Below the pieces are notes generated by a model. That model was given only the letters and a program-made list of their open reading frames with translations, did not search any database and was not told where the DNA came from. The position numbers and the translations under genes were made by a program. DNA of 64,000 nucleotides from Verrucomicrobiia bacterium (GTDB lineage Bacteria; Verrucomicrobiota; Verrucomicrobiia; Limisphaerales; Pedosphaeraceae), in assembly GCA_036268055.1 (NCBI GenBank), contig DATAUW010000011.1, positions 186,001 through 250,000 of the forward strand, written 5' to 3'. Each line of letters starts with the position of its first letter. Position 1 is the stretch's first letter. Shown here piece after piece: positions 1-64,000 of the stretch.

Positions 1-40
1 AGCGCGCGCCTAGTTGCCCTTCGCCTTAACCTTTCGCCGA

Positions 41-1276
41 ATGTCGCATCCCACACACAACCGGACCTTAATCATCCTTATCCTGGGCGCGCTGTCCACC
101 ATCAGCCCGTTCGCCATAGATATGTATCTGCCCGCGTTTCCGCAAATCGCGGCGGCGCTGGACACAAACACGGCGCGGATTTCGCTTTCCATCGCGAGTT
201 ATTTCGCCGGGCTGGCCGTCGGGCAATTTTTCTACGGTCCATTGCTGGATCGCTTTGGACGCAAGCCTCCCTTGTATGCGGGTCTCGTGCTGTTCATCGT
301 CGCCTCGATCCTCTGCATTTTCTCGCGGTCGGTTGCGTGGCTCGTGACGATGCGTTTTGTGCAGGCGCTGGGCGGATGCGCGGCACAAGTCGCCTCGATG
401 GCGATGGTGCGCGACTTTTTTCCCGTGCGCGAAACCGCCAAAATTATTTCGCTGCTCATCCTGATCATTGGTGTTTCACCGCTGCTTGCGCCTACGGTCG
501 GCGGATTTCTTTCCACGCATCTTGGCTGGCAATGGGTGTTTATCATTCTCAGCGTCGTGGTATGCCTGAACATGGCCGCTGTTTTCTGGCTGCTGCCTGA
601 CGGCCATAAACCGGACACGAGCGTTTCGCTCAAATTTGTGCCGATCATCCGCAACTTTCTCGACGTCCTGCGCGAACCGCAGTTCACCACTTATGCGCTT
701 TCAGGCGCGTTCGCATTTTCCGGCCTGCTGGTTTATGTCGCCGGCTCGCCCATTATTTTCATGGAAGTTTTCAAGGTGAGTCCGGGAATGTTCGGCGGCA
801 TTTTCGCCGGCTTAAGTGTTGGATTCATCGGCAGCAATCAAGTGAATGTGCTGCTGCTGCGCAAATTCACCAGCGTGCAAATCTTTCGAGGAGCGTTGCT
901 CGTGGAATGCCCGGCGGCGCTGCTCTTTTTGGTCGGGACACATTTCGGCTGGTTCGGTTTGCCGTCCACGCTGGTGTTGCTGTTCATCGCGCTCTCCTGC
1001 CTCGGACTTGCGTATCCCAATGCCGCCGCCCTCGCCCTCGCGCCGTTCACGCGCAACATCGGCAGCGCTTCAGCCATGCTTGGCTTCCTGCAAATCGGCG
1101 TGTCCGGGCTGGCTTCGGCGAGCATCGGCATTTTTGATTCCCACGACATGCTGCCGGTGACGATCATTCTTGCGGCAACCTCATGGATCGGCTTTGCGAT
1201 CCTGGTGATCGGCAACCGCAGCATCCCGCGTTTGCGCTTCATGGAAGAAGAAGGCGCTACGCCGATTGCGCACTGA
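41..1276 (+). CDS. Bcr/CflA-family multidrug efflux MFS transporter
   Basis: This is a 12-helix major facilitator of the inner membrane that should export drugs or small metabolites by proton antiport. The N-terminal half carries the family signature SPFAIDMYLPAFP and the MFS loop 2-3 motif GPLLDRFGRKP. Hydrophobic segments continue to about residue 400, and the length of 411 residues is normal for the family. I chose the ATG at 41 because it puts the first helix about ten residues from the N-terminus. A TTG at 14 in the same frame would add nine residues, and nothing upstream of the window edge can be checked. The gene is convergent with the HDOD gene that follows, with a short GC-rich repeat between them. 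The substrate cannot be told from sequence. Confidence 0.85.
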   Translation: MSHPTHNRTLIILILGALSTISPFAIDMYLPAFPQIAAALDTNTARISLSIASYFAGLAVGQFFYGPLLDRFGRKPPLYAGLVLFIVASILCIFSRSVAWLVTMRFVQALGGCAAQVASMAMVRDFFPVRETAKIISLLILIIGVSPLLAPTVGGFLSTHLGWQWVFIILSVVVCLNMAAVFWLLPDGHKPDTSVSLKFVPIIRNFLDVLREPQFTTYALSGAFAFSGLLVYVAGSPIIFMEVFKVSPGMFGGIFAGLSVGFIGSNQVNVLLLRKFTSVQIFRGALLVECPAALLFLVGTHFGWFGLPSTLVLLFIALSCLGLAYPNAAALALAPFTRNIGSASAMLGFLQIGVSGLASASIGIFDSHDMLPVTIILAATSWIGFAILVIGNRSIPRLRFMEEEGATPIAH

Positions 1277-1288
1277 CGGGGCAACCTT

Positions 1289-1323
1289 TATTTAACCGCG
1301 GAGATGCGGAGATGCGGAGAGGG
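1289..1323. repeat. GC-rich 'CGGAGA' extragenic repeat arm
   Basis: Between two convergent genes lies a short run built from the unit GCGGAGAT, introduced by TTAACCGCGGAG. Similar arms occur at about 7117-7145 and 19682-19708, and reverse-complement arms at 7443-7471 and 19803-19820. It is one member of a dispersed non-coding repeat family in this genome. Here only the left arm is present. Confidence 0.6.
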
Positions 1324-1332
1324 AAAACCGGA

Positions 1333-3087
1333 TTACTCCAAGACAAGAGTGCGAACGCGGTTTTGATATTTGATCGTCACCGTCGAAGAAGTGATGTCCA
1401 GGATTAGGAGCTGGCCGAGGCGTTGATTCGGTTCGACGCGCTGGCCGTTGATGATCGCAGAAGGATGGTTCACCGAATAAAAAATCCCCTGCAACTTTAC
1501 GTCCAGCGGATCGGCCGGAGCCTTGGCAACAACCGGTGCGAGCGCAGGCGCGGGAGCCGGAGCTTCCGGCCCTTTTACGATGAGTGGCGCAGGTGTAGAG
1601 GCTGGTTTTGGAACTGCAACCGGCGATGCCGCCGTGCTCGGGACAACCGGGGCAGGAGTGGACCGGGCGGAAACGATTTCGGACGGACTGGTGAATAATT
1701 TAAACGAGAGCCATCCAAGGACGGCCAGCACCGCGATGGCACCGGCAGCGCCATAAACCCATTCATTGGCGAAAAATCCTTTGGCGCTTTCGACGGACTG
1801 TTCTCCGGCGGGCGAACCATTCTTTTCGACCACTGGCAGCCTGGTTGTGGCTTTTGCGGCGATGGGCTTGGGACGCGAGGCGGCGTCGGGGCGGCTGAAA
1901 TCGCGCTTCGCCACGGCCGCGCGCCAATCCGGGATGAAATCCAGCACGCCGACTTCCGCCAAATATTCCTCGTTCAGTTTGGAAACGACAAAACCTTCGG
2001 CGTCCGGCGTGAGTTCGCGCTCAAGGGCATTGGCCACGTGAACGGCAGTGAGAGCGGTGAAATTTTTATTCGCGCTGCGGCTGGGGTTGTGGTGCAGCGC
2101 GGCGACTTCGAGCAAGTCCAGCGGCATGCCCCAAAGGCCCAGCAGATACGCGCCGATTTCTCCGTGCGACGCGCCGAAAATTTCTTTTTCGACTTCCGGC
2201 AACGCGAGTTCCTGCTTGCGCGCCAGCGATTGCGCGCCGCGATATTGCTCGTCGAAATTCGCGGCCAGCACAACCTTGCCGATGTCATGCATCAGGCCGG
2301 CGGTGAAAGCCATTTCCGCAAGGGCGGGATTGTCCGTGGACCACAAAGCGATTTGCTTCGCGGTGCGCGCGACTTCCGTGCTGTGACGCCACAAACGGTC
2401 AATCGAGAAATAGACGGGCTTCACCTTGTCATATTGGCTCAGCAGCTTGATCGCCATCACCATCGAACTGACCGTTTCAAAACCGAGAATGCCGACCGCC
2501 TCGGTCGGGCTCGTGATCTTGCGGGACAATCCGAAACACGCCGAGTTGAGCACTTGCAGAAGTTTGGTGGTCATCGCCATGTCTTTGGCGATGAGCGCGC
2601 CGACCTGTTCGGTGCTGGCGTCCGGCGAGCGCAACACTGCCTGCACTTCGAGATACAGCGAGGGAATGGTCGGCAGCGTGCGGATGCGCCCGACCAATTC
2701 GCGGATGCTCGTCTTGGGAACCCATTCTTCCAGCGCGAGCGCGCCCTCGATGGAATTTCTGACGATGGTGCTTTCGAGCGGTTTGCCGATAAATTGATGC
2801 GTGCCGAGGACTTGCTTGACCATGCGTTCGCGGTCGGCTTCGAGCGCGAGGATAAAACGGATCGTCTTGGGATAAGCGGACTGGATGCGATTCAACAACT
2901 CCGCGCCGTCCATCTCACCCAGGTCGAGATCGGCGACGACGACATCACACGAGTGCTTCTCCATTTCGGAGAGCGCCTCATTGCCGTTGGCGACAGAAAT
3001 GACTTCCCATGCCTCACCCAGCGCGGCCTGGAATTGACCCGGCGCCTGCGAATCGGCATCCGCCAACAGAATCCGTTTTTTGTGCAT
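1333..3087 (-). CDS. Receiver-HDOD protein with membrane segment and GspB-like C-terminal domain
   Basis: The 584-residue product has four parts. Residues 1-120 form a response-regulator receiver (acidic LLADAD start, probable phospho-acceptor Asp in ADLDLGEMDG). Residues about 140-335 form an HDOD domain that keeps an intact HD dyad in LMHDIGK. A linker and one transmembrane helix follow near residues 445-465, then a Pro/Ala-rich spacer. The last 60 residues (LQGIFYSVNHPSAIINGQ...) resemble the periplasmic C-terminal domain of type II secretion protein GspB/PulB. HDOD proteins usually act in cytoplasmic signalling, so the protein may couple phosphorylation or nucleotide signalling to an envelope machine; that is inference. 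I use the ATG at 3087 because the receiver fold starts there. An upstream in-frame ATG at 3177 adds an Arg/Gly-rich tail without recognisable fold. Confidence 0.75.
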   Translation of the reverse strand: MHKKRILLADADSQAPGQFQAALGEAWEVISVANGNEALSEMEKHSCDVVVADLDLGEMDGAELLNRIQSAYPKTIRFILALEADRERMVKQVLGTHQFIGKPLESTIVRNSIEGALALEEWVPKTSIRELVGRIRTLPTIPSLYLEVQAVLRSPDASTEQVGALIAKDMAMTTKLLQVLNSACFGLSRKITSPTEAVGILGFETVSSMVMAIKLLSQYDKVKPVYFSIDRLWRHSTEVARTAKQIALWSTDNPALAEMAFTAGLMHDIGKVVLAANFDEQYRGAQSLARKQELALPEVEKEIFGASHGEIGAYLLGLWGMPLDLLEVAALHHNPSRSANKNFTALTAVHVANALERELTPDAEGFVVSKLNEEYLAEVGVLDFIPDWRAAVAKRDFSRPDAASRPKPIAAKATTRLPVVEKNGSPAGEQSVESAKGFFANEWVYGAAGAIAVLAVLGWLSFKLFTSPSEIVSARSTPAPVVPSTAASPVAVPKPASTPAPLIVKGPEAPAPAPALAPVVAKAPADPLDVKLQGIFYSVNHPSAIINGQRVEPNQRLGQLLILDITSSTVTIKYQNRVRTLVLE

Positions 3088-3286
3088 AACCGGCAAACCA
3101 CGACCGTCCACCCGCGAGACACAACCGGCCCGGTAATTCTCCCAAAAACCCGGGACACCCGGCCACAAACGCGGCACATTCCAAGGGTGCTATCGGCACG
3201 GGCGGCTTGAACTTGAGGAAAATGTGCAGCTATGTTTGGTCGCGGTTATTCTCCAGAAATGCACCCCTCTCCCGCGCAGGCGAAGA

Positions 3287-3934
3287 TCAATGAATTATCG
3301 CGGAGAAGTTCAAACTTAAACGGGTTACGACTTCTTCGTGCAAGCCAGTCATCTCATTGCTGAGGGTCATGAGATAGTGGGAGCGCTCGCTATTGGAATC
3401 GTTTTCAGCGGCAACTTTTGCGAGGTGAGACGCATAGTTAAGCGCTTCCACCTGGGTCAACAACAGAGTGAACTCCAGGCGATCGTGCGATTGATGCAAC
3501 AGCTCGTGTTCCTTATCTTTGCTGATGGCGTCACGGGTTTTGACTTCGCCGGGAGGCAGCAGATAATCCTTGAGCCGCAGACTGGGATCTTCGCGGGCAA
3601 ACTCGTCCAGTTGTTTTTCGCCCGCGCGGGCTGCGGCGGCGACGCGGTTGAGCAGGTTTTTCAAATCTTTATTTTCGGCTTTGATGAAGCGGAGTTTGCT
3701 GATGTCTTTTTCGTCGCCGAATAACTGGTGCAGCAGACTGTAAGCGTTATTGCGAGTGAAGTCGGAAGCGTTGGTTTGAAGCGGTGGACGGTCCGGGGTT
3801 GACTGGCAGCCGGTGAGGAAACCGCCGGCGAGCGGCGCGAGGACGAGAATCAAAAGGGAAAATTTCACGAAGCTAAATAAACAACTGGCGCGGCGGACGG
3901 ATAGAATTTGAGTAAACAATCGCCCGGACGCCAC
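3287..3934 (-). CDS. Putative outer-membrane lipoprotein, alpha-helical
   Basis: This is a protein of unknown function. A hydrophobic stretch ends in LAGGFLTGCQS, a good lipobox with Cys as the likely lipidated residue. The remaining ~170 residues are charged and helical, with no motif I recognise. The annotated ATG gives a long 22-residue extension before the signal helix. A GTG at 3868 (VKFSLLILV...) would give a more normal signal peptide, so the start is uncertain. It lies 15 bases downstream of the DUF883 gene in the same direction and may be co-transcribed with the small stress genes. Confidence 0.55.
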   Translation of the reverse strand: MASGRLFTQILSVRRASCLFSFVKFSLLILVLAPLAGGFLTGCQSTPDRPPLQTNASDFTRNNAYSLLHQLFGDEKDISKLRFIKAENKDLKNLLNRVAAAARAGEKQLDEFAREDPSLRLKDYLLPPGEVKTRDAISKDKEHELLHQSHDRLEFTLLLTQVEALNYASHLAKVAAENDSNSERSHYLMTLSNEMTGLHEEVVTRLSLNFSAIIH

Positions 3935-3949
3935 GCCATGATGTTCAAA

Positions 3950-4231
3950 TTATTCTCCCCGGCGGCTGAGCAAGAAACCAACCAGTGCGCCTACGCCAAA
4001 GGCGATGCCGGCGGCGCGATAGGGGTTTTCCCGAACTAATTTGTCGGCGGCTTTGGCGCTTTGAATCGCCTGTTTTTGCATCGTGTCATAAGTTTTCCGG
4101 GCGGACTCAAGGACCGACACTACTTGGTCGTGGGTTTGCTCGACTTTTTCTTCGGCTGCCTGGGCGGCCGCGTCAATAAGCGCGCGAGTGTCGTCAGTGA
4201 GGTTATCTCCAATGCGATTTATTTCGTTCAT
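3950..4231 (-). CDS. YqjD/ElaB-like DUF883 membrane-anchored protein
   Basis: The 93-residue protein has an amphipathic, Ala/Glu/Gln-rich helical N-terminal domain of about 65 residues. The conserved ENPYRAAGIAFGVGALVGFLLSRR tail contains one C-terminal membrane helix. This is the architecture of E. coli YqjD/ElaB, inner-membrane proteins that associate with ribosomes in stationary phase; the ribosome role is known from E. coli only. It is grouped with several other tiny membrane proteins (4275-4790), which suggests a common stress regulon. Confidence 0.8.
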   Translation of the reverse strand: MNEINRIGDNLTDDTRALIDAAAQAAEEKVEQTHDQVVSVLESARKTYDTMQKQAIQSAKAADKLVRENPYRAAGIAFGVGALVGFLLSRRGE

Positions 4232-4274
4232 AGTATTTTTGTTTTTTGAGGTTAAAGCAGTTTTAGAATATGGC

Positions 4275-4421
4275 TTAAGGTCTCCGTCCTTGTATCAGGC
4301 GGACTAAAATAATCACGATGGCAACTACCAGGAGGATATGAATAAAGCCACCCATCGTATAAGACGATACCAGGCCGAGCAGCCAAAGGATGATCAGGAT
4401 AATGGCTATGGTTTCTAACAT
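4275..4421 (-). CDS. lmo0937-family small membrane protein (48 aa)
   Basis: A 48-residue, almost entirely hydrophobic protein starts MLETIAIILIILWLLGLVSS and ends with a basic QGRRP tail. It matches the pattern of the lmo0937 family, short proteins with two membrane helices that are widespread in soil bacteria and have no established function. It falls below the usual gene-length cutoff. The ATG at 4419-4421 (complement) and TAA at 4275-4277 bound it exactly, and it lies 17 bases from the DUF3185 gene upstream. Confidence 0.8.
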   Translation of the reverse strand: MLETIAIILIILWLLGLVSSYTMGGFIHILLVVAIVIILVRLIQGRRP

Positions 4422-4438
4422 AGTCCCTATGGGTTGGC

Positions 4439-4639
4439 TCAACGGGCCGGTTTAAGTGACAAAGCTCCTCCGACTATCAAGCTAGCCACGCCACCGAGAA
4501 GCATCCAAATGGATTTATCCGTGGGTGAACCGGTGAAGAAGCGCGAGAAATCCGAGCCGACCGAATTCGAGGCATTAATGCCAAAGGCGAGCAAAATAAT
4601 TCCGAGCACAAGCAGCGCGATGCCGATGGGTCTAGTCAT
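4439..4639 (-). CDS. DUF3185-family small membrane protein
   Basis: The 66-residue product (MTRPIGIALLVLGIILLAFG...) has two membrane helices separated by a short polar loop with Ser/Asp residues (SVGSDFSRFFTGSPTDKS). This fits the DUF3185 family, whose role is unknown. The internal ATG at 4639 is the likely start, because the upstream in-frame extension to 4723 overlaps the next small gene and is not membrane-like. It sits within the cluster of tiny stress-type membrane proteins. Confidence 0.75.
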   Translation of the reverse strand: MTRPIGIALLVLGIILLAFGINASNSVGSDFSRFFTGSPTDKSIWMLLGGVASLIVGGALSLKPAR

Positions 4640-4658
4640 AATAGCTGGGGGTTGATGG

Positions 4659-4790
4659 TTATTTGCCAAACATTTTGGCAACGATGAAAATAAGGATGGC
4701 TCCGCCGAGTCCACCGCCGGCAAGGAGATAAACGAGCGAATAACCGATAGCGGCGAACATCGGAGCGATAGCTAAAAATGGCATGATCAT
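4659..4790 (-). CDS. Small hydrophobic protein, 43 aa
   Basis: An open frame of 43 codons reads MIMPFLAIAPMFAAIGYSLV, then a Gly-rich turn (LLAGGGLGG), a second hydrophobic helix and a KMFGK end. It has two predicted membrane helices with a glycine hairpin. It is too short for usual gene calling, but its composition, position and orientation match its neighbours. I do not recognise a named family. A second ATG at 4784 would remove two residues. Confidence 0.55.
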   Translation of the reverse strand: MIMPFLAIAPMFAAIGYSLVYLLAGGGLGGAILIFIVAKMFGK

Positions 4791-5193
4791 ATTAGTAGGT
4801 TAGTTAATTGTTTAAGGCTCATTATTTTGTTTGCTGATTACCCATAAGCTTTAGATGTGCCGGGTCGAAAAAAGTAAAAGAGCCTTGATTGTCAATAGTT
4901 TAGGGTTTGGATAATTTTTGAAAGAGGCGCAATTTGCGGAGTGGTAGAAACGGGATTCGCATTTTGCGACAAAGTGAATCCTCAAATTCAAAGCTAAAAG
5001 GGGAGTAAAATTCATCAAAACGCTCGCGAATTGCGCCTTAATGATTTGCGGTTGGGACAAATTGCAATGGACGCTGATCAATCAGGTGTTCGCAAGATGT
5101 TGCAAGTCAGATTGCTACTGCTAAGCGGCACACTGGCACTCCAACAGCTAATACAAGTGAACGATTGTCCGCATGCGGGAATCCAATTTGAAT
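4791..5193. other. Divergent intergenic region
   Basis: About 400 bases separate the leftward small-protein cluster from the rightward PRC-barrel gene. It is noticeably more AT-rich than its surroundings and must hold the promoters for both directions. A 76-codon frame on the minus strand (4851-5081) has an improbable composition and is not credited. No clear hairpin or operator was found. Confidence 0.4.
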
Positions 5194-6462
5194 ATGATGA
5201 TAAAAAAAATCAGTGTGGTTGGTTTCGTAATCGCGATTGCCGGGGGAACTTTTTCTGTCACCGCCCAGCCAATTGCCACCGATGAAACACCTCGCGAGAA
5301 TCTGTCAGCGCAAAATCTTCATTATCATCTTGGCACTCTCGAAAAAGTAAACAAGGTCATCGGCACCGAAGTCCGGGATGCGAATAACCAAAAACTCGGC
5401 AAGATTAAAGACTTGGCGATTGATCTGCAAAACGGGCGCATTGTGGAGGTAATTGTCGCCACGGGCGGCGTGCTGGGAATTGATGAGCAATTAATCGCCG
5501 TGCCGCCGCAGGAGTTTTCCCGAAATCCAGCCGGAAAAGGCTTCCAACTCAATCTCGATCACGCCCAATTCGCCGCCGCTCCGCGATTCAAGATGTCCGA
5601 GTGGGAATCGAATGTTCACGAGGCGAATGTCGCGGAAGTTTATCGCTATTATAGTGAGCGGCCTTACTTCAATGCTGAAGCCAATGGCTCATATATTACT
5701 CCAGCCAATCATGTGGACAAAACCGAACACGCGACCGGGGCGACCGATTCCGATCAAGTCGTCGCTGCGCCACCTGCGATTTATGCCATGCCCGCCCGAA
5801 TGGGCGATGTCCAGCGCGCGAGCAAATTGCTGGATGCGACTACGCGCAACCCGCAAAACGAAAAACTCGGCAAGCTCGAAAACCTGGTGGTGGATTTGCC
5901 GGCGGGACGCGTCTTGGAAGTCATCGTGGCTTCCGGTGGATTTTTAGGTCTCGGCGATTCATTGAGCGCCGTCCCGCCGCAATCGTTTCATCCCGGCATT
6001 TATCCCGATACTTTGACCCTCGACACGACGCGGCAAATATTTTCCACCGCGCCGCATTTCAAACCGGATCAATGGCAGGTCAGCGATCCGCAACAGGTCG
6101 AGGCAGTTTATCACGCCTATCATGTCGAGCCGTATTTTGAAACCGCGGCTGACAATACCGCGCAGAATGTCCGCGACCGCGACGCCGGGGCGTTGACGCC
6201 ATTAAGCCAAGGCACTTCGCCAGCGGATGTGAAGCTTACGCGAGACATCCGCAAACGGATCATCGGCACGCACGGCCTTTCCGCCGATGCGCGCAACGTA
6301 AAAGTGATCACGCGCGATGGACACGTGACTTTGAGAGGCCCCGTCAACAGCGAGGATGAGAAACATCAAATCGGCGACATCGCAGCGAAGGCGGCTTCGC
6401 CCGCGAACGTGGACAACCAATTGGAAGTCTCCAATCCCTCTCCCACAAGTTCAGTCAAATAA
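5194..6462 (+). CDS. Exported protein with two PRC-barrel domains and a BON domain
   Basis: The start MMIKKISVVGFVIAIAGGTF is a Sec signal peptide ending near AQP. PRC-barrel domain 1 (residues ~45-115: ...NNQKLGKIKDLAIDLQNGRI) and PRC-barrel domain 2 (~195-265: ...NEKLGKLENLVVDLPAGRV) are clearly duplicated, each followed by a similar FHPG/FSRNP region. The C-terminus (~345-410) is a BON domain (ITRDGHVTLRGPVNS) that usually binds membranes or phospholipid. The product is therefore probably a periplasmic envelope-stress protein. I use ATG 5194, since ATG 5173 only adds seven polar residues. The next stress-type gene follows 26 bases later. Confidence 0.8.
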   Translation: MMIKKISVVGFVIAIAGGTFSVTAQPIATDETPRENLSAQNLHYHLGTLEKVNKVIGTEVRDANNQKLGKIKDLAIDLQNGRIVEVIVATGGVLGIDEQLIAVPPQEFSRNPAGKGFQLNLDHAQFAAAPRFKMSEWESNVHEANVAEVYRYYSERPYFNAEANGSYITPANHVDKTEHATGATDSDQVVAAPPAIYAMPARMGDVQRASKLLDATTRNPQNEKLGKLENLVVDLPAGRVLEVIVASGGFLGLGDSLSAVPPQSFHPGIYPDTLTLDTTRQIFSTAPHFKPDQWQVSDPQQVEAVYHAYHVEPYFETAADNTAQNVRDRDAGALTPLSQGTSPADVKLTRDIRKRIIGTHGLSADARNVKVITRDGHVTLRGPVNSEDEKHQIGDIAAKAASPANVDNQLEVSNPSPTSSVK

Positions 6463-6488
6463 ACCACAACCAAAAAAAGGAAAGTTAT

Positions 6489-7046
6489 ATGTCAACGAAA
6501 TCTGTATTCTGCATCGCAACGACCCGCAGCCAGGCTGACCTCATCGTCAACCGCCTGCAAAGCTCGGGCTTCTCCAACAACGATATCTCCGTCCTGTTTC
6601 CCGACAAGGAAACCACCCGCGATTTCGCGCACGAAAAGAATACCAAGGCTCCTGAAGGCATCGCGACTGGCGCGGGCACGGGCGGCGTGGTCGGCGGCGC
6701 GCTGGGCTGGCTCGCGGGCATCGGCATGCTGGCGATCCCGGGCGTCGGGCCGTTCATCGCGGCGGGTCCCATCATGGCGGCTTTGAGCGGCGCGGCAGTC
6801 GGCGCGACGGTCGGCGGCATTGCCGGCGGCTTGATCGGTTTGGGCATTCCCGAACTCGAAGCCAAGCGTTATGAAGGCAAAGTGAAAGCCGGCAATATTC
6901 TGCTCTCGGTCCATACGGAGAATTCGGACGAGATCAAGGCGGCGGAAAAAATCTTCCAGAACGCCGGAGCCCAGGACATTTGCACGACCGGCGAATCCAC
7001 CCCGCCGAAAAAAGCGGCGAAGACGGATCACGTGGTCGGCGCGTAA
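6489..7046 (+). CDS. YflT-like general-stress protein with glycine-zipper core
   Basis: The 185-residue protein begins with an alpha/beta domain (SVFCIATTRSQADLIVNRLQ) that resembles the 'heat-induced stress protein YflT' fold and would sense or bind an unknown ligand. The middle (residues ~60-120) is a long Gly/Ala zipper of repeated GAxxG patterns, typical of membrane insertion. The end returns to a soluble ILLSVHTENSDE strand. A good ribosome site, GGAAAG, lies upstream of the ATG. It follows the PRC/BON gene closely, so the two are probably co-transcribed, and a strong terminator closes the unit. Function in detail is unknown. Confidence 0.7.
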   Translation: MSTKSVFCIATTRSQADLIVNRLQSSGFSNNDISVLFPDKETTRDFAHEKNTKAPEGIATGAGTGGVVGGALGWLAGIGMLAIPGVGPFIAAGPIMAALSGAAVGATVGGIAGGLIGLGIPELEAKRYEGKVKAGNILLSVHTENSDEIKAAEKIFQNAGAQDICTTGESTPPKKAAKTDHVVGA

Positions 7047-7060
7047 GAATTCTTATCAGC

Positions 7061-7103
7061 AAAACTCCCGCGACTGGAAACAGCGCGGGAGTTTTTTGTT
7101 TTT
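7061..7103 (+). terminator. Rho-independent terminator
   Basis: The stem AAAACTCCCGCG pairs with CGCGGGAGTTTT across an 11-base loop, and is followed by TTTTTGTTTTT. It lies 14 bases after the stop of the glycine-zipper gene. Confidence 0.85.
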
Positions 7104-7112
7104 GGGAAACCA

Positions 7113-7480
7113 AGTTAAACCGCGGAGGCGCGGAGGCGCGGAGGTCCTTGCGGACGGCCACTGGGAGAAAGACCAAAGTGAATTTGTTTTACAAAAGCAA
7201 TCGGCTTTTTTTGCAATTACTTCTTTGTTCCGAATCAGTGTTGCTTTGTAGAAATCATGATGACATCAAAATGGAGATGGGAAATGTGTTCGGCGAGACG
7301 CCAAACACTGCACGCGGGACGCGTGCGCTCCCCAAAACCCACTTCAGTTTCATCCTTGGGCGAATTGAGAACTCCATGTTTTCTACAAAGCAAATCAGTG
7401 TTTAGATCCGTGTTCCATCCGTGGCTTATATTCTCATTTCCGTCCTCCGCGCCTCCGCGTCTCCGCGGTTCAAACTTGGC
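7113..7480. repeat. Composite inverted repeat element, copy 1
   Basis: The left end reads CCAAGTTAAACCGCGGAGG, followed by GCGGAGGC units. The right end is its reverse complement, a CCTCCGCG run followed by CCGCGGTTCAAACTTGG. Inside, GCTTTGTAGAAA near 7243-7254 and TTTCTACAAAGC near 7380-7391 form a second, nested inverted repeat. Before the right arm is a segment (7393-7429) that also occurs, diverged, at 19755-19790 in the second copy. There is no credible gene inside. It is probably a non-autonomous repeat of the REP/BIME or miniature-element kind. Confidence 0.6.
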
Positions 7481-7577
7481 TTACGATTTCTTCGTTGCGT
7501 TTGCGGGGAAGGTGTAGCAGGTTGCTCGCGTATGTTTCGCAGTGTGTCACATGCGGGTCTTGCCGAAAGTTGAATCC

Positions 7578-9092
7578 ATGCTGCCGCCACCCCTCATTCA
7601 ATTCGGCATCGAAACGGAAATTGGAATCGCCCGCGATGGCAACGACGATCTCGATGTGGTGGCCGAATCCATTGCGCTGGTGCGCAGCATGGCCGAGCCG
7701 GGCGTGTTGATGCGGTGGGACTATGGCAGCGAAGATCCGCACGCCGACATGCGCGGGTTTCACGTCCAGGAATTGCGGCAGGACACGGACGAGGCAAATT
7801 ATTACGCCGAAGATTCGCAGCGCGAACTTTCCTACGTCGAAATCAAAAGCGATTTTGTCCTCGGCAACGGCGCGCGTTTCTATAACGACCATGCGCATCC
7901 CGAATACTGCACGCCGGAGTGCAGCACGCTCGATGAATTGCTCGCGCAGGACCGCGCCGGTGAGCGGATTCTCATGGCGTGCGCGCAACAGCTCACCGCG
8001 CGACTTGGCAGCGCCGTCCGGCTCTATAAAAACAACACGGACTTTCGCGGGCACAGCTACGGTTGCCACGAAAATTATTTGCTGCCGCGTTCGCTGCCTT
8101 GGGGACAGTTGGCGCAAGGCATCCAGGCGTTTTTAGTCACGCGGCAGATTTTTGCGGGCGCGGGGAAATTTGCGATTGAGGAGGAAGATCGTTTTGTTTC
8201 GCCGCAATTTCAGATCTCGCAGCGCAGTGATTTTTTCAGCGAATTGCAAAGCGTGGACACGATGCAGCGGCGGCCCATCGTCAACACGCGCGACGAACCG
8301 CACGCGAACCCGCGGCTCTATCGCCGGTTCCACGTCATCATCGGCGATGCCAATATGTCGCCGTTTTCGACGCGCTTGAAAGTCGGCACGACGGCGTTGG
8401 TGCTGGAAGCGCTGGCGCGCGATCCGCAGCGTTCGTGGCCGAAATTAGCGGAGCCGTTGGTGGCGTTGCGCGCCATTTCCCGCGATCCAAAATTTCGCTG
8501 GGAGGTGAAATCGTTAGGCGGGCGCAAAACGACGGCGCTCGAAATCCAGCGCGAATATCTGGCGGTGGTGAAATCGGTTTGCGATTTGTCCACGCCGTGC
8601 AAGCTTGCGCTCGTCGCGGAATGGGAAGCGGTGCTCAACGATTTGGCGCGCGACGTGATGCTTTGCCGCAATCGCCTCGATTGGGTGGCGAAAATGGCGC
8701 TGGTGCGGGAGTTTCAGGAATCGCAGAACATCGCCGAAGACGATCCGTGGTTGCAAAGTTTGGATTTGGAATATCACCGGCTGGATTTGGCGGAAGGTTT
8801 GTATTTTGGCCTCGAGCAAAGTGGCGCGATGCTGGGCGTGCCCGATGAGGTGGCGGTGCGGCGGGCGATGCGTGAACCACCGATGACAACGCGCGCGCTG
8901 GTTCGCGGCAAGTGCATCCAAAAATTTCCGGCGGCGGTGGCGTCGGCGCAGTGGGACCATATTACGTTGCAAGCGGACGGCGAGCGGGTAAAAATTTCTT
9001 TGCTGGATTTGTTCGCGCCCGAAGAAATTTTGCGTTATGGTAAAGCCATTGACGAGGCGCATTCGCCGGAGGATTTGCGAATGCTGAAATGA
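7578..9092 (+). CDS. dop: Dop: deamidase/depupylase of the UBact (Pup) system
   Basis: Dop belongs to the glutamine-synthetase-like carboxylate-amine ligase superfamily. With ATP as cofactor it deamidates the C-terminal Gln of Pup/UBact to Glu and removes the tag from substrates. The 504-residue product has the metal/ATP-binding start FGIETEIG, a region at residues ~45-85 that corresponds to the Dop-specific loop, and NGARFYNDHAHPEY with the candidate catalytic Asp104. Further on are TPECSTLDELL, CHENYLL and NTRDEPHA. The loop and the NDHAHPEY form separate it from PafA at 10907. I use the ATG at 7578, since in-frame starts at 7542 and 7551 only add a short tail. UBact ends in Gln, so this Dop is needed to activate it. 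Confidence 0.9.
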   Translation: MLPPPLIQFGIETEIGIARDGNDDLDVVAESIALVRSMAEPGVLMRWDYGSEDPHADMRGFHVQELRQDTDEANYYAEDSQRELSYVEIKSDFVLGNGARFYNDHAHPEYCTPECSTLDELLAQDRAGERILMACAQQLTARLGSAVRLYKNNTDFRGHSYGCHENYLLPRSLPWGQLAQGIQAFLVTRQIFAGAGKFAIEEEDRFVSPQFQISQRSDFFSELQSVDTMQRRPIVNTRDEPHANPRLYRRFHVIIGDANMSPFSTRLKVGTTALVLEALARDPQRSWPKLAEPLVALRAISRDPKFRWEVKSLGGRKTTALEIQREYLAVVKSVCDLSTPCKLALVAEWEAVLNDLARDVMLCRNRLDWVAKMALVREFQESQNIAEDDPWLQSLDLEYHRLDLAEGLYFGLEQSGAMLGVPDEVAVRRAMREPPMTTRALVRGKCIQKFPAAVASAQWDHITLQADGERVKISLLDLFAPEEILRYGKAIDEAHSPEDLRMLK

Positions 9093-9120
9093 ATGCGATA
9101 TTCATCTGAAAATTAAATTT

Positions 9121-9294
9121 ATGCCAGACCAAGCACAAAAAACACGGCCCGTAGGCCCGGGTGGCCCCAGCGGTGGTGGCGATGGCCCCAGCGCGCCGAA
9201 AGTGGATAAACCCAACACGGACGAGTTGCTCAAGCGGATGCGCAAAGTGGATCCTGACCAGGCCAAGCGCTATCGCCAACGCACGGGCCAATGA
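9121..9294 (+). CDS. ubact: UBact/Pup: 57-aa protein modifier
   Basis: This is the ubiquitin-like tag that PafA attaches to lysines of target proteins. The N-terminal half is disordered (Gly, Pro and Ser-rich, with SGGGDGPSAP). The C-terminal half is helical and basic (NTDELLKRMRKVDPDQAKRY) and ends in RQRTGQ. The last residue is Gln, so it must be deamidated by Dop before ligation. The KVDPDQAKRYRQRTGQ ending is that of UBact, the Pup relative of Gram-negative phyla, rather than the GGQ/GGE end of actinobacterial Pup. It is too short for many gene callers. Its TGA overlaps the ATG of prcB (ATGA, 9291-9294), which indicates translational coupling. Confidence 0.93.
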   Translation: MPDQAQKTRPVGPGGPSGGGDGPSAPKVDKPNTDELLKRMRKVDPDQAKRYRQRTGQ

Positions 9295-10073
9295 GCAGCG
9301 AGACGCCGATGGCCGGGGATTTTTTGTCCCTGCTCGCCGCCCAAAAGCTCGCGCCATGGCGCGGAGAAACCGCCGCCCATAATGGCGCGCCCGTGCAGAC
9401 GCAGGCGACGACGGTTTTCGCTTTTCATTTTGCCGAAGGAGTTTTGATGGCGGGCGACCGCCGCGCGACGGCTGGGAACATTATCGTCACCGACCGCGTG
9501 GATAAGGTCATCGAGATTGACGCGAATTCATTGCTGGCGATTGCGGGGGTGCCGGCGACGGCGTTCGAGATGGCGCGCGTGTTGCAGACTTCGTTTGAAT
9601 ATTATCGCCGCAGCCAATTACAATCGTTGAGCCTGCCGGCAAAGGTGCGCGCTCTCGCGCGTTTGTTGCGTGAAAATTTGCCGATGACCATGCAAGGCGT
9701 GGGGGTGGTCGTGCCGTTGTTCGCGAGCCTTGATCAATCGGTTTCGCCGGCCAAGCCGCAGATTTATTTTTACGATCCGCTGGGCGCGCAATTCCAGGCG
9801 GCGGACCATGTCGCCTCCGGTTCGGGCTCGGGAACGATCCGCAGCATCATGAGTTTTCAGGAGCAATACGGTTCACCGAAACCTTCGCAAATGAAATTGG
9901 CCGAGGCGGTGAAATTCGCGTTGCGGTTGCTGATGACGGCGTCGGAGTTCGATTCAGCCACCGGCGGCGTGAACCCGGCGACGCAAACCTACGCGACCAT
10001 TCGCGTTCTGCGCAGCACCGGCGTGGAAGCTGTGACTGACGCGCAGCAGGCAGAAATTTTAAAGCGTCCATGA
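9291..10073 (+). CDS. prcB: Proteasome beta subunit (catalytic)
   Basis: PrcB is the proteolytic subunit of the 20S core, an N-terminal-nucleophile hydrolase. A propeptide of about 39 residues precedes the TTVFAF motif. If cleavage frees Thr40 as Thr1, the triad falls exactly in register: Asp17 in MAGDRRATAG and Lys33 in TDRVDK. The GSGSGTIRSIM segment and later SATGG resemble the conserved substrate-pocket region. The 260-residue length is typical. Translation is coupled to UBact by the ATGA overlap, and prcA begins 39 bases later, so assembly partners are co-expressed. The enzyme should be active as judged by these residues. Confidence 0.92.
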   Translation: MSSETPMAGDFLSLLAAQKLAPWRGETAAHNGAPVQTQATTVFAFHFAEGVLMAGDRRATAGNIIVTDRVDKVIEIDANSLLAIAGVPATAFEMARVLQTSFEYYRRSQLQSLSLPAKVRALARLLRENLPMTMQGVGVVVPLFASLDQSVSPAKPQIYFYDPLGAQFQAADHVASGSGSGTIRSIMSFQEQYGSPKPSQMKLAEAVKFALRLLMTASEFDSATGGVNPATQTYATIRVLRSTGVEAVTDAQQAEILKRP

Positions 10074-10112
10074 ACATGGCAGCGAACGTAAAATGGAAAG
10101 CAGAAGCAGCGC

Positions 10113-10853
10113 ATGACTGAAGAACCCTATCGTTGGCTGGAAGCAGTGGGCAATCGCCGCGAGTATGTGCGCGAGCAGTTGAAAGGCGGCTCGCCCGCGC
10201 TGGCGGCCAGCCTGGCGGATGGAATTTTATTGCTGGGCGTGGGCGGCGGGCAATCGAAGGTGTTTGAATTATTCGATCGCCATGCGCTCGCGGGGCTCGG
10301 GCATCCGGCGGACATCGAAAAAATCCGGCAGGCGGCGATTGACGCGGCACACACGGAGGCCTTTACGCGCGCGCCTGAAGACGTGAGCTTGCGGCGGCTC
10401 GTGAGTTTTGGTTTGAGCCCGCAGTTAAAGACGAATTTCGAACAGATTTTTACCGCGCCATTTTTGGTCGAACTGTTGCTCGCGGAAGTGGGTTCGGAAC
10501 CGGCGAAGGATTTGTTGTTGCGCCTGCATTTTGACGGGGCGTTTCAATTTCAAAACGGTGGAGTCATCGTCGCAGCCAGCCAAGCCGAGCCGGAAGCGGA
10601 AGCGAAGGCGTGGCTCGCGAAAATGATCGGCGAAAAAACCGATCGCAAGGCGGCGGCGGATTTGTTGCTGCAAGCGTGGTGGTGCCTCAAGGAAAATAAA
10701 AATTTTGGCGACGCCATCCCGAAGGAAGCCGAGCGGCAAGCCGGCTGGCGCGACGCGACGCGCGAGCGCGTGGTGGAAATTGGCTGGCTTGCGCGGCACA
10801 CATCGCAGCGCGCGCAGTATGAAAGTTTGACGCTGGCACAGTTGGGATTGTAA
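10113..10853 (+). CDS. prcA: Proteasome alpha subunit
   Basis: PrcA forms the outer rings of the 20S core and the gate that receives unfolded tagged substrate from a ring ATPase. The 246-residue product lacks an N-terminal nucleophile and has the alpha-type start EEPYRWLEAVGNRREYVREQL, with a helix that forms the pore collar. Internal segments DGILLLGVGGGQSKVFELFDRHALAGLGHPADIEKIR match the proteasome fold (strand, strand, helix). Similarity is weaker than for PrcB, and the call rests partly on its place between prcB and pafA. No ATPase gene (Mpa/ARC) is present in the window. Confidence 0.85.
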   Translation: MTEEPYRWLEAVGNRREYVREQLKGGSPALAASLADGILLLGVGGGQSKVFELFDRHALAGLGHPADIEKIRQAAIDAAHTEAFTRAPEDVSLRRLVSFGLSPQLKTNFEQIFTAPFLVELLLAEVGSEPAKDLLLRLHFDGAFQFQNGGVIVAASQAEPEAEAKAWLAKMIGEKTDRKAAADLLLQAWWCLKENKNFGDAIPKEAERQAGWRDATRERVVEIGWLARHTSQRAQYESLTLAQLGL

Positions 10854-10906
10854 GCGCGACAACGCGCGTTCGGTTCCGGCGGTGCGGTGGGAAGTGAAGA
10901 GTTTTT

Positions 10907-12331
10907 ATGAATCGCATTGTTGGATTGGAAACCGAATACGGCTGCCTGACGAATACGCCGGCGGGTTCGTTCATCGCGGTCGAACGCGTGCGCGATTGGA
11001 TTTTTGGACGGGAGGAATACGGGCTCATTGATGTGCATCATCGCGATTGGGACGAGCCGCCCGGCAATGGCGGATTTCTCTTCAATGGCGGGCGCGTCTA
11101 TATTGACATGGGCCATCTCGAATACTGCACGCCCGAATGCGTTTCGCTGCTCGACATTTTAAAATACGATCGCGCCGGTGACGCGCTGGCCATGCGCGCG
11201 GTGAAGGCGCTCGGTCTCGCGGGCGAGGTCAGTTTCATCCGCAATAATATTGATCACTACACCGGCGCGACATTTGGCTGCCACGAAAATTATCTCGTGC
11301 GCCGGTCCGCGCCGCTCACCGAAACCAACGTCCTGTCGCTGTTGACGTTTTTAACCTTGCGGCTGCTCTTCACCGGCGCGGGCCGTGTCGGGACCACGCT
11401 CGCGGCCGAGTGGCGCGGCGAAGTCAGCCGTCCGGGAACCGATGGCGGTTTCCAGATGAGCCAGCGCGCGGATTACATCAACAACGACCTTTACGAATGG
11501 GTGCAGTTCAATCGCTCGATCATCAACACGCGCGACGAACCCCTGGGTGACCCGCGCAAATATCGCCGCCTGCATTTGCTTCATGGCGACACTAATGTTT
11601 TGCCCGCGACGCTGCTGCTGAAAGTCGGCACGACCTCGCTGATGCTCGATCTGCTGGAGATCAATCATCTGCCGAAGCTGGTTTTGGCCGACGCGGTGAA
11701 AACTTTTCGCGCGTTGTCGCACCAGACCGAAGGCCCGTGGGAAGTGCGGCTGGCGGACGGGCGCAGCGTGGATGCGGTGGACCTGCTCGAGAAATTTTTC
11801 AGCGCGGCATTTTCGGAATTTCATGGCCGCGATACTGAGACGGACATCCTGCTCGACGTGTGGGGTTCGACGTTGAAGGCGCTGAAGACCGAGCCGCAGG
11901 CGTTGATCGGCAAGGTGGATTGGATCACGAAACTGTGGCTGCTGCGCAAATTCATGGAACAGGAAAAGCTTGAGTGGGACGACCCGTGGCTCAAGGCGCA
12001 GGACCTGGAATTCCATCATATTGACCCGGCGCGAAGCCTGGGCCTGGCGATGTGCCAGCCGCCGCCCGCGTGGGAACTCTCCGCCAAAACCATCGAGACC
12101 TCCGTAATGGAACCGCCCGCGAACACCCGCGCGCTGGCCCGCTCGCGCGTGATGCAACTGCTCAAGGAATTCGCGCCGCCGTATTCGATTGATTGGGAAA
12201 TCGTCGGCGTGGAAGGAATCAATTCGCTAAATCTGCTGAACCCGTTTGATCCATCGCCACCGGAATTAAAATCATGGCAGGCAGAATTTCACGCCGCGAT
12301 GAAAGCGGGCGGCGCGGGGAAGAAGAAGTAA
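10907..12331 (+). CDS. pafA: PafA: UBact/Pup protein ligase
   Basis: PafA joins the C-terminal Glu of deamidated UBact to substrate lysines, using ATP via a gamma-glutamyl phosphate. The 474-residue product begins MNRIVGLETEYGC, with metal-binding glutamates. It has NGGRVYIDMGHLEYCTPEC with the likely catalytic base Asp67, then CHENYLVRR, NTRDEPLGDPRKYRRLH and KVGTTSLMLDL. It lacks the long loop seen in Dop, which is how the two paralogues are told apart. It is the last gene of the locus, 53 bases after prcA. Upstream GGAAGTGAAGAG may act as a ribosome site. Confidence 0.92.
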   Translation: MNRIVGLETEYGCLTNTPAGSFIAVERVRDWIFGREEYGLIDVHHRDWDEPPGNGGFLFNGGRVYIDMGHLEYCTPECVSLLDILKYDRAGDALAMRAVKALGLAGEVSFIRNNIDHYTGATFGCHENYLVRRSAPLTETNVLSLLTFLTLRLLFTGAGRVGTTLAAEWRGEVSRPGTDGGFQMSQRADYINNDLYEWVQFNRSIINTRDEPLGDPRKYRRLHLLHGDTNVLPATLLLKVGTTSLMLDLLEINHLPKLVLADAVKTFRALSHQTEGPWEVRLADGRSVDAVDLLEKFFSAAFSEFHGRDTETDILLDVWGSTLKALKTEPQALIGKVDWITKLWLLRKFMEQEKLEWDDPWLKAQDLEFHHIDPARSLGLAMCQPPPAWELSAKTIETSVMEPPANTRALARSRVMQLLKEFAPPYSIDWEIVGVEGINSLNLLNPFDPSPPELKSWQAEFHAAMKAGGAGKKK

Positions 12332-12509
12332 AGCGCCTCCGAAAGCCTCGAGTTTTTGAGTTGGTTCTGGGAATAAATTTCCGGAAAAACCCTTCCGTCC
12401 GCGAAGTTCCCATTTGAGCGGCCACACGAAATTCACCATTTCGTAACTTAACCCACACACAACTGTAACAATCGCGCCGCAGCATTTCGGCGCATCTCAG
12501 GAAGAAACT

Positions 12510-13355
12510 ATGAATAAAAACATTATCAAGAAGGCCCTGCTGCCAACGGTAGCTTGCGGCACATTGCTCGCCACGGCGTCCACCTACGCCCAAACCACCA
12601 TCGCCGATTGGACCTTTGAAAATATCACGGCGGGGACTACGATGGTGCTCAATCCGGCTGCGGCGGTCAATAACTCGGCGGGCACGCCGGCGGCGGTTTC
12701 GCTCGGCATGGATAATACCTACGGCACGCCGACTTCCAGCATGGCTATTCCTGACGTGATCGCCTCGACCGGCAGTTCGACCGGCGCCGGAAATGAATGG
12801 CGCGTGCGCGGCGGCCCAGTCGCTACCGGCAAGGCCAACGGCTGGTCCTCGCTGGCGCCCATCGGCACGCAAGGCGCAGAATTCGATGTCAGCACCGTCG
12901 GTTTCAGCAATATCCAATTGACGTTCGATCTCGAAACCACTTCCGCCGCCGAAGCGAACCTCACGGTGCTTTACACGACGGATGGCATGACCTGGAACAA
13001 TGCCACCATCATTTCCCTGGACAGCGGCGCGACGATCAAGAACAACACCTCAAGCGCGAACACCGTCATGGGAAGTTATATTACCATGAACGCGAATGGG
13101 TTTGTGGACGGCATCACGGTGGACTTCGGTGGAATCACCGCGGCGAATAATGACGCGAGTTTCGGAGTGCGCATCGTGAATGCCTCGACCGGCGCGGATG
13201 ATTTGAACGGTTCCGGCACCGCCTATAACAATTCTTCCGGCAACTGGCGTTATGACAACGTGGCTTTCTCCACGCCGGAACCGACGATACTTGCTTTGAC
13301 GGGTTTGGGTTTGGCCGGCCTCTTCGGCTTCCGCCGCAAGTTCGCGCAGAAGTAA
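12510..13355 (+). CDS. PEP-CTERM sorting-domain exported protein
   Basis: A signal peptide (MNKNIIKKALLPTVACGTLL..., cut near AQT) is followed by a beta-rich, Ser/Thr/Asn/Gly-rich passenger of about 225 residues without an enzyme motif. The C-terminus STPEPTILALTGLGLAGLFGFRRKF is a textbook PEP-CTERM tripartite signal: PEP-like motif, hydrophobic helix, basic end. Such proteins are exported, cut by exosortase and released to the surface or exopolysaccharide matrix. The exosortase is not in this window. A GGAAGAA ribosome site stands before the ATG. The passenger function is unknown. Confidence 0.85.
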   Translation: MNKNIIKKALLPTVACGTLLATASTYAQTTIADWTFENITAGTTMVLNPAAAVNNSAGTPAAVSLGMDNTYGTPTSSMAIPDVIASTGSSTGAGNEWRVRGGPVATGKANGWSSLAPIGTQGAEFDVSTVGFSNIQLTFDLETTSAAEANLTVLYTTDGMTWNNATIISLDSGATIKNNTSSANTVMGSYITMNANGFVDGITVDFGGITAANNDASFGVRIVNASTGADDLNGSGTAYNNSSGNWRYDNVAFSTPEPTILALTGLGLAGLFGFRRKFAQK

Positions 13356-13359
13356 AAAA

Positions 13360-14538
13360 TTACGCGACGGGCAGGGTGAAAAAAAATGTGGCACCCTGCC
13401 CGAGTTCGCTTTTGACCCACACTTCACCGCCGTGCGCCTGCACGATGTGTTTCACAATGGCCAACCCAAGACCGGTGCCGCCCGTGTCCCGCGAGCGGGC
13501 GCGATCCACGCGATAGAATCGTTCAAAGATCCTCTCACGCGACTCAGTGGGAATGCCCGGGCCGTCGTCCGTAACCCAAAGTTCAACGATATTTGAGCCG
13601 TTAACTTGTCCGCCGACGGTCACGTTGCCATCCGAGCGGCCATATTTGATGGCGTTTTCGACGAGGTTGAACAACACCTGTTGCAGACGGTCAGTATCCG
13701 CGCGCGCGGGAAGTTCGGCGGGCAGCTTATTTATGAGTGTTACTTTTTTGCTCGCCGCGCGTGCCTGCAAATCCTCGATGACGTGGTCCACCTCTTCCCG
13801 CAAATCCACCTGATGCAGGTTCATCACGATCTGGCCGCTTTCGAGCCGTGAAATGGTGAGCAAATCCTCGATCAAATAGGTGAGGCGGTCGGTGTGTTTT
13901 TCAATCGTGCGGAGAAAACGCGTGGCCAGATCGGGATCATCTTTCGCGCCATCGAGCAACGTCTCCACGAAGCCCTTGATGAGCGAAAGCGGCGTGCGCA
14001 ATTCATGGCTGACGTTGGCCACGAATTCCTGGCGCGTGCTTTCGAGTTGCTTGATGCGCGTCAAATCGTGAAACACCAAAATGGAACCGTGCTGCACATT
14101 TCCCCGGTCAAACACGGCGGCGGCGTTCACTTCCAGCCAGCGCCCGTTGACGCCGGGCAGTTGCAGTTCCTGTCCCTGCACGATGGGTTCCTGCGCCAGT
14201 CGGCGGGTGATTTCCGCCAATTCCTGCAAGCGGAAAGTTTCCATGATGGTTTGCCCGCGCACCTCGGACTTGAGCCCGAAAAAATCCTGAAGCGAACGAT
14301 TGACGAGTTGCACCCGGCCGTCCTTGTCGAGAATGAGCACGCCCTCGGCCATGCTGTTGAACAACGCCTGCTGCTCGGCTTCGGTTTGCGCGGCTTCCTC
14401 GAAATGGCGTTGCTGAAGATTTTCGAGGGATTTTTTTTCGCGCGCCTGGTCTGCCTGCAAACGGTCGTAGCGCCCCTGCCACCAGCGATGCAAGGCGACC
14501 ATGCCCACGACTAAAATGACGATCAGCAAGTAGGCCAT
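13360..14538 (-). CDS. PhoR-like membrane histidine kinase
   Basis: The 392-residue sensor kinase has a short N-terminal membrane helix (MAYLLIVILVVGMVALH), a coiled linker and a PAS domain (residues ~55-165: LFNSMAEGVLILDKDGRVQLVNRS). The HisKA box NVSHELRTPL carries the phospho-accepting His. The HATPase_c domain has the N box (LVENAIKYG), G1 (DDGPGIP) and GTGLGLAIVKHI. With only one helix and a cytoplasmic PAS domain it resembles PhoR of the phosphate system. I take ATG 14538 because it directly precedes the helix, and the frame beyond overlaps the regulator gene. It lies 31 bases after the stop of its regulator, with which it must form a pair. The stimulus is inferred, not shown. Confidence 0.87.
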   Translation of the reverse strand: MAYLLIVILVVGMVALHRWWQGRYDRLQADQAREKKSLENLQQRHFEEAAQTEAEQQALFNSMAEGVLILDKDGRVQLVNRSLQDFFGLKSEVRGQTIMETFRLQELAEITRRLAQEPIVQGQELQLPGVNGRWLEVNAAAVFDRGNVQHGSILVFHDLTRIKQLESTRQEFVANVSHELRTPLSLIKGFVETLLDGAKDDPDLATRFLRTIEKHTDRLTYLIEDLLTISRLESGQIVMNLHQVDLREEVDHVIEDLQARAASKKVTLINKLPAELPARADTDRLQQVLFNLVENAIKYGRSDGNVTVGGQVNGSNIVELWVTDDGPGIPTESRERIFERFYRVDRARSRDTGGTGLGLAIVKHIVQAHGGEVWVKSELGQGATFFFTLPVA

Positions 14539-14569
14539 GGCGAGGATGGAGCGCCGGCGGGTTAGCGCG

Positions 14570-15250
14570 TCACTCTTCGATAAAGCGATAGCCCACGCCG
14601 CGCACGGTATCCAGATACTTCGCGGCGGGCCCAAGTTTTTCGCGGAGTCGGCGCATGTGCGTGTCCACAGTGCGCGTATCAATCAGATTATCGTATTCCC
14701 AAACGTCCTGAAGGAGCTGCTCGCGGGATTGCACGCGGCCGCGACGCTGGGCGAGGATGGTAAGCAGTTTAAATTCAGTCGCCGTGAGGTCCACCGCGCG
14801 GCCTTTCACACTGGCTTGATGGCGGGGAATGTCGAGGGCCAATTCCTTCAAAACAATTTCGTCCTCTTTGCCGCCCGCGGCCGGGCCGGTGCGCAACAGG
14901 CGTTTCACGCGCAGGACGAGTTCGCGCGGGCTGAATGGCTTGGTGACGTAATCATCCGCACCCAATTCCAACCCCAGCACGCGGTCAATCTCCGCCGCCT
15001 TGGCGGTGAGCATGATGATGGGAATGGCGGAGACGCGTGCGTCACGCCGCAAAATTTTGCAGACTTCGAGCCCGTCCACTTCGGGGAGCATGACATCGAG
15101 AACGATGAGGTCGGGCAGGAGGGCGCGGGCTTTTTTAAGGGCTTCATCGCCGTCGGCGGCGGTGGCGACATCGTAACCCGCCGATTTCAAGTTGAACTTG
15201 ATCAGTTCAATCGCATCCGGCTCGTCATCCACTACTAAGATTTTAGGCAT
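14570..15250 (-). CDS. PhoB/OmpR-family response regulator
   Basis: The receiver domain (MPKILVVDDEPDAIEL; phospho-acceptor Asp in LIVLDVMLPEVDG; Lys in VTKPF) is followed by a winged-helix DNA-binding domain from about residue 130 (LTATEFKLLTILAQRRGRV, then TVDTHMRRLREKLG and VRGVGYRF). The size of 226 residues is normal. Start ATG 15250 is chosen because the family begins at MPKILVVDDE, and an upstream frame to 15307 is not conserved in type. The kinase gene follows in the same operon. Targets are unknown; the PhoB-like form suggests phosphate or envelope control. Confidence 0.9.
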   Translation of the reverse strand: MPKILVVDDEPDAIELIKFNLKSAGYDVATAADGDEALKKARALLPDLIVLDVMLPEVDGLEVCKILRRDARVSAIPIIMLTAKAAEIDRVLGLELGADDYVTKPFSPRELVLRVKRLLRTGPAAGGKEDEIVLKELALDIPRHQASVKGRAVDLTATEFKLLTILAQRRGRVQSREQLLQDVWEYDNLIDTRTVDTHMRRLREKLGPAAKYLDTVRGVGYRFIEE

Positions 15251-15379
15251 CACTCTCGCTCTGAGTATCACGTGCCACAGGATACTACAAGGTCGGTCAG
15301 GTGACAACGAAGTTACGGTTCGGTGACGCGGGTATTTAAAAACAGGAAGAGGCTGTCAATCAGCCACATCTGCGTGACC

Positions 15380-15838
15380 TCAAGCAGTTGCCATGTCGGC
15401 AGCGAAACTGGGAAACTGATTCAATCCGAGCCAGTAGGCCTTGAATTTGGCCAGCACGGACACCATGCCTTCCGCGCTACGCGGTTTGACTAGGTAGGAA
15501 TTGGCCCGCAGGTCAAAGGCATCGTTGATGTCCTGCTCCTGATTGGAAGACGTGAGGAAAATCACGACGAGCCGGCGGAGGACAGGGTCATTGCGGATGA
15601 CCGATAAAGTTTCGAGGCCGTTCATGCGCGGCATTTTGATATCGAGCAATACCAGCGCGGGAAATGGATGCGCGGCGCGATCGGCATAGCGGCCTTCGCC
15701 CTTGAGATAAGCGATGGCCTGTTCGCCATCGGGCACGACCCGCAATGGATTCGGCATCCCCGCCTTGCGAAGCGCCCGCTCCAAAAGAAAGGCATCGTCC
15801 TCGTTATCCTCGGCTAAAAGTATCGGCAGATGATCCAT
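15380..15838 (-). CDS. Stand-alone response regulator, Rcp1-like
   Basis: The 152-residue product is a receiver domain only: acidic pocket LLAEDNEDDAFLLERALRKAG, phospho-acceptor Asp in LVLLDIKMPRMNGLE, Thr/Ser in FLTSSNQEQD and Lys in YLVKPRS. The DNEDDAFLLERAL form and the absence of an output domain match the Rcp1/CheY-like family, which pass phosphate by protein contact, often from a phytochrome or hybrid kinase. No partner kinase is adjacent. I use ATG 15838; the upstream frame to 15871 is not receiver-like. Confidence 0.85.
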   Translation of the reverse strand: MDHLPILLAEDNEDDAFLLERALRKAGMPNPLRVVPDGEQAIAYLKGEGRYADRAAHPFPALVLLDIKMPRMNGLETLSVIRNDPVLRRLVVIFLTSSNQEQDINDAFDLRANSYLVKPRSAEGMVSVLAKFKAYWLGLNQFPSFAADMATA

Positions 15839-15954
15839 GTGATTGCGATCCAAGACTGGCAATACTCGCATTGAAGCTTGTCAACCGCAAGCGGCCCGTT
15901 GCCAGTCGTTTCCCTACAAGCGTGTAAGACGGCGCAAAGCGATGAAAGGTTACG

Positions 15955-17205
15955 TCAACGGTTGCGGTCGAGAAAATCGGCGATGTGCAGCGCCTCAACC
16001 GGCGCACCCGCCGCGCGCAGCCCGGCGCGAATTTGCAGCAGGCAACCGGGATTGGTCGTCACCACGATTTGCGCGCCGGTCTTGAGGATGTTTTCGATCT
16101 TGCGCCGTTGCAGGCGTGCGGCCATTTCCGGTTCAGTCAAATTATAACTGCCCGCACTGCCGCAACAGACATCGGACTCGGGCAACTCGACAAAGTTTTT
16201 GCCGACGAGGGCGCGGATTAATTCCCGCGGCGGCTTGATGATGTGCTGCGGATGCGCCAGATGACAGGCGTCGTGATAAGTCACTTTAGCTGCCGATGAT
16301 TCACTCGACGGCGGGCTGTTTACCTGCGCGGCGGCGAGCACTTCAGTCAGGTCGCGGACGCGCGCGCTGAATTGTTTTGCGCGTTCGGCCCATTTCGGAT
16401 CGTCACGCAGAAGCTGGCCGTATTCCTTGAGCGTGGAGCCGCAACCGGCGGCGTTGATGACGATGGTCTCCAAATTTGCGCGTTCAAACACTTCGATGTT
16501 ATGCCGTGCGCAATCACGGGCCATTTCCAACTGCCCGCTGTGCGCATACAACGCGCCGCAACAGCCCTGCCCACGCGGGGTCACGACCTCGTAGCCCGCA
16601 CGATTGAGCAGGCGCACACTTGCGGCGTTGGTATCGCCAAACAAAACGCTCATGACGCAACCGCTGATGAAACCGGTGCGGCCCTTTGGCGGCGCGGTCG
16701 CGGGAGAAACTTCCGGCAGCGGCGTCGCGCTCGGATGCTCCGGGACCAACGCCATCGTTTCACGCGCGAATTTCGGCAAAAGTTTTTCGAGTCCTAGCGC
16801 GCGAATGATTTTCACCGGCAGCAGCGCCAGTTTCATGCGGGAGGGAAATGGAAAAACTTTTTCAATCGCGATGCGTCGGAGAAAGGTTTGCCACGGCGAA
16901 CGGCGGTGATGTTTCTCGATATGATCGCGCGTGTGTTCAAGCAAGTCGCCGTATTGGACGCCGCTGGGGCAAACGGCTTCACAGGCGCGGCAACCGAGAC
17001 ACAGGTCGAGATGGCGGACGGCGGTATCGCCGAGCGGAAGGCGCCCGTCCTGGATGGCGCGCATCAGATAAATGCGCCCGCGCGGCGAATCATTTTCGTT
17101 GCCGGTTTCGAGATACGTCGGGCACGACGACAGGCACAGTCCGCAATGGATACACGCCAGCGATTTGTTGTAGTCGAGAAAGCGTTCGGGAGCGTCGGTA
17201 TTCAT
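15955..17205 (-). CDS. glcF: Glycolate oxidase iron-sulfur subunit GlcF
   Basis: GlcF passes electrons from the flavin subunits GlcD/GlcE to the respiratory chain. Two ferredoxin-like [4Fe-4S] motifs, CIHCGLCLSSCP and CLGCRACEAVCP, are in the first 110 residues. Two CCG-type cysteine-rich domains follow (GCCGALYAHSG and DVCCGSAGSYN). Length is 416 residues from ATG 17205, a start confirmed by the ATGA overlap with the glcE stop. Longer upstream frame (to 17427) runs back into glcE and is not credited. The gene is third in glcD-glcE-glcF on the minus strand. Confidence 0.9.
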   Translation of the reverse strand: MNTDAPERFLDYNKSLACIHCGLCLSSCPTYLETGNENDSPRGRIYLMRAIQDGRLPLGDTAVRHLDLCLGCRACEAVCPSGVQYGDLLEHTRDHIEKHHRRSPWQTFLRRIAIEKVFPFPSRMKLALLPVKIIRALGLEKLLPKFARETMALVPEHPSATPLPEVSPATAPPKGRTGFISGCVMSVLFGDTNAASVRLLNRAGYEVVTPRGQGCCGALYAHSGQLEMARDCARHNIEVFERANLETIVINAAGCGSTLKEYGQLLRDDPKWAERAKQFSARVRDLTEVLAAAQVNSPPSSESSAAKVTYHDACHLAHPQHIIKPPRELIRALVGKNFVELPESDVCCGSAGSYNLTEPEMAARLQRRKIENILKTGAQIVVTTNPGCLLQIRAGLRAAGAPVEALHIADFLDRNR

Positions 17206-18131
17206 AGCGGCAAAGCGGGAAGAATATGGCGCGGGTCGTAGGCATCTTTCAAGCGCCGCATCAAATCGAGCGGCAACTGTTCTACTGAAGGCGTGGCCGG
17301 GCCGCGATGATAAGTCACGCCGTTGCCCGCGCGCGCGACAAATGGCGCGCCATTTAATTTGCGCACGGCTTCGATCATCTTCGACGGCAGCACCGAAATT
17401 TTTTGCGCGGTTGAAGTGCCGTTCCAAAATGCCGCCTCATATTCGAGCGAACCGGATTGGTTGAAGCCAAGTTCAGTCGCGCGCGCCACTTGCCATTCCA
17501 CTTCTTCGCGCGTGCCAGCGAAGCCAACGGTTATTGTCAGCGCATTCGTTGAAGACCCGTGCAAATCCAAAACCACTGGCGTCACCGGCGAACTGATCAC
17601 CGCTTCAATTAATTTATCAGCTTGCTCAAGGGAGGCGCACGTTGCCGACACGAATTTTTCCACTTCCGGCAATGGCCTCAAACGGAAAGTCGCTTCCACC
17701 ACCACGCCCAAACTTCCCTGCGCGCCGATAAAGAGTTTCATCAGATCGTAGCCCGCGACATTTTTCACAACCTTGCCGCCGGAATGAATGACCGTGCCAT
17801 CGGCCAGCACACAAGCCATGCCAATGATGTGGTCGCGAATCGTGCCGAAACCAAACCGATGCGGGCCGCTGAGATTGGCATCAATGATTTCGGCGAGCGT
17901 GGCGCGTTCAGGATGCGGCACATCGAGCGGCAGCCATTGGCCGTGGCGCGCGAGTTCAGCTTGCAACGCCGCGAGTGTGATGCCCGCCTCGGCGGTGACG
18001 ACCATATCTTCCGGCGTGTATTCCACCACGCGATTCAGCGAGGCGAGATCCACGCGCTCGATTTTTTCCGGCGGCGCGGCGGCGGCAAGCCGTTGCGTCA
18101 ATTCGGCAAGAGTGGCGGGTTGGAGCATCAT
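17202..18131 (-). CDS. glcE: Glycolate oxidase FAD-binding subunit GlcE
   Basis: This is a FAD-binding-4 domain protein, shorter than GlcD (309 residues), with the flavin-loop signature FGFGTIRDHIIGMACVLADG and GGKVVKNVAGYDLMKLFIGAQGSLGVV that defines GlcE. Together with GlcD it forms the flavin part of the membrane-associated enzyme that turns glycolate to glyoxylate. It starts six bases after glcD and ends by overlapping glcF, so the three are one transcription unit. Confidence 0.9.
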   Translation of the reverse strand: MMLQPATLAELTQRLAAAAPPEKIERVDLASLNRVVEYTPEDMVVTAEAGITLAALQAELARHGQWLPLDVPHPERATLAEIIDANLSGPHRFGFGTIRDHIIGMACVLADGTVIHSGGKVVKNVAGYDLMKLFIGAQGSLGVVVEATFRLRPLPEVEKFVSATCASLEQADKLIEAVISSPVTPVVLDLHGSSTNALTITVGFAGTREEVEWQVARATELGFNQSGSLEYEAAFWNGTSTAQKISVLPSKMIEAVRKLNGAPFVARAGNGVTYHRGPATPSVEQLPLDLMRRLKDAYDPRHILPALPL

Positions 18132-18137
18132 CGGAAA

Positions 18138-19589
18138 TCAGGCGGCGATTTGTTTGCGCGGCGCGAAGTCCGCACAACGCTTGCTGCCGGGAAACATTTT
18201 GTGGGGATTGCAACGTATCTCGGGATCGAAAACGCGGCGCAGCATGCGCATGGCATCGAGATCGGCGACCGTGAACTGTTTCGCCATGAAATCAATTTTC
18301 TCGACGCCGATGCCATGTTCACCCGTCGCGCTGCCGCCGAACTCAATGCACTTTTCCAAAATGTCGTGCCCCGCCGCCAGTGCGCTTTGCACCTGCGCGG
18401 GCTCGCGTTCATCGTAAAGAATCAGCGGATGGATATTGCCGTCGCCCGCGTGAAAAACATTCGGGATGCGCAAGCCGTGTTTCTCGCTGCACGCGCGGAT
18501 GAAGCGCATCATCTCGGGAAGTTTGGAGCGCGGAACCACGCCGTCCTGCGTGAGAAAATTCGGGCTGAGCCGGCCAATGGCGCCGAACGCGCGCTTGCGG
18601 CATTTCCAAAGATCGAGGCGTTCCTGCTCGGTCTTCGCCAGGCGAACTTCGCGTGCGCGATTGCGTTTGCAGATTTCGATCACGCGGTCCGCCTGCTGGT
18701 CCAAACCCGCCGCAAGCCCGTCCAACTCGATGATCAACACCGCGCCCGCATCCAGTGGAAAACCAAATTTATACGCCGCCTCCACGGCTTGCGTGATGAG
18801 TTGGTCCATCATTTCCATCGCGCCGGGAACCATGCCGGCGGCGATGATGCCGGTCACGGTGCGGCTGGCATCATCCACATTTTCAAAAACGCCGAGCAAG
18901 GTCTTGAACATTTGCGGCGCGCGAATGAGTTGCAGCAGCACGCGCGTGACGATGCCGAACATGCCTTCGCAGCCGACCACCACGCCGCGCAAATCGTATC
19001 CGGCCACGTCTTCGCCACCATCGGGCCGCGCGCCGAGCCAGAGAATTTCGCCGTCGGGCATCACCATTTCAAAACCGAGAACGTGATTGGTCGTCACGCC
19101 ATACTTGAGCGTGTGCGGGCCGCCGGAATTGGTCGCGACATTGCCGCCGATGGTGCAGGCCGATTGGCTCGAAGGATCCGGCGCATAATATAATCCGCCG
19201 CCTTTGACCGCGTTGGTGACCCACGCATTGACGCAGCCCGCTTCCACCAGCGCGCGGCGGTTGCGATAATCCACGTCGAGCACGCGATTCATCCGCGTGA
19301 GGGCAATCATCACGCCGCCGGTCACGGCCAGCACGGTTCCGCTCAAGCTCGTGCCCGCACCGCGCGGGATGATCGGCAAATGATGTTCAGCGCACAGTTT
19401 GACGACAGCGGCGACTTCAGCGGTCGTGCGCGGCAGGACGACGACGTTGGGCAACTGTTTTTCCAGCGTGTAGGCATCGCACTCGTACACGAGCAATTCC
19501 TGTTCGCCGTGGACGATATTTTCGCGGCCAACAATCGCGCGCAGCGCATCAATCACCGGCACGGTTAAAATCGCAGGCTGGCTTTCCAT
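18138..19589 (-). CDS. glcD: Glycolate oxidase catalytic subunit GlcD
   Basis: The 483-residue FAD-linked oxidoreductase has the PCMH-type motif PRGAGTSLSGTVLAVTGGVMI, then GGNVATNSGGPHTLKYGVTTNHV and the C-terminal domain ending in ATGEHGIGVEKIDF with metal and substrate residues. The HAGDGNIHP motif is also present. It is the catalytic subunit that oxidises glycolate (D-lactate is an alternative substrate for close relatives). First gene of glcDEF. A repeat element lies directly upstream, so the promoter is probably within 19590-19680. Confidence 0.9.
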   Translation of the reverse strand: MESQPAILTVPVIDALRAIVGRENIVHGEQELLVYECDAYTLEKQLPNVVVLPRTTAEVAAVVKLCAEHHLPIIPRGAGTSLSGTVLAVTGGVMIALTRMNRVLDVDYRNRRALVEAGCVNAWVTNAVKGGGLYYAPDPSSQSACTIGGNVATNSGGPHTLKYGVTTNHVLGFEMVMPDGEILWLGARPDGGEDVAGYDLRGVVVGCEGMFGIVTRVLLQLIRAPQMFKTLLGVFENVDDASRTVTGIIAAGMVPGAMEMMDQLITQAVEAAYKFGFPLDAGAVLIIELDGLAAGLDQQADRVIEICKRNRAREVRLAKTEQERLDLWKCRKRAFGAIGRLSPNFLTQDGVVPRSKLPEMMRFIRACSEKHGLRIPNVFHAGDGNIHPLILYDEREPAQVQSALAAGHDILEKCIEFGGSATGEHGIGVEKIDFMAKQFTVADLDAMRMLRRVFDPEIRCNPHKMFPGSKRCADFAPRKQIAA

Positions 19590-19681
19590 GAAAAAATTTT
19601 AGAGACAGAGGAAACTTTCTGCGAGAAAAATGAGCGCGACTGATTGGTGGGTGGGCGATGGGTTTTACTATGTTTCGTTTT

Positions 19682-19822
19682 GATGCAGAGGCGCAGAGGC
19701 GCAGAGCGGGGAAAGGAATTTGGCCGGATGGAACACAGAAAGGGAACTTTTTCTAATCAGTGTTTGAACCGTGGTTCATCCCTGGCTTTTAATCTTTGTT
19801 TTTCTCTGCGCCTCTGCGTCAA
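19682..19822. repeat. Composite inverted repeat element, copy 2
   Basis: The left arm is GATGCAGAGGCGCAGAGG plus a further unit. The right arm, CTCTGCGCCTCTGCGTC, is its reverse complement. The segment before the right arm (19755-19790) is a diverged copy of 7393-7429 in element 1, sharing AATCAGTGTTT and GTGGTTCATCC-like blocks. It lies between the divergently arranged ends of glcD and the downstream dehydrogenase, and no coding potential is seen. Confidence 0.6.
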
Positions 19823-19832
19823 AAAAAGAAAA

Positions 19833-21464
19833 TCAGTGGTTCACGGACAACTCCAACAACCGTCCGGGGAGCATGGCGGTTTGGCTGGAGTTGTTGAGGA
19901 CGCGGGTGTATTCGCAGATGTAGATTTTGCCGGGGCCGCATTGATGGATGTCCACGGGGCGGGCAAGTGGGGTCAGGAATTCTTTCGTGTGCGATTCGTA
20001 AATGCCGCTCGCATTTTTTTCGAGGCGCACGTTCAACAGATCAAAGCCCACGTCTTTCGGACGTTCGAGCAAGTTGCCGTAGCGCGTGATTAAAAAAGTG
20101 CCGCGATATTCCGCCGGAAAATCGTTGCCGAGACACACGATGCCGCCCGGCGAGGAATGCGCGTCGAAGGAATATAAGGGTTTGCCTTCGGAGCCGCCAG
20201 CGTCTGGTCCGCGATTGGCGATGGGGATGGTCAACTCCAACCCCGGAGGTGTCTTCGGCGAATACGCGTATGGCGGATGCGCCCAATTCGAAAATTGATA
20301 GGGAAAACCATAGTGCTTGCCGCGCTCGATGAGATTGAGTTCCTCGGGCGCGTTGGCATCGGGGCCGTTGTCCGTCGCGAACATTTCGCCTTTCTCATTC
20401 CAGGTGAAGCCATAGGGATTGCGGACGCCGCGCGCGAAAATTTCGATCTCAGGTTTCTCAGCCTTGGGATCGAGCCGCCAAAAACACGCCGTCAACGGCA
20501 CTTCGCCGCCGCTGTAATAATTCGTTTCGCTGCCCGCTTCGTTGCCGTCCGTGCGCGAGCCGCTGCTGACATACAACTTGCCATCGGGGCCGATGCCCAT
20601 GTTCCCGACACCGTGATTGAACGAACTGATGCCGAAGGGATAGGCCGTCCTGAACCACGCGCGCGGTTCGGCGGGATCGCCATCGCGAACGGTCGTGGTG
20701 CGATAAATTGTGACGACGTTCGTGATGTAAGGCGTCGTTACGCGGCGCGAATTCGCCACGATGTAAAGCCGGTTCTGCGAATCCAACATCATGCCGTCGG
20801 TCATCAAGTCGCCGGCATCGGGCTCGGCAAAATCCTCGCCATTGAGCACGCGGCGAATCGCGCCGCCCGGCAAATCCACGCGCCAGACATCGGCATTCTG
20901 GCAGAGAATATAGAGACATTTTCCGGTGCCATCACTGGCCATGCGCGTCGGGTAATTCGGCAGCTTCACGACTTCGCGCAAAGTGAAACCGGCGGGCGCG
21001 GGCGGCAGCGCGGGAAATGGATTCGGGTCGGCGATGACATTCGTGGTTGAGACCTGGGCGCGGATTTCCTTGATGCGCGCAGCGAGGATGGGGCCGTTGG
21101 TATTGCCGAAACTATTGTGGACGAACGTCAGCACGTCGGCGAGCTGGTCATCGTTGTAAGGGGCGGGCGGCATCGCGCCATTATATATCTGGTTGCTGAC
21201 CTTGATCGCGCCGGTGAGGCCGGTGATGAGGATGCGCGCGCTGCGATCCTTGTCGGCGGCGAGAAAGTCGGACCCGGCGAGCGGCGGAAAAGTCGGCGGC
21301 GCACCCTGGCCAGCGGCCTGATGACACATCGCGCAATAACGAGCGTAAAGCGCGCTGCCGCGTTTGAGTTGCTCGGGCGAAACCGGCGCGGTGGAATCGG
21401 CCATCGCGCGTGAGGCGGTCAATTCTCCCAGCAACAGGGCGGCGACAATCAATAGGCGTCTCAT
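19833..21464 (-). CDS. Exported cytochrome c / PQQ-type sugar dehydrogenase-like protein
   Basis: A signal peptide (MRRLLIVAALLLGELTASRAMA) is followed by a class I cytochrome c domain (residues ~30-115) with heme motif CAMCH and axial Met in GAMPPAP. From about 150 a six-bladed beta-propeller begins that resembles glucose/sorbosone dehydrogenase (DGMMLDSQNRLYIVAN, MGIGPDGKLYVSSG, RNPYGFTWNEKGEMFATDNGPDAN). It would oxidise a sugar or alcohol in the periplasm and hand electrons to its own heme. Start ATG 21464 gives the proper signal peptide, and an upstream frame to 21554 adds a non-signal leader. The substrate is unknown. Confidence 0.8.
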   Translation of the reverse strand: MRRLLIVAALLLGELTASRAMADSTAPVSPEQLKRGSALYARYCAMCHQAAGQGAPPTFPPLAGSDFLAADKDRSARILITGLTGAIKVSNQIYNGAMPPAPYNDDQLADVLTFVHNSFGNTNGPILAARIKEIRAQVSTTNVIADPNPFPALPPAPAGFTLREVVKLPNYPTRMASDGTGKCLYILCQNADVWRVDLPGGAIRRVLNGEDFAEPDAGDLMTDGMMLDSQNRLYIVANSRRVTTPYITNVVTIYRTTTVRDGDPAEPRAWFRTAYPFGISSFNHGVGNMGIGPDGKLYVSSGSRTDGNEAGSETNYYSGGEVPLTACFWRLDPKAEKPEIEIFARGVRNPYGFTWNEKGEMFATDNGPDANAPEELNLIERGKHYGFPYQFSNWAHPPYAYSPKTPPGLELTIPIANRGPDAGGSEGKPLYSFDAHSSPGGIVCLGNDFPAEYRGTFLITRYGNLLERPKDVGFDLLNVRLEKNASGIYESHTKEFLTPLARPVDIHQCGPGKIYICEYTRVLNNSSQTAMLPGRLLELSVNH

Positions 21465-21698
21465 GGTTAAATCAAAGTGGGTGCGTCGTCTCGGCGAGAG
21501 TTTGCCCAAATCCAAACGCGGAGCAATGGCAAAGCGAAAAACCCGTGTCCCCAATTATGAGGATGCCGGATTCGGGCACAGTGAAGGGTAAATCATGCCG
21601 GCATGCGCGCACTCCCGGGAAAATCGCGGGGATGAGAACTGTGATAGGTTTCAAGCGTGACTTTGACGGCAAGCCATCGCAACATGCGGACGGTAAAA

Positions 21699-23099
21699 AT
21701 GAAAAAAACTTCTCCTGTTTCCCGAAGCGGGCGGTTCGCCAGCGGCCCCGGCGAAGACGTGGCGCGCTTCACTGAGTCGGTGTCGTTTGATTGGCGGTTG
21801 TGGCAACACGACCTGCTTGGCTCCATCGCGCACGCGACGATGCTCCAAAAAATCGGCGTGCTTACCAAAGCCGAGCGCCAGGCCATCGTCACCGGCCTTG
21901 AAACCATCGGCCAGGAAATCGCCGACGGAAAATTCACCTGGAAACCCGAACTCGAAGACGTTCACATGAACATCGAGGCCGAGTTGACCCGCCGTGTGCC
22001 CGCCGGGGCGAAACTGCACACCGGCCGTTCGCGCAATGATCAGATCGCCCTCGACATCCGCCTGTGGCTGCGGCATGAGATCGTTGGGTTCGGCGAAGAA
22101 CTGCGCGAATTACAACGCGCGCTGGCTGAACTCGCCGAGAAAAATGCCAGCGTCATCATTCCGGGCTACACCCATCTTCAGCGCGCCCAACCCGTTTCGT
22201 TTGCCCATCATTTGCTCGCCTACGTCGAGATGATCGAGCGCGACCACGGGCGGCTCACCGATTGTTTTCAGCGCGTCAATGTTTGCCCGCTCGGCAGCGG
22301 CGCGATAGCCGGTTCCACCTTGCCGCTGGATCGCGAAATGGTCGCGAAACTGCTGGGCTTCGTGGATGCCAAGGGCCGCGCGGTCGTCACACAAAACTCG
22401 ATGGATGCCGTGAGCGACCGGGATTTTGCGGTGGAATTTTGCGCGGTCGCGGCGCTCGTCGCGGTGCATCTCTCGCGGCTCGCCGAGGACGTGATCCTCT
22501 GGGCCACGAGCGAGTTTCATTTTGTTAAAATCGCCGATGCCTACACTACCGGTTCGTCATTGATGCCGCAGAAAAAAAATCCCGACATCGCCGAACTCAC
22601 GCGCGGCAAGTCGGCCCGGGTGGTGGGAAATTTGATGTCGCTGCTCACGCTCTTGAAAGGCTTGCCGATGACCTACAATCGCGACTTGCAGGAAGACAAG
22701 GAGCGTTTGTTTGATAGCGTGGATACCGTGCGCGCCTCAGTGCGGCTCATGGCGGCGATGCTGCGGCACACGACCGTGGATGCCAAAAGTTGCGCAGCCG
22801 CGGCGGGCGATCCGGCGTTGCTCGCGACCGACCTTGCCGATCATCTCGTGCGCGAAGGCATGGCGTTCCGGCAGGCGCATCATGTCGTCGGCGCGGTCGT
22901 GGCGCTGGCGGAGCGCGCGGGCAAACCGTTGAATCAACTGACCCTGGCTGAATTGCAAACTGTGGATGCCGCTTTCACCGCCAAGGCGCTTGATGTCTTC
23001 GATCTCAAGAAAGCAATGGCGCAACGCAACCTGACTGGCGCGCCCGGCACCAAAGAAGTTGCGAAACAACTGGTGCGCTGGCGCAAGGCGCTGGCGTAG
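21699..23099 (+). CDS. argH: Argininosuccinate lyase
   Basis: ArgH splits argininosuccinate into arginine and fumarate, the last step of arginine synthesis. The signature GSSLMPQKKNPDIAELTRGK carries the flexible catalytic loop with its Ser. HMNIEAELTRR and HTGRSRNDQIALD, substrate-binding segments, are in the first third, and THLQRAQPVSFAHHLLAY contains the His. The length of 466 residues is typical. The ATG at 21699 is preferred; upstream GTG 21657 and ATG 21684 add a short basic leader only. The phytoene-synthase-like gene follows 11 bases later. Confidence 0.95.
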   Translation: MKKTSPVSRSGRFASGPGEDVARFTESVSFDWRLWQHDLLGSIAHATMLQKIGVLTKAERQAIVTGLETIGQEIADGKFTWKPELEDVHMNIEAELTRRVPAGAKLHTGRSRNDQIALDIRLWLRHEIVGFGEELRELQRALAELAEKNASVIIPGYTHLQRAQPVSFAHHLLAYVEMIERDHGRLTDCFQRVNVCPLGSGAIAGSTLPLDREMVAKLLGFVDAKGRAVVTQNSMDAVSDRDFAVEFCAVAALVAVHLSRLAEDVILWATSEFHFVKIADAYTTGSSLMPQKKNPDIAELTRGKSARVVGNLMSLLTLLKGLPMTYNRDLQEDKERLFDSVDTVRASVRLMAAMLRHTTVDAKSCAAAAGDPALLATDLADHLVREGMAFRQAHHVVGAVVALAERAGKPLNQLTLAELQTVDAAFTAKALDVFDLKKAMAQRNLTGAPGTKEVAKQLVRWRKALA

Positions 23100-23110
23100 T
23101 TTTCGATTGC

Positions 23111-24124
23111 ATGAATCCGCAGCCGGAGCTTTTGACCGACTTGCTCAAAGCGACGTCGCGCTCCGTTTATCTCACGCTGAGCATCCTGCCGAAGCCGGTG
23201 CGCGCGCAGATCGGTTTGGCCTATTTGCTGGCGCGCGCGACCGATACCATTGCCGACACGGAGATCGTTTCGCCCGAGCAACGGCTGGCGGCATTGGAAT
23301 TGTTACGTGGGCGAATTCTTGGCGAACACAAAAGGCCGCTGGACTTCGGCGAACTTGCGCAATGTCAAAATTTGCCGGCGGAACGTATTTTATTAGAGCG
23401 TTGCGAAGAAGCCTTGACGGTTTTGGCTAGCTTCACCATTGAGGATCAAAAACGCATTCGCACTGTGCTTGAGGTTATCACCAGCGGCCAGGCGCTGGAC
23501 CTGCGGCGATTCGCGGGCGCATCCGCGAGCGCCATCACTGCCCTGCAAAATGCGCAGGAACTGGATGACTACACCTATCGCGTGGCGGGATGCGTGGGTG
23601 AGTTCTGGACGCACATCTGCCGCACGCATCTTTTTCCGGGCGCGAAAATGGACGAGGCCAAATTGCTGTCGGACGCGGTTCGTTTCGGCAAGGGTTTGCA
23701 ACTGGTAAATATATTGCGCGACATGCCGGCGGACTTGCGCCAGGGCCGATGTTATTTGCCCGTGAACGAGTTGGCAGACTGTGGTCTCACGCCGGCCGAC
23801 TTGCTGCTTCCGGCGAGCGAAGGCAAATTGCGTCCGCTCTACAATCGCTATCTTGATATGGCCGAGGCGAACCTTGCCTCCGGTTGGGAATACACGAATG
23901 CGTTGCCGTTTTCGGGCATGCGCGTGCGGCTGGGCTGCGCGTGGTTGATCTTGATCGGGGTCAAAACATTGGCGACCTTGCGCACGGCGAATCCCCTGGA
24001 TGCCACCCAGCGTCTCAAAGTTCCGCGTTCGGCGGTGTACGGCGTCATGTTCTGGTCGGTCGTGCTGTATCCGCTGCCGTTCGCGTGGCGGGGATTATTT
24101 CCCAGGCCTCATGTTGGCCGATAA
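23111..24124 (+). CDS. Squalene/phytoene synthase-family prenyl condensing enzyme
   Basis: The enzyme condenses two prenyl diphosphates head to head. It shows the two Asp-rich Mg-diphosphate motifs: DTIAD at residues 45-49 and DMPAD near residue 205 (LQLVNILRDMPADLRQGRCYLP). It also has the YRVAGCVGEFW segment typical of squalene and HpnC/HpnD-type enzymes. C-terminal hydrophobic residues (LKVPRSAVYGVMFWSVVLYPLPFAW) suggest membrane contact. No other hopanoid or carotenoid gene is close, so squalene versus phytoene synthesis cannot be decided. It is probably transcribed with argH. Confidence 0.85.
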   Translation: MNPQPELLTDLLKATSRSVYLTLSILPKPVRAQIGLAYLLARATDTIADTEIVSPEQRLAALELLRGRILGEHKRPLDFGELAQCQNLPAERILLERCEEALTVLASFTIEDQKRIRTVLEVITSGQALDLRRFAGASASAITALQNAQELDDYTYRVAGCVGEFWTHICRTHLFPGAKMDEAKLLSDAVRFGKGLQLVNILRDMPADLRQGRCYLPVNELADCGLTPADLLLPASEGKLRPLYNRYLDMAEANLASGWEYTNALPFSGMRVRLGCAWLILIGVKTLATLRTANPLDATQRLKVPRSAVYGVMFWSVVLYPLPFAWRGLFPRPHVGR

Positions 24125-24186
24125 ACGTAACGTGGAACCGACGAAAGCAGTTGCGTCTCAAAAAAATTTGGAGTAAAAACCAACTC

Positions 24187-25197
24187 ATGCACATCCAGAA
24201 GTTGTTGGGGGCGATTTGTGTGGCAGGCGTTGTAGGCGCCGGTTCGCTGAAAGCTCAGAGTAGTGATTCGGACATTCAGGCCAAGGCGCGCGAAGCTTTG
24301 CGCCAAAAAATGGCCGAAATGAATACGGATACGAGTGCTTCGGCACCCGCGGCAGCCATGCCCGCTCCCGCACCGGCGGCAATGCCACCCGCCGCTTCTC
24401 CCGCGCCGATATCGAATCAGGGATTGAGCGCCGAGCAGGAAGCCCGCGTGCGCGCCGCCTTGGAACAAGCCACCACCACCGGCAGCACTATTGCGTCGCC
24501 AAGTTCTCCCGCTCCAGTCGCGCCCGCTCCTGCGCCAGCAGTCGTGCCGCCGCCCGCTGAAATGGCTCCCGCGGCTGCCTCGCCCATGCCTTCGCCGACA
24601 CCGATGCGCCATCATGGTTTGTCTCCTGAAGACCAGGCCCGGGTGCGTGCCGCCTTGGAACAAGCCACCGCTACCGGAGGCAACGCGCAAACCGGCGGCA
24701 CAAATTCGTTAAATTATCAATGGTATAAGGGAACTGTTCCGCCCGTCAGCGCCCCCACGGGCGCCCGTTCAACGATCTTAGGAGAAACTTCCACCAACGC
24801 TCCCATGTCTCCTGCTCCTGCCGCAGTTACGACCGATAATTCTGCGCAAAGCAAGCCAGCTACCGACCGCGAAGCCCGCATGAAGTTGCGCGAGGAAATC
24901 AATGCCCAGCATGTGGCCGCTGAAGCTGCCGCAGCGCAACAAATCCAGGAAACCAAAGCCGCCAGGCAAGCCGCTGAAGAAAAACGCGAAGCCGGCGTGG
25001 CCAGCAGCGCAACTCAACCGGTCGCATCTGTGCCGCCCGGTTATATGCCGGTTCCCGCTCCCTCGACGCCGCCGGTCATTCCTACCGCCGGTTCCAAAGA
25101 GCAACGGCTCGCGGAATTGCTGAGACTTTACAAGTCGGACCAGATCACGCCCACCGAGTATCACGAACAACGGGCGAAGATCATTGCCGAGCCCTGA
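24187..25197 (+). CDS. Exported Pro/Ala-rich protein with repeat motif and SHOCT-like C-terminus
   Basis: A signal peptide (MHIQKLLGAICVAGVVGAGSLKAQ) precedes a low-complexity Ala/Pro/Met-rich protein. Two near-identical copies of the helix GLSxExxARVRAALEQATxTG occur at residues ~79 and ~142. A third charged helical patch, ARQAAEEKREAG, is further on. The last 32 residues (KEQRLAELLRLYKSDQITPTEYHEQRAKII) fit the SHOCT-type helical hairpin seen at the C-terminus of many unrelated proteins. Role unknown; the long disordered stretches suggest a periplasmic spacer or scaffold. A strong terminator closes the gene. Confidence 0.6.
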   Translation: MHIQKLLGAICVAGVVGAGSLKAQSSDSDIQAKAREALRQKMAEMNTDTSASAPAAAMPAPAPAAMPPAASPAPISNQGLSAEQEARVRAALEQATTTGSTIASPSSPAPVAPAPAPAVVPPPAEMAPAAASPMPSPTPMRHHGLSPEDQARVRAALEQATATGGNAQTGGTNSLNYQWYKGTVPPVSAPTGARSTILGETSTNAPMSPAPAAVTTDNSAQSKPATDREARMKLREEINAQHVAAEAAAAQQIQETKAARQAAEEKREAGVASSATQPVASVPPGYMPVPAPSTPPVIPTAGSKEQRLAELLRLYKSDQITPTEYHEQRAKIIAEP

Positions 25198-25212
25198 TCC
25201 CGGACGTTTTCC

Positions 25213-25244
25213 ACCGCCGGGTTGTTTGACCCGGCGGTTTTTTT
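25213..25244 (+). terminator. Rho-independent terminator
   Basis: The stem ACCGCCGGG pairs with CCCGGCGGT across an 8-base loop, followed by a run of seven T. It starts 15 bases after the stop of the SHOCT-like protein. Confidence 0.9.
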
Positions 25245-25310
25245 ATGTGTCCCGGCTTTGCCCGAGGACATTTTGTTGAATGAGTTGAACCCTAAATTTT
25301 AGATCATCAG

Positions 25311-26609
25311 ATGCATTATTTTCGATATTCGGGAAACAAACTGTGTTGTGAAGGCGTGGCCGTCGAATCGCTGGTGCGCAAATACGGCACGCCGCTCTTC
25401 GTCTATTCGCAGCGCACGCTGGCCGAGCATTTCCAAAAGCTCGACCGCGCCCTCGCGCCGATTGACCATCTCATTTGCTTCGCCATGAAATCGAATTCCA
25501 ACCAGGCCGTCCTGCGCACGCTGGCGGACCTGGGCGGCGGATTTGATATCGTGAGCGAAGGCGAATTGCGCCGGGCGATGGCCGCGGGCGGCGACCCCAA
25601 AAAATGCGTTTTCGCAGGCGTGGGCAAGACCGAAGCTGAAATTGAATTCGCCTTGCGCCAGGGAGTTTATTCTTTCAACGCCGAGAGCGAGCCTGAACTT
25701 GCGCGCATCAATCGCATCGCCGCGCGCCTCAAGAAAGTCGCGCCGGTGTCCGTGCGCGTGAACCCGAACGTGGATGCCCATACCCACGCCAAGATCACCA
25801 CAGGCACTTATGAAAATAAATTCGGCATCGCTTTCGAGAAAATTGAGGCGGTCTATGCGCGCGCTTCGAAGTTGAAAAACCTGCGCCTGCGCGGCCTGCA
25901 AATGCACATCGGCTCGCAACTGACCTCGGTGCAGCCGTTTGAGGAAGCCGTGCGCAAAGTGTTGCCGCTGGTCACGCGTTTGCGCGATCGTTACGGCCTG
26001 GAATTTCTCAGCATCGGCGGCGGATTGGGCATTGTTTATAATCCCGCGCTGGAGAGCGGCACGCCGGAATGGTGGAAATCCTCGCAGGCAAAAAATATTC
26101 TTACGCCGGAAATTTACGCCGAGCGTTTGCTGCCGCTGCTCAAGCCGCTTGGACTGCGCATCCTGCTCGAGCCGGGCCGGTTCATTTCCGGCAATGCGGG
26201 CATCCTCGTCACGCGGGTTGAGTACGTGAAACAGACTGGCGAGAAAAATTTTCTCATTGTGGACGCCGCGATGAATGATCTTATCCGCCCAGCGTTTTAC
26301 GAGGCGTATCACGAGATCGTGCCGTTGACGCGCCGTGGTGGGAAACTGATCAATTCGGACGTCGTGGGCCCGATCTGCGAGTCCGGCGATTTCTTCGCGC
26401 AAAATCGTCCGCTGCCGAAAATGGGCGAAGGCGATTATCTCGCGCTCCTCAGCGCGGGCGCTTACGGCTTCGTGATGGCTTCGAACTACAATACCCGCTC
26501 GCTTGCGACCGAGGTGCTGGTGAACGGAACCAAATCCGCGGTGGTGCGCGAACGCCAGCCCGTCGAGGAAATCTGGGCGCGTGAAAAGCTCGCGCCGTGG
26601 CAGAAGTAA
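25311..26609 (+). CDS. lysA: Diaminopimelate decarboxylase
   Basis: LysA removes CO2 from meso-diaminopimelate to give lysine. It is a fold-III PLP enzyme with Lys60 in CFAMKSNSN as the aldimine residue. HIGSQLTSVQPF follows, then IGGGLGI (phosphate binding), EPGRFISGNAG and the GPICESGDFFAQ active-site Cys from the neighbouring subunit. The AGAYGFVMASNYN motif near the end is typical. The 432-residue length is normal. It stands alone after a terminator, so it has its own promoter in 25245-25310. Confidence 0.95.
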   Translation: MHYFRYSGNKLCCEGVAVESLVRKYGTPLFVYSQRTLAEHFQKLDRALAPIDHLICFAMKSNSNQAVLRTLADLGGGFDIVSEGELRRAMAAGGDPKKCVFAGVGKTEAEIEFALRQGVYSFNAESEPELARINRIAARLKKVAPVSVRVNPNVDAHTHAKITTGTYENKFGIAFEKIEAVYARASKLKNLRLRGLQMHIGSQLTSVQPFEEAVRKVLPLVTRLRDRYGLEFLSIGGGLGIVYNPALESGTPEWWKSSQAKNILTPEIYAERLLPLLKPLGLRILLEPGRFISGNAGILVTRVEYVKQTGEKNFLIVDAAMNDLIRPAFYEAYHEIVPLTRRGGKLINSDVVGPICESGDFFAQNRPLPKMGEGDYLALLSAGAYGFVMASNYNTRSLATEVLVNGTKSAVVRERQPVEEIWAREKLAPWQK

Positions 26610-26700
26610 AATCGCTTAGCCAACGCCCTCTAAGGAGGGAGCGTCCACGCGAGCCGTGACTAAGAAAGTTTATTTGTGCTCTCGCGTGTCGTGTAGCTGA

Positions 26701-26745
26701 AACTGAAGCCCTTCGGCTTCCTCGCCTCCGCGAGGCTTTTCGACG
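26701..26745. other. Paired short hairpins after lysA
   Basis: GAAGCC-CTTC-GGCTTC is directly followed by CCTCG-CCTCCG-CGAGG, then CTTTTCG. The 147 bases between lysA and the next small gene otherwise show no gene. The hairpins could be a weak terminator or a processed leader; no long T run is present. Confidence 0.4.
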
Positions 26746-26756
26746 AAAGGATAAGT

Positions 26757-27092
26757 TTGCTATATTCCAGGATTAATATATTGAATCAATTTATGGTTGA
26801 TTATTATAAAACGATTTTCGTTGTGGCTATTCCTTTGGTTATAATAATCGCTGCTCCGCTGGTTCGTCTATTACTCAAGCAAAAACGTCTCGAAGGCAGG
26901 CAGGTATGGGATCGGGTTTTTAAATTCAGGCGTGAAAAGTTGGATTGGTTTGTAGTTGGCTTGCTGCTTTTGATCGTTGGTTTGAATTTCGTTAAATTGC
27001 CATTTGGATTCTGGTTATTGATGATCGCATTAGCGCCGATTAGCCTTCATTTTCATTTCAAGCGCAAAATCCGCAGGAGCTTCCCGAAGTAA
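26757..27092 (+). CDS. Small membrane protein, unknown function
   Basis: The 111-residue product has about three hydrophobic helices (IFVVAIPLVIIIAAPLV, WFVVGLLLLIVGLNFV, FGFWLLMIALAPISL), short basic loops and a basic tail (KRKIRRSFPK). It matches no family I know. The frame starts with TTG, preceded at the right spacing by AAAGGA (26745-26750), one of the better ribosome sites of the window. ATG 26793 is an alternative. The gene is visibly more AT-rich than its neighbours lysA and trpS, which may reflect recent acquisition or just membrane composition. Confidence 0.6.
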   Translation: MLYSRINILNQFMVDYYKTIFVVAIPLVIIIAAPLVRLLLKQKRLEGRQVWDRVFKFRREKLDWFVVGLLLLIVGLNFVKLPFGFWLLMIALAPISLHFHFKRKIRRSFPK

Positions 27093-27179
27093 GTTTTCAA
27101 GGAGGGGATAAGACTTCCTGAACCCCTTGCCGAATCGTAATGGTTGAATGTCGTGCGTGCGCCTGTTACCTTGCGCCAA

Positions 27180-28160
27180 ATGCGAATTTTATCAGGCATA
27201 CAACCGTCGGGCACGCTGCATCTGGGAAATTATTTCGGCATGATGCGGCCCGCGGTCGAGTTGCAGGATAAGGGCGAGGCGTATTATTTCATCGCCAATT
27301 ATCATTCCATGACTTCGCTGGTTGATGCCGAGCAACGCCGTAAAAATTCGCTGGACGTGGCGCTGGATTTTCTCGCGTGCGGACTGGATCCAAAAAAATG
27401 CGTGTTCTTCAAGCAATCGGATGTACCGGAAGTCACGGAACTGGCGTGGATGCTTACCACGCTCACGCCGATGGGACTGCTCCAGCGCGCGCATAGTTAT
27501 AAGGAAAAGAAGGCGCGGCTCGCGCAGGACGACATGGATCTCGTCAAGCACGGCATCTTTGCCTATCCCGTGTTGATGGCCGCGGACATCCTGATTTATG
27601 AGTCCAATATCGTTCCGGTCGGCCGCGACCAGAAGCAGCACGTGGAAATGACCCGCGACATGGCGACGAAATTCAACGAAACCTACGGCCAGACGTTTGT
27701 CATGCCCGAAGCGCAAATCCGGGAAGAGGTCGCTGTTGTGCTTGGCACGGATGGCCAGAAAATGAGCAAGAGTTACGGGAACACGATCGAGATTTTCGGC
27801 GATGAAAAAGTCATCCGCAAAAAAATCATGGGCCTGGTGATGGACAGCCGCACACCCGCCGAACCAAAACCGGATGCGGATAAAAACCTGGCGATTCAGT
27901 TGTTGAAACTCGTCGCACCCGCCGCCACGGCGCAGGATTTTGAAGATCGTTTGCGCGCGGGTGGCCTCGGTTACGGCGACTTGAAGAAGGCGTTGTTTGA
28001 AAATTATTGGAACTATTTCGCCGCCGCGCGCGCCAAACGCGCGGAATACGCCGCGAACCTTGATTACGTGAATAGTGTGCTTACGGAAGGAGCCACGCGC
28101 GCTCGTGCGCTGGCGCAGACAGTTTTGCGCCGTGCTAAATTGGCGTGCGGATTGGATTGA
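27180..28160 (+). CDS. trpS: Tryptophanyl-tRNA synthetase
   Basis: This class I aminoacyl-tRNA synthetase charges tRNA-Trp. The Rossmann start is MRILSGIQPSGTLHLGNYFG, in which HLGN is the family form of the HIGH motif. VPVGRDQKQHVEMTRD binds tryptophan, and GTDGQKMSKSYGNTI holds KMSKS. The size of 326 residues is typical of bacterial TrpRS. ATG 27180 is chosen since this is where the fold begins; the in-frame start 27144 adds 12 residues. Confidence 0.95.
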   Translation: MRILSGIQPSGTLHLGNYFGMMRPAVELQDKGEAYYFIANYHSMTSLVDAEQRRKNSLDVALDFLACGLDPKKCVFFKQSDVPEVTELAWMLTTLTPMGLLQRAHSYKEKKARLAQDDMDLVKHGIFAYPVLMAADILIYESNIVPVGRDQKQHVEMTRDMATKFNETYGQTFVMPEAQIREEVAVVLGTDGQKMSKSYGNTIEIFGDEKVIRKKIMGLVMDSRTPAEPKPDADKNLAIQLLKLVAPAATAQDFEDRLRAGGLGYGDLKKALFENYWNYFAAARAKRAEYAANLDYVNSVLTEGATRARALAQTVLRRAKLACGLD

Positions 28161-28293
28161 TCAACGGTCTGAAGAATTATTTCAAAGAGACACTTCACGA
28201 TGGCTTTTGGTCAAAGTCATTTGGCCAATACGCCCGATAGTTGAACTGCTCAAAATTAAAATCCTTCTTTGCTCAGTGTAGATAAAAAAAACA

Positions 28294-28329
28294 CGCCTAG
28301 GCATGTGAAGCCGCACACATGCCTAGGCG
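28294..28329 (-). terminator. Perfect 14-bp stem-loop, T-tract on minus strand
   Basis: CGCCTAGGCATGTG pairs perfectly with CACATGCCTAGGCG over an 8-base loop. On the minus strand the stem is followed by TG and then a run of eight T, as in an intrinsic terminator for leftward transcription. On the plus strand the tail is poor in T. The nearest leftward gene ends at 28818, so it may end a longer transcript through the repeat region, or be an independent structured element. Confidence 0.6.
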
Positions 28330-28374
28330 GTTTATAATAATGGAATATTTAGTTGTCGAGGGAAATTTTCTTTA

Positions 28375-28600
28375 CTGCCTGGGAAATCTTAATTTTCTTT
28401 ACTCCTGGGTAACCTCAACTTTCTTTGCTGCCTTGGGTAAGTTCATTTTTTTACGACCCCGGGTAAGCTCAATCGTGAGTCAACGAACCTTTATTCGAGT
28501 CATTCCCCGCCATCCTTTTTCAACGACTTTTTCAACGAGGCAACCCCGGGTATCCTCCATTGTGAGTCAATGAATCTATAATCGAGTCATCTCCCGATAT
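28375..28600. repeat. Degenerate direct repeats, ~27 bp and ~52 bp units
   Basis: Units containing TGGGTAA or TGGGAAA followed by a CT/T-rich block recur at about 28381, 28407, 28435 and 28461 (steps of 26-28 bases). A longer unit of about 52 bases starts with CCCGGGTA, includes GTGAGTCAA and ends with CGAGTCAT plus CCCG. It occurs at 28458-28509 and again at 28545-28596 with moderate divergence. TTTTTCAACGA is doubled at 28515-28537. No credible gene lies in 28161-28817; short frames across the repeats are not protein-like. Confidence 0.6.
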
Positions 28601-28817
28601 CTATTTCAATAAAGCAACTCGGGCGGAGAATTGGCCACGCGTTTCGGAAATTTGTGCGCATCTCGACACAACTCTTAACATGCGGCCAATCGTCCAAACG
28701 GAAGCGACTGTCCGTCTTTGTTTCGGGGAGCGGACATGCGAGGGAGTATGCCCCCCGGGGAACAAATATCAACCCTGCCGGCTGGAACGGTGTCGAGGTG
28801 CGTTCAGGAAATTTCCA

Positions 28818-29606
28818 TTAAGGCTTATGTTCCGGCACGGACATGCCGCGTTGATGCTGGAGAAACCATTCGTAGAGTTCGGGATTGTCGTAGGTGACGG
28901 TCCACGAATTGTGCATTGCTTCGGGATAGATGGTCAGCTTCACATCGTTGCCGAATTTTTTGAAAAGATTCACCATGCGCTGGGATTCGGCGGGATCCAC
29001 CACGTTATCTTTGCCGCCATGAAATGCCCACACCGGCAAATGCCGCAAGGCCGGTCCCTTGGTTTTGTCCATCAAGGATAACACGATGCCGATATTGCCC
29101 TCGCCACCGCAAATGGGCGCGACGGCGGCGAAGCGTTCGGGATAGGTCGTCGCCAAACTCCACGCGCCGTAGCCGCCAGTGCTCAAGCCGGTGAGGTAAA
29201 TGCGATTGGTGTCCACCGCATTGTTGGCGGTGACGTTATCGAGGATGGCGAGGAGCGTATCGTCCGACCACTTGGTGCCTTCGGAAGCCTGGGGCGTCAC
29301 GAGGATGAACGGAAAGTCGGGATGTTTCTCGATGTATTTGGTGGGGCCGTGAACGGTCGTGCGCCAGAGATTCGTGCCGCGTTCGCCGGAACCGTGGAGA
29401 AACAGGATCAGCGGCCAGCGTTTGCGGGCATTGGCGTCGTAGCCTTTCGGCAGGAACAGCAAATAATCGGCGCGCAAGTTGGCGGTGAAAATGTGCGGCG
29501 TAATATTTTCGATGGGCGGCGCGGAAGGTTCGGCGGCGTTCATAGAGAGGCACGATGTAAGAGCGCCCGCGCTGGCGGCAAGCAGAAAATGAAAAAATCG
29601 GTTCAT
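28818..29606 (-). CDS. Exported alpha/beta-hydrolase esterase (dienelactone/PHB-depolymerase type)
   Basis: A signal peptide (MNRFFHFLLAASAGALTSC) is followed by an alpha/beta-hydrolase of about 240 residues. The oxyanion strand is LILFLHGSGERG, the nucleophile elbow GLSTGGYGAW carries Ser, and the acid is in AFHGGKDNVVDP. The His is in PEAMHNSW. The fold and the order of motifs match the secreted 'prolyl oligopeptidase-like/esterase' group that acts on acetylated or feruloylated plant polymers. LTSC might also act as a lipobox, which would anchor it to the outer membrane. Substrate unproven. Confidence 0.8.
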   Translation of the reverse strand: MNRFFHFLLAASAGALTSCLSMNAAEPSAPPIENITPHIFTANLRADYLLFLPKGYDANARKRWPLILFLHGSGERGTNLWRTTVHGPTKYIEKHPDFPFILVTPQASEGTKWSDDTLLAILDNVTANNAVDTNRIYLTGLSTGGYGAWSLATTYPERFAAVAPICGGEGNIGIVLSLMDKTKGPALRHLPVWAFHGGKDNVVDPAESQRMVNLFKKFGNDVKLTIYPEAMHNSWTVTYDNPELYEWFLQHQRGMSVPEHKP

Positions 29607-29709
29607 GTTTTGTTTATAGCGCGAGCTGGGGAGATTGCACGCTCAAGTTTCACGGCGTGGCCCAGCGTTTTTGCCTTGTCCCAAATTCCGGCGCGGGTTT
29701 AATTCCGGG

Positions 29710-30195
29710 ATGCCATCATTCGATATTGTGTCCGAAGTCAATTCCATGGAATTGGAAAACGCCGTCAACCAGGCGAACAAGGAATTGGCGAACCGTTTCG
29801 ATTTCAAAAATGTGAAAGCCGAAATCCTGCTGGAAAAAAATGAGATCAAACTCAGCGCGGACAATGAATTTCGCGTGCGCACCCTCGTCGAGATGGTCAT
29901 CGGCAAGCTCGCCAAGCGCAACATCAGCCTCAAGAACGTGGAGAAATGCGACCCGGATATTTCTCCGCTCGGCCATGCGCGGCAAGTGATCAAGATCAAG
30001 AACGGCATCGAAACCACCGTCGCCAAGGAGATCACCGGTTTCATTCGCGACAGCAAACTCAAAGTGACCACGCAGATCCAAGGCAGCGAGGTTCGTGTCA
30101 CCGGCAAAAGCCGCGATGATTTGCAATCGGTGATCGCCGCCGTGCGCGCGCACGAATTTCCGGTGGCGTTGCAGTTCCAAAATTTTCGCGATTAA
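29710..30195 (+). CDS. YajQ-family nucleotide-binding protein
   Basis: The 161-residue protein MPSFDIVSEVNSMELENAVN is a full-length YajQ/DUF520 member: SEVNxxELxNAVxQ start, NRFDFKNVKAE, GHARQVIKIKNG and the end VALQFQNFRD are all diagnostic. In Xanthomonas a homologue binds cyclic di-GMP, in other bacteria nucleotides or tRNA; the role here is open. ATG 29710 is chosen over the long upstream frame at 29635 since the conserved start is exactly there. It is followed four bases later by the Rieske gene. Confidence 0.92.
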   Translation: MPSFDIVSEVNSMELENAVNQANKELANRFDFKNVKAEILLEKNEIKLSADNEFRVRTLVEMVIGKLAKRNISLKNVEKCDPDISPLGHARQVIKIKNGIETTVAKEITGFIRDSKLKVTTQIQGSEVRVTGKSRDDLQSVIAAVRAHEFPVALQFQNFRD

Positions 30196-30198
30196 CCC

Positions 30199-30534
30199 GT
30201 GGCAAAAATAAAAATCGCGCGCGCCGCCGAAATCGGCGAAGGCCAGACGGTGAAATTTCCGTTCACCCGCGCCGGACGGCCGACGGAAGGATTTGTCGCG
30301 CGGTATCAAGGCAAGCTCGTGGCCTACGAGAATCTATGCCGGCATCTGCCCTTGCATCTGGATTTCGATACGGGACGTATCTTTAACCGTGAAGGCGATT
30401 ATTTCATGTGCCAGACGCACAATGCGATGTATGAGCCGCTGACGGGCCTATGCATTCGCGGCCCCTGCGAAGGCCAAAGTCTCAAGACGCTGAAGATCGA
30501 AGAAATCGCGGGCGAAATTTGGTTCGTGCCGTGA
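30199..30534 (+). CDS. Rieske [2Fe-2S] ferredoxin-like protein
   Basis: The small soluble electron-transfer protein of 111 residues has a complete cluster-binding pair: C47-x-H49 in NLCRHL and C71-x-x-H74 in MCQTHNAMYEP. Proline and glycine loops follow (GPCEGQSL). GTG at 30199 is the start, four bases after the yajQ stop. Such stand-alone Rieske proteins feed oxygenases or have structural roles; no oxygenase is nearby, so its partner is unknown. Confidence 0.85.
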   Translation: MAKIKIARAAEIGEGQTVKFPFTRAGRPTEGFVARYQGKLVAYENLCRHLPLHLDFDTGRIFNREGDYFMCQTHNAMYEPLTGLCIRGPCEGQSLKTLKIEEIAGEIWFVP

Positions 30535-30584
30535 TTTTTAAATGGCAGCGGCGGGAACGATTGGCTTGTAACTGAAGCATCGTT

Positions 30585-33500
30585 TTGTTAGACAAAACGC
30601 AGAGTAACACGTCCCTCACGCCCGGTTTGAATATTAGCCGAAAAATTTTCTTTGCGTTCGTGCCGTTTATTTTCGGCGGGATGCTTTTTGCCCAATCCCC
30701 CGCCGCGCCGGGAAAAGGCGAATCCGAATTGCTCACCGCCGAGGGCACGGTGCAAGTGATGGTGGTCGGCGGAAGCGGTGGATGGCAGGCGGCGCATACC
30801 AATTCCACCTTGCACGTCGGTGATCGCGTGCGCACCGGCGCCCGCAGCCGCGCGACGGTTCGCCTGTCCGATCTCACAGTGCTGCGCGTGAACGAATTGA
30901 CTACGCTGCAAATCCGTCCGCCGCTGGAGCCCGGCAAACAATCGCTGCTCGATCTTCATTCCGGCTCCGCTTATTTCCTCAGCCGCGAAAAACCGCCGGA
31001 ACAGGAATTTCGCACGCCGCTGACTTCGGGAGCCATTCGCGGCACGGAATTCAATCTGGCCGTCGCGGAAGATGGCCGCACGGTGGTGACGTTGATTGAT
31101 GGACAGGTGAGCTTGAGCAACACGCTCGGCCAGGTCGAAATGAATTCGGGCGAGCAAGGCATCGTGGATCCCGGCAAACCGCCGGTGAAAACCGCGATGC
31201 TTGAAGCCGCGAACATCATTCAATGGTGTCTCTATTATCCCGGCGTGGTGGATGCGGATGAGTTGCCGTTCACCGACGGCGAGAAGCAATCGCTCGGCGA
31301 ATCGCTGGCGGCGTATCGCGCGGGTGATTTGGTGCAGGCGCTGGCGGTGTGTCCGTGGGAAGGCGAACCGGGTTCACAGGCGGTTCGCATTTATCGCGCG
31401 GCGCTTTTGTTGAGCGTGGGGCAAGTTGAAAAAACGGAAGCACTATTGCGCGACGCGCAGCCTTCACCGCAACTGACGGCGTTGCAACAGATGATTGCGG
31501 TGACGAAATTTGCGACCGGAAAAACCGTGGGTACGCCGACGACGGCCTCGGAGTGGGTGGCGGAATCGTACGTGCGGCAATCGCGCAATGATTTGAAACC
31601 GGCGCTTATCGCGGCGCGCATGGCGACCACGAATGCGCCGAATTTTGGTTTCGCCTGGGAACGCGTGGCGGAATTGGAATTCAGTTTCGGGCACATCGCC
31701 GACGCGCACGCCGCATTGAATAAAGCGTTGCAACTTTCGCCGCGCAATGCGCAGGCGCTGGCGTTGCGCGGATTTTTATTGAGCGCGAACAATGATATTC
31801 GCGAGGCGTTGACGTGGTTCGACCGCGCGATTGCCGCGGACGGCGGCCTGGGCAATGCGTGGCTGGGGCGCGGGCTGTGTTTGATTCACGAAGGGCACGA
31901 GCAGGCGGGCTTGCGGGATTTGGTGGTGGCGGCTTCGAGCGAGCCGACGCGCAGTTTGTTGCGCAGTTATCTCGGCAAGGCATTCACGGATGTCGGCAAC
32001 GATTCGCGCGCGCAAAATGAATTGAAACTGGCGCGCAATCTCGACCCGCGCGACCCGACCTCGTGGCTTTACCTCGCGCTGTTGCATCAGCAGGAAAATC
32101 GCGTGAACGAAGCCGTCAGCGATCTTCAGACTTCGCAGAAGCTCAATGACAATCGCAGCCTGTTTCGGTCGCGCCTGTTGCTCGACCAGGATCGCGCGGT
32201 CGGCAGCGCGAATCTCGCGACGATGTATCGCGACCTCGGCATGACGGATGTCAGCGTGCGCGAAGCCTCGAAGGCGGTGACCAGCGATTACGCGAACGAT
32301 TCCGCGCATCTGTTTCTCTCCGACGCCTACAACGACTTGCGCGATCCGACGCAATTCAACCTGCGCTACGAGACGGTTTATTTTAACGAATTGCTGCTGG
32401 CGAACATTCTCGCGCCGCTGGGCGGCGGGCGGCTTTCGCAGGGTGTTTCGCAACAGGAATATTCGAAATTATTTGAAGCCGACGGTCCGCACTTCGCGAA
32501 CACCTCGGACTATCGCACGGATGGAATGTATCATCAGCTTGCCTCGCTCTACGGCGTGGAAGACAAAACCGCTTACTCGCTGGATTTGGATTACCATCAC
32601 AACAGCGGTTTTCGCATCAACAACAAACTCGACGACGTGGAGATCAACGCGACCGTCAAACAGCAAGTGACGGACGCCGATACCGCGCTGCTGCTGGTGC
32701 AATACCAGAATTATCATTCGGGCGATAATTTTCAGTATTACGACCAGAACGACGCGCGGCCGAATTTCCGTTTCGACGAGCAACAGGAGCCGATAGTCGT
32801 GGGCGCGTGGCATCATGAATGGGCGCCGGGAATTCACACGCTGGGATTGGTTGGGCGGCTGGTGGACCAACAGCACTTTACCGATTCGGCGACGCCGCAA
32901 CTGTTGGGATTCCAGACGGGTGGCGTCTTTGACCCCAGCGTGCCGTTTACGACCGTGCCGCTGAATGTGGATTATCAAAATAACTTCGAGATTTATTCCG
33001 CGGAGTTGAATCAGATCATGGAGTGGGACCGAGTTTCGATTTCAGCGGGCGGCCGTTATCAGACGGGAAATTTTCACAGCAGCGATCTTTTGGGAAATGC
33101 GTCGCCGGGACTCGCGCCGTTGTTCAATCCCAATGGCACGGCCTCACAGGACGCGGAGAACAACAGCTTCAATCGCTACACGGGTTACGCGTATCTGACA
33201 GTTGAGCCGATTGAACATCTTTGGCTGACGGGCGGCGCGGCGTACGATCAGGTGTCGTATCCGAATAATTATCGTTCGCCGCCGGTGGCAAATGGCGAAG
33301 CGTTCCGCCAGCAACTGGGGCCAAAAGCGGCGCTGGTCTGGAGCCCGTGCGACGAGGCGACGTTCCGCGGGATTTATTCGCGCTCGCTCGGCGGCGTGAG
33401 CCTCGACGAAAGTTACCGGCTTGAGCCGACGCAACTCGCGGGATTTCCGCAGGCGTTTCGCAGTTTGATTTCGGAATCGCTGGTCGGGTCGGTGACCGCG

Positions 33501-34118
33501 CCGACTTATGAGGTGATCGGGACGGCGCTGGATTTGAAATTGGGCACGCGCACCTACGCGGGCATCCAGGCGCAGCGATTGGGCACGACGATTCAAGGCC
33601 AGCAGGGACTTTTCGCGCTGGCCGACGGCGCCCCGCCGGTGGTTCCGCTGAACACGCCGCAATATTTTGACTACAAGGAATATTCGCTCGGATTGAATCT
33701 GAACCAGTTGATCAGTGATAATTTCGTAGTGGGCTTGAGTTACAAACTGACCCAGGCGGACGAGCGCGATTTCCTGGGGAATGTTCCCGCCGCTGTCCTG
33801 GCCAACGACCAGACAACCAAATCGCATCTCCACAACCTCACCGGGTATCTCCTTTACAACAGCCGCTCGGGATTTTTTGCGAAGTCGGAGACGCAATGGT
33901 ATGAGCAGGAAAATTTTGGTTTCACCCCGGTTGAACCGGGCGACGAATTCTTCCAGCAAAATTTTTACGCGGGTTATCGCTTCCTGGATCGCCGGGTGGA
34001 ACTGACGCTCGCGCTGCTCAATGTGACCGGGCAGAATTATCATCTGAGCCCGCTAACAGTTTACCAGGAATTGCCGCGCAAACGCGTCTTCGAGGCGCGA
34101 TTGAATTTTGTGTTTTGA
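30585..34118 (+). CDS. FecR-domain / TPR / outer-membrane beta-barrel fusion protein
   Basis: A very large (1177-residue) exported protein. The signal helix is FFAFVPFIFGGMLFAQ. A FecR-like domain (residues ~50-190) reads LHVGDRVRTGARSRATVRLSD, then TSGAIRGTEFNLAV. TPR-type helical pairs fill ~300-620 (e.g. ALNKALQLSPRNAQALALRGF, ELKLARNLDPRDPTSWLYLAL). From ~660 on, alternating strands with aromatic ends form a barrel that closes with RLNFVF, the BAM signal. The TPR-then-barrel order recalls the exopolysaccharide exporters PgaA and BcsC, so it may export or bind a surface polymer. TTG 30585 is the only upstream start; TTG 30627 is also possible, and both lack a clear ribosome site. Confidence 0.7.
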   Translation: MLDKTQSNTSLTPGLNISRKIFFAFVPFIFGGMLFAQSPAAPGKGESELLTAEGTVQVMVVGGSGGWQAAHTNSTLHVGDRVRTGARSRATVRLSDLTVLRVNELTTLQIRPPLEPGKQSLLDLHSGSAYFLSREKPPEQEFRTPLTSGAIRGTEFNLAVAEDGRTVVTLIDGQVSLSNTLGQVEMNSGEQGIVDPGKPPVKTAMLEAANIIQWCLYYPGVVDADELPFTDGEKQSLGESLAAYRAGDLVQALAVCPWEGEPGSQAVRIYRAALLLSVGQVEKTEALLRDAQPSPQLTALQQMIAVTKFATGKTVGTPTTASEWVAESYVRQSRNDLKPALIAARMATTNAPNFGFAWERVAELEFSFGHIADAHAALNKALQLSPRNAQALALRGFLLSANNDIREALTWFDRAIAADGGLGNAWLGRGLCLIHEGHEQAGLRDLVVAASSEPTRSLLRSYLGKAFTDVGNDSRAQNELKLARNLDPRDPTSWLYLALLHQQENRVNEAVSDLQTSQKLNDNRSLFRSRLLLDQDRAVGSANLATMYRDLGMTDVSVREASKAVTSDYANDSAHLFLSDAYNDLRDPTQFNLRYETVYFNELLLANILAPLGGGRLSQGVSQQEYSKLFEADGPHFANTSDYRTDGMYHQLASLYGVEDKTAYSLDLDYHHNSGFRINNKLDDVEINATVKQQVTDADTALLLVQYQNYHSGDNFQYYDQNDARPNFRFDEQQEPIVVGAWHHEWAPGIHTLGLVGRLVDQQHFTDSATPQLLGFQTGGVFDPSVPFTTVPLNVDYQNNFEIYSAELNQIMEWDRVSISAGGRYQTGNFHSSDLLGNASPGLAPLFNPNGTASQDAENNSFNRYTGYAYLTVEPIEHLWLTGGAAYDQVSYPNNYRSPPVANGEAFRQQLGPKAALVWSPCDEATFRGIYSRSLGGVSLDESYRLEPTQLAGFPQAFRSLISESLVGSVTAPTYEVIGTALDLKLGTRTYAGIQAQRLGTTIQGQQGLFALADGAPPVVPLNTPQYFDYKEYSLGLNLNQLISDNFVVGLSYKLTQADERDFLGNVPAAVLANDQTTKSHLHNLTGYLLYNSRSGFFAKSETQWYEQENFGFTPVEPGDEFFQQNFYAGYRFLDRRVELTLALLNVTGQNYHLSPLTVYQELPRKRVFEARLNFVF

Positions 34119-34137
34119 TTGCAATGCCATATTTTGG

Positions 34138-34160
34138 GAGGGCGAGCGTACTCGCGAGCC
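34138..34160. repeat. 23-bp dispersed repeat
   Basis: A GC-rich 23-base sequence beginning GAGGGCGAGCGTACT and ending CGCGAGCC occurs here. Its exact reverse complement is at 53420-53442. Both copies are extragenic. It is part of the genome's set of short interspersed repeats. Confidence 0.6.
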
Positions 34161-34178
34161 CCATATATTTTTACCGTT

Positions 34179-34877
34179 ATGAAAAAATTTATTTTCTCTG
34201 TCCTGTTGGCATTGAGTTTGATTTCTGGATTTTCGCTCGTGGCACAGTCGTTGAATCCGGAAGTCTTGCCACCGGCGATCAACGCGGCGAAGCGGGTGCA
34301 TTTTGTCAGCCTGGACGGGGCGTTCACCGCGCCGAATACAAACTGGCTGCCGTGCCTTAAGACCTTGAGCGGCGGCGACCAGGTGACGGAGCCGGTGACG
34401 ATTGGCGGGCACACGGGCGTGGAAGTCAAAGGCGTGAAATTTAACAATGCGGATTCGGAATACCCACTTTGGGCGAGCCAGCATTACATTGACGTGTTGA
34501 TGCAGGTTTACGGCGATGAGGCGTTCGTGGACGCGAAGGGGCAGCCGCGTTATTTCAATTTTTTGACCGGCACGTTGCCGGAGCCGATCGCGGTGGACGC
34601 AGGGACGCTCCCGCTTTCGATCATGAATCATCAATGGAACTGGGTGCTTTTTCGCGTGCCAAACGGGTTGCGCCACATGGACGGCGGGCGGCTGGTCGGG
34701 ACGATTCATCCCAAGGCGAAGCTGGACGAAAACATCGCGCGCGTGTCGCAACTCAGCGGGCAGAACGGCGGAACGATGCGCATGGATGGATTGCACGGGT
34801 TGAAAGTGCGCTTCGTGGCGTTCGGTGAGAAGGGGGCGTTTGGCGAACCAGACGCGGTGAATGTGTTCGCAAAATAA
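34179..34877 (+). CDS. Exported protein of unknown function
   Basis: Sec signal MKKFIFSVLLALSLISGFSL ends at AQS. The 210-residue mature part is beta-rich, with conserved-looking HQWNWVLFRVPNGLRHMDGGRLVGTIHP and LHGLKVRFVAFGEKGAFG. These blocks suggest a carbohydrate-binding or jelly-roll-type module, but I do not recognise a family. It directly follows the giant FecR-TPR-barrel gene in the same direction, separated only by a 23-bp repeat, so a joint surface role is possible. Confidence 0.5.
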   Translation: MKKFIFSVLLALSLISGFSLVAQSLNPEVLPPAINAAKRVHFVSLDGAFTAPNTNWLPCLKTLSGGDQVTEPVTIGGHTGVEVKGVKFNNADSEYPLWASQHYIDVLMQVYGDEAFVDAKGQPRYFNFLTGTLPEPIAVDAGTLPLSIMNHQWNWVLFRVPNGLRHMDGGRLVGTIHPKAKLDENIARVSQLSGQNGGTMRMDGLHGLKVRFVAFGEKGAFGEPDAVNVFAK

Positions 34878-35049
34878 TTTTCGCGCGCTACACGGGCTTC
34901 CCGAAAGCAGAGGCCACATAGAGAGATCAGGCACTTTGAATTTTGAAGGTGCGCCGGGAAAATTTAAGCGAAATTTTTCGGATGTTTTCAATCCATCACC
35001 GATTCAACCAAACCGCGCGGTGGTGAGAGGATGCGCACGATAAAAAAAT

Positions 35050-35661
35050 TCAGATGATTTCTTTCAGCCACGCGGGAACCGGTTGGTTCAGCGTTACCTG
35101 CCGGCCGTTCCGAAAGATCGCCACCAGGCGGAAGGGCATCTGCAAATCATCGTTGTCGAAAATAAGGACATGCGGAAGTTCTCGGATGGCGCGCTTGAGA
35201 TTCGCCAGCGATCGGAAAAAACGCGGGAGCAGTTTTTCATTGGGGACGTCATGTCCGCCTTGGGAAACCCGCATGGCAACTCGTTCATCCGATCGTCCAG
35301 GGCTGGAGATGCCAATGAAACATAGCGCCACAGTGAAGCCCGCCTGGCTCGCCTCTTTCAGGAAGGTGAGCTTATCTCCGATGGGATCGGAAAAAACGGT
35401 TTCGAAAATGAAACTTTGTTTTTGCGCCGCCAATTCATTCCGCAGATTGGCCACCAACTGCGCCGCGCGATAAGGATCCATTTCAATCTCATGGGCGAAA
35501 ACATCGGCATTCAAAAAACGCAAGCCGCTCGGCCGCAAATGGGATTCGTAAAAGGTCGTTTTGCCGGCGCCGTTCGGACCTGCCAGGGCCACAATCACTG
35601 GGCGGGCGTCCATTTCCAGGAAATCGAACGGCCCGGGGAGTGGGGCTGGCGGATGTTTCAC
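35050..35661 (-). CDS. Zeta-toxin-like P-loop kinase
   Basis: The 203-residue protein has a Walker A motif GPNGAGKTT at residues 28-36, then FLNADVFAHEIEMDPYRAAQLVAN, an arrangement typical of the zeta/PezT family and related bacterial kinases. FIFETVFSDPIGD and ALCFIGISSPGRSDERVAMRVSQGGHDVPNEKLLPRF follow, the latter with the Arg-rich lid. Zeta toxins phosphorylate UDP-N-acetylglucosamine, and that reaction is a family inference only. The start is GTG 35661, overlapping the antitoxin stop (GTGA). ATG 35613 is a second choice but would cut off residues before the P-loop. Confidence 0.75.
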   Translation of the reverse strand: MKHPPAPLPGPFDFLEMDARPVIVALAGPNGAGKTTFYESHLRPSGLRFLNADVFAHEIEMDPYRAAQLVANLRNELAAQKQSFIFETVFSDPIGDKLTFLKEASQAGFTVALCFIGISSPGRSDERVAMRVSQGGHDVPNEKLLPRFFRSLANLKRAIRELPHVLIFDNDDLQMPFRLVAIFRNGRQVTLNQPVPAWLKEII

Positions 35662-36074
35662 TTGACGACCGAGGCGGGCCGGGGTTTGGCGGGACTTTTA
35701 CCAGGGGATTTGACGGTTTGAAATTCACGATTAACGAACCGGCCGGTGGTTCGTTTGCCGTCAGCGCCCGTGCGTATCAGCAGGCCGGGTGAGCCGGGCG
35801 CGGCTTCGTAGTGTGGATAGGGACGAGACTTGAGATAGTCCGCCACGCGCTGGCGTCCTTCGGCGGAGTCCACAGATTTGAGGCAGGCGGACAGGGGCTT
35901 GGCGGAGCCGGCTTTGCGCAAGGCCAGCACTTCGTCGCCCCGCAGCAACGGCTCGATGGCCTGGCCGAGCTTCGCCCAGAATTCGATTTGACCGGCAATG
36001 GAGCGTTCCTCGACCTCCGCAGTCAGGCGGGCGTCGAGAACAAGATTGTCAGATACCTTGACCGGTTGACTCAT
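35658..36074 (-). CDS. ParD-like antitoxin of the zeta-like toxin
   Basis: The 138-residue protein begins MSQPVKVSDNLVLDARLTAE with a short ribbon-helix-helix-like region, then AEVEERSIAGQIEFWAKLGQAIEPLLRG, a motif of the ParD_like antitoxin family. The C-terminal part (~70-138) is basic and Pro-rich (KSPGKSPAKPRPA) and would wrap around the toxin. The toxin gene overlaps its stop by four bases, which forces a set ratio of translation. A 19-bp inverted repeat stands just before the ATG. I use ATG 36074, since the longer frame to 36140 crosses that operator. Confidence 0.7.
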   Translation of the reverse strand: MSQPVKVSDNLVLDARLTAEVEERSIAGQIEFWAKLGQAIEPLLRGDEVLALRKAGSAKPLSACLKSVDSAEGRQRVADYLKSRPYPHYEAAPGSPGLLIRTGADGKRTTGRFVNREFQTVKSPGKSPAKPRPASVVK

Positions 36075-36081
36075 GACTAAA

Positions 36082-36100
36082 AGGTAGCAAAATGCTACCT
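36082..36100 (-). promoter_or_regulatory. Inverted repeat before the antitoxin gene, candidate operator
   Basis: AGGTAGCA-AAA-TGCTACCT is a perfect 8-bp inverted repeat with a 3-base spacer. It ends 8 bases upstream of the antitoxin ATG. Ribbon-helix-helix antitoxins usually repress their own operon through such a site, so this is its likely operator. Confidence 0.6.
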
Positions 36101-36220
36101 CGTTGTCAATGGGATGGTTAATGAGGGCGCAGTTGAACATCCTATTTGAAAAATTAATTGGGGCTCTCGTGGCGTGCGAAAACGATTTGCCTTTCTGGAA
36201 TTTTTCGTAACACTGCGCGC

Positions 36221-37390
36221 ATGAGTAAAAAGACCATTTCTCGCAAGTTCGCCGCGTATCCGCGTCTCAACCCGTTCGGCGTGGGCAAGGACATCTCCGC
36301 CGCCGACCTGATGGACCAAGCGTTTCTCGCTTACAACGGCGGGCGGCTCCGCGAAGCGGCGCGGTTGCTCGTGGACAAAATGCTGCCGAATGACGGTTAT
36401 ATCGGCATGAGCCTGACGGGCGCGCTCACGCCGGCGGGGCTCGGAAAATCGTGCCTGATTCCGCTGATGAAGGCGGGGTTCGTGGATTGGATCGTCTCGA
36501 CGGGCGCGAACCTGTATCACGATCTGCATTACGGGCTCGACATGAGGCTTTACGCGGGCTCGCCGTTTTTGAATGACGTGGATTTGCATCGCGACGGCGT
36601 GATTCGCATCTACGATATTTTGTTCGATTACAATGTGCTGCTCGACACGGACGCTTTCGTGCGCGAAGTGATTCGCGGCGCGGAATTTCAACGCACGATG
36701 GGCACGGACGAGTTTCACCATCTGCTCGGCAAATATGTTTATGAGCGCGCGAAGAAATTGGGCTTGAAGGACAGCTCCGTGCTCGCGACGGCGTATGAAT
36801 GCGGCATCCCGATTTTCACGAGCAGCCCGGGGGACAGTTCCATCGGCATGAACATCGCGGCGATGGCGATGCGCGATTCCAAGTTGTTGCTCGATGTGAA
36901 TCGCGACGTGAACCAGACCGCGGCGATTGTGTACGAGGCGAAATCCAGCGGGCACAAGTCGTCGGTATTTATTTTGGGCGGCGGATCGCCGAAGAATTTC
37001 ATGTTGCAGACCGAGCCGCAAATCCAGGAGGTCATGGGCATCCAGGAAAAGGGGCACGATTATTTTCTGCAATGCACCGACGCGCGGCCGGACACCGGCG
37101 GCTTAAGCGGCGCGACGCCTGCCGAGGCGGTGAGTTGGGGCAAGGTGGATCCGGACAGTCTGCCGGACTGCGTGGTGGCGTACGTGGACTCGACGATTTC
37201 GCTGCCGCTGCTGACGGCGTATTGCCTGAGCCGCGTGAAACCGCGCAAGCTCAAGCGCCTCTTCGACACGCGCGAGAAAACTTATGACCGCGTGAAGAGT
37301 TTGTATTTGAAGATCGGGACGGTGACGAAAATCCACACGAGCCGCAAAGTGGCAAAACGGAGCAGCAGCGTGGGATTGAAGAAGGCTTAG
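36221..37390 (+). CDS. Deoxyhypusine-synthase-family protein
   Basis: The enzyme family transfers an aminobutyl group from spermidine by an NAD-dependent imine; in eukaryotes and archaea the acceptor is eIF5A lysine. Here the 389-residue product keeps the [25 protein letters not shown] start, [35 protein letters not shown] and the catalytic Lys in EAVSWGKV. Bacteria lack hypusine, so a polyamine product such as homospermidine is more likely, as reported for some bacterial homologues. ATG 36221 is chosen by the MSKK start. No other polyamine gene is nearby. Confidence 0.8.
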
Positions 37391-37431
37391 GGAAGGTGTG
37401 ATGCGGACGCCGGTGGCACGGCAGTTCGCAA

Positions 37432-37462
37432 AATAAAAAACCCGCCGGCTTTCGCGGCGGGT
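37432..37462 (-). terminator. Rho-independent terminator of rpoD
   Basis: CCCGCCG pairs with CGGCGGG across GCTTTCG, extended by A:T pairs. Read leftward, the stem is followed by TTTTTTATTTTG. It sits 20 bases after the rpoD stop. On the plus strand the T-run is shorter, so any use by the deoxyhypusine-synthase-like gene is weaker. Confidence 0.8.
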
Positions 37463-37481
37463 TTGAAGAGGTTTGGATCGC

Positions 37482-39329
<1,848 letters not shown>

Positions 39330-39376
39330 AATTGTGTGTCGTGTGATTTCTCAATGAGAGACAACAACAGCCCCCC

Positions 39377-39405
39377 ATTGTCTCAGGTGAAGGCCAAGTA
39401 GTCAA
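39377..39405 (-). promoter_or_regulatory. Candidate sigma-70 promoter for rpoD
   Basis: On the minus strand TTGACT (39405-39400) is followed after exactly 17 bases by GACAAT (39382-39377), giving a start site around 39370 and a leader of about 40 bases before the rpoD ATG. The -10 is a partial match (4 of 6). The rest of 39330-39641 holds no gene that I credit. Confidence 0.4.
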
Positions 39406-39641
39406 ACACAAGGTATTAAAAATTAACGGGCGCGGTGGCTTTTCCCAAGCGAAACGTAAGTCTTTGCGCCAAGCGCACAAGCGCATTTCGGCAAGAGACA
39501 CCACGGGCGCACCCTTCCAATTCCCGAATGAGTATAAGACAATCGGAACCCGTTAATTATTCAAAAGTTGCGCAAGCGGCTTGCATTTGGCGAATACCCT
39601 TTTGAAATTGCCCCAAACCTTCGCCACAGTCACCGCCCAGC

Positions 39642-40805
39642 ATGAATCTATCGGGGCGCCATTTTTTCAACGCTTTTGAACCGCGTTTTCTGCGGGCCGC
39701 CCTGTTAATTGCGGTTGCTTTCACCGGTTTTAAGGTTTTGGCGCAGACACTGGATCATGGCGTCAATCCCATGAACCTTGGCAAGGGCGATTGGATCTAC
39801 CAACTGGGCCGAGCAGAGGCACGATTGGGTATTTCCTCGACGCAGGAGCTTGTCAATTATGAAGCCGGCCTGGGCATGCAATGGATCACGGTCAAATGCG
39901 CCGACGGCGCTGACACTAATAGCTGGTCGCAATTCAACGCCACCCTAATCGCGCAAGCCCATGCGGCGGGTTTGAAAATTTTCGGCTGGGCTTACATTTA
40001 TGGCGGGACAAATGTGCCGGGCGAAATCAATGCCGCGCTTTCGAGTCTCGACCAAGGCGCGGACGGTTTTATCATGGATGCCGAAAGCGAATATGACGCG
40101 TCCGGCCAATCCACCGCCGCGCAGCAATATTGCGCCGGTATTCGCGCGCGCTATCCCAATACGTTCCTCGCTTTCGCGCCGATCTATGACGTGGTGAATG
40201 TTGCGCAGCATCCGAATTTTCCCGCAACGGTGTTCGGACGTTATTGCGATGCCGCGATGCCCCAGGATTATTGGCAGTATTACGGCGATACGCCACCGCA
40301 AATGGTGGCGGACATGGATACCGTGTGGACCACCTGGCAAAATGGATTGACCGGCACCAATCGGCAGGCGATCAAACCGATCATTCCCATCGGGCAATCG
40401 GCTTCGCTTCTGGGCACTGAAGTGGCGGCGGACATCACGGATTTCGTGGCCAGTCTCAAGGGCGACAAAAATCCGGCCAGCGCGGGTGGTTATCACGGCG
40501 TGAGTTTCTATAGCTGCCAGACTCGCACGACAAATATGGATTTGGGAATTGCGACGGCACAGTTTTCAAATCCAGTGCTGCCCACGCCGCCCCAGTTCAA
40601 GAGTATTAGTATGACGAGCGGCGGGGTGGTGTTGGATTTGGCCGGGCAGACGAATGGGAATTACGCGATTGATATTTCTAGCGACCTCGCGACCTGGACG
40701 CCGCTTTTCTATTTCACGATGACGAGCGGCGATTATCAATATCTGGATAACTTCAGCACAAACACTGGCCAAATCTTTTATCGCGTGCGATTGATCTATC
40801 CGTAA
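39642..40805 (+). CDS. Exported TIM-barrel glycoside-hydrolase-like protein
   Basis: A signal peptide (FLRAALLIAVAFTGFKVLAQ) is followed by a domain of ~260 residues that reads like a TIM barrel: WITVKCADGADTNSW, AQAHAAGLKIFGWAYIYGG, GADGFIMDAESEYD, and PDYWQYYGDTPP-like aromatic patches. The order of acids (D/E in FIMDAESEY) suggests glycosidase-like or GH25/DUF1906-like chemistry, but I cannot assign a family with confidence. The last 80 residues (LDLAGQTNGNYAIDISSDLATWTPL...) are a beta-sandwich module often attached to verrucomicrobial exported proteins. It converges with the ureide operon, which ends eight bases away. Confidence 0.55.
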   Translation: MNLSGRHFFNAFEPRFLRAALLIAVAFTGFKVLAQTLDHGVNPMNLGKGDWIYQLGRAEARLGISSTQELVNYEAGLGMQWITVKCADGADTNSWSQFNATLIAQAHAAGLKIFGWAYIYGGTNVPGEINAALSSLDQGADGFIMDAESEYDASGQSTAAQQYCAGIRARYPNTFLAFAPIYDVVNVAQHPNFPATVFGRYCDAAMPQDYWQYYGDTPPQMVADMDTVWTTWQNGLTGTNRQAIKPIIPIGQSASLLGTEVAADITDFVASLKGDKNPASAGGYHGVSFYSCQTRTTNMDLGIATAQFSNPVLPTPPQFKSISMTSGGVVLDLAGQTNGNYAIDISSDLATWTPLFYFTMTSGDYQYLDNFSTNTGQIFYRVRLIYP

Positions 40806-40812
40806 GGCCGCG

Positions 40813-42060
40813 TTATTTCACCAATTCAGCGAGGGTCAAGGCCAGCACCTGCACTCCGCGCTCAATTTGTTCCGGCGAGGAATATTCGTCCGGACGATGG
40901 CTCACACCGCCGCGGCAGGGGATGAAGATCATCGTGGTCGGGCAAATCTGCGCCATGAATAGCGAATCGTGATACGCGCGGCTGATCATTTTTTTGACGG
41001 GCAAGCCAAGTTGCGCGCCAGCGGCGGCGACGGTTGCGACCAGTTGCGCATCGCAAATGGCAGGGGCGTCCACGTTCAATCGTTCCAGCGCAAGAGTGAC
41101 GCCGCGTCGCGCACAAATCTGCGCCGCATTTTTTTCGATGCGCGCCAGGGCGGCGTCGCGCGTGGCGAGTTGGGTATCGCGAAAATCTATTTCCATCCAC
41201 GCGCGGCACGGCACGCTATTCACTGCGCCGGGTTCGATGCGCAACACTCCCGTTGTGCCGACCGTGTCCGGGCTGCCGCTCGTCAACGCCGCCTGTTCCA
41301 CGTCCAGCGCGATCTCGGCGGCGGCGAGCAAGGCGTCGTGGCGGATCGGCATGAGCATCGCGCCCGCGTGCCCGCCGACTCCGGTCAGTTGCGCGCGAAG
41401 CGTGCTCGGCGCGGCGATTTTTTCCACGACGCCGATGGGCAAATTTTCCTGCTCGAGCAAAGGCCCCTGCTCGATGTGCAACTCGACAAAGCCCGCGTAC
41501 GTTTTTGGCGCGAGTCGCACGGTGCGCAAATCCTTGCCGCCAAATCCCGCCGCGCCGCGCAATTCCTCCAAAGTTTTTCCATCCGGATCGCGCAACGATG
41601 CGGCTTTTTCCAGCGACATCGCGCCCGCGAGCATGCGGCTGCCGAGACAACCGATGCCAAATCGTGTCGGCTCTTCCGCGGTGAACACGATTAATTCGAT
41701 GCCGCGTTTCGGTTGGATGCCCGCGGCTTGCAGCGCGCGAATCGCTTCGATTGCGCCGAGCACGCCGACGACTCCATCATAGCGTCCGGCGTTTGGGATG
41801 GCGTCAATGTGCGAACCGGTGGCGACCGGCGCGAGTGAAGGGTCAGCGCCATTCCAGCGCGCAAAAATATTTCCGACCGCATCTTCGCGAATGGCGAGTT
41901 GCGCTTCGCGGCACAAATTTTTGACGAATTCGCGCGCGCGCAAATCGGCTTCGGAAAAAAGCACGCGCGTCACGACCGGCGCGGGCGCGGCGGAAATCGC
42001 CGCCAGATCATCAATCTGTTTCTGCAACCGCGCGCCGTCAATTTTCAAAGAGGAACTCAT
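40813..42060 (-). CDS. Ureidoglycolate amidohydrolase (UAH), M20-type
   Basis: UAH hydrolyses ureidoglycolate to glyoxylate, CO2 and two ammonia, the last step of the plant-like ureide route. It is a Mn/Zn di-metal M20 amidohydrolase: GSHIDAIPNAGRYDGVVG (first metal His/Asp), TAEEPTRFG (bridging Glu) and ELHIEQGPLLEQ (His). The C-terminal segment SRAYHDSLFMA...IFIPCRGGVSHRPDEYSSPEQI differs from the AAH paralogue and closely recalls plant UAH; this is the main reason for the call. 415 residues; last gene of the leftward operon, six bases after the ureidoglycine gene. Confidence 0.8.
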   Translation of the reverse strand: MSSSLKIDGARLQKQIDDLAAISAAPAPVVTRVLFSEADLRAREFVKNLCREAQLAIREDAVGNIFARWNGADPSLAPVATGSHIDAIPNAGRYDGVVGVLGAIEAIRALQAAGIQPKRGIELIVFTAEEPTRFGIGCLGSRMLAGAMSLEKAASLRDPDGKTLEELRGAAGFGGKDLRTVRLAPKTYAGFVELHIEQGPLLEQENLPIGVVEKIAAPSTLRAQLTGVGGHAGAMLMPIRHDALLAAAEIALDVEQAALTSGSPDTVGTTGVLRIEPGAVNSVPCRAWMEIDFRDTQLATRDAALARIEKNAAQICARRGVTLALERLNVDAPAICDAQLVATVAAAGAQLGLPVKKMISRAYHDSLFMAQICPTTMIFIPCRGGVSHRPDEYSSPEQIERGVQVLALTLAELVK

Positions 42061-42066
42061 CGCAAC

Positions 42067-42804
42067 TCACATCGGATCGCGATTCACGTCTTTGTAATAA
42101 ATATAGCTCGCGGGAGTTTTACCCATTGCGACAAACCATTGCGGACAGTAGGGCGCCATCCAGATCACGTCGTTCGTTTGCACCGGATGATAATCGCAGC
42201 CAAGGCGATAAACGCCCTGGCCGGAAAGCATCAGGAGGCCGTGCTCCATCACGTGCGTCTCGACGAATGGCAGCGTCGCTCCCGGTTGATACGTAAAAAT
42301 ATTCACGGCCATATCGAACCTGGGATCGTCGTAAAGCAACACCTGAAGGCGCGCGTCTTCATTGCCGAGAAATGGCTGGCCTTTTACTTCGCGCTGGTGG
42401 CCGATGATCGTGTCCGGCACGGCTGAGCCCGCGAGCGGCACATAAATTTTTTGAAAGATCAGCAGCTTTGCGTCAGAGCCGTGAAAGTGAATATCCTTGC
42501 CGGGCGGCACGTAAACGAAACTGCCCGCTTCGAGGCGATTGCGTTTGGAGTTAAACGTCACGCTCGCGTTGCCTTCGATGACATAGACAAAATATTCGGT
42601 GTCGCCCGTGTTGCCCCGGCCCTGACCCTCTTTGCCCAGGGTAATGAGAAACTGGCAAAAGCGCGCGCCCATCGCCGGCGAGATAAGCACGTTGCAGGTC
42701 ACATTTTCCCAGCCCGGCAGCATGCTCGGCACGAAGCCGCTCGGTGTGAGCAGGGCATAACGGTCTTTCACCACATTGCGCGTTGCACCAAACAATTCAG
42801 TCAT
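42067..42804 (-). CDS. (S)-ureidoglycine aminohydrolase (bicupin)
   Basis: The enzyme releases ammonia from unstable (S)-ureidoglycine to give (S)-ureidoglycolate, with Mn. The 245-residue sequence has two cupin halves: N-terminal half GDTEYFVYVIEGNASVTFN...AGSFVYVPPGKDIHFH, and C-terminal half ETHVMEHGLLMLSGQGVYRL...DVIWMAPYCPQWF with metal ligands E, H, H and Q (HVMEHG... PQWFVA). TELFGATRNVVKDRYALLTPSGFVPS is the typical UGlyAH start. Position next to AAH and UAH fits perfectly. Confidence 0.9.
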   Translation of the reverse strand: MTELFGATRNVVKDRYALLTPSGFVPSMLPGWENVTCNVLISPAMGARFCQFLITLGKEGQGRGNTGDTEYFVYVIEGNASVTFNSKRNRLEAGSFVYVPPGKDIHFHGSDAKLLIFQKIYVPLAGSAVPDTIIGHQREVKGQPFLGNEDARLQVLLYDDPRFDMAVNIFTYQPGATLPFVETHVMEHGLLMLSGQGVYRLGCDYHPVQTNDVIWMAPYCPQWFVAMGKTPASYIYYKDVNRDPM

Positions 42805-42829
42805 TTGCGTTCTCCATTGGGTTGCGATT

Positions 42830-44179
42830 TCACGGTCTGACCAATTCTCCTAAAGCCTTTGCCGTGATTTTTCCATCTTTAAATACCGTGCGACCGCGCA
42901 CGAACGTCTGCGCCACCTTGCCGCGCAGCTTGCGGCCCACGTAAGGACTCTGCTTATGGCGATAAAATAAATCTTTTTGTTCCACGGTAAATTCCGCCGC
43001 CAAATCCACGAGCGCGAGGTCGGCATCGCCGCCGATTTTAATCGCGCCTTTGCGTTCCGGCAGATTGAAGCGTTGCGCGACATTGAACGAAAGCATCCTC
43101 GCCAGCAGCGGCAACGCGATCTCCCGCTGCACGTGGCCTTCCGTGATCAACAGCGGCAGCGTGTGCTGCGCGCCGGAAATTCCGCCCCACACTTTGAAAA
43201 AGTTCGCGTCGCGTTTCATGTCCGGCGGCGCGGGCGAATGATCGGAGCCGATGGTCGTGACGTGTTCGGTGGCGACGTGATGCCACAGGGTGCGTTGAAC
43301 GGTGGCCATCCGCAACGGCGGCGCGCATTTCGCCACCGCGCCGAGCTTGAGCACGTCATCTTCCGTGAGCACCAGATAATGCGGGCAGGTTTCACACGTC
43401 ACGTCCGCGCCCATCGCGCGCGCCTTGGCCACCAGCGCGACGCCTTTGCCGCTGCTTACATGGACGATGTGCAGCGCGCAACCGGTTTCACCCGCAATCG
43501 CAATCGCGCGGCGGATCGCTTCAAGCTCCGCGGCGATCGGACGCGAAATGAGATAATCGCGAATGCTGGTTTTGCCGGCGCGTAATTGTTTCGCGGTCAA
43601 CTCACTGGTCAACCTTTCGCTTTCGGCGTGCACGGCGACAATTTTTTTTAACTGCGCGGCGCGCTTCATGCCTTCGCGCAAGGTCGTGTCGTCCACGCTC
43701 GCAAAATCCTCGATGCCGCTGTTCGACATGAAAGCCTTGAAACCGATGACGCCGCGTTCGGCAAGTTCGCCGAGCTTGTCCACGTTGCCGGGAACCAATC
43801 CGCCCCAAAACGCGAAGTCCACCAGCGAACTGGCGCGCGCGGCGGCAAGTTTCAGATCGAAGCTGGCGGCATCCACGGTCGGCGGATGCGCGTTGAGCGG
43901 CATATCGAAAAAAAGCGTGCCGCCACCGGCAGCGAGCGATTGCGAACCCGTGGCGAGGCCTTCCCATTCCGCGCGGCCGGGTTCGTTGAAATGAACATGG
44001 GCATCAATCACGCCCGGAAAAACGTGGAGGCCAGACGCATTGATTTCCGCTTTGCCCGACGCGGTAAGATTCGGTTCGAGCGCGACGATTTTCCCGCCGG
44101 CCACGCCGACGTCCACTGATCGCAACTCAGTGGGCGTGACGACCGTTCCGCCGCGCAGGATTAAATCGAGTTTGCCCAT
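42830..44179 (-). CDS. allB: Allantoinase
   Basis: AllB opens the hydantoin ring of allantoin to give allantoate. This cyclic amidohydrolase keeps DAHVHFNEPGRAEWEG (metal His pair), GVIGFKAFMSNSG (carbamylated Lys), HAESE, HIVHVS and SDHSPAPPDMK (metal Asp). 449 residues, all normal for allantoinases; the related dihydropyrimidinase at 51832 carries FIDPHVHIYLPF instead. Fifth gene of the leftward operon. Confidence 0.92.
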   Translation of the reverse strand: MGKLDLILRGGTVVTPTELRSVDVGVAGGKIVALEPNLTASGKAEINASGLHVFPGVIDAHVHFNEPGRAEWEGLATGSQSLAAGGGTLFFDMPLNAHPPTVDAASFDLKLAAARASSLVDFAFWGGLVPGNVDKLGELAERGVIGFKAFMSNSGIEDFASVDDTTLREGMKRAAQLKKIVAVHAESERLTSELTAKQLRAGKTSIRDYLISRPIAAELEAIRRAIAIAGETGCALHIVHVSSGKGVALVAKARAMGADVTCETCPHYLVLTEDDVLKLGAVAKCAPPLRMATVQRTLWHHVATEHVTTIGSDHSPAPPDMKRDANFFKVWGGISGAQHTLPLLITEGHVQREIALPLLARMLSFNVAQRFNLPERKGAIKIGGDADLALVDLAAEFTVEQKDLFYRHKQSPYVGRKLRGKVAQTFVRGRTVFKDGKITAKALGELVRP

Positions 44180-44204
44180 ATTATACTATAATATGATTTA
44201 ACGC

Positions 44205-45455
44205 TCAGCGCGAAGGCAGCTTTTGCGGATTTGCCAGCAGCAGAAGAAAGTTATTCATCACCGCAATCGCCACCGCGACATCTTCGACCGTCACCGACTC
44301 GTCGGGATGATGGCTGATGCCGCCTTTGCAGCGGACGAAGAGCATCGCCACCGGCGTGATGTCGCCCATGACGGCGGCATCGTGGCCTGCGCCGCTGGGA
44401 AGTTCGATGACGCCCATGAGATGCTGCCGCGCGGCTTTCGCGAGCAACGCGGACAAATCATGCGAGCACGGAACTGATTCCACATCGTGCACGATTTCCC
44501 ATTCCAACGGCGTGTGGCGTTTGCCGGCGATTTGCGCAGCGAGTTCCTGCAAGTGCGCGCAGGCGTTATGCCGAGTTTGGTCCTGCGCGTGGCGGACATC
44601 TATGCTCAGGATGACTTCGCCGGGAATGACATTGCTCGCGCCGGGTTGCGCTTCGATTTGCCCAACGGTGGCCACGAGTCCGGCTTGTGACTGCGCGTGT
44701 TTTTCCACGGCGACAATCAATTCTGCGGCGGCGGCCAGCGCGTCGCGGCGCAGCGACATCGGCGTGGTTCCCGCATGCCCGGCTTGTCCGGTGAAGCGCG
44801 CGCGAATGCGGGTTTGCCCGGCAATGGCGGTGACGACGCCCACCGGTTGATTTTTTTCCTCGAGCACCGGGCCTTGTTCGATGTGGACTTCCGCGTAGCC
44901 GAGCAGTTGGTGAGGATCGCGCCGCGCAGATGCGAGTTGATCCGGCTGGCCGCCGAACGCGCTGATCGCCTCGCTCATGGTGACGCCGCGCACGTCAAAC
45001 CGTTTCAAATCCGGCGCCTTGAACGAGCCCGCGAGCGCCTTGCTGCCGAGATAAGTCGTTTGATAGCGCACGCCTTCTTCATCGGCGAAACCGATGACTT
45101 CAAGGGCGAAGGGCAGGTGAATTTTTTGTTCGCGCAAATGCTGGACGCACGCAATCGCGGTGATGACACCGAGCGGGCCGTCATATTTTCCGGCGTCGCG
45201 AACGGTGTCGAGATGCGAGCCGAGGAGAAACGTTTTCGCGCGTTCGTTTTGGCTGGGATAATGGCCGATGAGATTGCCGATGGCATCCTCGGAAGTGGTC
45301 ATGCCGGCTTCGCGCATCCAGCCGGCCACGAGGTCATTCGCCTGGCGCATCGCGGGCGAACAAAACGTGCGCGTCAAACGGTCCGGCTCTTCGCTGATGC
45401 GGCCAAGCGCGTCAATCCGCTGCATGACGGTTTGCGCGAGCGTATTAATATTCAT
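44205..45455 (-). CDS. Allantoate amidohydrolase (AAH), M20-type
   Basis: AAH cleaves allantoate to (S)-ureidoglycine, CO2 and ammonia. Metal motifs are GSHLDTVRDAGKYDGPLG, FADEEGVRYQTTYLGS and EVHIEQGPVLEE; the dimer-lid residues GHAGTTPMSLRRDA and the C-terminal SGAGHDAAVMGDI...KGGISHHPDE are those of AllC/AAH. It is clearly distinct from the UAH and N-carbamoyl amidohydrolase paralogues in the same operon. 416 residues; 25 bases before allB. Confidence 0.9.
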   Translation of the reverse strand: MNINTLAQTVMQRIDALGRISEEPDRLTRTFCSPAMRQANDLVAGWMREAGMTTSEDAIGNLIGHYPSQNERAKTFLLGSHLDTVRDAGKYDGPLGVITAIACVQHLREQKIHLPFALEVIGFADEEGVRYQTTYLGSKALAGSFKAPDLKRFDVRGVTMSEAISAFGGQPDQLASARRDPHQLLGYAEVHIEQGPVLEEKNQPVGVVTAIAGQTRIRARFTGQAGHAGTTPMSLRRDALAAAAELIVAVEKHAQSQAGLVATVGQIEAQPGASNVIPGEVILSIDVRHAQDQTRHNACAHLQELAAQIAGKRHTPLEWEIVHDVESVPCSHDLSALLAKAARQHLMGVIELPSGAGHDAAVMGDITPVAMLFVRCKGGISHHPDESVTVEDVAVAIAVMNNFLLLLANPQKLPSR

Positions 45456-45458
45456 ATC

Positions 45459-45815
45459 TCAACTTCCGCGATACGTGCTGTAAGCCCACGGCGAAACCAG
45501 CAGCGGCACATGATACGCAGCCTGCGCATCGGCAATGCCGAACCGCACCGGCACGCGCTCAAGAAAGGGAACGTCCGTCTTCACCGCAACTTTCTGCGCG
45601 AAATATTCCGCGACATAAAAAACCAATTCGTACATGCCCGCGCGCATTTCGTCCGCCGCCAGCAATGGCGCGTCGCTCCGGCCATCAGCATTCGTTTGAA
45701 TCGTCTTCAAAAGTTTGGGCGAACCCGAGGCCAGCGACCAGAGTTCGATTTTCATGCCGCGCGCGGGACAGCCGTGCGCGGTATCGAGAACGTGCGTGCT
45801 TAATTTGCCGGGCAT
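45459..45815 (-). CDS. 5-hydroxyisourate hydrolase (transthyretin-like)
   Basis: HiuH hydrolyses 5-hydroxyisourate, the first product of urate oxidation, to OHCU. The 118-residue sequence has both family signatures: [17 protein letters not shown] at the N-terminus and the C-terminal YSTYRGS. There is no signal peptide, so the enzyme is cytoplasmic. The gene starts eight bases after the OHCU decarboxylase stop and ends four bases before AAH. Confidence 0.95.
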
Positions 45816-45822
45816 AATATTT

Positions 45823-46329
45823 TTATTTCTGAACCAAATCTTCGAGCCGCAGGCGGGCGATCTTGCCGATCTCCGTGAGCGCCGCGGTGATTTCCTGTTC
45901 GCGCGAATTTTTCAAGCGCATTTCAAATCCCTTGAGGATGGCTGCCTTTTTGTTGAGCCGCGCGCAAATCACAAATGGAAAGTCAAACTTCTCGCGGTAC
46001 GCCTGATTATTTTTTTGGAACAACGCGATTTCATCCGCATTGAGTTGGCCAAGGCCCGCGCTCGCCTGTTCGCGATTGGATTCCGGCGTCAACGTGCCCG
46101 CCAGGGCAGCACGACCCACAAGATCGGGATGCGCCCGGATGAGCGCGACTTGTTTGGCGTCGTCCGCCTTTGCGACCACGTCGGTCATCACGCGATTCAG
46201 TGCCTCAACATCCGCAAACGGTCGCGATGACCACGCCGCATCCGCAATCCACGGCGAATGCTCGAACACCGGGCCGACGACGCAAACAAATTCCGCGCGG
46301 TCGAGGGAATTGAGTTGGCTGAGAGTCAT
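45823..46329 (-). CDS. 2-oxo-4-hydroxy-4-carboxy-5-ureidoimidazoline (OHCU) decarboxylase
   Basis: This enzyme decarboxylates OHCU to S-allantoin. The helical protein of 168 residues carries catalytic His in [14 protein letters not shown] and the conserved [17 protein letters not shown]; the [16 protein letters not shown] segment is also typical. ATG 46329 is chosen: [19 protein letters not shown] is the usual start, while the frame upstream to 46437 overlaps the preceding gene. It makes S-allantoin for allB in the same operon. Confidence 0.92.
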
Positions 46330-46373
46330 GCAAATAAACCTTACGCCGCGCCGCTGGAAAATTCCAACACCGC

Positions 46374-47621
46374 TTACGCGTGGCTGCGAATCCAATTCAT
46401 CGTTTTGTCCGCGAGCTTGTCGAAGGCCGTCACGCACAGTTCCAAATGTTCCTCGCGCGTGTCTTCGATTTTATTGTGGCTGATGCCGTGGAGGCTTTGC
46501 ACGAACATCATCACTGTCGGCACGCCGGCGCGCGCGACTTCGGCGGCGTCATGCAGCGGGCCCGACGGCAGGCGAAAGCGTTTGCCACAGGTCTCGTGAA
46601 TGGCGTCGTCGCAGAATTCAATCAACTGCGGATTGAACAACACCGGCTCGATTTGCCACAGGCGGTCCCACGCGACCTGCACATTTCCGTCGCGCGCAAA
46701 TTTTTCGCTGGCCTCGCGGGCGTCCCGCAACATCAACGCGAGCGCGGCGGCGTCGAGATGGCGTTGGTCGAGCGTGATGCGGCATTCCTCAACGACGCTG
46801 GTGACGATGCCGGGTTTCGTCGTGCAGGAACCGATCGTGCAGACGCCGCCGTGGCGCGCGGCGATGGCGTAAATTTCCTGGCTCATTTTTCCGGCGGCGA
46901 GAAAGGCGTCCTTGCGGCGATTCATCGGCGTGCTGCCGGAGTGCGCGGCCTGTCCGCGAAACGTGATCGCATGACGTTCGACGCCGAACGTGCCGAGCAC
47001 CGCGCCGAGCGGCAAATCCAAATCGAGCAGCACCGGCCCCTGCTCGATGTGCAATTCCAAATACGCCGCCGCCTGGCTCAGTTCGCGATGGCTGTCTTTC
47101 ACGCGCTCGAAGTCCACGCCGATTTCCTTGAGCGCATCGGGCAGGCGAATGCCGTCCTTATCTTTCAAGCCGCGCGCCTCGTCCATATTCAACGTGCCGG
47201 AACAAGCGGACGAGCCGAACAAACTTTTGCCGAAGCGCGCGCCTTCTTCATCCGCCCAATCCACGAGGCGAATGGTGATGGGCGGTTTGCCGTCATATTG
47301 CGAATGGATGCGGCGCAAAATTTCGACACCGGCCATGACATTCAAACAGCCGTCGAGCCAGCCGCCGTTGGGGACGGAATCAATGTGGCCGCCAATGAGC
47401 AAGGCGCGTTCGCTCGCGCCGACAAGGGTGGTCCACAAATTGCCGGCGGCATCGGTGTGCGTTTGCACGGGCAAGGCGGCGAGCTTTTCCTTGAGCCACG
47501 CGCGGGCGGTGAGCCAGGTCTTGGTGAAGGCGACACGCTGCGCGCCGTGGGCATCGCCGGTGAGGGCGCGAAGCTCTTTGAGTTCGGCGACAGTGCGTTT
47601 GGGATCGAGAGAAGCGCTCAT
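46374..47621 (-). CDS. M20 N-carbamoyl-amino-acid / beta-ureidopropionase-type amidohydrolase
   Basis: This third M20 paralogue has GGHIDSVPNGGWLDGCLN, DWADEEGARFGKSLFGSSACSG, ELHIEQGPVLL and SGPLHDAAEVARAGVPTVMMFVQSLHGISH. The GWLDGCLNVMAG and PLHDA forms are those of N-carbamoyl-beta-alanine and N-carbamoyl-amino-acid amidohydrolases. It can therefore finish the reductive pyrimidine pathway by cleaving N-carbamoyl-beta-alanine from the dihydropyrimidinase (51832), or act on an allantoin product. It heads the leftward operon, divergent from preA. Confidence 0.8.
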   Translation of the reverse strand: MSASLDPKRTVAELKELRALTGDAHGAQRVAFTKTWLTARAWLKEKLAALPVQTHTDAAGNLWTTLVGASERALLIGGHIDSVPNGGWLDGCLNVMAGVEILRRIHSQYDGKPPITIRLVDWADEEGARFGKSLFGSSACSGTLNMDEARGLKDKDGIRLPDALKEIGVDFERVKDSHRELSQAAAYLELHIEQGPVLLDLDLPLGAVLGTFGVERHAITFRGQAAHSGSTPMNRRKDAFLAAGKMSQEIYAIAARHGGVCTIGSCTTKPGIVTSVVEECRITLDQRHLDAAALALMLRDAREASEKFARDGNVQVAWDRLWQIEPVLFNPQLIEFCDDAIHETCGKRFRLPSGPLHDAAEVARAGVPTVMMFVQSLHGISHNKIEDTREEHLELCVTAFDKLADKTMNWIRSHA

Positions 47622-47782
47622 GGAATTTGAGGAAATTTTAGTATGTATGCGTAATAATTATTTTCGCGAGCGCAACTGATTTTCTTTCCTTCGGCCTTCC
47701 CTTATGCCATAGATAGGCCGTTGCCGGTGCGGCCCGCGAGTAAAAAATGCTTTAGCAAATCAAAAATTGAAAGACTAAATCT
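47622..47782. promoter_or_regulatory. Divergent promoter region of the nucleobase island
   Basis: This 161-base gap lies between the leftward ureide operon and rightward preA and must carry both promoters. At 47642-47653 TATGTATGCGTA is close (10 of 12, reverse strand) to the palindrome at 55060-55071. AATAATTATT at about 47654-47663 is self-complementary. No regulator gene is adjacent. Confidence 0.4.
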
Positions 47783-48910
47783 ATGCCAACCCTTGCCACG
47801 ACCGTTGACGGATTAAAATTGCCGAATCCCTTTGTCATCGGCTCCGGCCCGCCCGGCACGAACCTCAACGTGATCTTCAAGGCGTTCCAGGAAGGCTGGG
47901 GCGCGGTCATCGCGAAGACCGTGAGCCTGGATGCTTCGAAGGTCGTCAACGTCACGCCGCGTTATGGAAAATTGCTCGCGCAAAGCGGCGAAGTTGTGGG
48001 CTGGGAAAATATCGAGTTGATCAGCGACCGGCCGTTCAAGCTTTGGGAGGACGAATTTAAAAAATGCAAAGACCAATTTCCCGATCGCATCCTCATCGCT
48101 TCCATCATGGAGGAATATCGCAAGGACGCGTGGGTGGAAATTGTGGAGCGCTGCCAGAACGTGGGCGTGGATGCGTTTGAGTTGAATTTTTCGTGCCCGC
48201 ACGGTTTGCCGGAACGCAAGATGGGCGCGGCGATGGGGCAGGACCCGGACGTGCTGGAGGAAGTTTGCGGCTGGGTGATGAAGGCGGCGAAGATACCGGT
48301 GTGGGCGAAGATGACGCCGAACGTCACGCACATCGAAGACCCAACGCGCGCGGCCTTGCGTGGCGGCGTGACGGGCATCAGCGCGATCAACACGATCCGC
48401 AGTGTCATCGGCGTGAATCTGGATACGCTGCGACCCGAGCCGAGCGTGGAAGGTTACACGACGCCGGGCGGTTATTCGTGCAAGGCGGTGAAACCGATCG
48501 CGCTGCGGATGGTGATGGAAATCGCGCAGGTGATTCGCCACGAATTTCCCGGGCGTTCGCTGTCGGGCCTTGGCGGGGTCGAGAGCGGGAACGACGCGGC
48601 GCAATTTATTTTGCTGGGCTCGGACACGGTGCAGGTTTGCACGGGCGTGATGAAATTCGGCTACGAATGCGTGAAGCCGATGTGCGAGGAATTGCTCGCG
48701 TTCATGGAGAAGCATCAATTTGAAACGCTCGCGGATTTCAAGGGCAAGAGCCTTGATTATTTCACGACCCACGCCGACCTGGTGAAACGCCAGCAGGAAC
48801 GCAAGGCCGCGCAAAAAGCCGCCGCCCCGAAAAAAGACGTCGTGAAGGCCGATGGCGAATGGCGCGGGGATGAATTCGTGAAGCAGTCGGATGCGCTGTC
48901 GCGCGGCTAA
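47783..48910 (+). CDS. preA: Dihydropyrimidine dehydrogenase subunit PreA-like
   Basis: PreA reduces uracil and thymine to dihydro forms with an FMN TIM barrel. The catalytic Cys is in FELNFSCPHGLPERKMGAAMGQDPD (the SCPH motif), the FMN phosphate site is GLGGVESGNDAAQFI, and AKMTPNVTHIED is conserved too. E. coli PreA (about 411 residues) ends in two [4Fe-4S] clusters that take electrons from PreT. This 375-residue protein has instead a Lys/Ala-rich, Cys-free tail (KAAQKAAAPKKD). No PreT is present in the window, so its electron donor is unknown. Confidence 0.85.
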   Translation: MPTLATTVDGLKLPNPFVIGSGPPGTNLNVIFKAFQEGWGAVIAKTVSLDASKVVNVTPRYGKLLAQSGEVVGWENIELISDRPFKLWEDEFKKCKDQFPDRILIASIMEEYRKDAWVEIVERCQNVGVDAFELNFSCPHGLPERKMGAAMGQDPDVLEEVCGWVMKAAKIPVWAKMTPNVTHIEDPTRAALRGGVTGISAINTIRSVIGVNLDTLRPEPSVEGYTTPGGYSCKAVKPIALRMVMEIAQVIRHEFPGRSLSGLGGVESGNDAAQFILLGSDTVQVCTGVMKFGYECVKPMCEELLAFMEKHQFETLADFKGKSLDYFTTHADLVKRQQERKAAQKAAAPKKDVVKADGEWRGDEFVKQSDALSRG

Positions 48911-49110
48911 AAAATCAAATCTGTGTACGAGTTTCGGAATATGGATAAGCGCATGGAAAAGGCGGCAACTTATCGTTGTCTGTGTTGTGGCGAATAAAAG
49001 GTCTGTGAGAAAACCGCTTACAAATGAGATTTAAGGAAAACCAAATAGATTCGTCTGCTACGCAATACTTTTGGAAATCGCGATTTGTAGTGTCGCGCAT
49101 GTTCATCCAA

Positions 49111-49706
49111 CGCTTCTCATTAACCCCCAGCTTTAGGTGGGGGTCGCACGAGCGCGTGACGCAGAAACCGTTTTAACGGTTTCCCTACCCATGTCACACA
49201 ACTCCTACTCGCGTTGCTGGCTCCATCTAGTGTGGGCCACGCATGCTCGTGAGCGTCTGCTGCCGCCGGGCGCGGCGGTGAAAGTTTCCGACTTCCTGAC
49301 TCAATATGCGCGGGACAAGGGGCTGTACATGAAAATAAATTTCGTGAATGCCGATCACGTCCATACATTGATTGATCTTCCAACGAATATGACCATTGAG
49401 GACGCGGCGCAATTATTCAAAGGCGCTTCGTCGCATTGGATCAACTCAAGCAACCTGATTCGTGGGAAATTTGCGTGGGGAAAAGGTTATGGCGCCTTCT
49501 CGGTTTCGCAATCGGATGTGGCGCGCGTTGCTGAGTATATATCCGACCAGGCGGAGCATCATCGCACCAAGTCTTTCGCTGAAGAGTATGAGCGGTTTGT
49601 GAAGGTGTATGGGTTGGTTTGGCGCGGGGAGGAAACTGTTAAAACGGTTTCTGCGTCGCGCGCGTCGGTGGTCCCCTCGCTGAAGCGAGGGGTTAATGAG
49701 AAGCGC
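49111..49706 (+). mobile_element. RAYT/REP element with ~75-bp terminal inverted repeats
   Basis: The left end 49111-49184 and right end 49631-49706 are imperfect reverse complements. Each holds, from outside inward, CGCTTCTCATTAACCCC, a GC hairpin, a GCG-rich spacer and GACGCAGAAACCGTTTTAAC. The right hairpin is CCCCTCGCT-GAA-GCGAGGGG (49674-49692); left is ACCCCC...GGGGGT. AAACCGTT-TT-AACGGTTT (49165-49182) is a second palindrome. Between them sits one Y1 transposase gene. The layout is that of an IS200/IS605-related REP-RAYT unit. It has entered the gap between preA and mmsA. Confidence 0.8.
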
Positions 49707-49736
49707 TCGGTTGGTGGGCGCTCTCGACAAATGTAA
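49191..49736 (+). CDS. REP-associated tyrosine transposase (RAYT), IS200-like
   Basis: A 181-residue HUH/Y1 transposase that processes single-stranded palindromes. It has the HUH metal pair H56 and H58 in NADHVHTLIDLP, the YSRCWLHLVWATHARERLL start of the family, and the candidate nucleophile Tyr116 in VAEYISDQAEHH. The ATG at 49191 directly follows the left inverted repeat; the frame upstream to 49137 runs through that repeat. The final ~35 residues are encoded inside the right repeat. It is intact and may be active or domesticated. Confidence 0.85.
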   Translation: MSHNSYSRCWLHLVWATHARERLLPPGAAVKVSDFLTQYARDKGLYMKINFVNADHVHTLIDLPTNMTIEDAAQLFKGASSHWINSSNLIRGKFAWGKGYGAFSVSQSDVARVAEYISDQAEHHRTKSFAEEYERFVKVYGLVWRGEETVKTVSASRASVVPSLKRGVNEKRSVGGRSRQM

Positions 49737-49942
49737 AAATAGTCGCGAACTGTAATTCATCATGAACCTAATTCAAACCGTTGCTTTCAACCATACATGC
49801 GATCGTCTTCGGAAGGTTATGCATGGTTTTGTTTAATTATTTCGGTGTGGGCACGCCAGAGCCAAACCGTAATGACGTATCAAGTCAAAAGCATGAATCA
49901 AAAATTTGTGATCGGGATTTTTTAATTTAGAATAATTGAATT

Positions 49943-51433
49943 ATGAGCACTCTTACACCTTGCCCGCATTTTATTGGCGGCGAATGGCGCGCCGCGACGG
50001 GCGGCGCGACGACGCCGGTTTTTAATCCTTCCACTGGCGAGGTCATCGCTGAATGTCCGGTCGGCACGGCGGCGGATGTCAAGGCGGCAGTGGAGGCGGC
50101 GGCGGCGGCGTTTCCGGCGTGGCGCGATACGCCGCCGGTCGAGCGCGCGCGGGTGTTCTTCCGTTTGCGCCAACTGGTCGAGCAAAATTTCGACAAGCTT
50201 TGCCAGGTGGTTACGCGTGAGCACGGCAAGACTCACGCCGAGGCGCGCGGCAGTGTTTTTCGCGGCATCGAAAATATTGAATACGCTTGCGGCATCCCTT
50301 CGCTGCTCATGGGCGACACGCTGGAGAATCTCGCGCGCGGGGTGGATTGCGAGACGCATCATCAGCCGCTGGGCGTTTGTGCGGGCATCACGCCGTTTAA
50401 TTTTCCGCTGATGGTTCCGCTATGGATGTTTCCGGTGGCCATCGCCTGCGGAAATACGTTTGTGCTCAAGCCGAGCGAAAAAGTTCCGTTGAGCGCGATC
50501 CTGCTGGGCGAACTGCTGGAGCAGGCGGGCTTGCCGAAGGGCGTTTTCAATATCGTTCACGGCGGGCGCGACTGCGTGGACGCCTTGCTCACGCATCCGC
50601 AGGTGCGCGCGATTTCGTTTGTCGGTTCGTCGCCGATTGCGAAATACATTTACGAAACCGGGACGCGCAATGGCAAACGCGTTCAGGCCAATGGCGGCGC
50701 GAAAAATTACATCGTCATCATGCCGGATGCGGATATGGGGAAGAGCGTGGAGAATCTCGCGACGGCGGCGTTTGGTTGCGCGGGCGAGCGTTGCATGGCG
50801 GGTTCGACGGCGCTGCCGGTCGGCAAGGCGGCGGAGCGTTTGATGCCCGCGCTGATCGAAGCGGCGCGCGCCATCAAGGTTGGCCCGACGGACCGCGCGG
50901 CGCAGCCGGACATGGGGCCGGTCATCACCGCGCAGCATCGCGACCGCGTTTTGAGTTTACTGGCCAGCGGTGAGAAGGAAGGCGCGAAGCTGGTTTGCGA
51001 TGGGCGCGAGGTGAAAATTCCCGACGCGCCCAAGGGTTTTTTCGTCGGCGCAACGGTCGTGGATAATGTGCAAACGACGATGACGCTGGCGCGGGAGGAA
51101 GTTTTTGGGCCGGTGTTGAATGTCATGCGCATGGAGGATCTTGACCAGGCGATTGCGCAGGCGAACAAATCTTCTTTCGGCAACGGCGCGAGCATTTTCA
51201 CAAATTCCGGCATGGCGGCGCGGGAGTTCAAGCATCGCGTGAAGGCCGGCATGGTAGGCATCAACGTGGGTGTGCCCGCGACGATGGCGATGTTCGCGTT
51301 CACGGGTTGGGACGATTCCTTCTACGGCGATCTGCACATCCAAGGGCGCGAAGGCGTGCAATTTTTTACGCAACAAAAAGTTGTCACGACGCGCTGGTTT
51401 AGCGAAGGTGTGGGGGATGTGTGGAAAAAATAA
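49943..51433 (+). CDS. mmsA: CoA-acylating (methyl)malonate-semialdehyde dehydrogenase
   Basis: MmsA-type ALDH turns malonate semialdehyde or methylmalonate semialdehyde, with CoA and NAD, to acetyl- or propionyl-CoA and CO2. The catalytic Cys is in FGCAGERCMAGS; KPSEKVPLSAILLGEL binds NAD. The C-terminal GWDDSFYGDLHIQGREGVQFFTQQKVVTTRW is diagnostic for MmsA as opposed to other aldehyde dehydrogenases. 496 residues, typical. In this island it is the last step after beta-alanine (or beta-aminoisobutyrate) transamination in pyrimidine breakdown. Confidence 0.9.
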   Translation: MSTLTPCPHFIGGEWRAATGGATTPVFNPSTGEVIAECPVGTAADVKAAVEAAAAAFPAWRDTPPVERARVFFRLRQLVEQNFDKLCQVVTREHGKTHAEARGSVFRGIENIEYACGIPSLLMGDTLENLARGVDCETHHQPLGVCAGITPFNFPLMVPLWMFPVAIACGNTFVLKPSEKVPLSAILLGELLEQAGLPKGVFNIVHGGRDCVDALLTHPQVRAISFVGSSPIAKYIYETGTRNGKRVQANGGAKNYIVIMPDADMGKSVENLATAAFGCAGERCMAGSTALPVGKAAERLMPALIEAARAIKVGPTDRAAQPDMGPVITAQHRDRVLSLLASGEKEGAKLVCDGREVKIPDAPKGFFVGATVVDNVQTTMTLAREEVFGPVLNVMRMEDLDQAIAQANKSSFGNGASIFTNSGMAAREFKHRVKAGMVGINVGVPATMAMFAFTGWDDSFYGDLHIQGREGVQFFTQQKVVTTRWFSEGVGDVWKK

Positions 51434-51477
51434 TACCAGAAAGATCAGATCGGATCTGAGCAAAACGAGGAACGGCC

Positions 51478-51828
51478 GTGCCAGGTGAGGACGCGGCGCA
51501 ATTCCATCAAATAGTGCTGGCGGCGGATGAGTTGCCGGCGTGGGTTCGGGAAAATGTTGGCAATGCCCGAAGCATTGATCAGCATGTTCTCAATCAAAGC
51601 TATCTTGATTTTTTGAAGGAACAGATTTCGCTTTCGCTGCGAGGTCCCAAGTGGTCGGAAGAGATGCAGAAACGCCACGATATTCTGGCGCCATTGCGCG
51701 GCAAGAAATTGATGAGCGGCATCATTATCGCCGGGGCGGACAACTGCTATCTCAAGCTGGATCCTGAAGCGAAACGCGTGCTTTATTGGGACATTTATCA
51801 AACCAAGAAAAAACCGGCAACCCCCTGA
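51478..51828 (+). CDS. Conserved-context hypothetical protein
   Basis: The 116-residue protein lies between mmsA and hydA with only three bases to the latter. It starts with GTG at 51478, preceded by GAGG at good spacing. The sequence (PAWVRENVGNARSIDQHVLNQ... GIIIAGADNCYLKLDPEAKRVLYWDIY) is mainly helical at first and strand-like at the end. No cofactor motif, no signal peptide. I do not recognise a family. Its tight place suggests that it is part of pyrimidine breakdown or a regulator of it. Confidence 0.55.
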   Translation: MPGEDAAQFHQIVLAADELPAWVRENVGNARSIDQHVLNQSYLDFLKEQISLSLRGPKWSEEMQKRHDILAPLRGKKLMSGIIIAGADNCYLKLDPEAKRVLYWDIYQTKKKPATP

Positions 51829-51831
51829 ATT

Positions 51832-53214
51832 ATGTCGCTCTTGATAAAAAATGGCGAGATCGTCACGGCCAGCGAACGCTACGTCGCGGATATTTTTTGC
51901 GAAGGCGAAACCATCACGCGGATTGATCGCAATATCGCCGCGCCCGCGGGCGCCGAGGTGATTGATGCCACCGGCAAATTTGTCTTTCCCGGGTTCATTG
52001 ATCCGCACGTGCATATATATCTGCCGTTCATGGGCACGTATTCGAAGGACACCTACGAGACGGGCAGCAAGGCCGCGCTCGCGGGCGGCACGACGACGCT
52101 GATCGAGATGTGCTGCCCGGCGCGGCAGGACGAGGCGCTGGCGGGATTTGAATTGTGGATGTCGCAGGCGGCGGGAAAATCGGCGTGCGACTTTACGTTT
52201 CACATGGGCGTGACGAAGTTCGACGCGAACACGGAAAAGCAACTGCGCGAAATCGTGCGCCGCGGCATCAGTTCGTTCAAAATTTTTCTGGCGTACAAAG
52301 GCGCGTTCGGGATTGACGATGCGGAGTTGTATCGCACGCTCAAGCTCGCGAAGGAGTTGGGTGTCATCGTGACGGCGCATTGCGAAAACGAAACGCTCGT
52401 GGCGGAGCGGCAAAAAGAATTGCTCGCGGCGGGCAAGACCGATCCGGCGCAACATCACGAGAGCCGTCCGCCGATCGTGGAAGCCGAAGGCGTGCACCAC
52501 TTGATGACGTTCGCGGAAATCACGGGCGCGGCGACTTACATCGTGCATTTGAGCTGTGAAGAGGCGTTGAAGGAAGCGATTGCGGCGCGCGAACGCGGCG
52601 TGCGCGTCAATGTCGAGACGCTGATCCAATATCTCGTGCTCGATAAAAGTTACGCGGAGAAACCGAATTTTGAGGGCGCGAAATACGTGATGTCGCCGCC
52701 GCTGCGCGATGTGAAAAATCAAACGGTGTTGTGGAATGGTCTGCGTTCCGGTTTGGTGAATACAGTCGCGACGGACCATGCGCCATTTGATTTCAACGGC
52801 CAGAAACCAATGGGCAAAGATGATTTCACGAAGATTCCCAATGGCATTCCGTCGCTGGAGGAACGCGTCAATTTGCTTTACACGCATGGAGTGAAAACGG
52901 GGAAGATTGATTTGCATACGTTCGTGAATGTGGGCAGCACACAGGTCGCGAAGCTGTTCGATTTGTTCCCGCGCAAAGGCACGATCCAGCCGGGCAGCGA
53001 TGCCGATCTCGTGGTTTATGATCCGAATTATCGCGGCACGATTTCAGCGAAGACGCAGATGATGAATGTGGATTACAGCGCGTTTGAAGGATGGAAGCTT
53101 GAGGGGCGTCCGAGCGTGGTGACTGTGCGCGGAGAAGTCGCGGTGCGGGAGGGGAAATTTGTGGGGAAGGTTGGGCGCGGGAAATTTCTTGAGCGCAAGC
53201 CGAGTCATTTTTGA
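51832..53214 (+). CDS. hydA: Dihydropyrimidinase (hydantoinase)
   Basis: HydA opens dihydrouracil or dihydrothymine to N-carbamoyl-beta-amino acid. Metal ligands lie in GFIDPHVHIYLPF, the carbamylated Lys in SSFKIFLAYKGAFG, and further ligands in AHCENE, YIVHLSCEEAL and VATDHAPFDF. The length of 460 residues is typical of D-hydantoinases/dihydropyrimidinases. The enzyme product is a substrate for the M20 amidohydrolase at 46374. It directly follows the 116-residue unknown gene, so both are in one transcript with mmsA. Confidence 0.92.
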   Translation: MSLLIKNGEIVTASERYVADIFCEGETITRIDRNIAAPAGAEVIDATGKFVFPGFIDPHVHIYLPFMGTYSKDTYETGSKAALAGGTTTLIEMCCPARQDEALAGFELWMSQAAGKSACDFTFHMGVTKFDANTEKQLREIVRRGISSFKIFLAYKGAFGIDDAELYRTLKLAKELGVIVTAHCENETLVAERQKELLAAGKTDPAQHHESRPPIVEAEGVHHLMTFAEITGAATYIVHLSCEEALKEAIAARERGVRVNVETLIQYLVLDKSYAEKPNFEGAKYVMSPPLRDVKNQTVLWNGLRSGLVNTVATDHAPFDFNGQKPMGKDDFTKIPNGIPSLEERVNLLYTHGVKTGKIDLHTFVNVGSTQVAKLFDLFPRKGTIQPGSDADLVVYDPNYRGTISAKTQMMNVDYSAFEGWKLEGRPSVVTVRGEVAVREGKFVGKVGRGKFLERKPSHF

Positions 53215-53527
53215 TTATCTTTGCAGGGCGATAGTTAAATAATCTTCGTTGAGACTCGGCACACGGTGCATCATCAAGCGCGCCCCCTCCCCGGCCCTCC
53301 CCCGCAACTTCGTTGCAGGAGAGGGAGAAGAAGCGCGGGAGTTTTTGCGGTATTTTATTGCGTGTGCGAGCGGTGACTAATTTCCGCATGGGTGAATTTT
53401 AAGCTGGGGAAATAGTTACGGCTCGCGAGTACGCTCGCCCTCGCATTAAAACGGCGGCCATGGACCGCCGCTACAGTTTCAACGAGGGCTTGATTTTACG
53501 TGGGTTTCCTGCGTTCATCTTTTTCCA
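53215..53527. repeat. Intergenic region with three kinds of short repeats
   Basis: No gene is seen. The stretch holds (i) a CCCTCCCC...GCAAC-TTC-GTTGC...GGAGAGGGAG hairpin-type repeat at about 53281-53330, (ii) at 53420-53442 a 23-bp sequence that is the exact inverse of 34138-34160, and (iii) at 53451-53476 a GGCGGCCATGGACCGCCGC palindrome with TACAG, related to 57327-57354. It must also contain the NCS1 transporter promoter. Confidence 0.5.
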
Positions 53528-55033
53528 ATGACCGCGCCGTCGCGGTTTTACCTACGAATGAATCCCACTGATATCGGGGCATTGGAACAAAGCTCGCTTT
53601 ACAGCCCCGACCTCGCACCTGTCCCGATTGAGCGGCGCAAATGGTCCATGTGGAATTTCGCCGCGCTGTGGATTTCGATGGCGGCGTGCATCCCGACTTA
53701 CATGCTGGCGTCGTCGCTGATCGGCGAGGGCATGAATTGGTCGCAAGCCATTCTCACGATCTTTCTAGCGAACGTCATCGTGCTCATACCGATGATTCTC
53801 AACGCGCACGCGGGCACACGCTACGGAATTCCGTTTCCGGTTTTTTGCCGCGCGGCATTTGGCACGAAGGGCGCAAATGTTCCGGCGCTGTTGCGCGCGC
53901 TGGTCGCGTGCGGATGGTTCGGCATCCAGACGTGGATCGGTGGAAATGCGATTTATAAAATTCTCGGCATCTTCGTGCCCGCGCTGGCGAGCGGCTCGGC
54001 GGCGAATGAATTCGGCATCACGCCGGCGCAGTTCGTTTGCTTCATGTTTTTTTGGGCGATCAACATGCTCATCATCTACAAGGGCATTGATTCCATTCGC
54101 GTGCTGCTGAGCATCAAGGCGCCGCTCCTGATCGTGCTGGGATTGGCGCTGCTTGCGTGGGCGTATCATTACGCGGGCGGCTTCGGGCCGATTCTTTCGC
54201 AGCCCTCGGTGTTCGCGCCGGGGCAGCCGAAGGCGGGACAATTCTTCGGATTCTTCGTGCCGGCGTTGACGGGCATGATCGGCTTTTGGGCGACGCTTTC
54301 GCTCAACATCCCCGACTTCTCGCGTTATGCGCGTTCGCAGCGCGACCAAGTGCTGGGGCAAACGATTGGCTTGCCGTTCACGATGGCGTTGTATGCGTTC
54401 ATCGGCGTGGCCGTGACTTCGGCGACCACTATTATATACGGCACGACGATTTGGGACCCGGTGGACGTGCTCACGCGTTTCAAAAATCCGGTGGTGCTCA
54501 TCATTGCGATGCTGGCCTTGTGCATCGCCACGCTCGCGACCAACATCGCGGCGAACGTCGTGAGTCCCGCGAATGACTTTGCGCATCTGGCGCCGCGAAA
54601 CATTTCATTTCGCACCGGTGGGTTTATAACGGGTATCATCGGTGTGCTCATCATGCCGTGGAAACTGGTGGCCGATCCTTCGGGATATATTTTTACCTGG
54701 CTGGTGGGTTATAGCGCGTTGCTCGGCCCGATTGGCGGGATCCTGATTGCGGATTATTTCGTTTTGCGGAGGCGGCAACTTTCGCTTACTGATTTGTACG
54801 ATCCTGAAGGCGCTTATGTTTATACGAGCGGAATAAGCTGGGTGGCGATGGTTTCGCTCCTGCTCAGCATCTTGCCGAACCTGCCGGGATTTCTGATCAC
54901 GATCAAAGCATGGCCGGCATCATGGCCCGCGCCGGAATTTTTTGTGACGCTGTACAGTTACGCGTGGTTTGTGGGTTTTGGGTTGGCGTTCGGACTCTAT
55001 ATCGGGTTGCGAAAAATTGCCGGTGCAAAATAA
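53528..55033 (+). CDS. NCS1-family nucleobase/allantoin/hydantoin permease
   Basis: A 12-helix sodium- or proton-coupled importer for purines, pyrimidines, allantoin or hydantoins. Signature elements are DLAPVPIERRKWSMWNFAALWISMA, the motif NAHAGTRYGIPFPVFCRAAFG, and VACGWFGIQTWIGGNAIYK with aromatic residues of the substrate site. The SPANDFAHLAPRNI loop and the ITGIIGVLIMPWK helix are also standard. The start may be ATG 53528 or ATG 53558 (MNPTDIGAL). The gene lies inside the nucleobase island and probably imports one of its substrates; allantoin or uracil are the best guesses. Confidence 0.9.
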   Translation: MTAPSRFYLRMNPTDIGALEQSSLYSPDLAPVPIERRKWSMWNFAALWISMAACIPTYMLASSLIGEGMNWSQAILTIFLANVIVLIPMILNAHAGTRYGIPFPVFCRAAFGTKGANVPALLRALVACGWFGIQTWIGGNAIYKILGIFVPALASGSAANEFGITPAQFVCFMFFWAINMLIIYKGIDSIRVLLSIKAPLLIVLGLALLAWAYHYAGGFGPILSQPSVFAPGQPKAGQFFGFFVPALTGMIGFWATLSLNIPDFSRYARSQRDQVLGQTIGLPFTMALYAFIGVAVTSATTIIYGTTIWDPVDVLTRFKNPVVLIIAMLALCIATLATNIAANVVSPANDFAHLAPRNISFRTGGFITGIIGVLIMPWKLVADPSGYIFTWLVGYSALLGPIGGILIADYFVLRRRQLSLTDLYDPEGAYVYTSGISWVAMVSLLLSILPNLPGFLITIKAWPASWPAPEFFVTLYSYAWFVGFGLAFGLYIGLRKIAGAK

Positions 55034-55059
55034 CTTCATTGGCACAGCAAAATTAATAC

Positions 55060-55071
55060 TACGCATGCGTA
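55060..55071. promoter_or_regulatory. 12-bp perfect palindrome before the aminotransferase gene
   Basis: TACGCATGCGTA lies 80 bases before the aminotransferase ATG. A 10-of-12 match occurs at 47642-47653 in the divergent promoter region. This could be an operator for an island regulator encoded elsewhere. Chance remains possible, as it is short. Confidence 0.35.
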
Positions 55072-55151
55072 TCTCTATTTCCACAAAAGCATTCGTTTGG
55101 CTTGCCTGCCACCGCATGCGAGCGTAAGCTTTCTTTTTATATTATCGAGTT

Positions 55152-56492
55152 ATGAAAACACCGACATTGCCCGCTTTTGATTATCAACCGAAGCCTTATA
55201 CCGGACCGTCGTCCGAAGAAGTTTTGCGTTTGCGCAAAGAGTTTTTGAGTCCCGCGCTTTTTCTTTATTACAAAAAGCCGGTGATGTTTGTCGAAGGCAA
55301 GGCGCAATATTTGTTCGATGAAAAAGGGCGGCGTTACCTGGACGGCCTCGGCGGCATCGTCACCGTCAGCGTGGGGCATTGCCATCCGCACGTCGTGGAA
55401 GCGGTGCGCAAGCAAAATGAAACGCTCCAGCATTCGACGACGATTTATTTGCACCCGAACATTTCCGAGTACGCGCAGAAGCTCGCGTCGAAAATGCCGG
55501 GTGATTTGAAGGTGGTGTATTTCGTCAACTCCGGCTCCGAGGCGAACGACCTGGCGCTGCTGATGGCGCGCGCCTACACGGGCAATTACGACATGATCGC
55601 GCTGCGCAATTCGTATCACGGCGGCAATTCCTCGGGCATGTCGGTGACCTCGCACAACACCTGGAAATTTAACGTGCCGCACAGCTTCGGCGTGCATCAC
55701 ACCTTGACGCCCGATCCGTATCACGGCGCGTGGGGCCGCAACGATCCCGATGCCGGAAAAAAATACGCGGCGGATGTTAAGCAGGTGATTGAGTTCGCCA
55801 CGTCGGGACAAGTGGCGGGCTTCATCGCGGAATCCATCCAGGGCGTGGGCGGCGTGGTGGTGTTTCCCGACGGTTATTTGAAACATGCTTATGAGCACGT
55901 GCGCGCGGCGGGTGGCGTGTGCATCGCCGATGAAGTGCAAGCGGGTTTTGGCCGCACGGGCACGCATTTCTGGGGATTCGAAACGCAGGGCGTGATTCCC
56001 GACATCGTCACGATGGCGAAGGGCATCGGCAACGGCTGTCCGCTGGCGGCGGTGGTCACGACTCCGCAGATCGCGAGCGTGCTGGCGAAGCGAATTCATT
56101 TCAATACGTTCGGCGGCAACCCGGTAGTTTGCGCGCAGGGCAAGGCAGTGCTCGAAGTGATCGAAAAAGAAAATTTGCAGGCGAACGCCTTGAAGATCGG
56201 CAATTACATTCTCACCGGGCTCGAAAAATTGAAGGCGAAATACAACATCATTGGCGACGTGCGCGGCAAGGGTTTGATGCTGGGCATCGAACTGGTGAAA
56301 GATCGCACGACGAAAGAGCCGGCGAAATCGGAATGCGCGCAGGTGGTGGAAGTCTGCAAAGACCTGGGCTTGCTGGTCGGCAAGGGCGGCCTCTACGGCA
56401 GCGTGATTCGTTTCGCGCCGCCGATGTGCGTGACGCAGGCGGACGCGGATTTCATGCTCGAAGTGTTCGACGCCGCGTTCAGCACGCTCTGA
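55152..56492 (+). CDS. AGXT2-like class III aminotransferase (alanine-glyoxylate / beta-alanine)
   Basis: A fold-I PLP aminotransferase with motifs [43 protein letters not shown] and [14 protein letters not shown] (Lys that binds PLP). The sequence closely recalls the mammalian mitochondrial AGXT2, which transfers amino groups from alanine, beta-alanine or D-3-aminoisobutyrate to glyoxylate or pyruvate. Here glyoxylate from the ureide arm and beta-amino acids from the pyrimidine arm are made side by side, so a role joining both is likely. 446 residues. puuD starts seven bases after its stop. Confidence 0.88.
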
Positions 56493-56499
56493 CAATTAA

Positions 56500-57312
56500 A
56501 TGGACCTTCATCTCAACGAATGGCTGCAACTGGCGTTTCGCTGGGCGCACGTCTTCGCGGGCATCATGTGGGTGGGCGCGACGTATTATTTCACCTGGCT
56601 CGACGGGCGGTTTGTGGAGCTGGAGGAAAAAGTGGCGAAGGGCGAGAACCCGGAGAAATACGTCTGGATGGTCCACAGCGGGGGGTTTTATCTCGTCGAA
56701 AAACAAAAGCGCCCGACGATGATGGGGCAGACGCTGCACTGGTTTCGCTGGGAGGCGGCGTTCACGTGGCTCACGGGAGTCGTCCTGTTTGTGATGCTGT
56801 ATTATCACGGCGGGTTGATGGAGGAATTTGAAGATCCGAAACTTAGCAACCTTGCGGCGATCATCCTGAGCGTGGGAATGATCTTGGGCGGCTGGGTGAT
56901 TTACGATTTGGTTTGGAAATTTTGCAAGCAGGAGACGGTGGGGATTGTCATTTCGTATTTGCTGATCGTGGCGACGGCGTGGGTGTCGTGCCATTACTTC
57001 GCGGCGCGAGCGGCATATTTGCAGTTGGGGGCGATGATGGGGACGATCATGGCGGCGAATGTGTGGATGGTGATTTTGCCGGCGCAAAAGCGAATGGTCG
57101 CCGCGCTGAAGGATGGCCGCGAACCGGATTATAACGAAGGCGCGCGCGCGAAAGGGCGCTCGAAACATAATTCGTTCATCGTCATCCCGGTCGTGTTCAT
57201 CATGATCAGCAATCATTATCCGTTCACGTACGGGAGCAGTTATAATTGGATCATTTTGTCGGCGCTGGTTTTGGTCGGCTGGGGCGCGGCGAAGATGATT
57301 CGGCGGGCGTGA
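56500..57312 (+). CDS. PuuD-type membrane urate hydroxylase, without cytochrome c domain
   Basis: PuuD oxidises urate to 5-hydroxyisourate in the inner membrane. The 270-residue product has the signature RWAHVFAGIMWVGATYYFTWLDGRFVELE and about seven membrane helices. EKQKRPTMMGQTLHWFRWEAAFTW, MMGTIMAANVWMVILPAQKRM and SKHNSFIVIPVVFIMISNHYPF are conserved in PF06181 (urate oxidase N-terminal). In Agrobacterium PuuD a C-terminal cytochrome c follows; here the protein stops after the last helix with AAKMIRRA, so electrons must go to a separate carrier. Product feeds HiuH at 45459. Confidence 0.85.
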   Translation: MDLHLNEWLQLAFRWAHVFAGIMWVGATYYFTWLDGRFVELEEKVAKGENPEKYVWMVHSGGFYLVEKQKRPTMMGQTLHWFRWEAAFTWLTGVVLFVMLYYHGGLMEEFEDPKLSNLAAIILSVGMILGGWVIYDLVWKFCKQETVGIVISYLLIVATAWVSCHYFAARAAYLQLGAMMGTIMAANVWMVILPAQKRMVAALKDGREPDYNEGARAKGRSKHNSFIVIPVVFIMISNHYPFTYGSSYNWIILSALVLVGWGAAKMIRRA

Positions 57313-57326
57313 GAATTTTTGTGCAC

Positions 57327-57354
57327 GGTTCGGCGGTCATAAGCCGCGGCTACA
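57327..57354. repeat. Short palindromic repeat, related to 53451-53476
   Basis: GGCGGTCATAAGCCGCGGCTACAG lies between puuD and the sigma factor. It shares the pattern GGCGGYCAT-CCGCSGCTACAG with the copy near 53451. It is a dispersed extragenic repeat. Confidence 0.5.
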
Positions 57355-57405
57355 GAGGATGCTGTTATTCCCTTCACTTTCTTCGGTGGATGTGACAAAT
57401 GTGAG

Positions 57406-58074
57406 TTGCGGATTAAACCCTTCCGCAACATATACACGCAAGCAATCAACGTGCAACCAACCGAACCGGACAAGCCGATAGATACCAAGCCGTCAACGGG
57501 TCTCTCCGACCCCGAGCGGTGGGTGGAAGCGTATGGCGATTATTTGTTCAAGTTCGCGCTGATCCGGTTGCGCGACGCCACGAAGGCGGAGGACGCGGTG
57601 CAGGAAACTTTCCTGGCGGCGTTGAAGGGCGGGAAAACTTTCGCGGGCCGGTCGGCGGAAAAAAGCTGGCTGGCGGGAATCCTTAAAAATAAAATTTACG
57701 ATTATTATCGCAAGGCGAGCCGCGAGACTTCATTCACTGATCTGGAATTTTTTTCGCAGGATGAAGGCGAGAGTTTCGTGAACGACGGCGCGATCCGGGG
57801 CGCCTGGAACGGAGACGCGGCGCCGCAGGAATGGGCGCACCCGGGCCAGAGCCTGGATGACGAGCGGTTTTGGAAAACCTACCGCGATTGCTGCGATAAG
57901 CTGCCGAAAAATGTGGCGGCGGTTTTCAGTTTGCGCGAGGTGGACGGCGTGGCGAGCAAGGAGATTTGTGCGTTGCTCAAGATTTCCGACAGCAACCTGT
58001 GGGTGATGCTGCATCGCGCGCGGATGTCGTTGCGCCGCTGCCTGGAAACGAACTGGTTTGCCCACGAAAAATAA
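57406..58074 (+). CDS. ECF-like sigma-70 family factor
   Basis: The 222-residue sigma factor has region 2 (YLFKFALIRLRDATKAEDAVQETFLAALKG, KSWLAGILKNKIYDYYRKASRE) and region 4 (CDKLPKNVAAVFSLREVDGVASKEICALLKISDSNLWVMLHRARMSLRRCL), joined by a long acidic/Gly-rich linker. Regions 1 and 3 are missing, as in ECF factors. The start is either TTG 57406 or GTG 57451 (VQPTEPDKP); no strong ribosome site decides. It is followed by a small zinc-finger-like protein that probably holds it inactive. Confidence 0.85.
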   Translation: MRIKPFRNIYTQAINVQPTEPDKPIDTKPSTGLSDPERWVEAYGDYLFKFALIRLRDATKAEDAVQETFLAALKGGKTFAGRSAEKSWLAGILKNKIYDYYRKASRETSFTDLEFFSQDEGESFVNDGAIRGAWNGDAAPQEWAHPGQSLDDERFWKTYRDCCDKLPKNVAAVFSLREVDGVASKEICALLKISDSNLWVMLHRARMSLRRCLETNWFAHEK

Positions 58075-58120
58075 AATGAAATTGGATGTAAGGATTGTGA
58101 AGCCCGCGCGACGAAATTAA

Positions 58121-58435
58121 ATGCGGTGTTGTACCCGCATGCTGAAAATGGACGCCGTTAAAAAAATCCTCGCGCTGATGCTGCCGTCGTGCCGGAAGGC
58201 CGCGGAATTGCAGTCGGAAGCGCTGGATGGGCGATTGCCGGTGTCGCGGCGGTTTGGGTTGTGGTTCCATCTGCTGCTTTGTAAGTGGTGTCGCGATTAT
58301 GGCGAGCAGTTGCGATTTCTAAGTCATGCCGCGCACGATCAGCCGGATCATTTAGTCGAGGCGGCTTCGCAAAAACTTTCTGACGAAGCTCGCGAGCGGA
58401 TAAAGACGAGGTTGCGGACGGAACGGCAGGATTGA
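58121..58435 (+). CDS. Small zf-HC2-like anti-sigma-type protein
   Basis: The protein of up to 104 residues contains PSCRKAAELQSEALDGRLPVSRRFGLWFHLLLCKWCRDYGEQL. The His-x3-Cys-x2-Cys in FHLLLCKWC plus the upstream SC are the ZAS/zf-HC2 pattern of anti-sigma factors. No membrane helix follows, so it is a soluble version. In-frame starts exist at 58121, 58139 and 58148; 58148 (MDAVKKILALMLP) is a good choice. It is next to the ECF-like factor, its probable partner. Confidence 0.7.
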   Translation: MRCCTRMLKMDAVKKILALMLPSCRKAAELQSEALDGRLPVSRRFGLWFHLLLCKWCRDYGEQLRFLSHAAHDQPDHLVEAASQKLSDEARERIKTRLRTERQD

Positions 58436-58439
58436 TTTT

Positions 58440-59708
58440 TCAACGGGTCGTGAGGGCGGCGGTTTGCTGAGCGGGGAAGGAGGCGTCGCGAAGCATGGCT
58501 TCCAAAGTCGCGAGTGAACGCGCGCCGATGAAGCGCCGGCGAACAACGCGGTTTGAATCGAGCAAGACATTTGTCGGCAATTCGAAGCCGTTGAAGCGCG
58601 CGCCGATGACGCCGTGGGGATCGAGGAGGATGGGGTAATTAATGCCGCGTGATTGGACTATGCGCGCGATCGTAGCGTGAATGCGCGCGATTGTGGCGTT
58701 GGGCGGGCTGTCGTTGGTGGCATTTTTGAACTCGATGTCGTCATCGTCTTCGGCGCCGACGCCGTCGAGACTGATGGCGACGATCACGAGATCGTTGGGA
58801 TGATTTTTTTGCAAGGCGATGAGATTGGGAATTTCCTCCTGACAGGCGGTGCACCAGGTCGTCCAGAAATTCAGCAGCACGATTTTGTTTTTGAAATCGC
58901 TGAGGCGAACGGATTGGCCGGCGAGATTTTTCAAAGTGAAATCACCGGCGAGTGGATCTTCAGCGCGTGAAGGTAATGAAATGGAAATCGGTGGCGCGGC
59001 GGTGTTGTTGGATTGATTAGTGTGCCACCATGAATTCCATTTGTTTGCGGCGGTACGAATCGCCGCGAGTTTGTCCGGTTCAATCGTTGCAGAAGGATCG
59101 AGTGCGGGATCGTTCAAGATGTCGCGAACGCGCAGCCCGAAGTCGTTGCCGGTCCAGAGGCGCAAAACGGAATCCGCAGTTGCGGCAACGGTGGGATCAG
59201 GGTCATTCAAAGTCTGAAGCAACACGGGAATCATCTGCTTATTTTCCGTGGCGCGAAGATAGTTCAAACCGAGCAGACGGATTTGCGGATCGGCATCGCT
59301 TAATTGCGCGCGGGCGAAATCGAGGAGGCGCGGGCTCCTGGAAGATTGCAACAAGCCGAGCGCGCGCTCGCGGGCATTGGCGTCGGGATCAAGCGCGGCC
59401 TCGCTGATCAACGGCGTTTCGGATTGCACGAGAGACTTCGGAGCAGTTTTTAAATAATCGAGCGCGGCGAGGCGTTGTGGAATTTTGCGCGTGCGCCAAA
59501 GTTGCGAGATCAAAATATCTGGATGATGATCGCGTTGAATAAGAGATTTCGCTATGTCCTCATTGACAGTTTCCGAATGCAAGACGGCGTAGCGCAGAAG
59601 CTGATTGCGGATGGGCGAAAGCAAAACCAAAACGGCAGCGATAAAAATTAACGCGAACCAGATCACGAGGCGCTGGCGTCGGCGTATTTGGGCGAGGCGT
59701 TCAGACAT
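58440..59708 (-). CDS. Membrane-anchored TlpA-like thioredoxin with HEAT-like repeats
   Basis: Starts with an N-terminal membrane helix (LVIWFALIFIAAVLVLLSP). Residues ~55-200 form helix pairs of HEAT type (DILISQLWRTRKIPQRLAALDYLK, ALDPDANARERALGLLQ, LSDADPQIRLLGLNYLR, TLNDPDPTVAATADSVLRLW). From ~245 a TlpA/ResA thioredoxin fold follows with CTAC in LNFWTTWCTACQEEIPNL, SLDGVG and LPTNVLLDSN. It is probably a periplasmic thiol-disulfide protein; the HEAT part would bind a partner. Converges with the anti-sigma-like gene (4 bases apart). Confidence 0.8.
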   Translation of the reverse strand: MSERLAQIRRRQRLVIWFALIFIAAVLVLLSPIRNQLLRYAVLHSETVNEDIAKSLIQRDHHPDILISQLWRTRKIPQRLAALDYLKTAPKSLVQSETPLISEAALDPDANARERALGLLQSSRSPRLLDFARAQLSDADPQIRLLGLNYLRATENKQMIPVLLQTLNDPDPTVAATADSVLRLWTGNDFGLRVRDILNDPALDPSATIEPDKLAAIRTAANKWNSWWHTNQSNNTAAPPISISLPSRAEDPLAGDFTLKNLAGQSVRLSDFKNKIVLLNFWTTWCTACQEEIPNLIALQKNHPNDLVIVAISLDGVGAEDDDDIEFKNATNDSPPNATIARIHATIARIVQSRGINYPILLDPHGVIGARFNGFELPTNVLLDSNRVVRRRFIGARSLATLEAMLRDASFPAQQTAALTTR

Positions 59709-59888
59709 GTTTGATTTTCATGATGACGGACTTGTCTCTTAGTCGCGGAGCATCGCTCACCTTACGGTGAATTTTTGGATAAATCCAGAATGCCGCGAGA
59801 GAACTGGTTCGGGCTCGTTTGACAAGCACGACAAGTAAGCGCACCTTCGCGGACGGGAAATGATTTACGAGTTTACCTCGAAATTTTT

Positions 59889-60488
59889 ATGGCGGAAAAA
59901 TTTCATGAATTAGCTTTCACGGATTCGGTGCGTCTCGCCCAAACGAAGTATTACGGCAAGGCGCAACGCGTGGAGGGCGCGCCTGAGCGTGATACACTGA
60001 CGGACGACGAACTCGCGTTCATCCATGAGCGCGATAGTTTTTACATGGCGACGGTGAGTGAAACCGGCTGGCCGTATATGCAACATCGCGGCGGCAAGCC
60101 AGGATTTTTACGAGTGATCAATCCGAACGCGCTCGCGTTCGCGGACTATCGCGGAAACCGCCAGATGCTTTCCACCGGCAATTTGTCGGTGAACGACCGG
60201 GTGACGCTGTTTCTTATGGATTACCCACAGCGTGCGCGACTGAAGATTCTGGGACACGCGCGAGTCGAAGATGCGCGCGGGCATCCGGAACTCGTCCATC
60301 AATTTGCGGAACCGGAAGTTGAGAAAATCGTGGAGCGAATTTTTTTCATAGACGTGGTTTCATTCGATTGGAATTGTTCGCAGCACATCACGCCGCGTTA
60401 CACGCGCGAGCAAATCGAAAGCGCCATCGCACCGATGCGGAAATACATCGCCCAACTGGAAGCGCAACTCAAATTGAACCAGGAATGA
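59889..60488 (+). CDS. Pyridoxamine-5'-phosphate-oxidase-like flavin/heme protein
   Basis: A split-barrel (PNPOx-like) protein: [71 protein letters not shown]. This group commonly binds FMN, F420 or heme; the exact cofactor and reaction cannot be told. 199 residues. The next gene starts 4 bases after its stop, so both are co-transcribed. Confidence 0.8.
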
Positions 60489-60492
60489 CGCA

Positions 60493-60921
60493 ATGAATTC
60501 AAAGCCGCCGTTGCCGCCCTTCACCGAAGCCACCGCCCGCCAAAAAGTGCAGGCCGCCGAGGACGCTTGGAACAGCCGCGATCCCGAGCGCGTGGCGCTC
60601 GCCTACACCGAGGACACCGAATGGCGCAATCGCGCGGAGTTCATCAATGGCCGCGCGCAGGTGGTGGAATTTTTGCGCCGCAAATGGAACCGCGAACTGG
60701 ATTATCGTTTGAAAAAAGAGTTGTGGGCGTTCACGAACAATCGCATCGCCGTGCGGTTCGAGTATGAATGGCACGATGACGCGGGCCAGTGGTATCGCTC
60801 GTATGGCAATGAGAATTGGGAGTTCGACGAGGCGGGCTATATGCGCCGCCGGTTCGCGAGCATCAATGATTTGCCAATACGGGAGCCGGAGCGGAAGTTT
60901 CGCTGGGAACGGCCGGGCTGA
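60493..60921 (+). CDS. NTF2-like DUF1348 protein
   Basis: The 142-residue NTF2-like cone-shaped domain: [75 protein letters not shown] matches DUF1348/YesE-type. Enzymatic role unknown. Its last 59 bases overlap the 3' end of the convergent histidine kinase gene. Confidence 0.85.
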
Positions 60922-62452
60922 CCGGCGCGGCGGGCAATTCCAAAACGAACGTCGCGCCGCGGCCCGGGCCTTCGCTGTGGACCGAGAGCGAGCCGCCCAT
61001 TTCACGCGCGGCGAGGGCGCTGCTGTGCAGGCCGAAACCGTGGCCGTCTTTTTTCGTGGTGAAACCGTGGTTAAAAATCCGGGTGAGGTTCTCGGCGGAA
61101 ATTCCGTTGCCGTTGTCGGTGAGGCTGAGGCGCACCTTGCCGCTGCCGTTGGTGATGCGCATGGTCATTTGTTTGTCGAGGACGCCCGCCTCGTCGCAGG
61201 CCTGCTTGGCGTTGCGGATCAAGTTCACCAGGATTTGCAAAGCCTTGTGTTTTTCACCCAGCACGGTCGGGGCCGGTTCGGCGTACTCACGGACAAAACG
61301 GACATCGTGGCGCGCGAGGGCGCTGGCGTTCATGCGGACGGCGTCGTCAATCAAGTCCGAACATTTGAGCGTCTCCGTGACACCGGAAACCTTGGCGTAA
61401 CTTTGCTGCGTAGACACGATGTCTTTGACGTGGTCCACATTTTTCGCGAGATGACTCAGCTCCGTAAGCAGGGTGGTTTTTTCGTCGGCGAGATGCTGGC
61501 TAAGCTGGGTGAGATAAGCGGGAATCTGGCGGCCCTTGGGATCGTTGGAAAGGAATTCGCCGAGGTCGTTGGTATGTTCCTTGAGCAACCCACTGACGCG
61601 GGCAACGCTGGCGGCTTTGGAATGGCGCACGAGTTCGGAGATGATACCCGCCGAGACATTGATGCTATTGAGGACATTGCCGACATTATGCAAAACGCTG
61701 GTGGCGACTTCCGCCATGCCGGCGCGGCGCGAAACATTGACAAGTTGATGGTGGCTTTTTTCAAGCTCGCGGGTGCGGTCGCGGACGACGCCTTCGATGT
61801 TTTCATTGAGGCTTTCCAAACGCGCCTGGCGTTCGGCGACGAGGAAACTTTCGCCGAGACTTTCGCGGATCGAGATGTAGAGGAAAAAATCCTCGAACAA
61901 CACCCAGGCGGCGTGCTCGGTCCAGCGCCACGGGCTGCTGGTGAGAACACCAAAAATGGATTGTGGCCAGAAAGTGCCGCGCACGAAATGGTCCAGCGCC
62001 ACGACGACCGTCGCGGTCAGGAGCACTTTCCAATCGCGATAAAACGCGAGGAACGCCAGCGAGCCGAAAACGTGAAAGTGAGTTTCAATGCGGCCACCGG
62101 TCAGATGAATGAGCAGCGCGGACATGAGCATTTGCCCAACGGCGAGTATGTGGCGGGTCAGGGGACGGCTCGGGTATCTCATGGCGATCCACGCGGGGAA
62201 GCCACAGATGATGCCACCGATGAAAATCGCCGCCCAAACGTGGAGGTGCGTCGTGCTCTGCGCGCCAATCCAGGTTTTCGGCGAGATGCAAAGAGCCAGG
62301 ACAATACCCAGGATCCATTGAAAAAGCATCAGCTTGGCGAACATCAAGTCGGTGCGGTGGCAGGTCCGTTCCTGTTGCTCGGCGAATAATTCATCGGCGC
62401 GCCGGGTAAGAGCGTTGACTTTCAAATCACGTAATGGGGTCATTGGGTTCAT
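60863..62452 (-). CDS. Membrane histidine kinase
   Basis: A 529-residue sensor: five to six N-terminal helices ([21 protein letters not shown] ... [21 protein letters not shown] ... [10 protein letters not shown]) with His-rich loops ([18 protein letters not shown]). A coiled coil ([15 protein letters not shown]) leads to the phospho-His in [18 protein letters not shown], and an HATPase domain with [19 protein letters not shown] and [14 protein letters not shown]. Follows the Cys-x-Cys protein with ATGA overlap. Converges with and overlaps the DUF1348 gene by 59 bases. Confidence 0.85.
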
Positions 62453-63102
62453 TGGTTAGTGGTGGCTGAACATTCAAAAAGCGAGCAGCCGAAGACACGG
62501 GTTTGAATCTGCTTTTGCGAAATTAATTGGCCGGACAACAGCGCTTCAATGGCATCGCGGCCGGCATTATCGCCCGAGTGCCCGCGCGCGCTGGTGATGC
62601 CGCCGTTAAAAAGGAGTTCGCCGGCGGGCGAATAGAGCCGTGTATCGCCGGACGTTTCTGAACCAAAAATATGCGCCTCGCGGCCGTCGTCGTCGCGATG
62701 CACCGTGACGCCCGGAATGTGCGAGGCATCCCGCCAGAGATCGGTGTTGACCCACTCCTCAGACATGGCGGCGGGGCGAAGAAAATATACGTCGGCGCGG
62801 ACGCGGCCCTGGCAATGCGCCATGAGCAGGCCAAGTTCGCCGATGGTCGCGCGCGAGCACGGGCAATGCGGATGCACGAACATGACCAGCGCGGGGTGGC
62901 CGTTGGTGGGCGGTTGCAGGGCGCTGCTTTTGGGCCAGATGGCGGGCGGTTCGCCCGGAGCGCTGGGCGTGTTGGCATAAGCCATTAAAATCCAGGTCCC
63001 GCCCAGCGCCAGCGCGAGCCAGATCACGGCCAGGACAATCGTGGAAAAATTTCCCGCGCGCACCGGTGAAGCGGATGGATTGATTTTGGTTGAATCAGGC
63101 AT
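62449..63102 (-). CDS. Membrane-anchored thioredoxin-fold protein with CPC motif (RedB-like)
   Basis: The 217-residue protein has one helix near the start (FSTIVLAVIWLALALGGTWILM), then a periplasmic thioredoxin-like domain with FVHPHCPCSRATIGELGLLM; the C-x-C pair with preceding His replaces the normal CxxC. The segment DDDGREAHIFGSETSGDTRLYSPAGELLFNGGITSARGHSGDNAG matches proteins annotated as RedB. The end FGCSLFEC brings two more Cys. It is between a hybrid kinase and a membrane kinase and overlaps both, so a redox or metal sensing role is possible. Confidence 0.7.
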   Translation of the reverse strand: MPDSTKINPSASPVRAGNFSTIVLAVIWLALALGGTWILMAYANTPSAPGEPPAIWPKSSALQPPTNGHPALVMFVHPHCPCSRATIGELGLLMAHCQGRVRADVYFLRPAAMSEEWVNTDLWRDASHIPGVTVHRDDDGREAHIFGSETSGDTRLYSPAGELLFNGGITSARGHSGDNAGRDAIEALLSGQLISQKQIQTRVFGCSLFECSATTNQ

Positions 63103-64000
63103 GCATCAACTCCATCGCGGCGGGTTTTTGCACGTCGAGCAATTCGTGAAGCGCGGTGAGCAATTTTTCCGCGGTGTAAGGCTTGGCCAGGAACGCCTTG
63201 ATGCCGAGCGATTCCAACTCGCGCGCGCGCGGGCTGCCGGCGAGATCTTTGCCGAGGCCGCTGGAGGCGATGATTTTCACGCGCGGGTCAATGCCTCTCA
63301 ACGCCTGCACGAGCGCGATGCCGTCCATGCCGGGCATCATGATATCGGTCACGACGAGATCAACGGGGCGTTCATTTTTCGTAAAGACGTTGATGGCTTC
63401 GCGGCCCTGGTTGGCGGCGCAAACTTTGTAACCGTGCTGCTCGAGCATCGAGCGGGTGGCGGACACGATATTGGTCTCGTCATCCACGAGCAGAATCGTC
63501 TGGCCCTTGCCGCGCGGAAGTTCGTGCGCGCCGGAGGCCATGCTCTTGCGCGCGACGGCGGGGGAAGCGGGCAGGTAAACGGTGAACGTCGAGCCGCGCC
63601 CGACTTCACTGGAAACGGTGATGATGCCGTGATGGCTCTTGACGATGCCCAGGACGGTGGACAATCCAAGGCCGGTGCCTTTGCCAAATTCCTTCGTCGT
63701 GAAAAACGGGTCGAAGATCTTGGTGAGGTTGGCGGCGGGAATGCCTTCGCCGGTGTCCGTGACTTCGAGGCGAACGTAGGGCCCGGGAGGAATTGGCGCA
63801 TGATTGGCGGCGAACGCCTCGTCCATGATGAAATTATCCGCGCGCAAGGTGAGCTTGCCGCCGTTGGGCATGGCGTCGCGCGAATTGATGCAGAGATTCA
63901 GGAGGATTTGATGGATCTGAGTTTTGTCGCCGATGAGCGGCCAGAGATTGGCGGGAGCTTCCACGCCGATCGCGAGGTCCTTGGAAAAAGTCTGGCCGAT
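63095..64000 (-). CDS. Hybrid histidine kinase with C-terminal receiver (5' end outside window)
   Basis: The frame is open to the last base, so its N-terminus is missing. The visible part is an HATPase_c domain (GDKTQIHQILLNLCINSRDAMPNGGKL, DTGEGIPAANLTKIFDPFFTTKEFGKGTGLGLSTV) followed by a receiver domain (ILLVDDETNIVSATRSMLEQHGY; Asp in LVVTDIMMPGMDG; Lys in AFLAKPY). It is the first of a three-gene leftward unit, overlapping the CPC protein by 8 bases. Confidence 0.88.
   Translation of the reverse strand: MGQTFSKDLAIGVEAPANLWPLIGDKTQIHQILLNLCINSRDAMPNGGKLTLRADNFIMDEAFAANHAPIPPGPYVRLEVTDTGEGIPAANLTKIFDPFFTTKEFGKGTGLGLSTVLGIVKSHHGIITVSSEVGRGSTFTVYLPASPAVARKSMASGAHELPRGKGQTILLVDDETNIVSATRSMLEQHGYKVCAANQGREAINVFTKNERPVDLVVTDIMMPGMDGIALVQALRGIDPRVKIIASSGLGKDLAGSPRARELESLGIKAFLAKPYTAEKLLTALHELLDVQKPAAMELMHA

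Follow-up and report, generated by a model that had tools for sequence, protein, structure and literature searches.

A probable UBact conjugation and 20S proteasome operon, with its ATPase gene displaced, in a verrucomicrobial bacterium

The window considered here, a stretch of 64,000 nucleotides, contains between positions 7578 and 12331 five open reading frames that very probably make up an operon for UBact conjugation and the 20S proteasome, its host being a verrucomicrobial (Pedosphaera-like) bacterium. All lie on the forward strand, where dop comes first and is followed by ubact, prcB, prcA and pafA (Table 1). The initial annotation had described them so, in one direction and with short gaps, and its coordinates proved accurate; the identities that it proposed for the five products are upheld by profile searches, a tree, a modelled fold and the comparison of neighbourhoods. 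The E-values of the families at the locus span 1e-147 to 1e-15, which, together with the recurrence of the gene order in dozens of independent contigs, rules out a chance assemblage. The gene set is real and apparently intact. It had also been called complete, and this holds for the five genes, but not for the ARC ATPase, which is encoded outside the locus, at G000:C17:70114-71562.

Table 1. Genes of the UBact-proteasome locus and the evidence for their assignment
Gene and product	Position	Strand	Basis
dop, UBact deamidase/deconjugase, 504 aa	7578..9092	+	PF03136, TIGR03688, Dop 4b0r alignment
ubact, 57-aa modifier, C-terminus RTGQ	9121..9294	+	PF20513, NF033388
prcB, proteasome beta subunit	9291..10073	+	TIGR03690; invariant residues
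prcA, divergent proteasome alpha subunit, 246 aa	10113..10853	+	TIGR03691; model fold
pafA, UBact ligase, 474 aa	10907..12331	+	PF03136; no Dop-loop; clade

From dop to pafA the intergenic distances are 28, -4, 39 and 53 bases, the negative value being an ATGA overlap of the ubact stop with the prcB start at 9291-9294. A last codon and stop permitting this overlap, CAATGA or GAATGA, are found in 57 of 80 relatives, which suggests that the translation of ubact and prcB may be coupled. The start of dop is placed at the ATG at 7578, and an in-frame GTG is also present at 7542. Scans for promoters and terminators returned counts no higher than chance.

The modifier and its enzymes

The 57-residue frame, for which a search against UBact and Pup profiles had been proposed, matches two UBact models well above their cut-offs: Pfam PF20513 (E 3.5e-24, 84.7 bits; cut-off 27.8) and NCBIfam NF033388 (E 1.9e-24, 85.6 bits; cut-off 35). 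An actinobacterial Pup in place of UBact is rejected, as the Pup model PF05639 is silent across the organism's own genome and detects its target in the control genome of Corynebacterium glutamicum. The search of the modifier against solved structures gave no match, as expected of a protein this short. The initial annotation had named the absence of this frame from relatives as grounds for refutation; those grounds fall away, as the frame is present in 25 of 58 order-level genomes and in at least 80 named loci. The RTGQ end is shared by 62 of the 80 named relatives and the other 18 end in RTGE, so that most of these modifiers, not all, would have to be deamidated first; it is the Gln end of the tag that makes Dop necessary.

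Dop and PafA both belong to family PF03136 (E 1.9e-147 and 2.4e-110, respectively), and they are distinguished by the Dop-loop and by the clade into which they fall (PMC7947786). Dop scores 430.7 bits against the Dop model TIGR03688, below its cut-off of 492.3, and 334.6 against the other model; it aligns to the Dop structure 4b0r (E 1.1e-103) with the Dop-loop region covered. PafA, with nearly equal scores for TIGR03686 and TIGR03688, both below their actinobacterial cut-offs, has no Dop-loop, and beyond the N-terminal motif its alignment to Dop begins only at Dop residue 84. In a tree of 49 sequences the two verrucomicrobial groups, Dop and PafA, form separate clades with support of 100/100, and the Dop group joins the actinobacterial Dop at a fork of modest support (87/59). 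The separate clades lead us to reject an origin of pafA by recent duplication of dop within the phylum; the lone actinobacterial PafA reference in the tree is a long branch. The G-x-E-x-E motif is conserved together with an aspartate in both enzymes, D104 among the aligned relatives of Dop and D67, invariant like the motif, in PafA (n=46). This aspartate is an active-site residue in the family. An additional pair of Pup_ligase-family matches lies off the UBact operon at G046:C193:13882-17036, one of them in an open frame of 924 residues.

The core particle and the displaced ATPase gene

Dop, PafA, PrcB, PrcA and ARC all score below the NCBIfam equivalog cut-offs. PrcB reaches 152.6 bits against TIGR03690 (E 1.3e-44, under the cut-off); its propeptide of 39 residues is followed by Thr1, and Thr1, Asp17, Arg19 and Lys33 are invariant in the 77 sequences aligned. 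PrcA is the more divergent subunit, with 57.7 bits against TIGR03691 (E 1.1e-15, under the cut-off) and a borderline match in Pfam (E 0.11), and its structure was modelled because of this marginal detection. The model (pLDDT 92.1) finds its best structural match in the PrcA of M. tuberculosis, with TM 0.74/0.83 at 22% identity. The docking lysine of PrcA, K49, is invariant in the relatives aligned, and its N-terminus (EEPYRWLEA) is strongly conserved; the equivalent stretch is the gate in mycobacterial PrcA. In four loci (L050, L052, L053 and L066) UBact and PrcB are encoded, but the flank examined beyond PrcB holds no recognisable PrcA; their prcA and pafA may be located elsewhere.

No ARC/Mpa-type ATPase, a component on which the pathway depends, is encoded in the window. 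The ARC of this genome, a protein of 566 aa whose gene (also L001:1441-3141) lies on another contig, scores 432 bits against TIGR03689 (E 3.3e-129; cut-off 504.75), carries the OB domains of proteasomal ATPases and Walker motifs, and matches Mpa with an E-value of 8e-96. Its location on a separate contig means that arc is not co-transcribed with the rest of the set. A second ATPase match in the same genome, on contig C13 (140 bits, 671-aa frame), was set aside as probably a generic AAA protein. Within the order, arc adjoins dop in 20 of the 26 arc-bearing genomes; no dop was found beside arc in the present genome and in five others. The flanks of the displaced arc in this genome (G000) and in G001, G002 and G043 do not match one another, by which a common new site is rejected for the four cases compared and the separations look independent. 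A search for the ATPase beyond the operon is therefore advisable before such loci are judged complete or incomplete. Among the neighbours of the displaced gene (G000:C17:62000-78000, L128) are genes for a multihaem cytochrome, a large iron-sulfur protein and a quinol subunit, which, judged by eye, resemble the operon of an alternative complex III.

How might this ATPase engage the core particle? The ARC encoded here ends in HSGVV, and of the 41 verrucomicrobial ARCs with a stop, 40 terminate in Val or Ile; the exception (L127) reads on beyond an AQIV that otherwise resembles these ends. A GQYL or HbYX end is found in none of these 41 C-termini, all of them verrucomicrobial. Mycobacterial Mpa opens the proteasome only with its GQYL tail (PMC12288473), so that an ARC with neither motif may not engage the 20S particle in the established way. 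The conservation of the Val/Ile end suggests a tail that is constrained, not lost. We tentatively propose that in verrucomicrobial UBact systems the hydrophobic tail ending in Val or Ile might dock on the 20S particle in place of GQYL/HbYX, via the conserved lysine and N-terminal EEPYRWLEA stretch of PrcA, a possibility that we rate somewhat below even. The Val/Ile tail may be new, as a limited literature check found no earlier report of it, and its conservation in place of a tyrosine motif poses a small testable question on the opening of bacterial proteasomes.

Function of the pathway

The homologies suggest the following course of events. Dop would convert Gln57, the last residue of UBact, to Glu by deamidation, and PafA, as an ATP-dependent ligase, would link the side-chain carboxylate of Glu57 to lysines of the target. 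ARC would then bind the tag and thread the target into the PrcA/PrcB 20S proteasome, inside which Thr1 of PrcB would cleave it; Dop might also take the tag off. Every biochemical step of this pathway is thus read from homology, and so is the proposal of the initial annotation that this lineage would use such regulated protein degradation in vivo.

Tagging could instead be mainly non-degradative, with ARC disassembling or regulating the tagged complexes as in Corynebacterium glutamicum and its coupling to the 20S particle weak or absent. Such a role would be in line with the departure of arc from the operon and with an ARC devoid of the GQYL/HbYX docking tail, and C. glutamicum, an organism lacking a 20S core, does combine non-degradative pupylation with ARC (PMC12288473). 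It is nevertheless very unlikely here: PrcA and PrcB are retained in the operon with their active sites intact, PrcA occurs in every relative with PafA/Dop, its docking lysine does not vary, and the ARC tail appears constrained. A decaying or inactive remnant, a reading to which the separation of the ATPase gene might lend some colour, is hardly credible: every frame is open, the catalytic residues are all in place, and PrcA, Dop and PafA share 77-80% identity with their closest relatives. A degradative UBact-proteasome pathway is the reading that we prefer.

Distribution and relation to known systems

PafA/Dop and PrcA are found in the same 29 of the 58 order-level genomes; of these 29, 25 also encode UBact and 26 encode ARC. 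The gaps between components are partly assembly breaks, as in G044 (L105), where arc is truncated by the contig end. A scan of public genomes yielded 114 UBact-encoding stretches, of which 80 were kept. Nearly all of these are labelled Verrucomicrobiota, and the few labelled Klebsiella, Proteobacteria or Bacteroidetes are, in our reading, mislabelled metagenome bins; the nearest named relatives of the present locus are likewise Verrucomicrobiota, which fits the Gram-negative host that had been supposed. The full order ARC-Dop-UBact-PrcB-PrcA-PafA is preserved in 26 named loci, and only one of the 80 shows neither the whole nor a portion of it; some UBact loci stand without neighbours despite long flanks. 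Across the phylum the distribution is patchy, with 8 of 194 sampled genomes over the cut-off, so that the description of the set as rare is justified at that level, but not within this order, where 25 of 58 genomes encode UBact.

In 2008 Iyer, Burroughs and Aravind described for verrucomicrobia (Methylacidiphilum) proteins resembling Pup that end in G[EQ], together with paralogues of PafA and neighbouring proteasome genes (PMC2588565). The name UBact, for the system of Gram-negative bacteria, followed in 2017 with Lehmann et al. (10.1016/j.bbrc.2017.01.037, as cited in PMC12751074). In view of both, the locus is not a new kind of system; the system is already known in the phylum, and the locus is another example, contributing a well-supported UBact-proteasome set for a verrucomicrobial lineage.

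With the UBact system of Gram-negative bacteria the locus shares a modifier well over the curated cut-offs of its family and the matching partner genes, and it differs in nothing defining; arc, in this genome, stands apart from the operon, its place in the cluster being a common trait of such systems and not a defining one. The Methylacidiphilum neighbourhoods (PMC2588565) belong to the same phylum and likewise combine a modifier with a G[EQ] C-terminus, PafA-family enzymes and proteasome genes, but they represent another lineage, and the ATPase is encoded elsewhere in ours. The actinobacterial Pup-proteasome system has homologous Dop, PafA, PrcA, PrcB and ARC and a modifier with a C-terminal Gly-Gln, whereas the modifier here is undetected by PF05639, ARC ends in Val/Ile and not in GQYL, and PrcA shows about 22% identity when the structures are aligned. 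A search for the Bpa activator gave no match, the control genomes being equally silent.

Other features of the region

Directly 3' of pafA, at 12510-13355, lies a gene for a PEP-CTERM protein, which is outside the system. A short repeat, CTCCGCGTCTCCGCGGT, is present in 24 exact copies genome-wide; the reversed control gives 0. Its copies in the window are at 1295-1311, 7119-7135 and 7453-7469, and two copies stand in opposite orientation upstream of dop.
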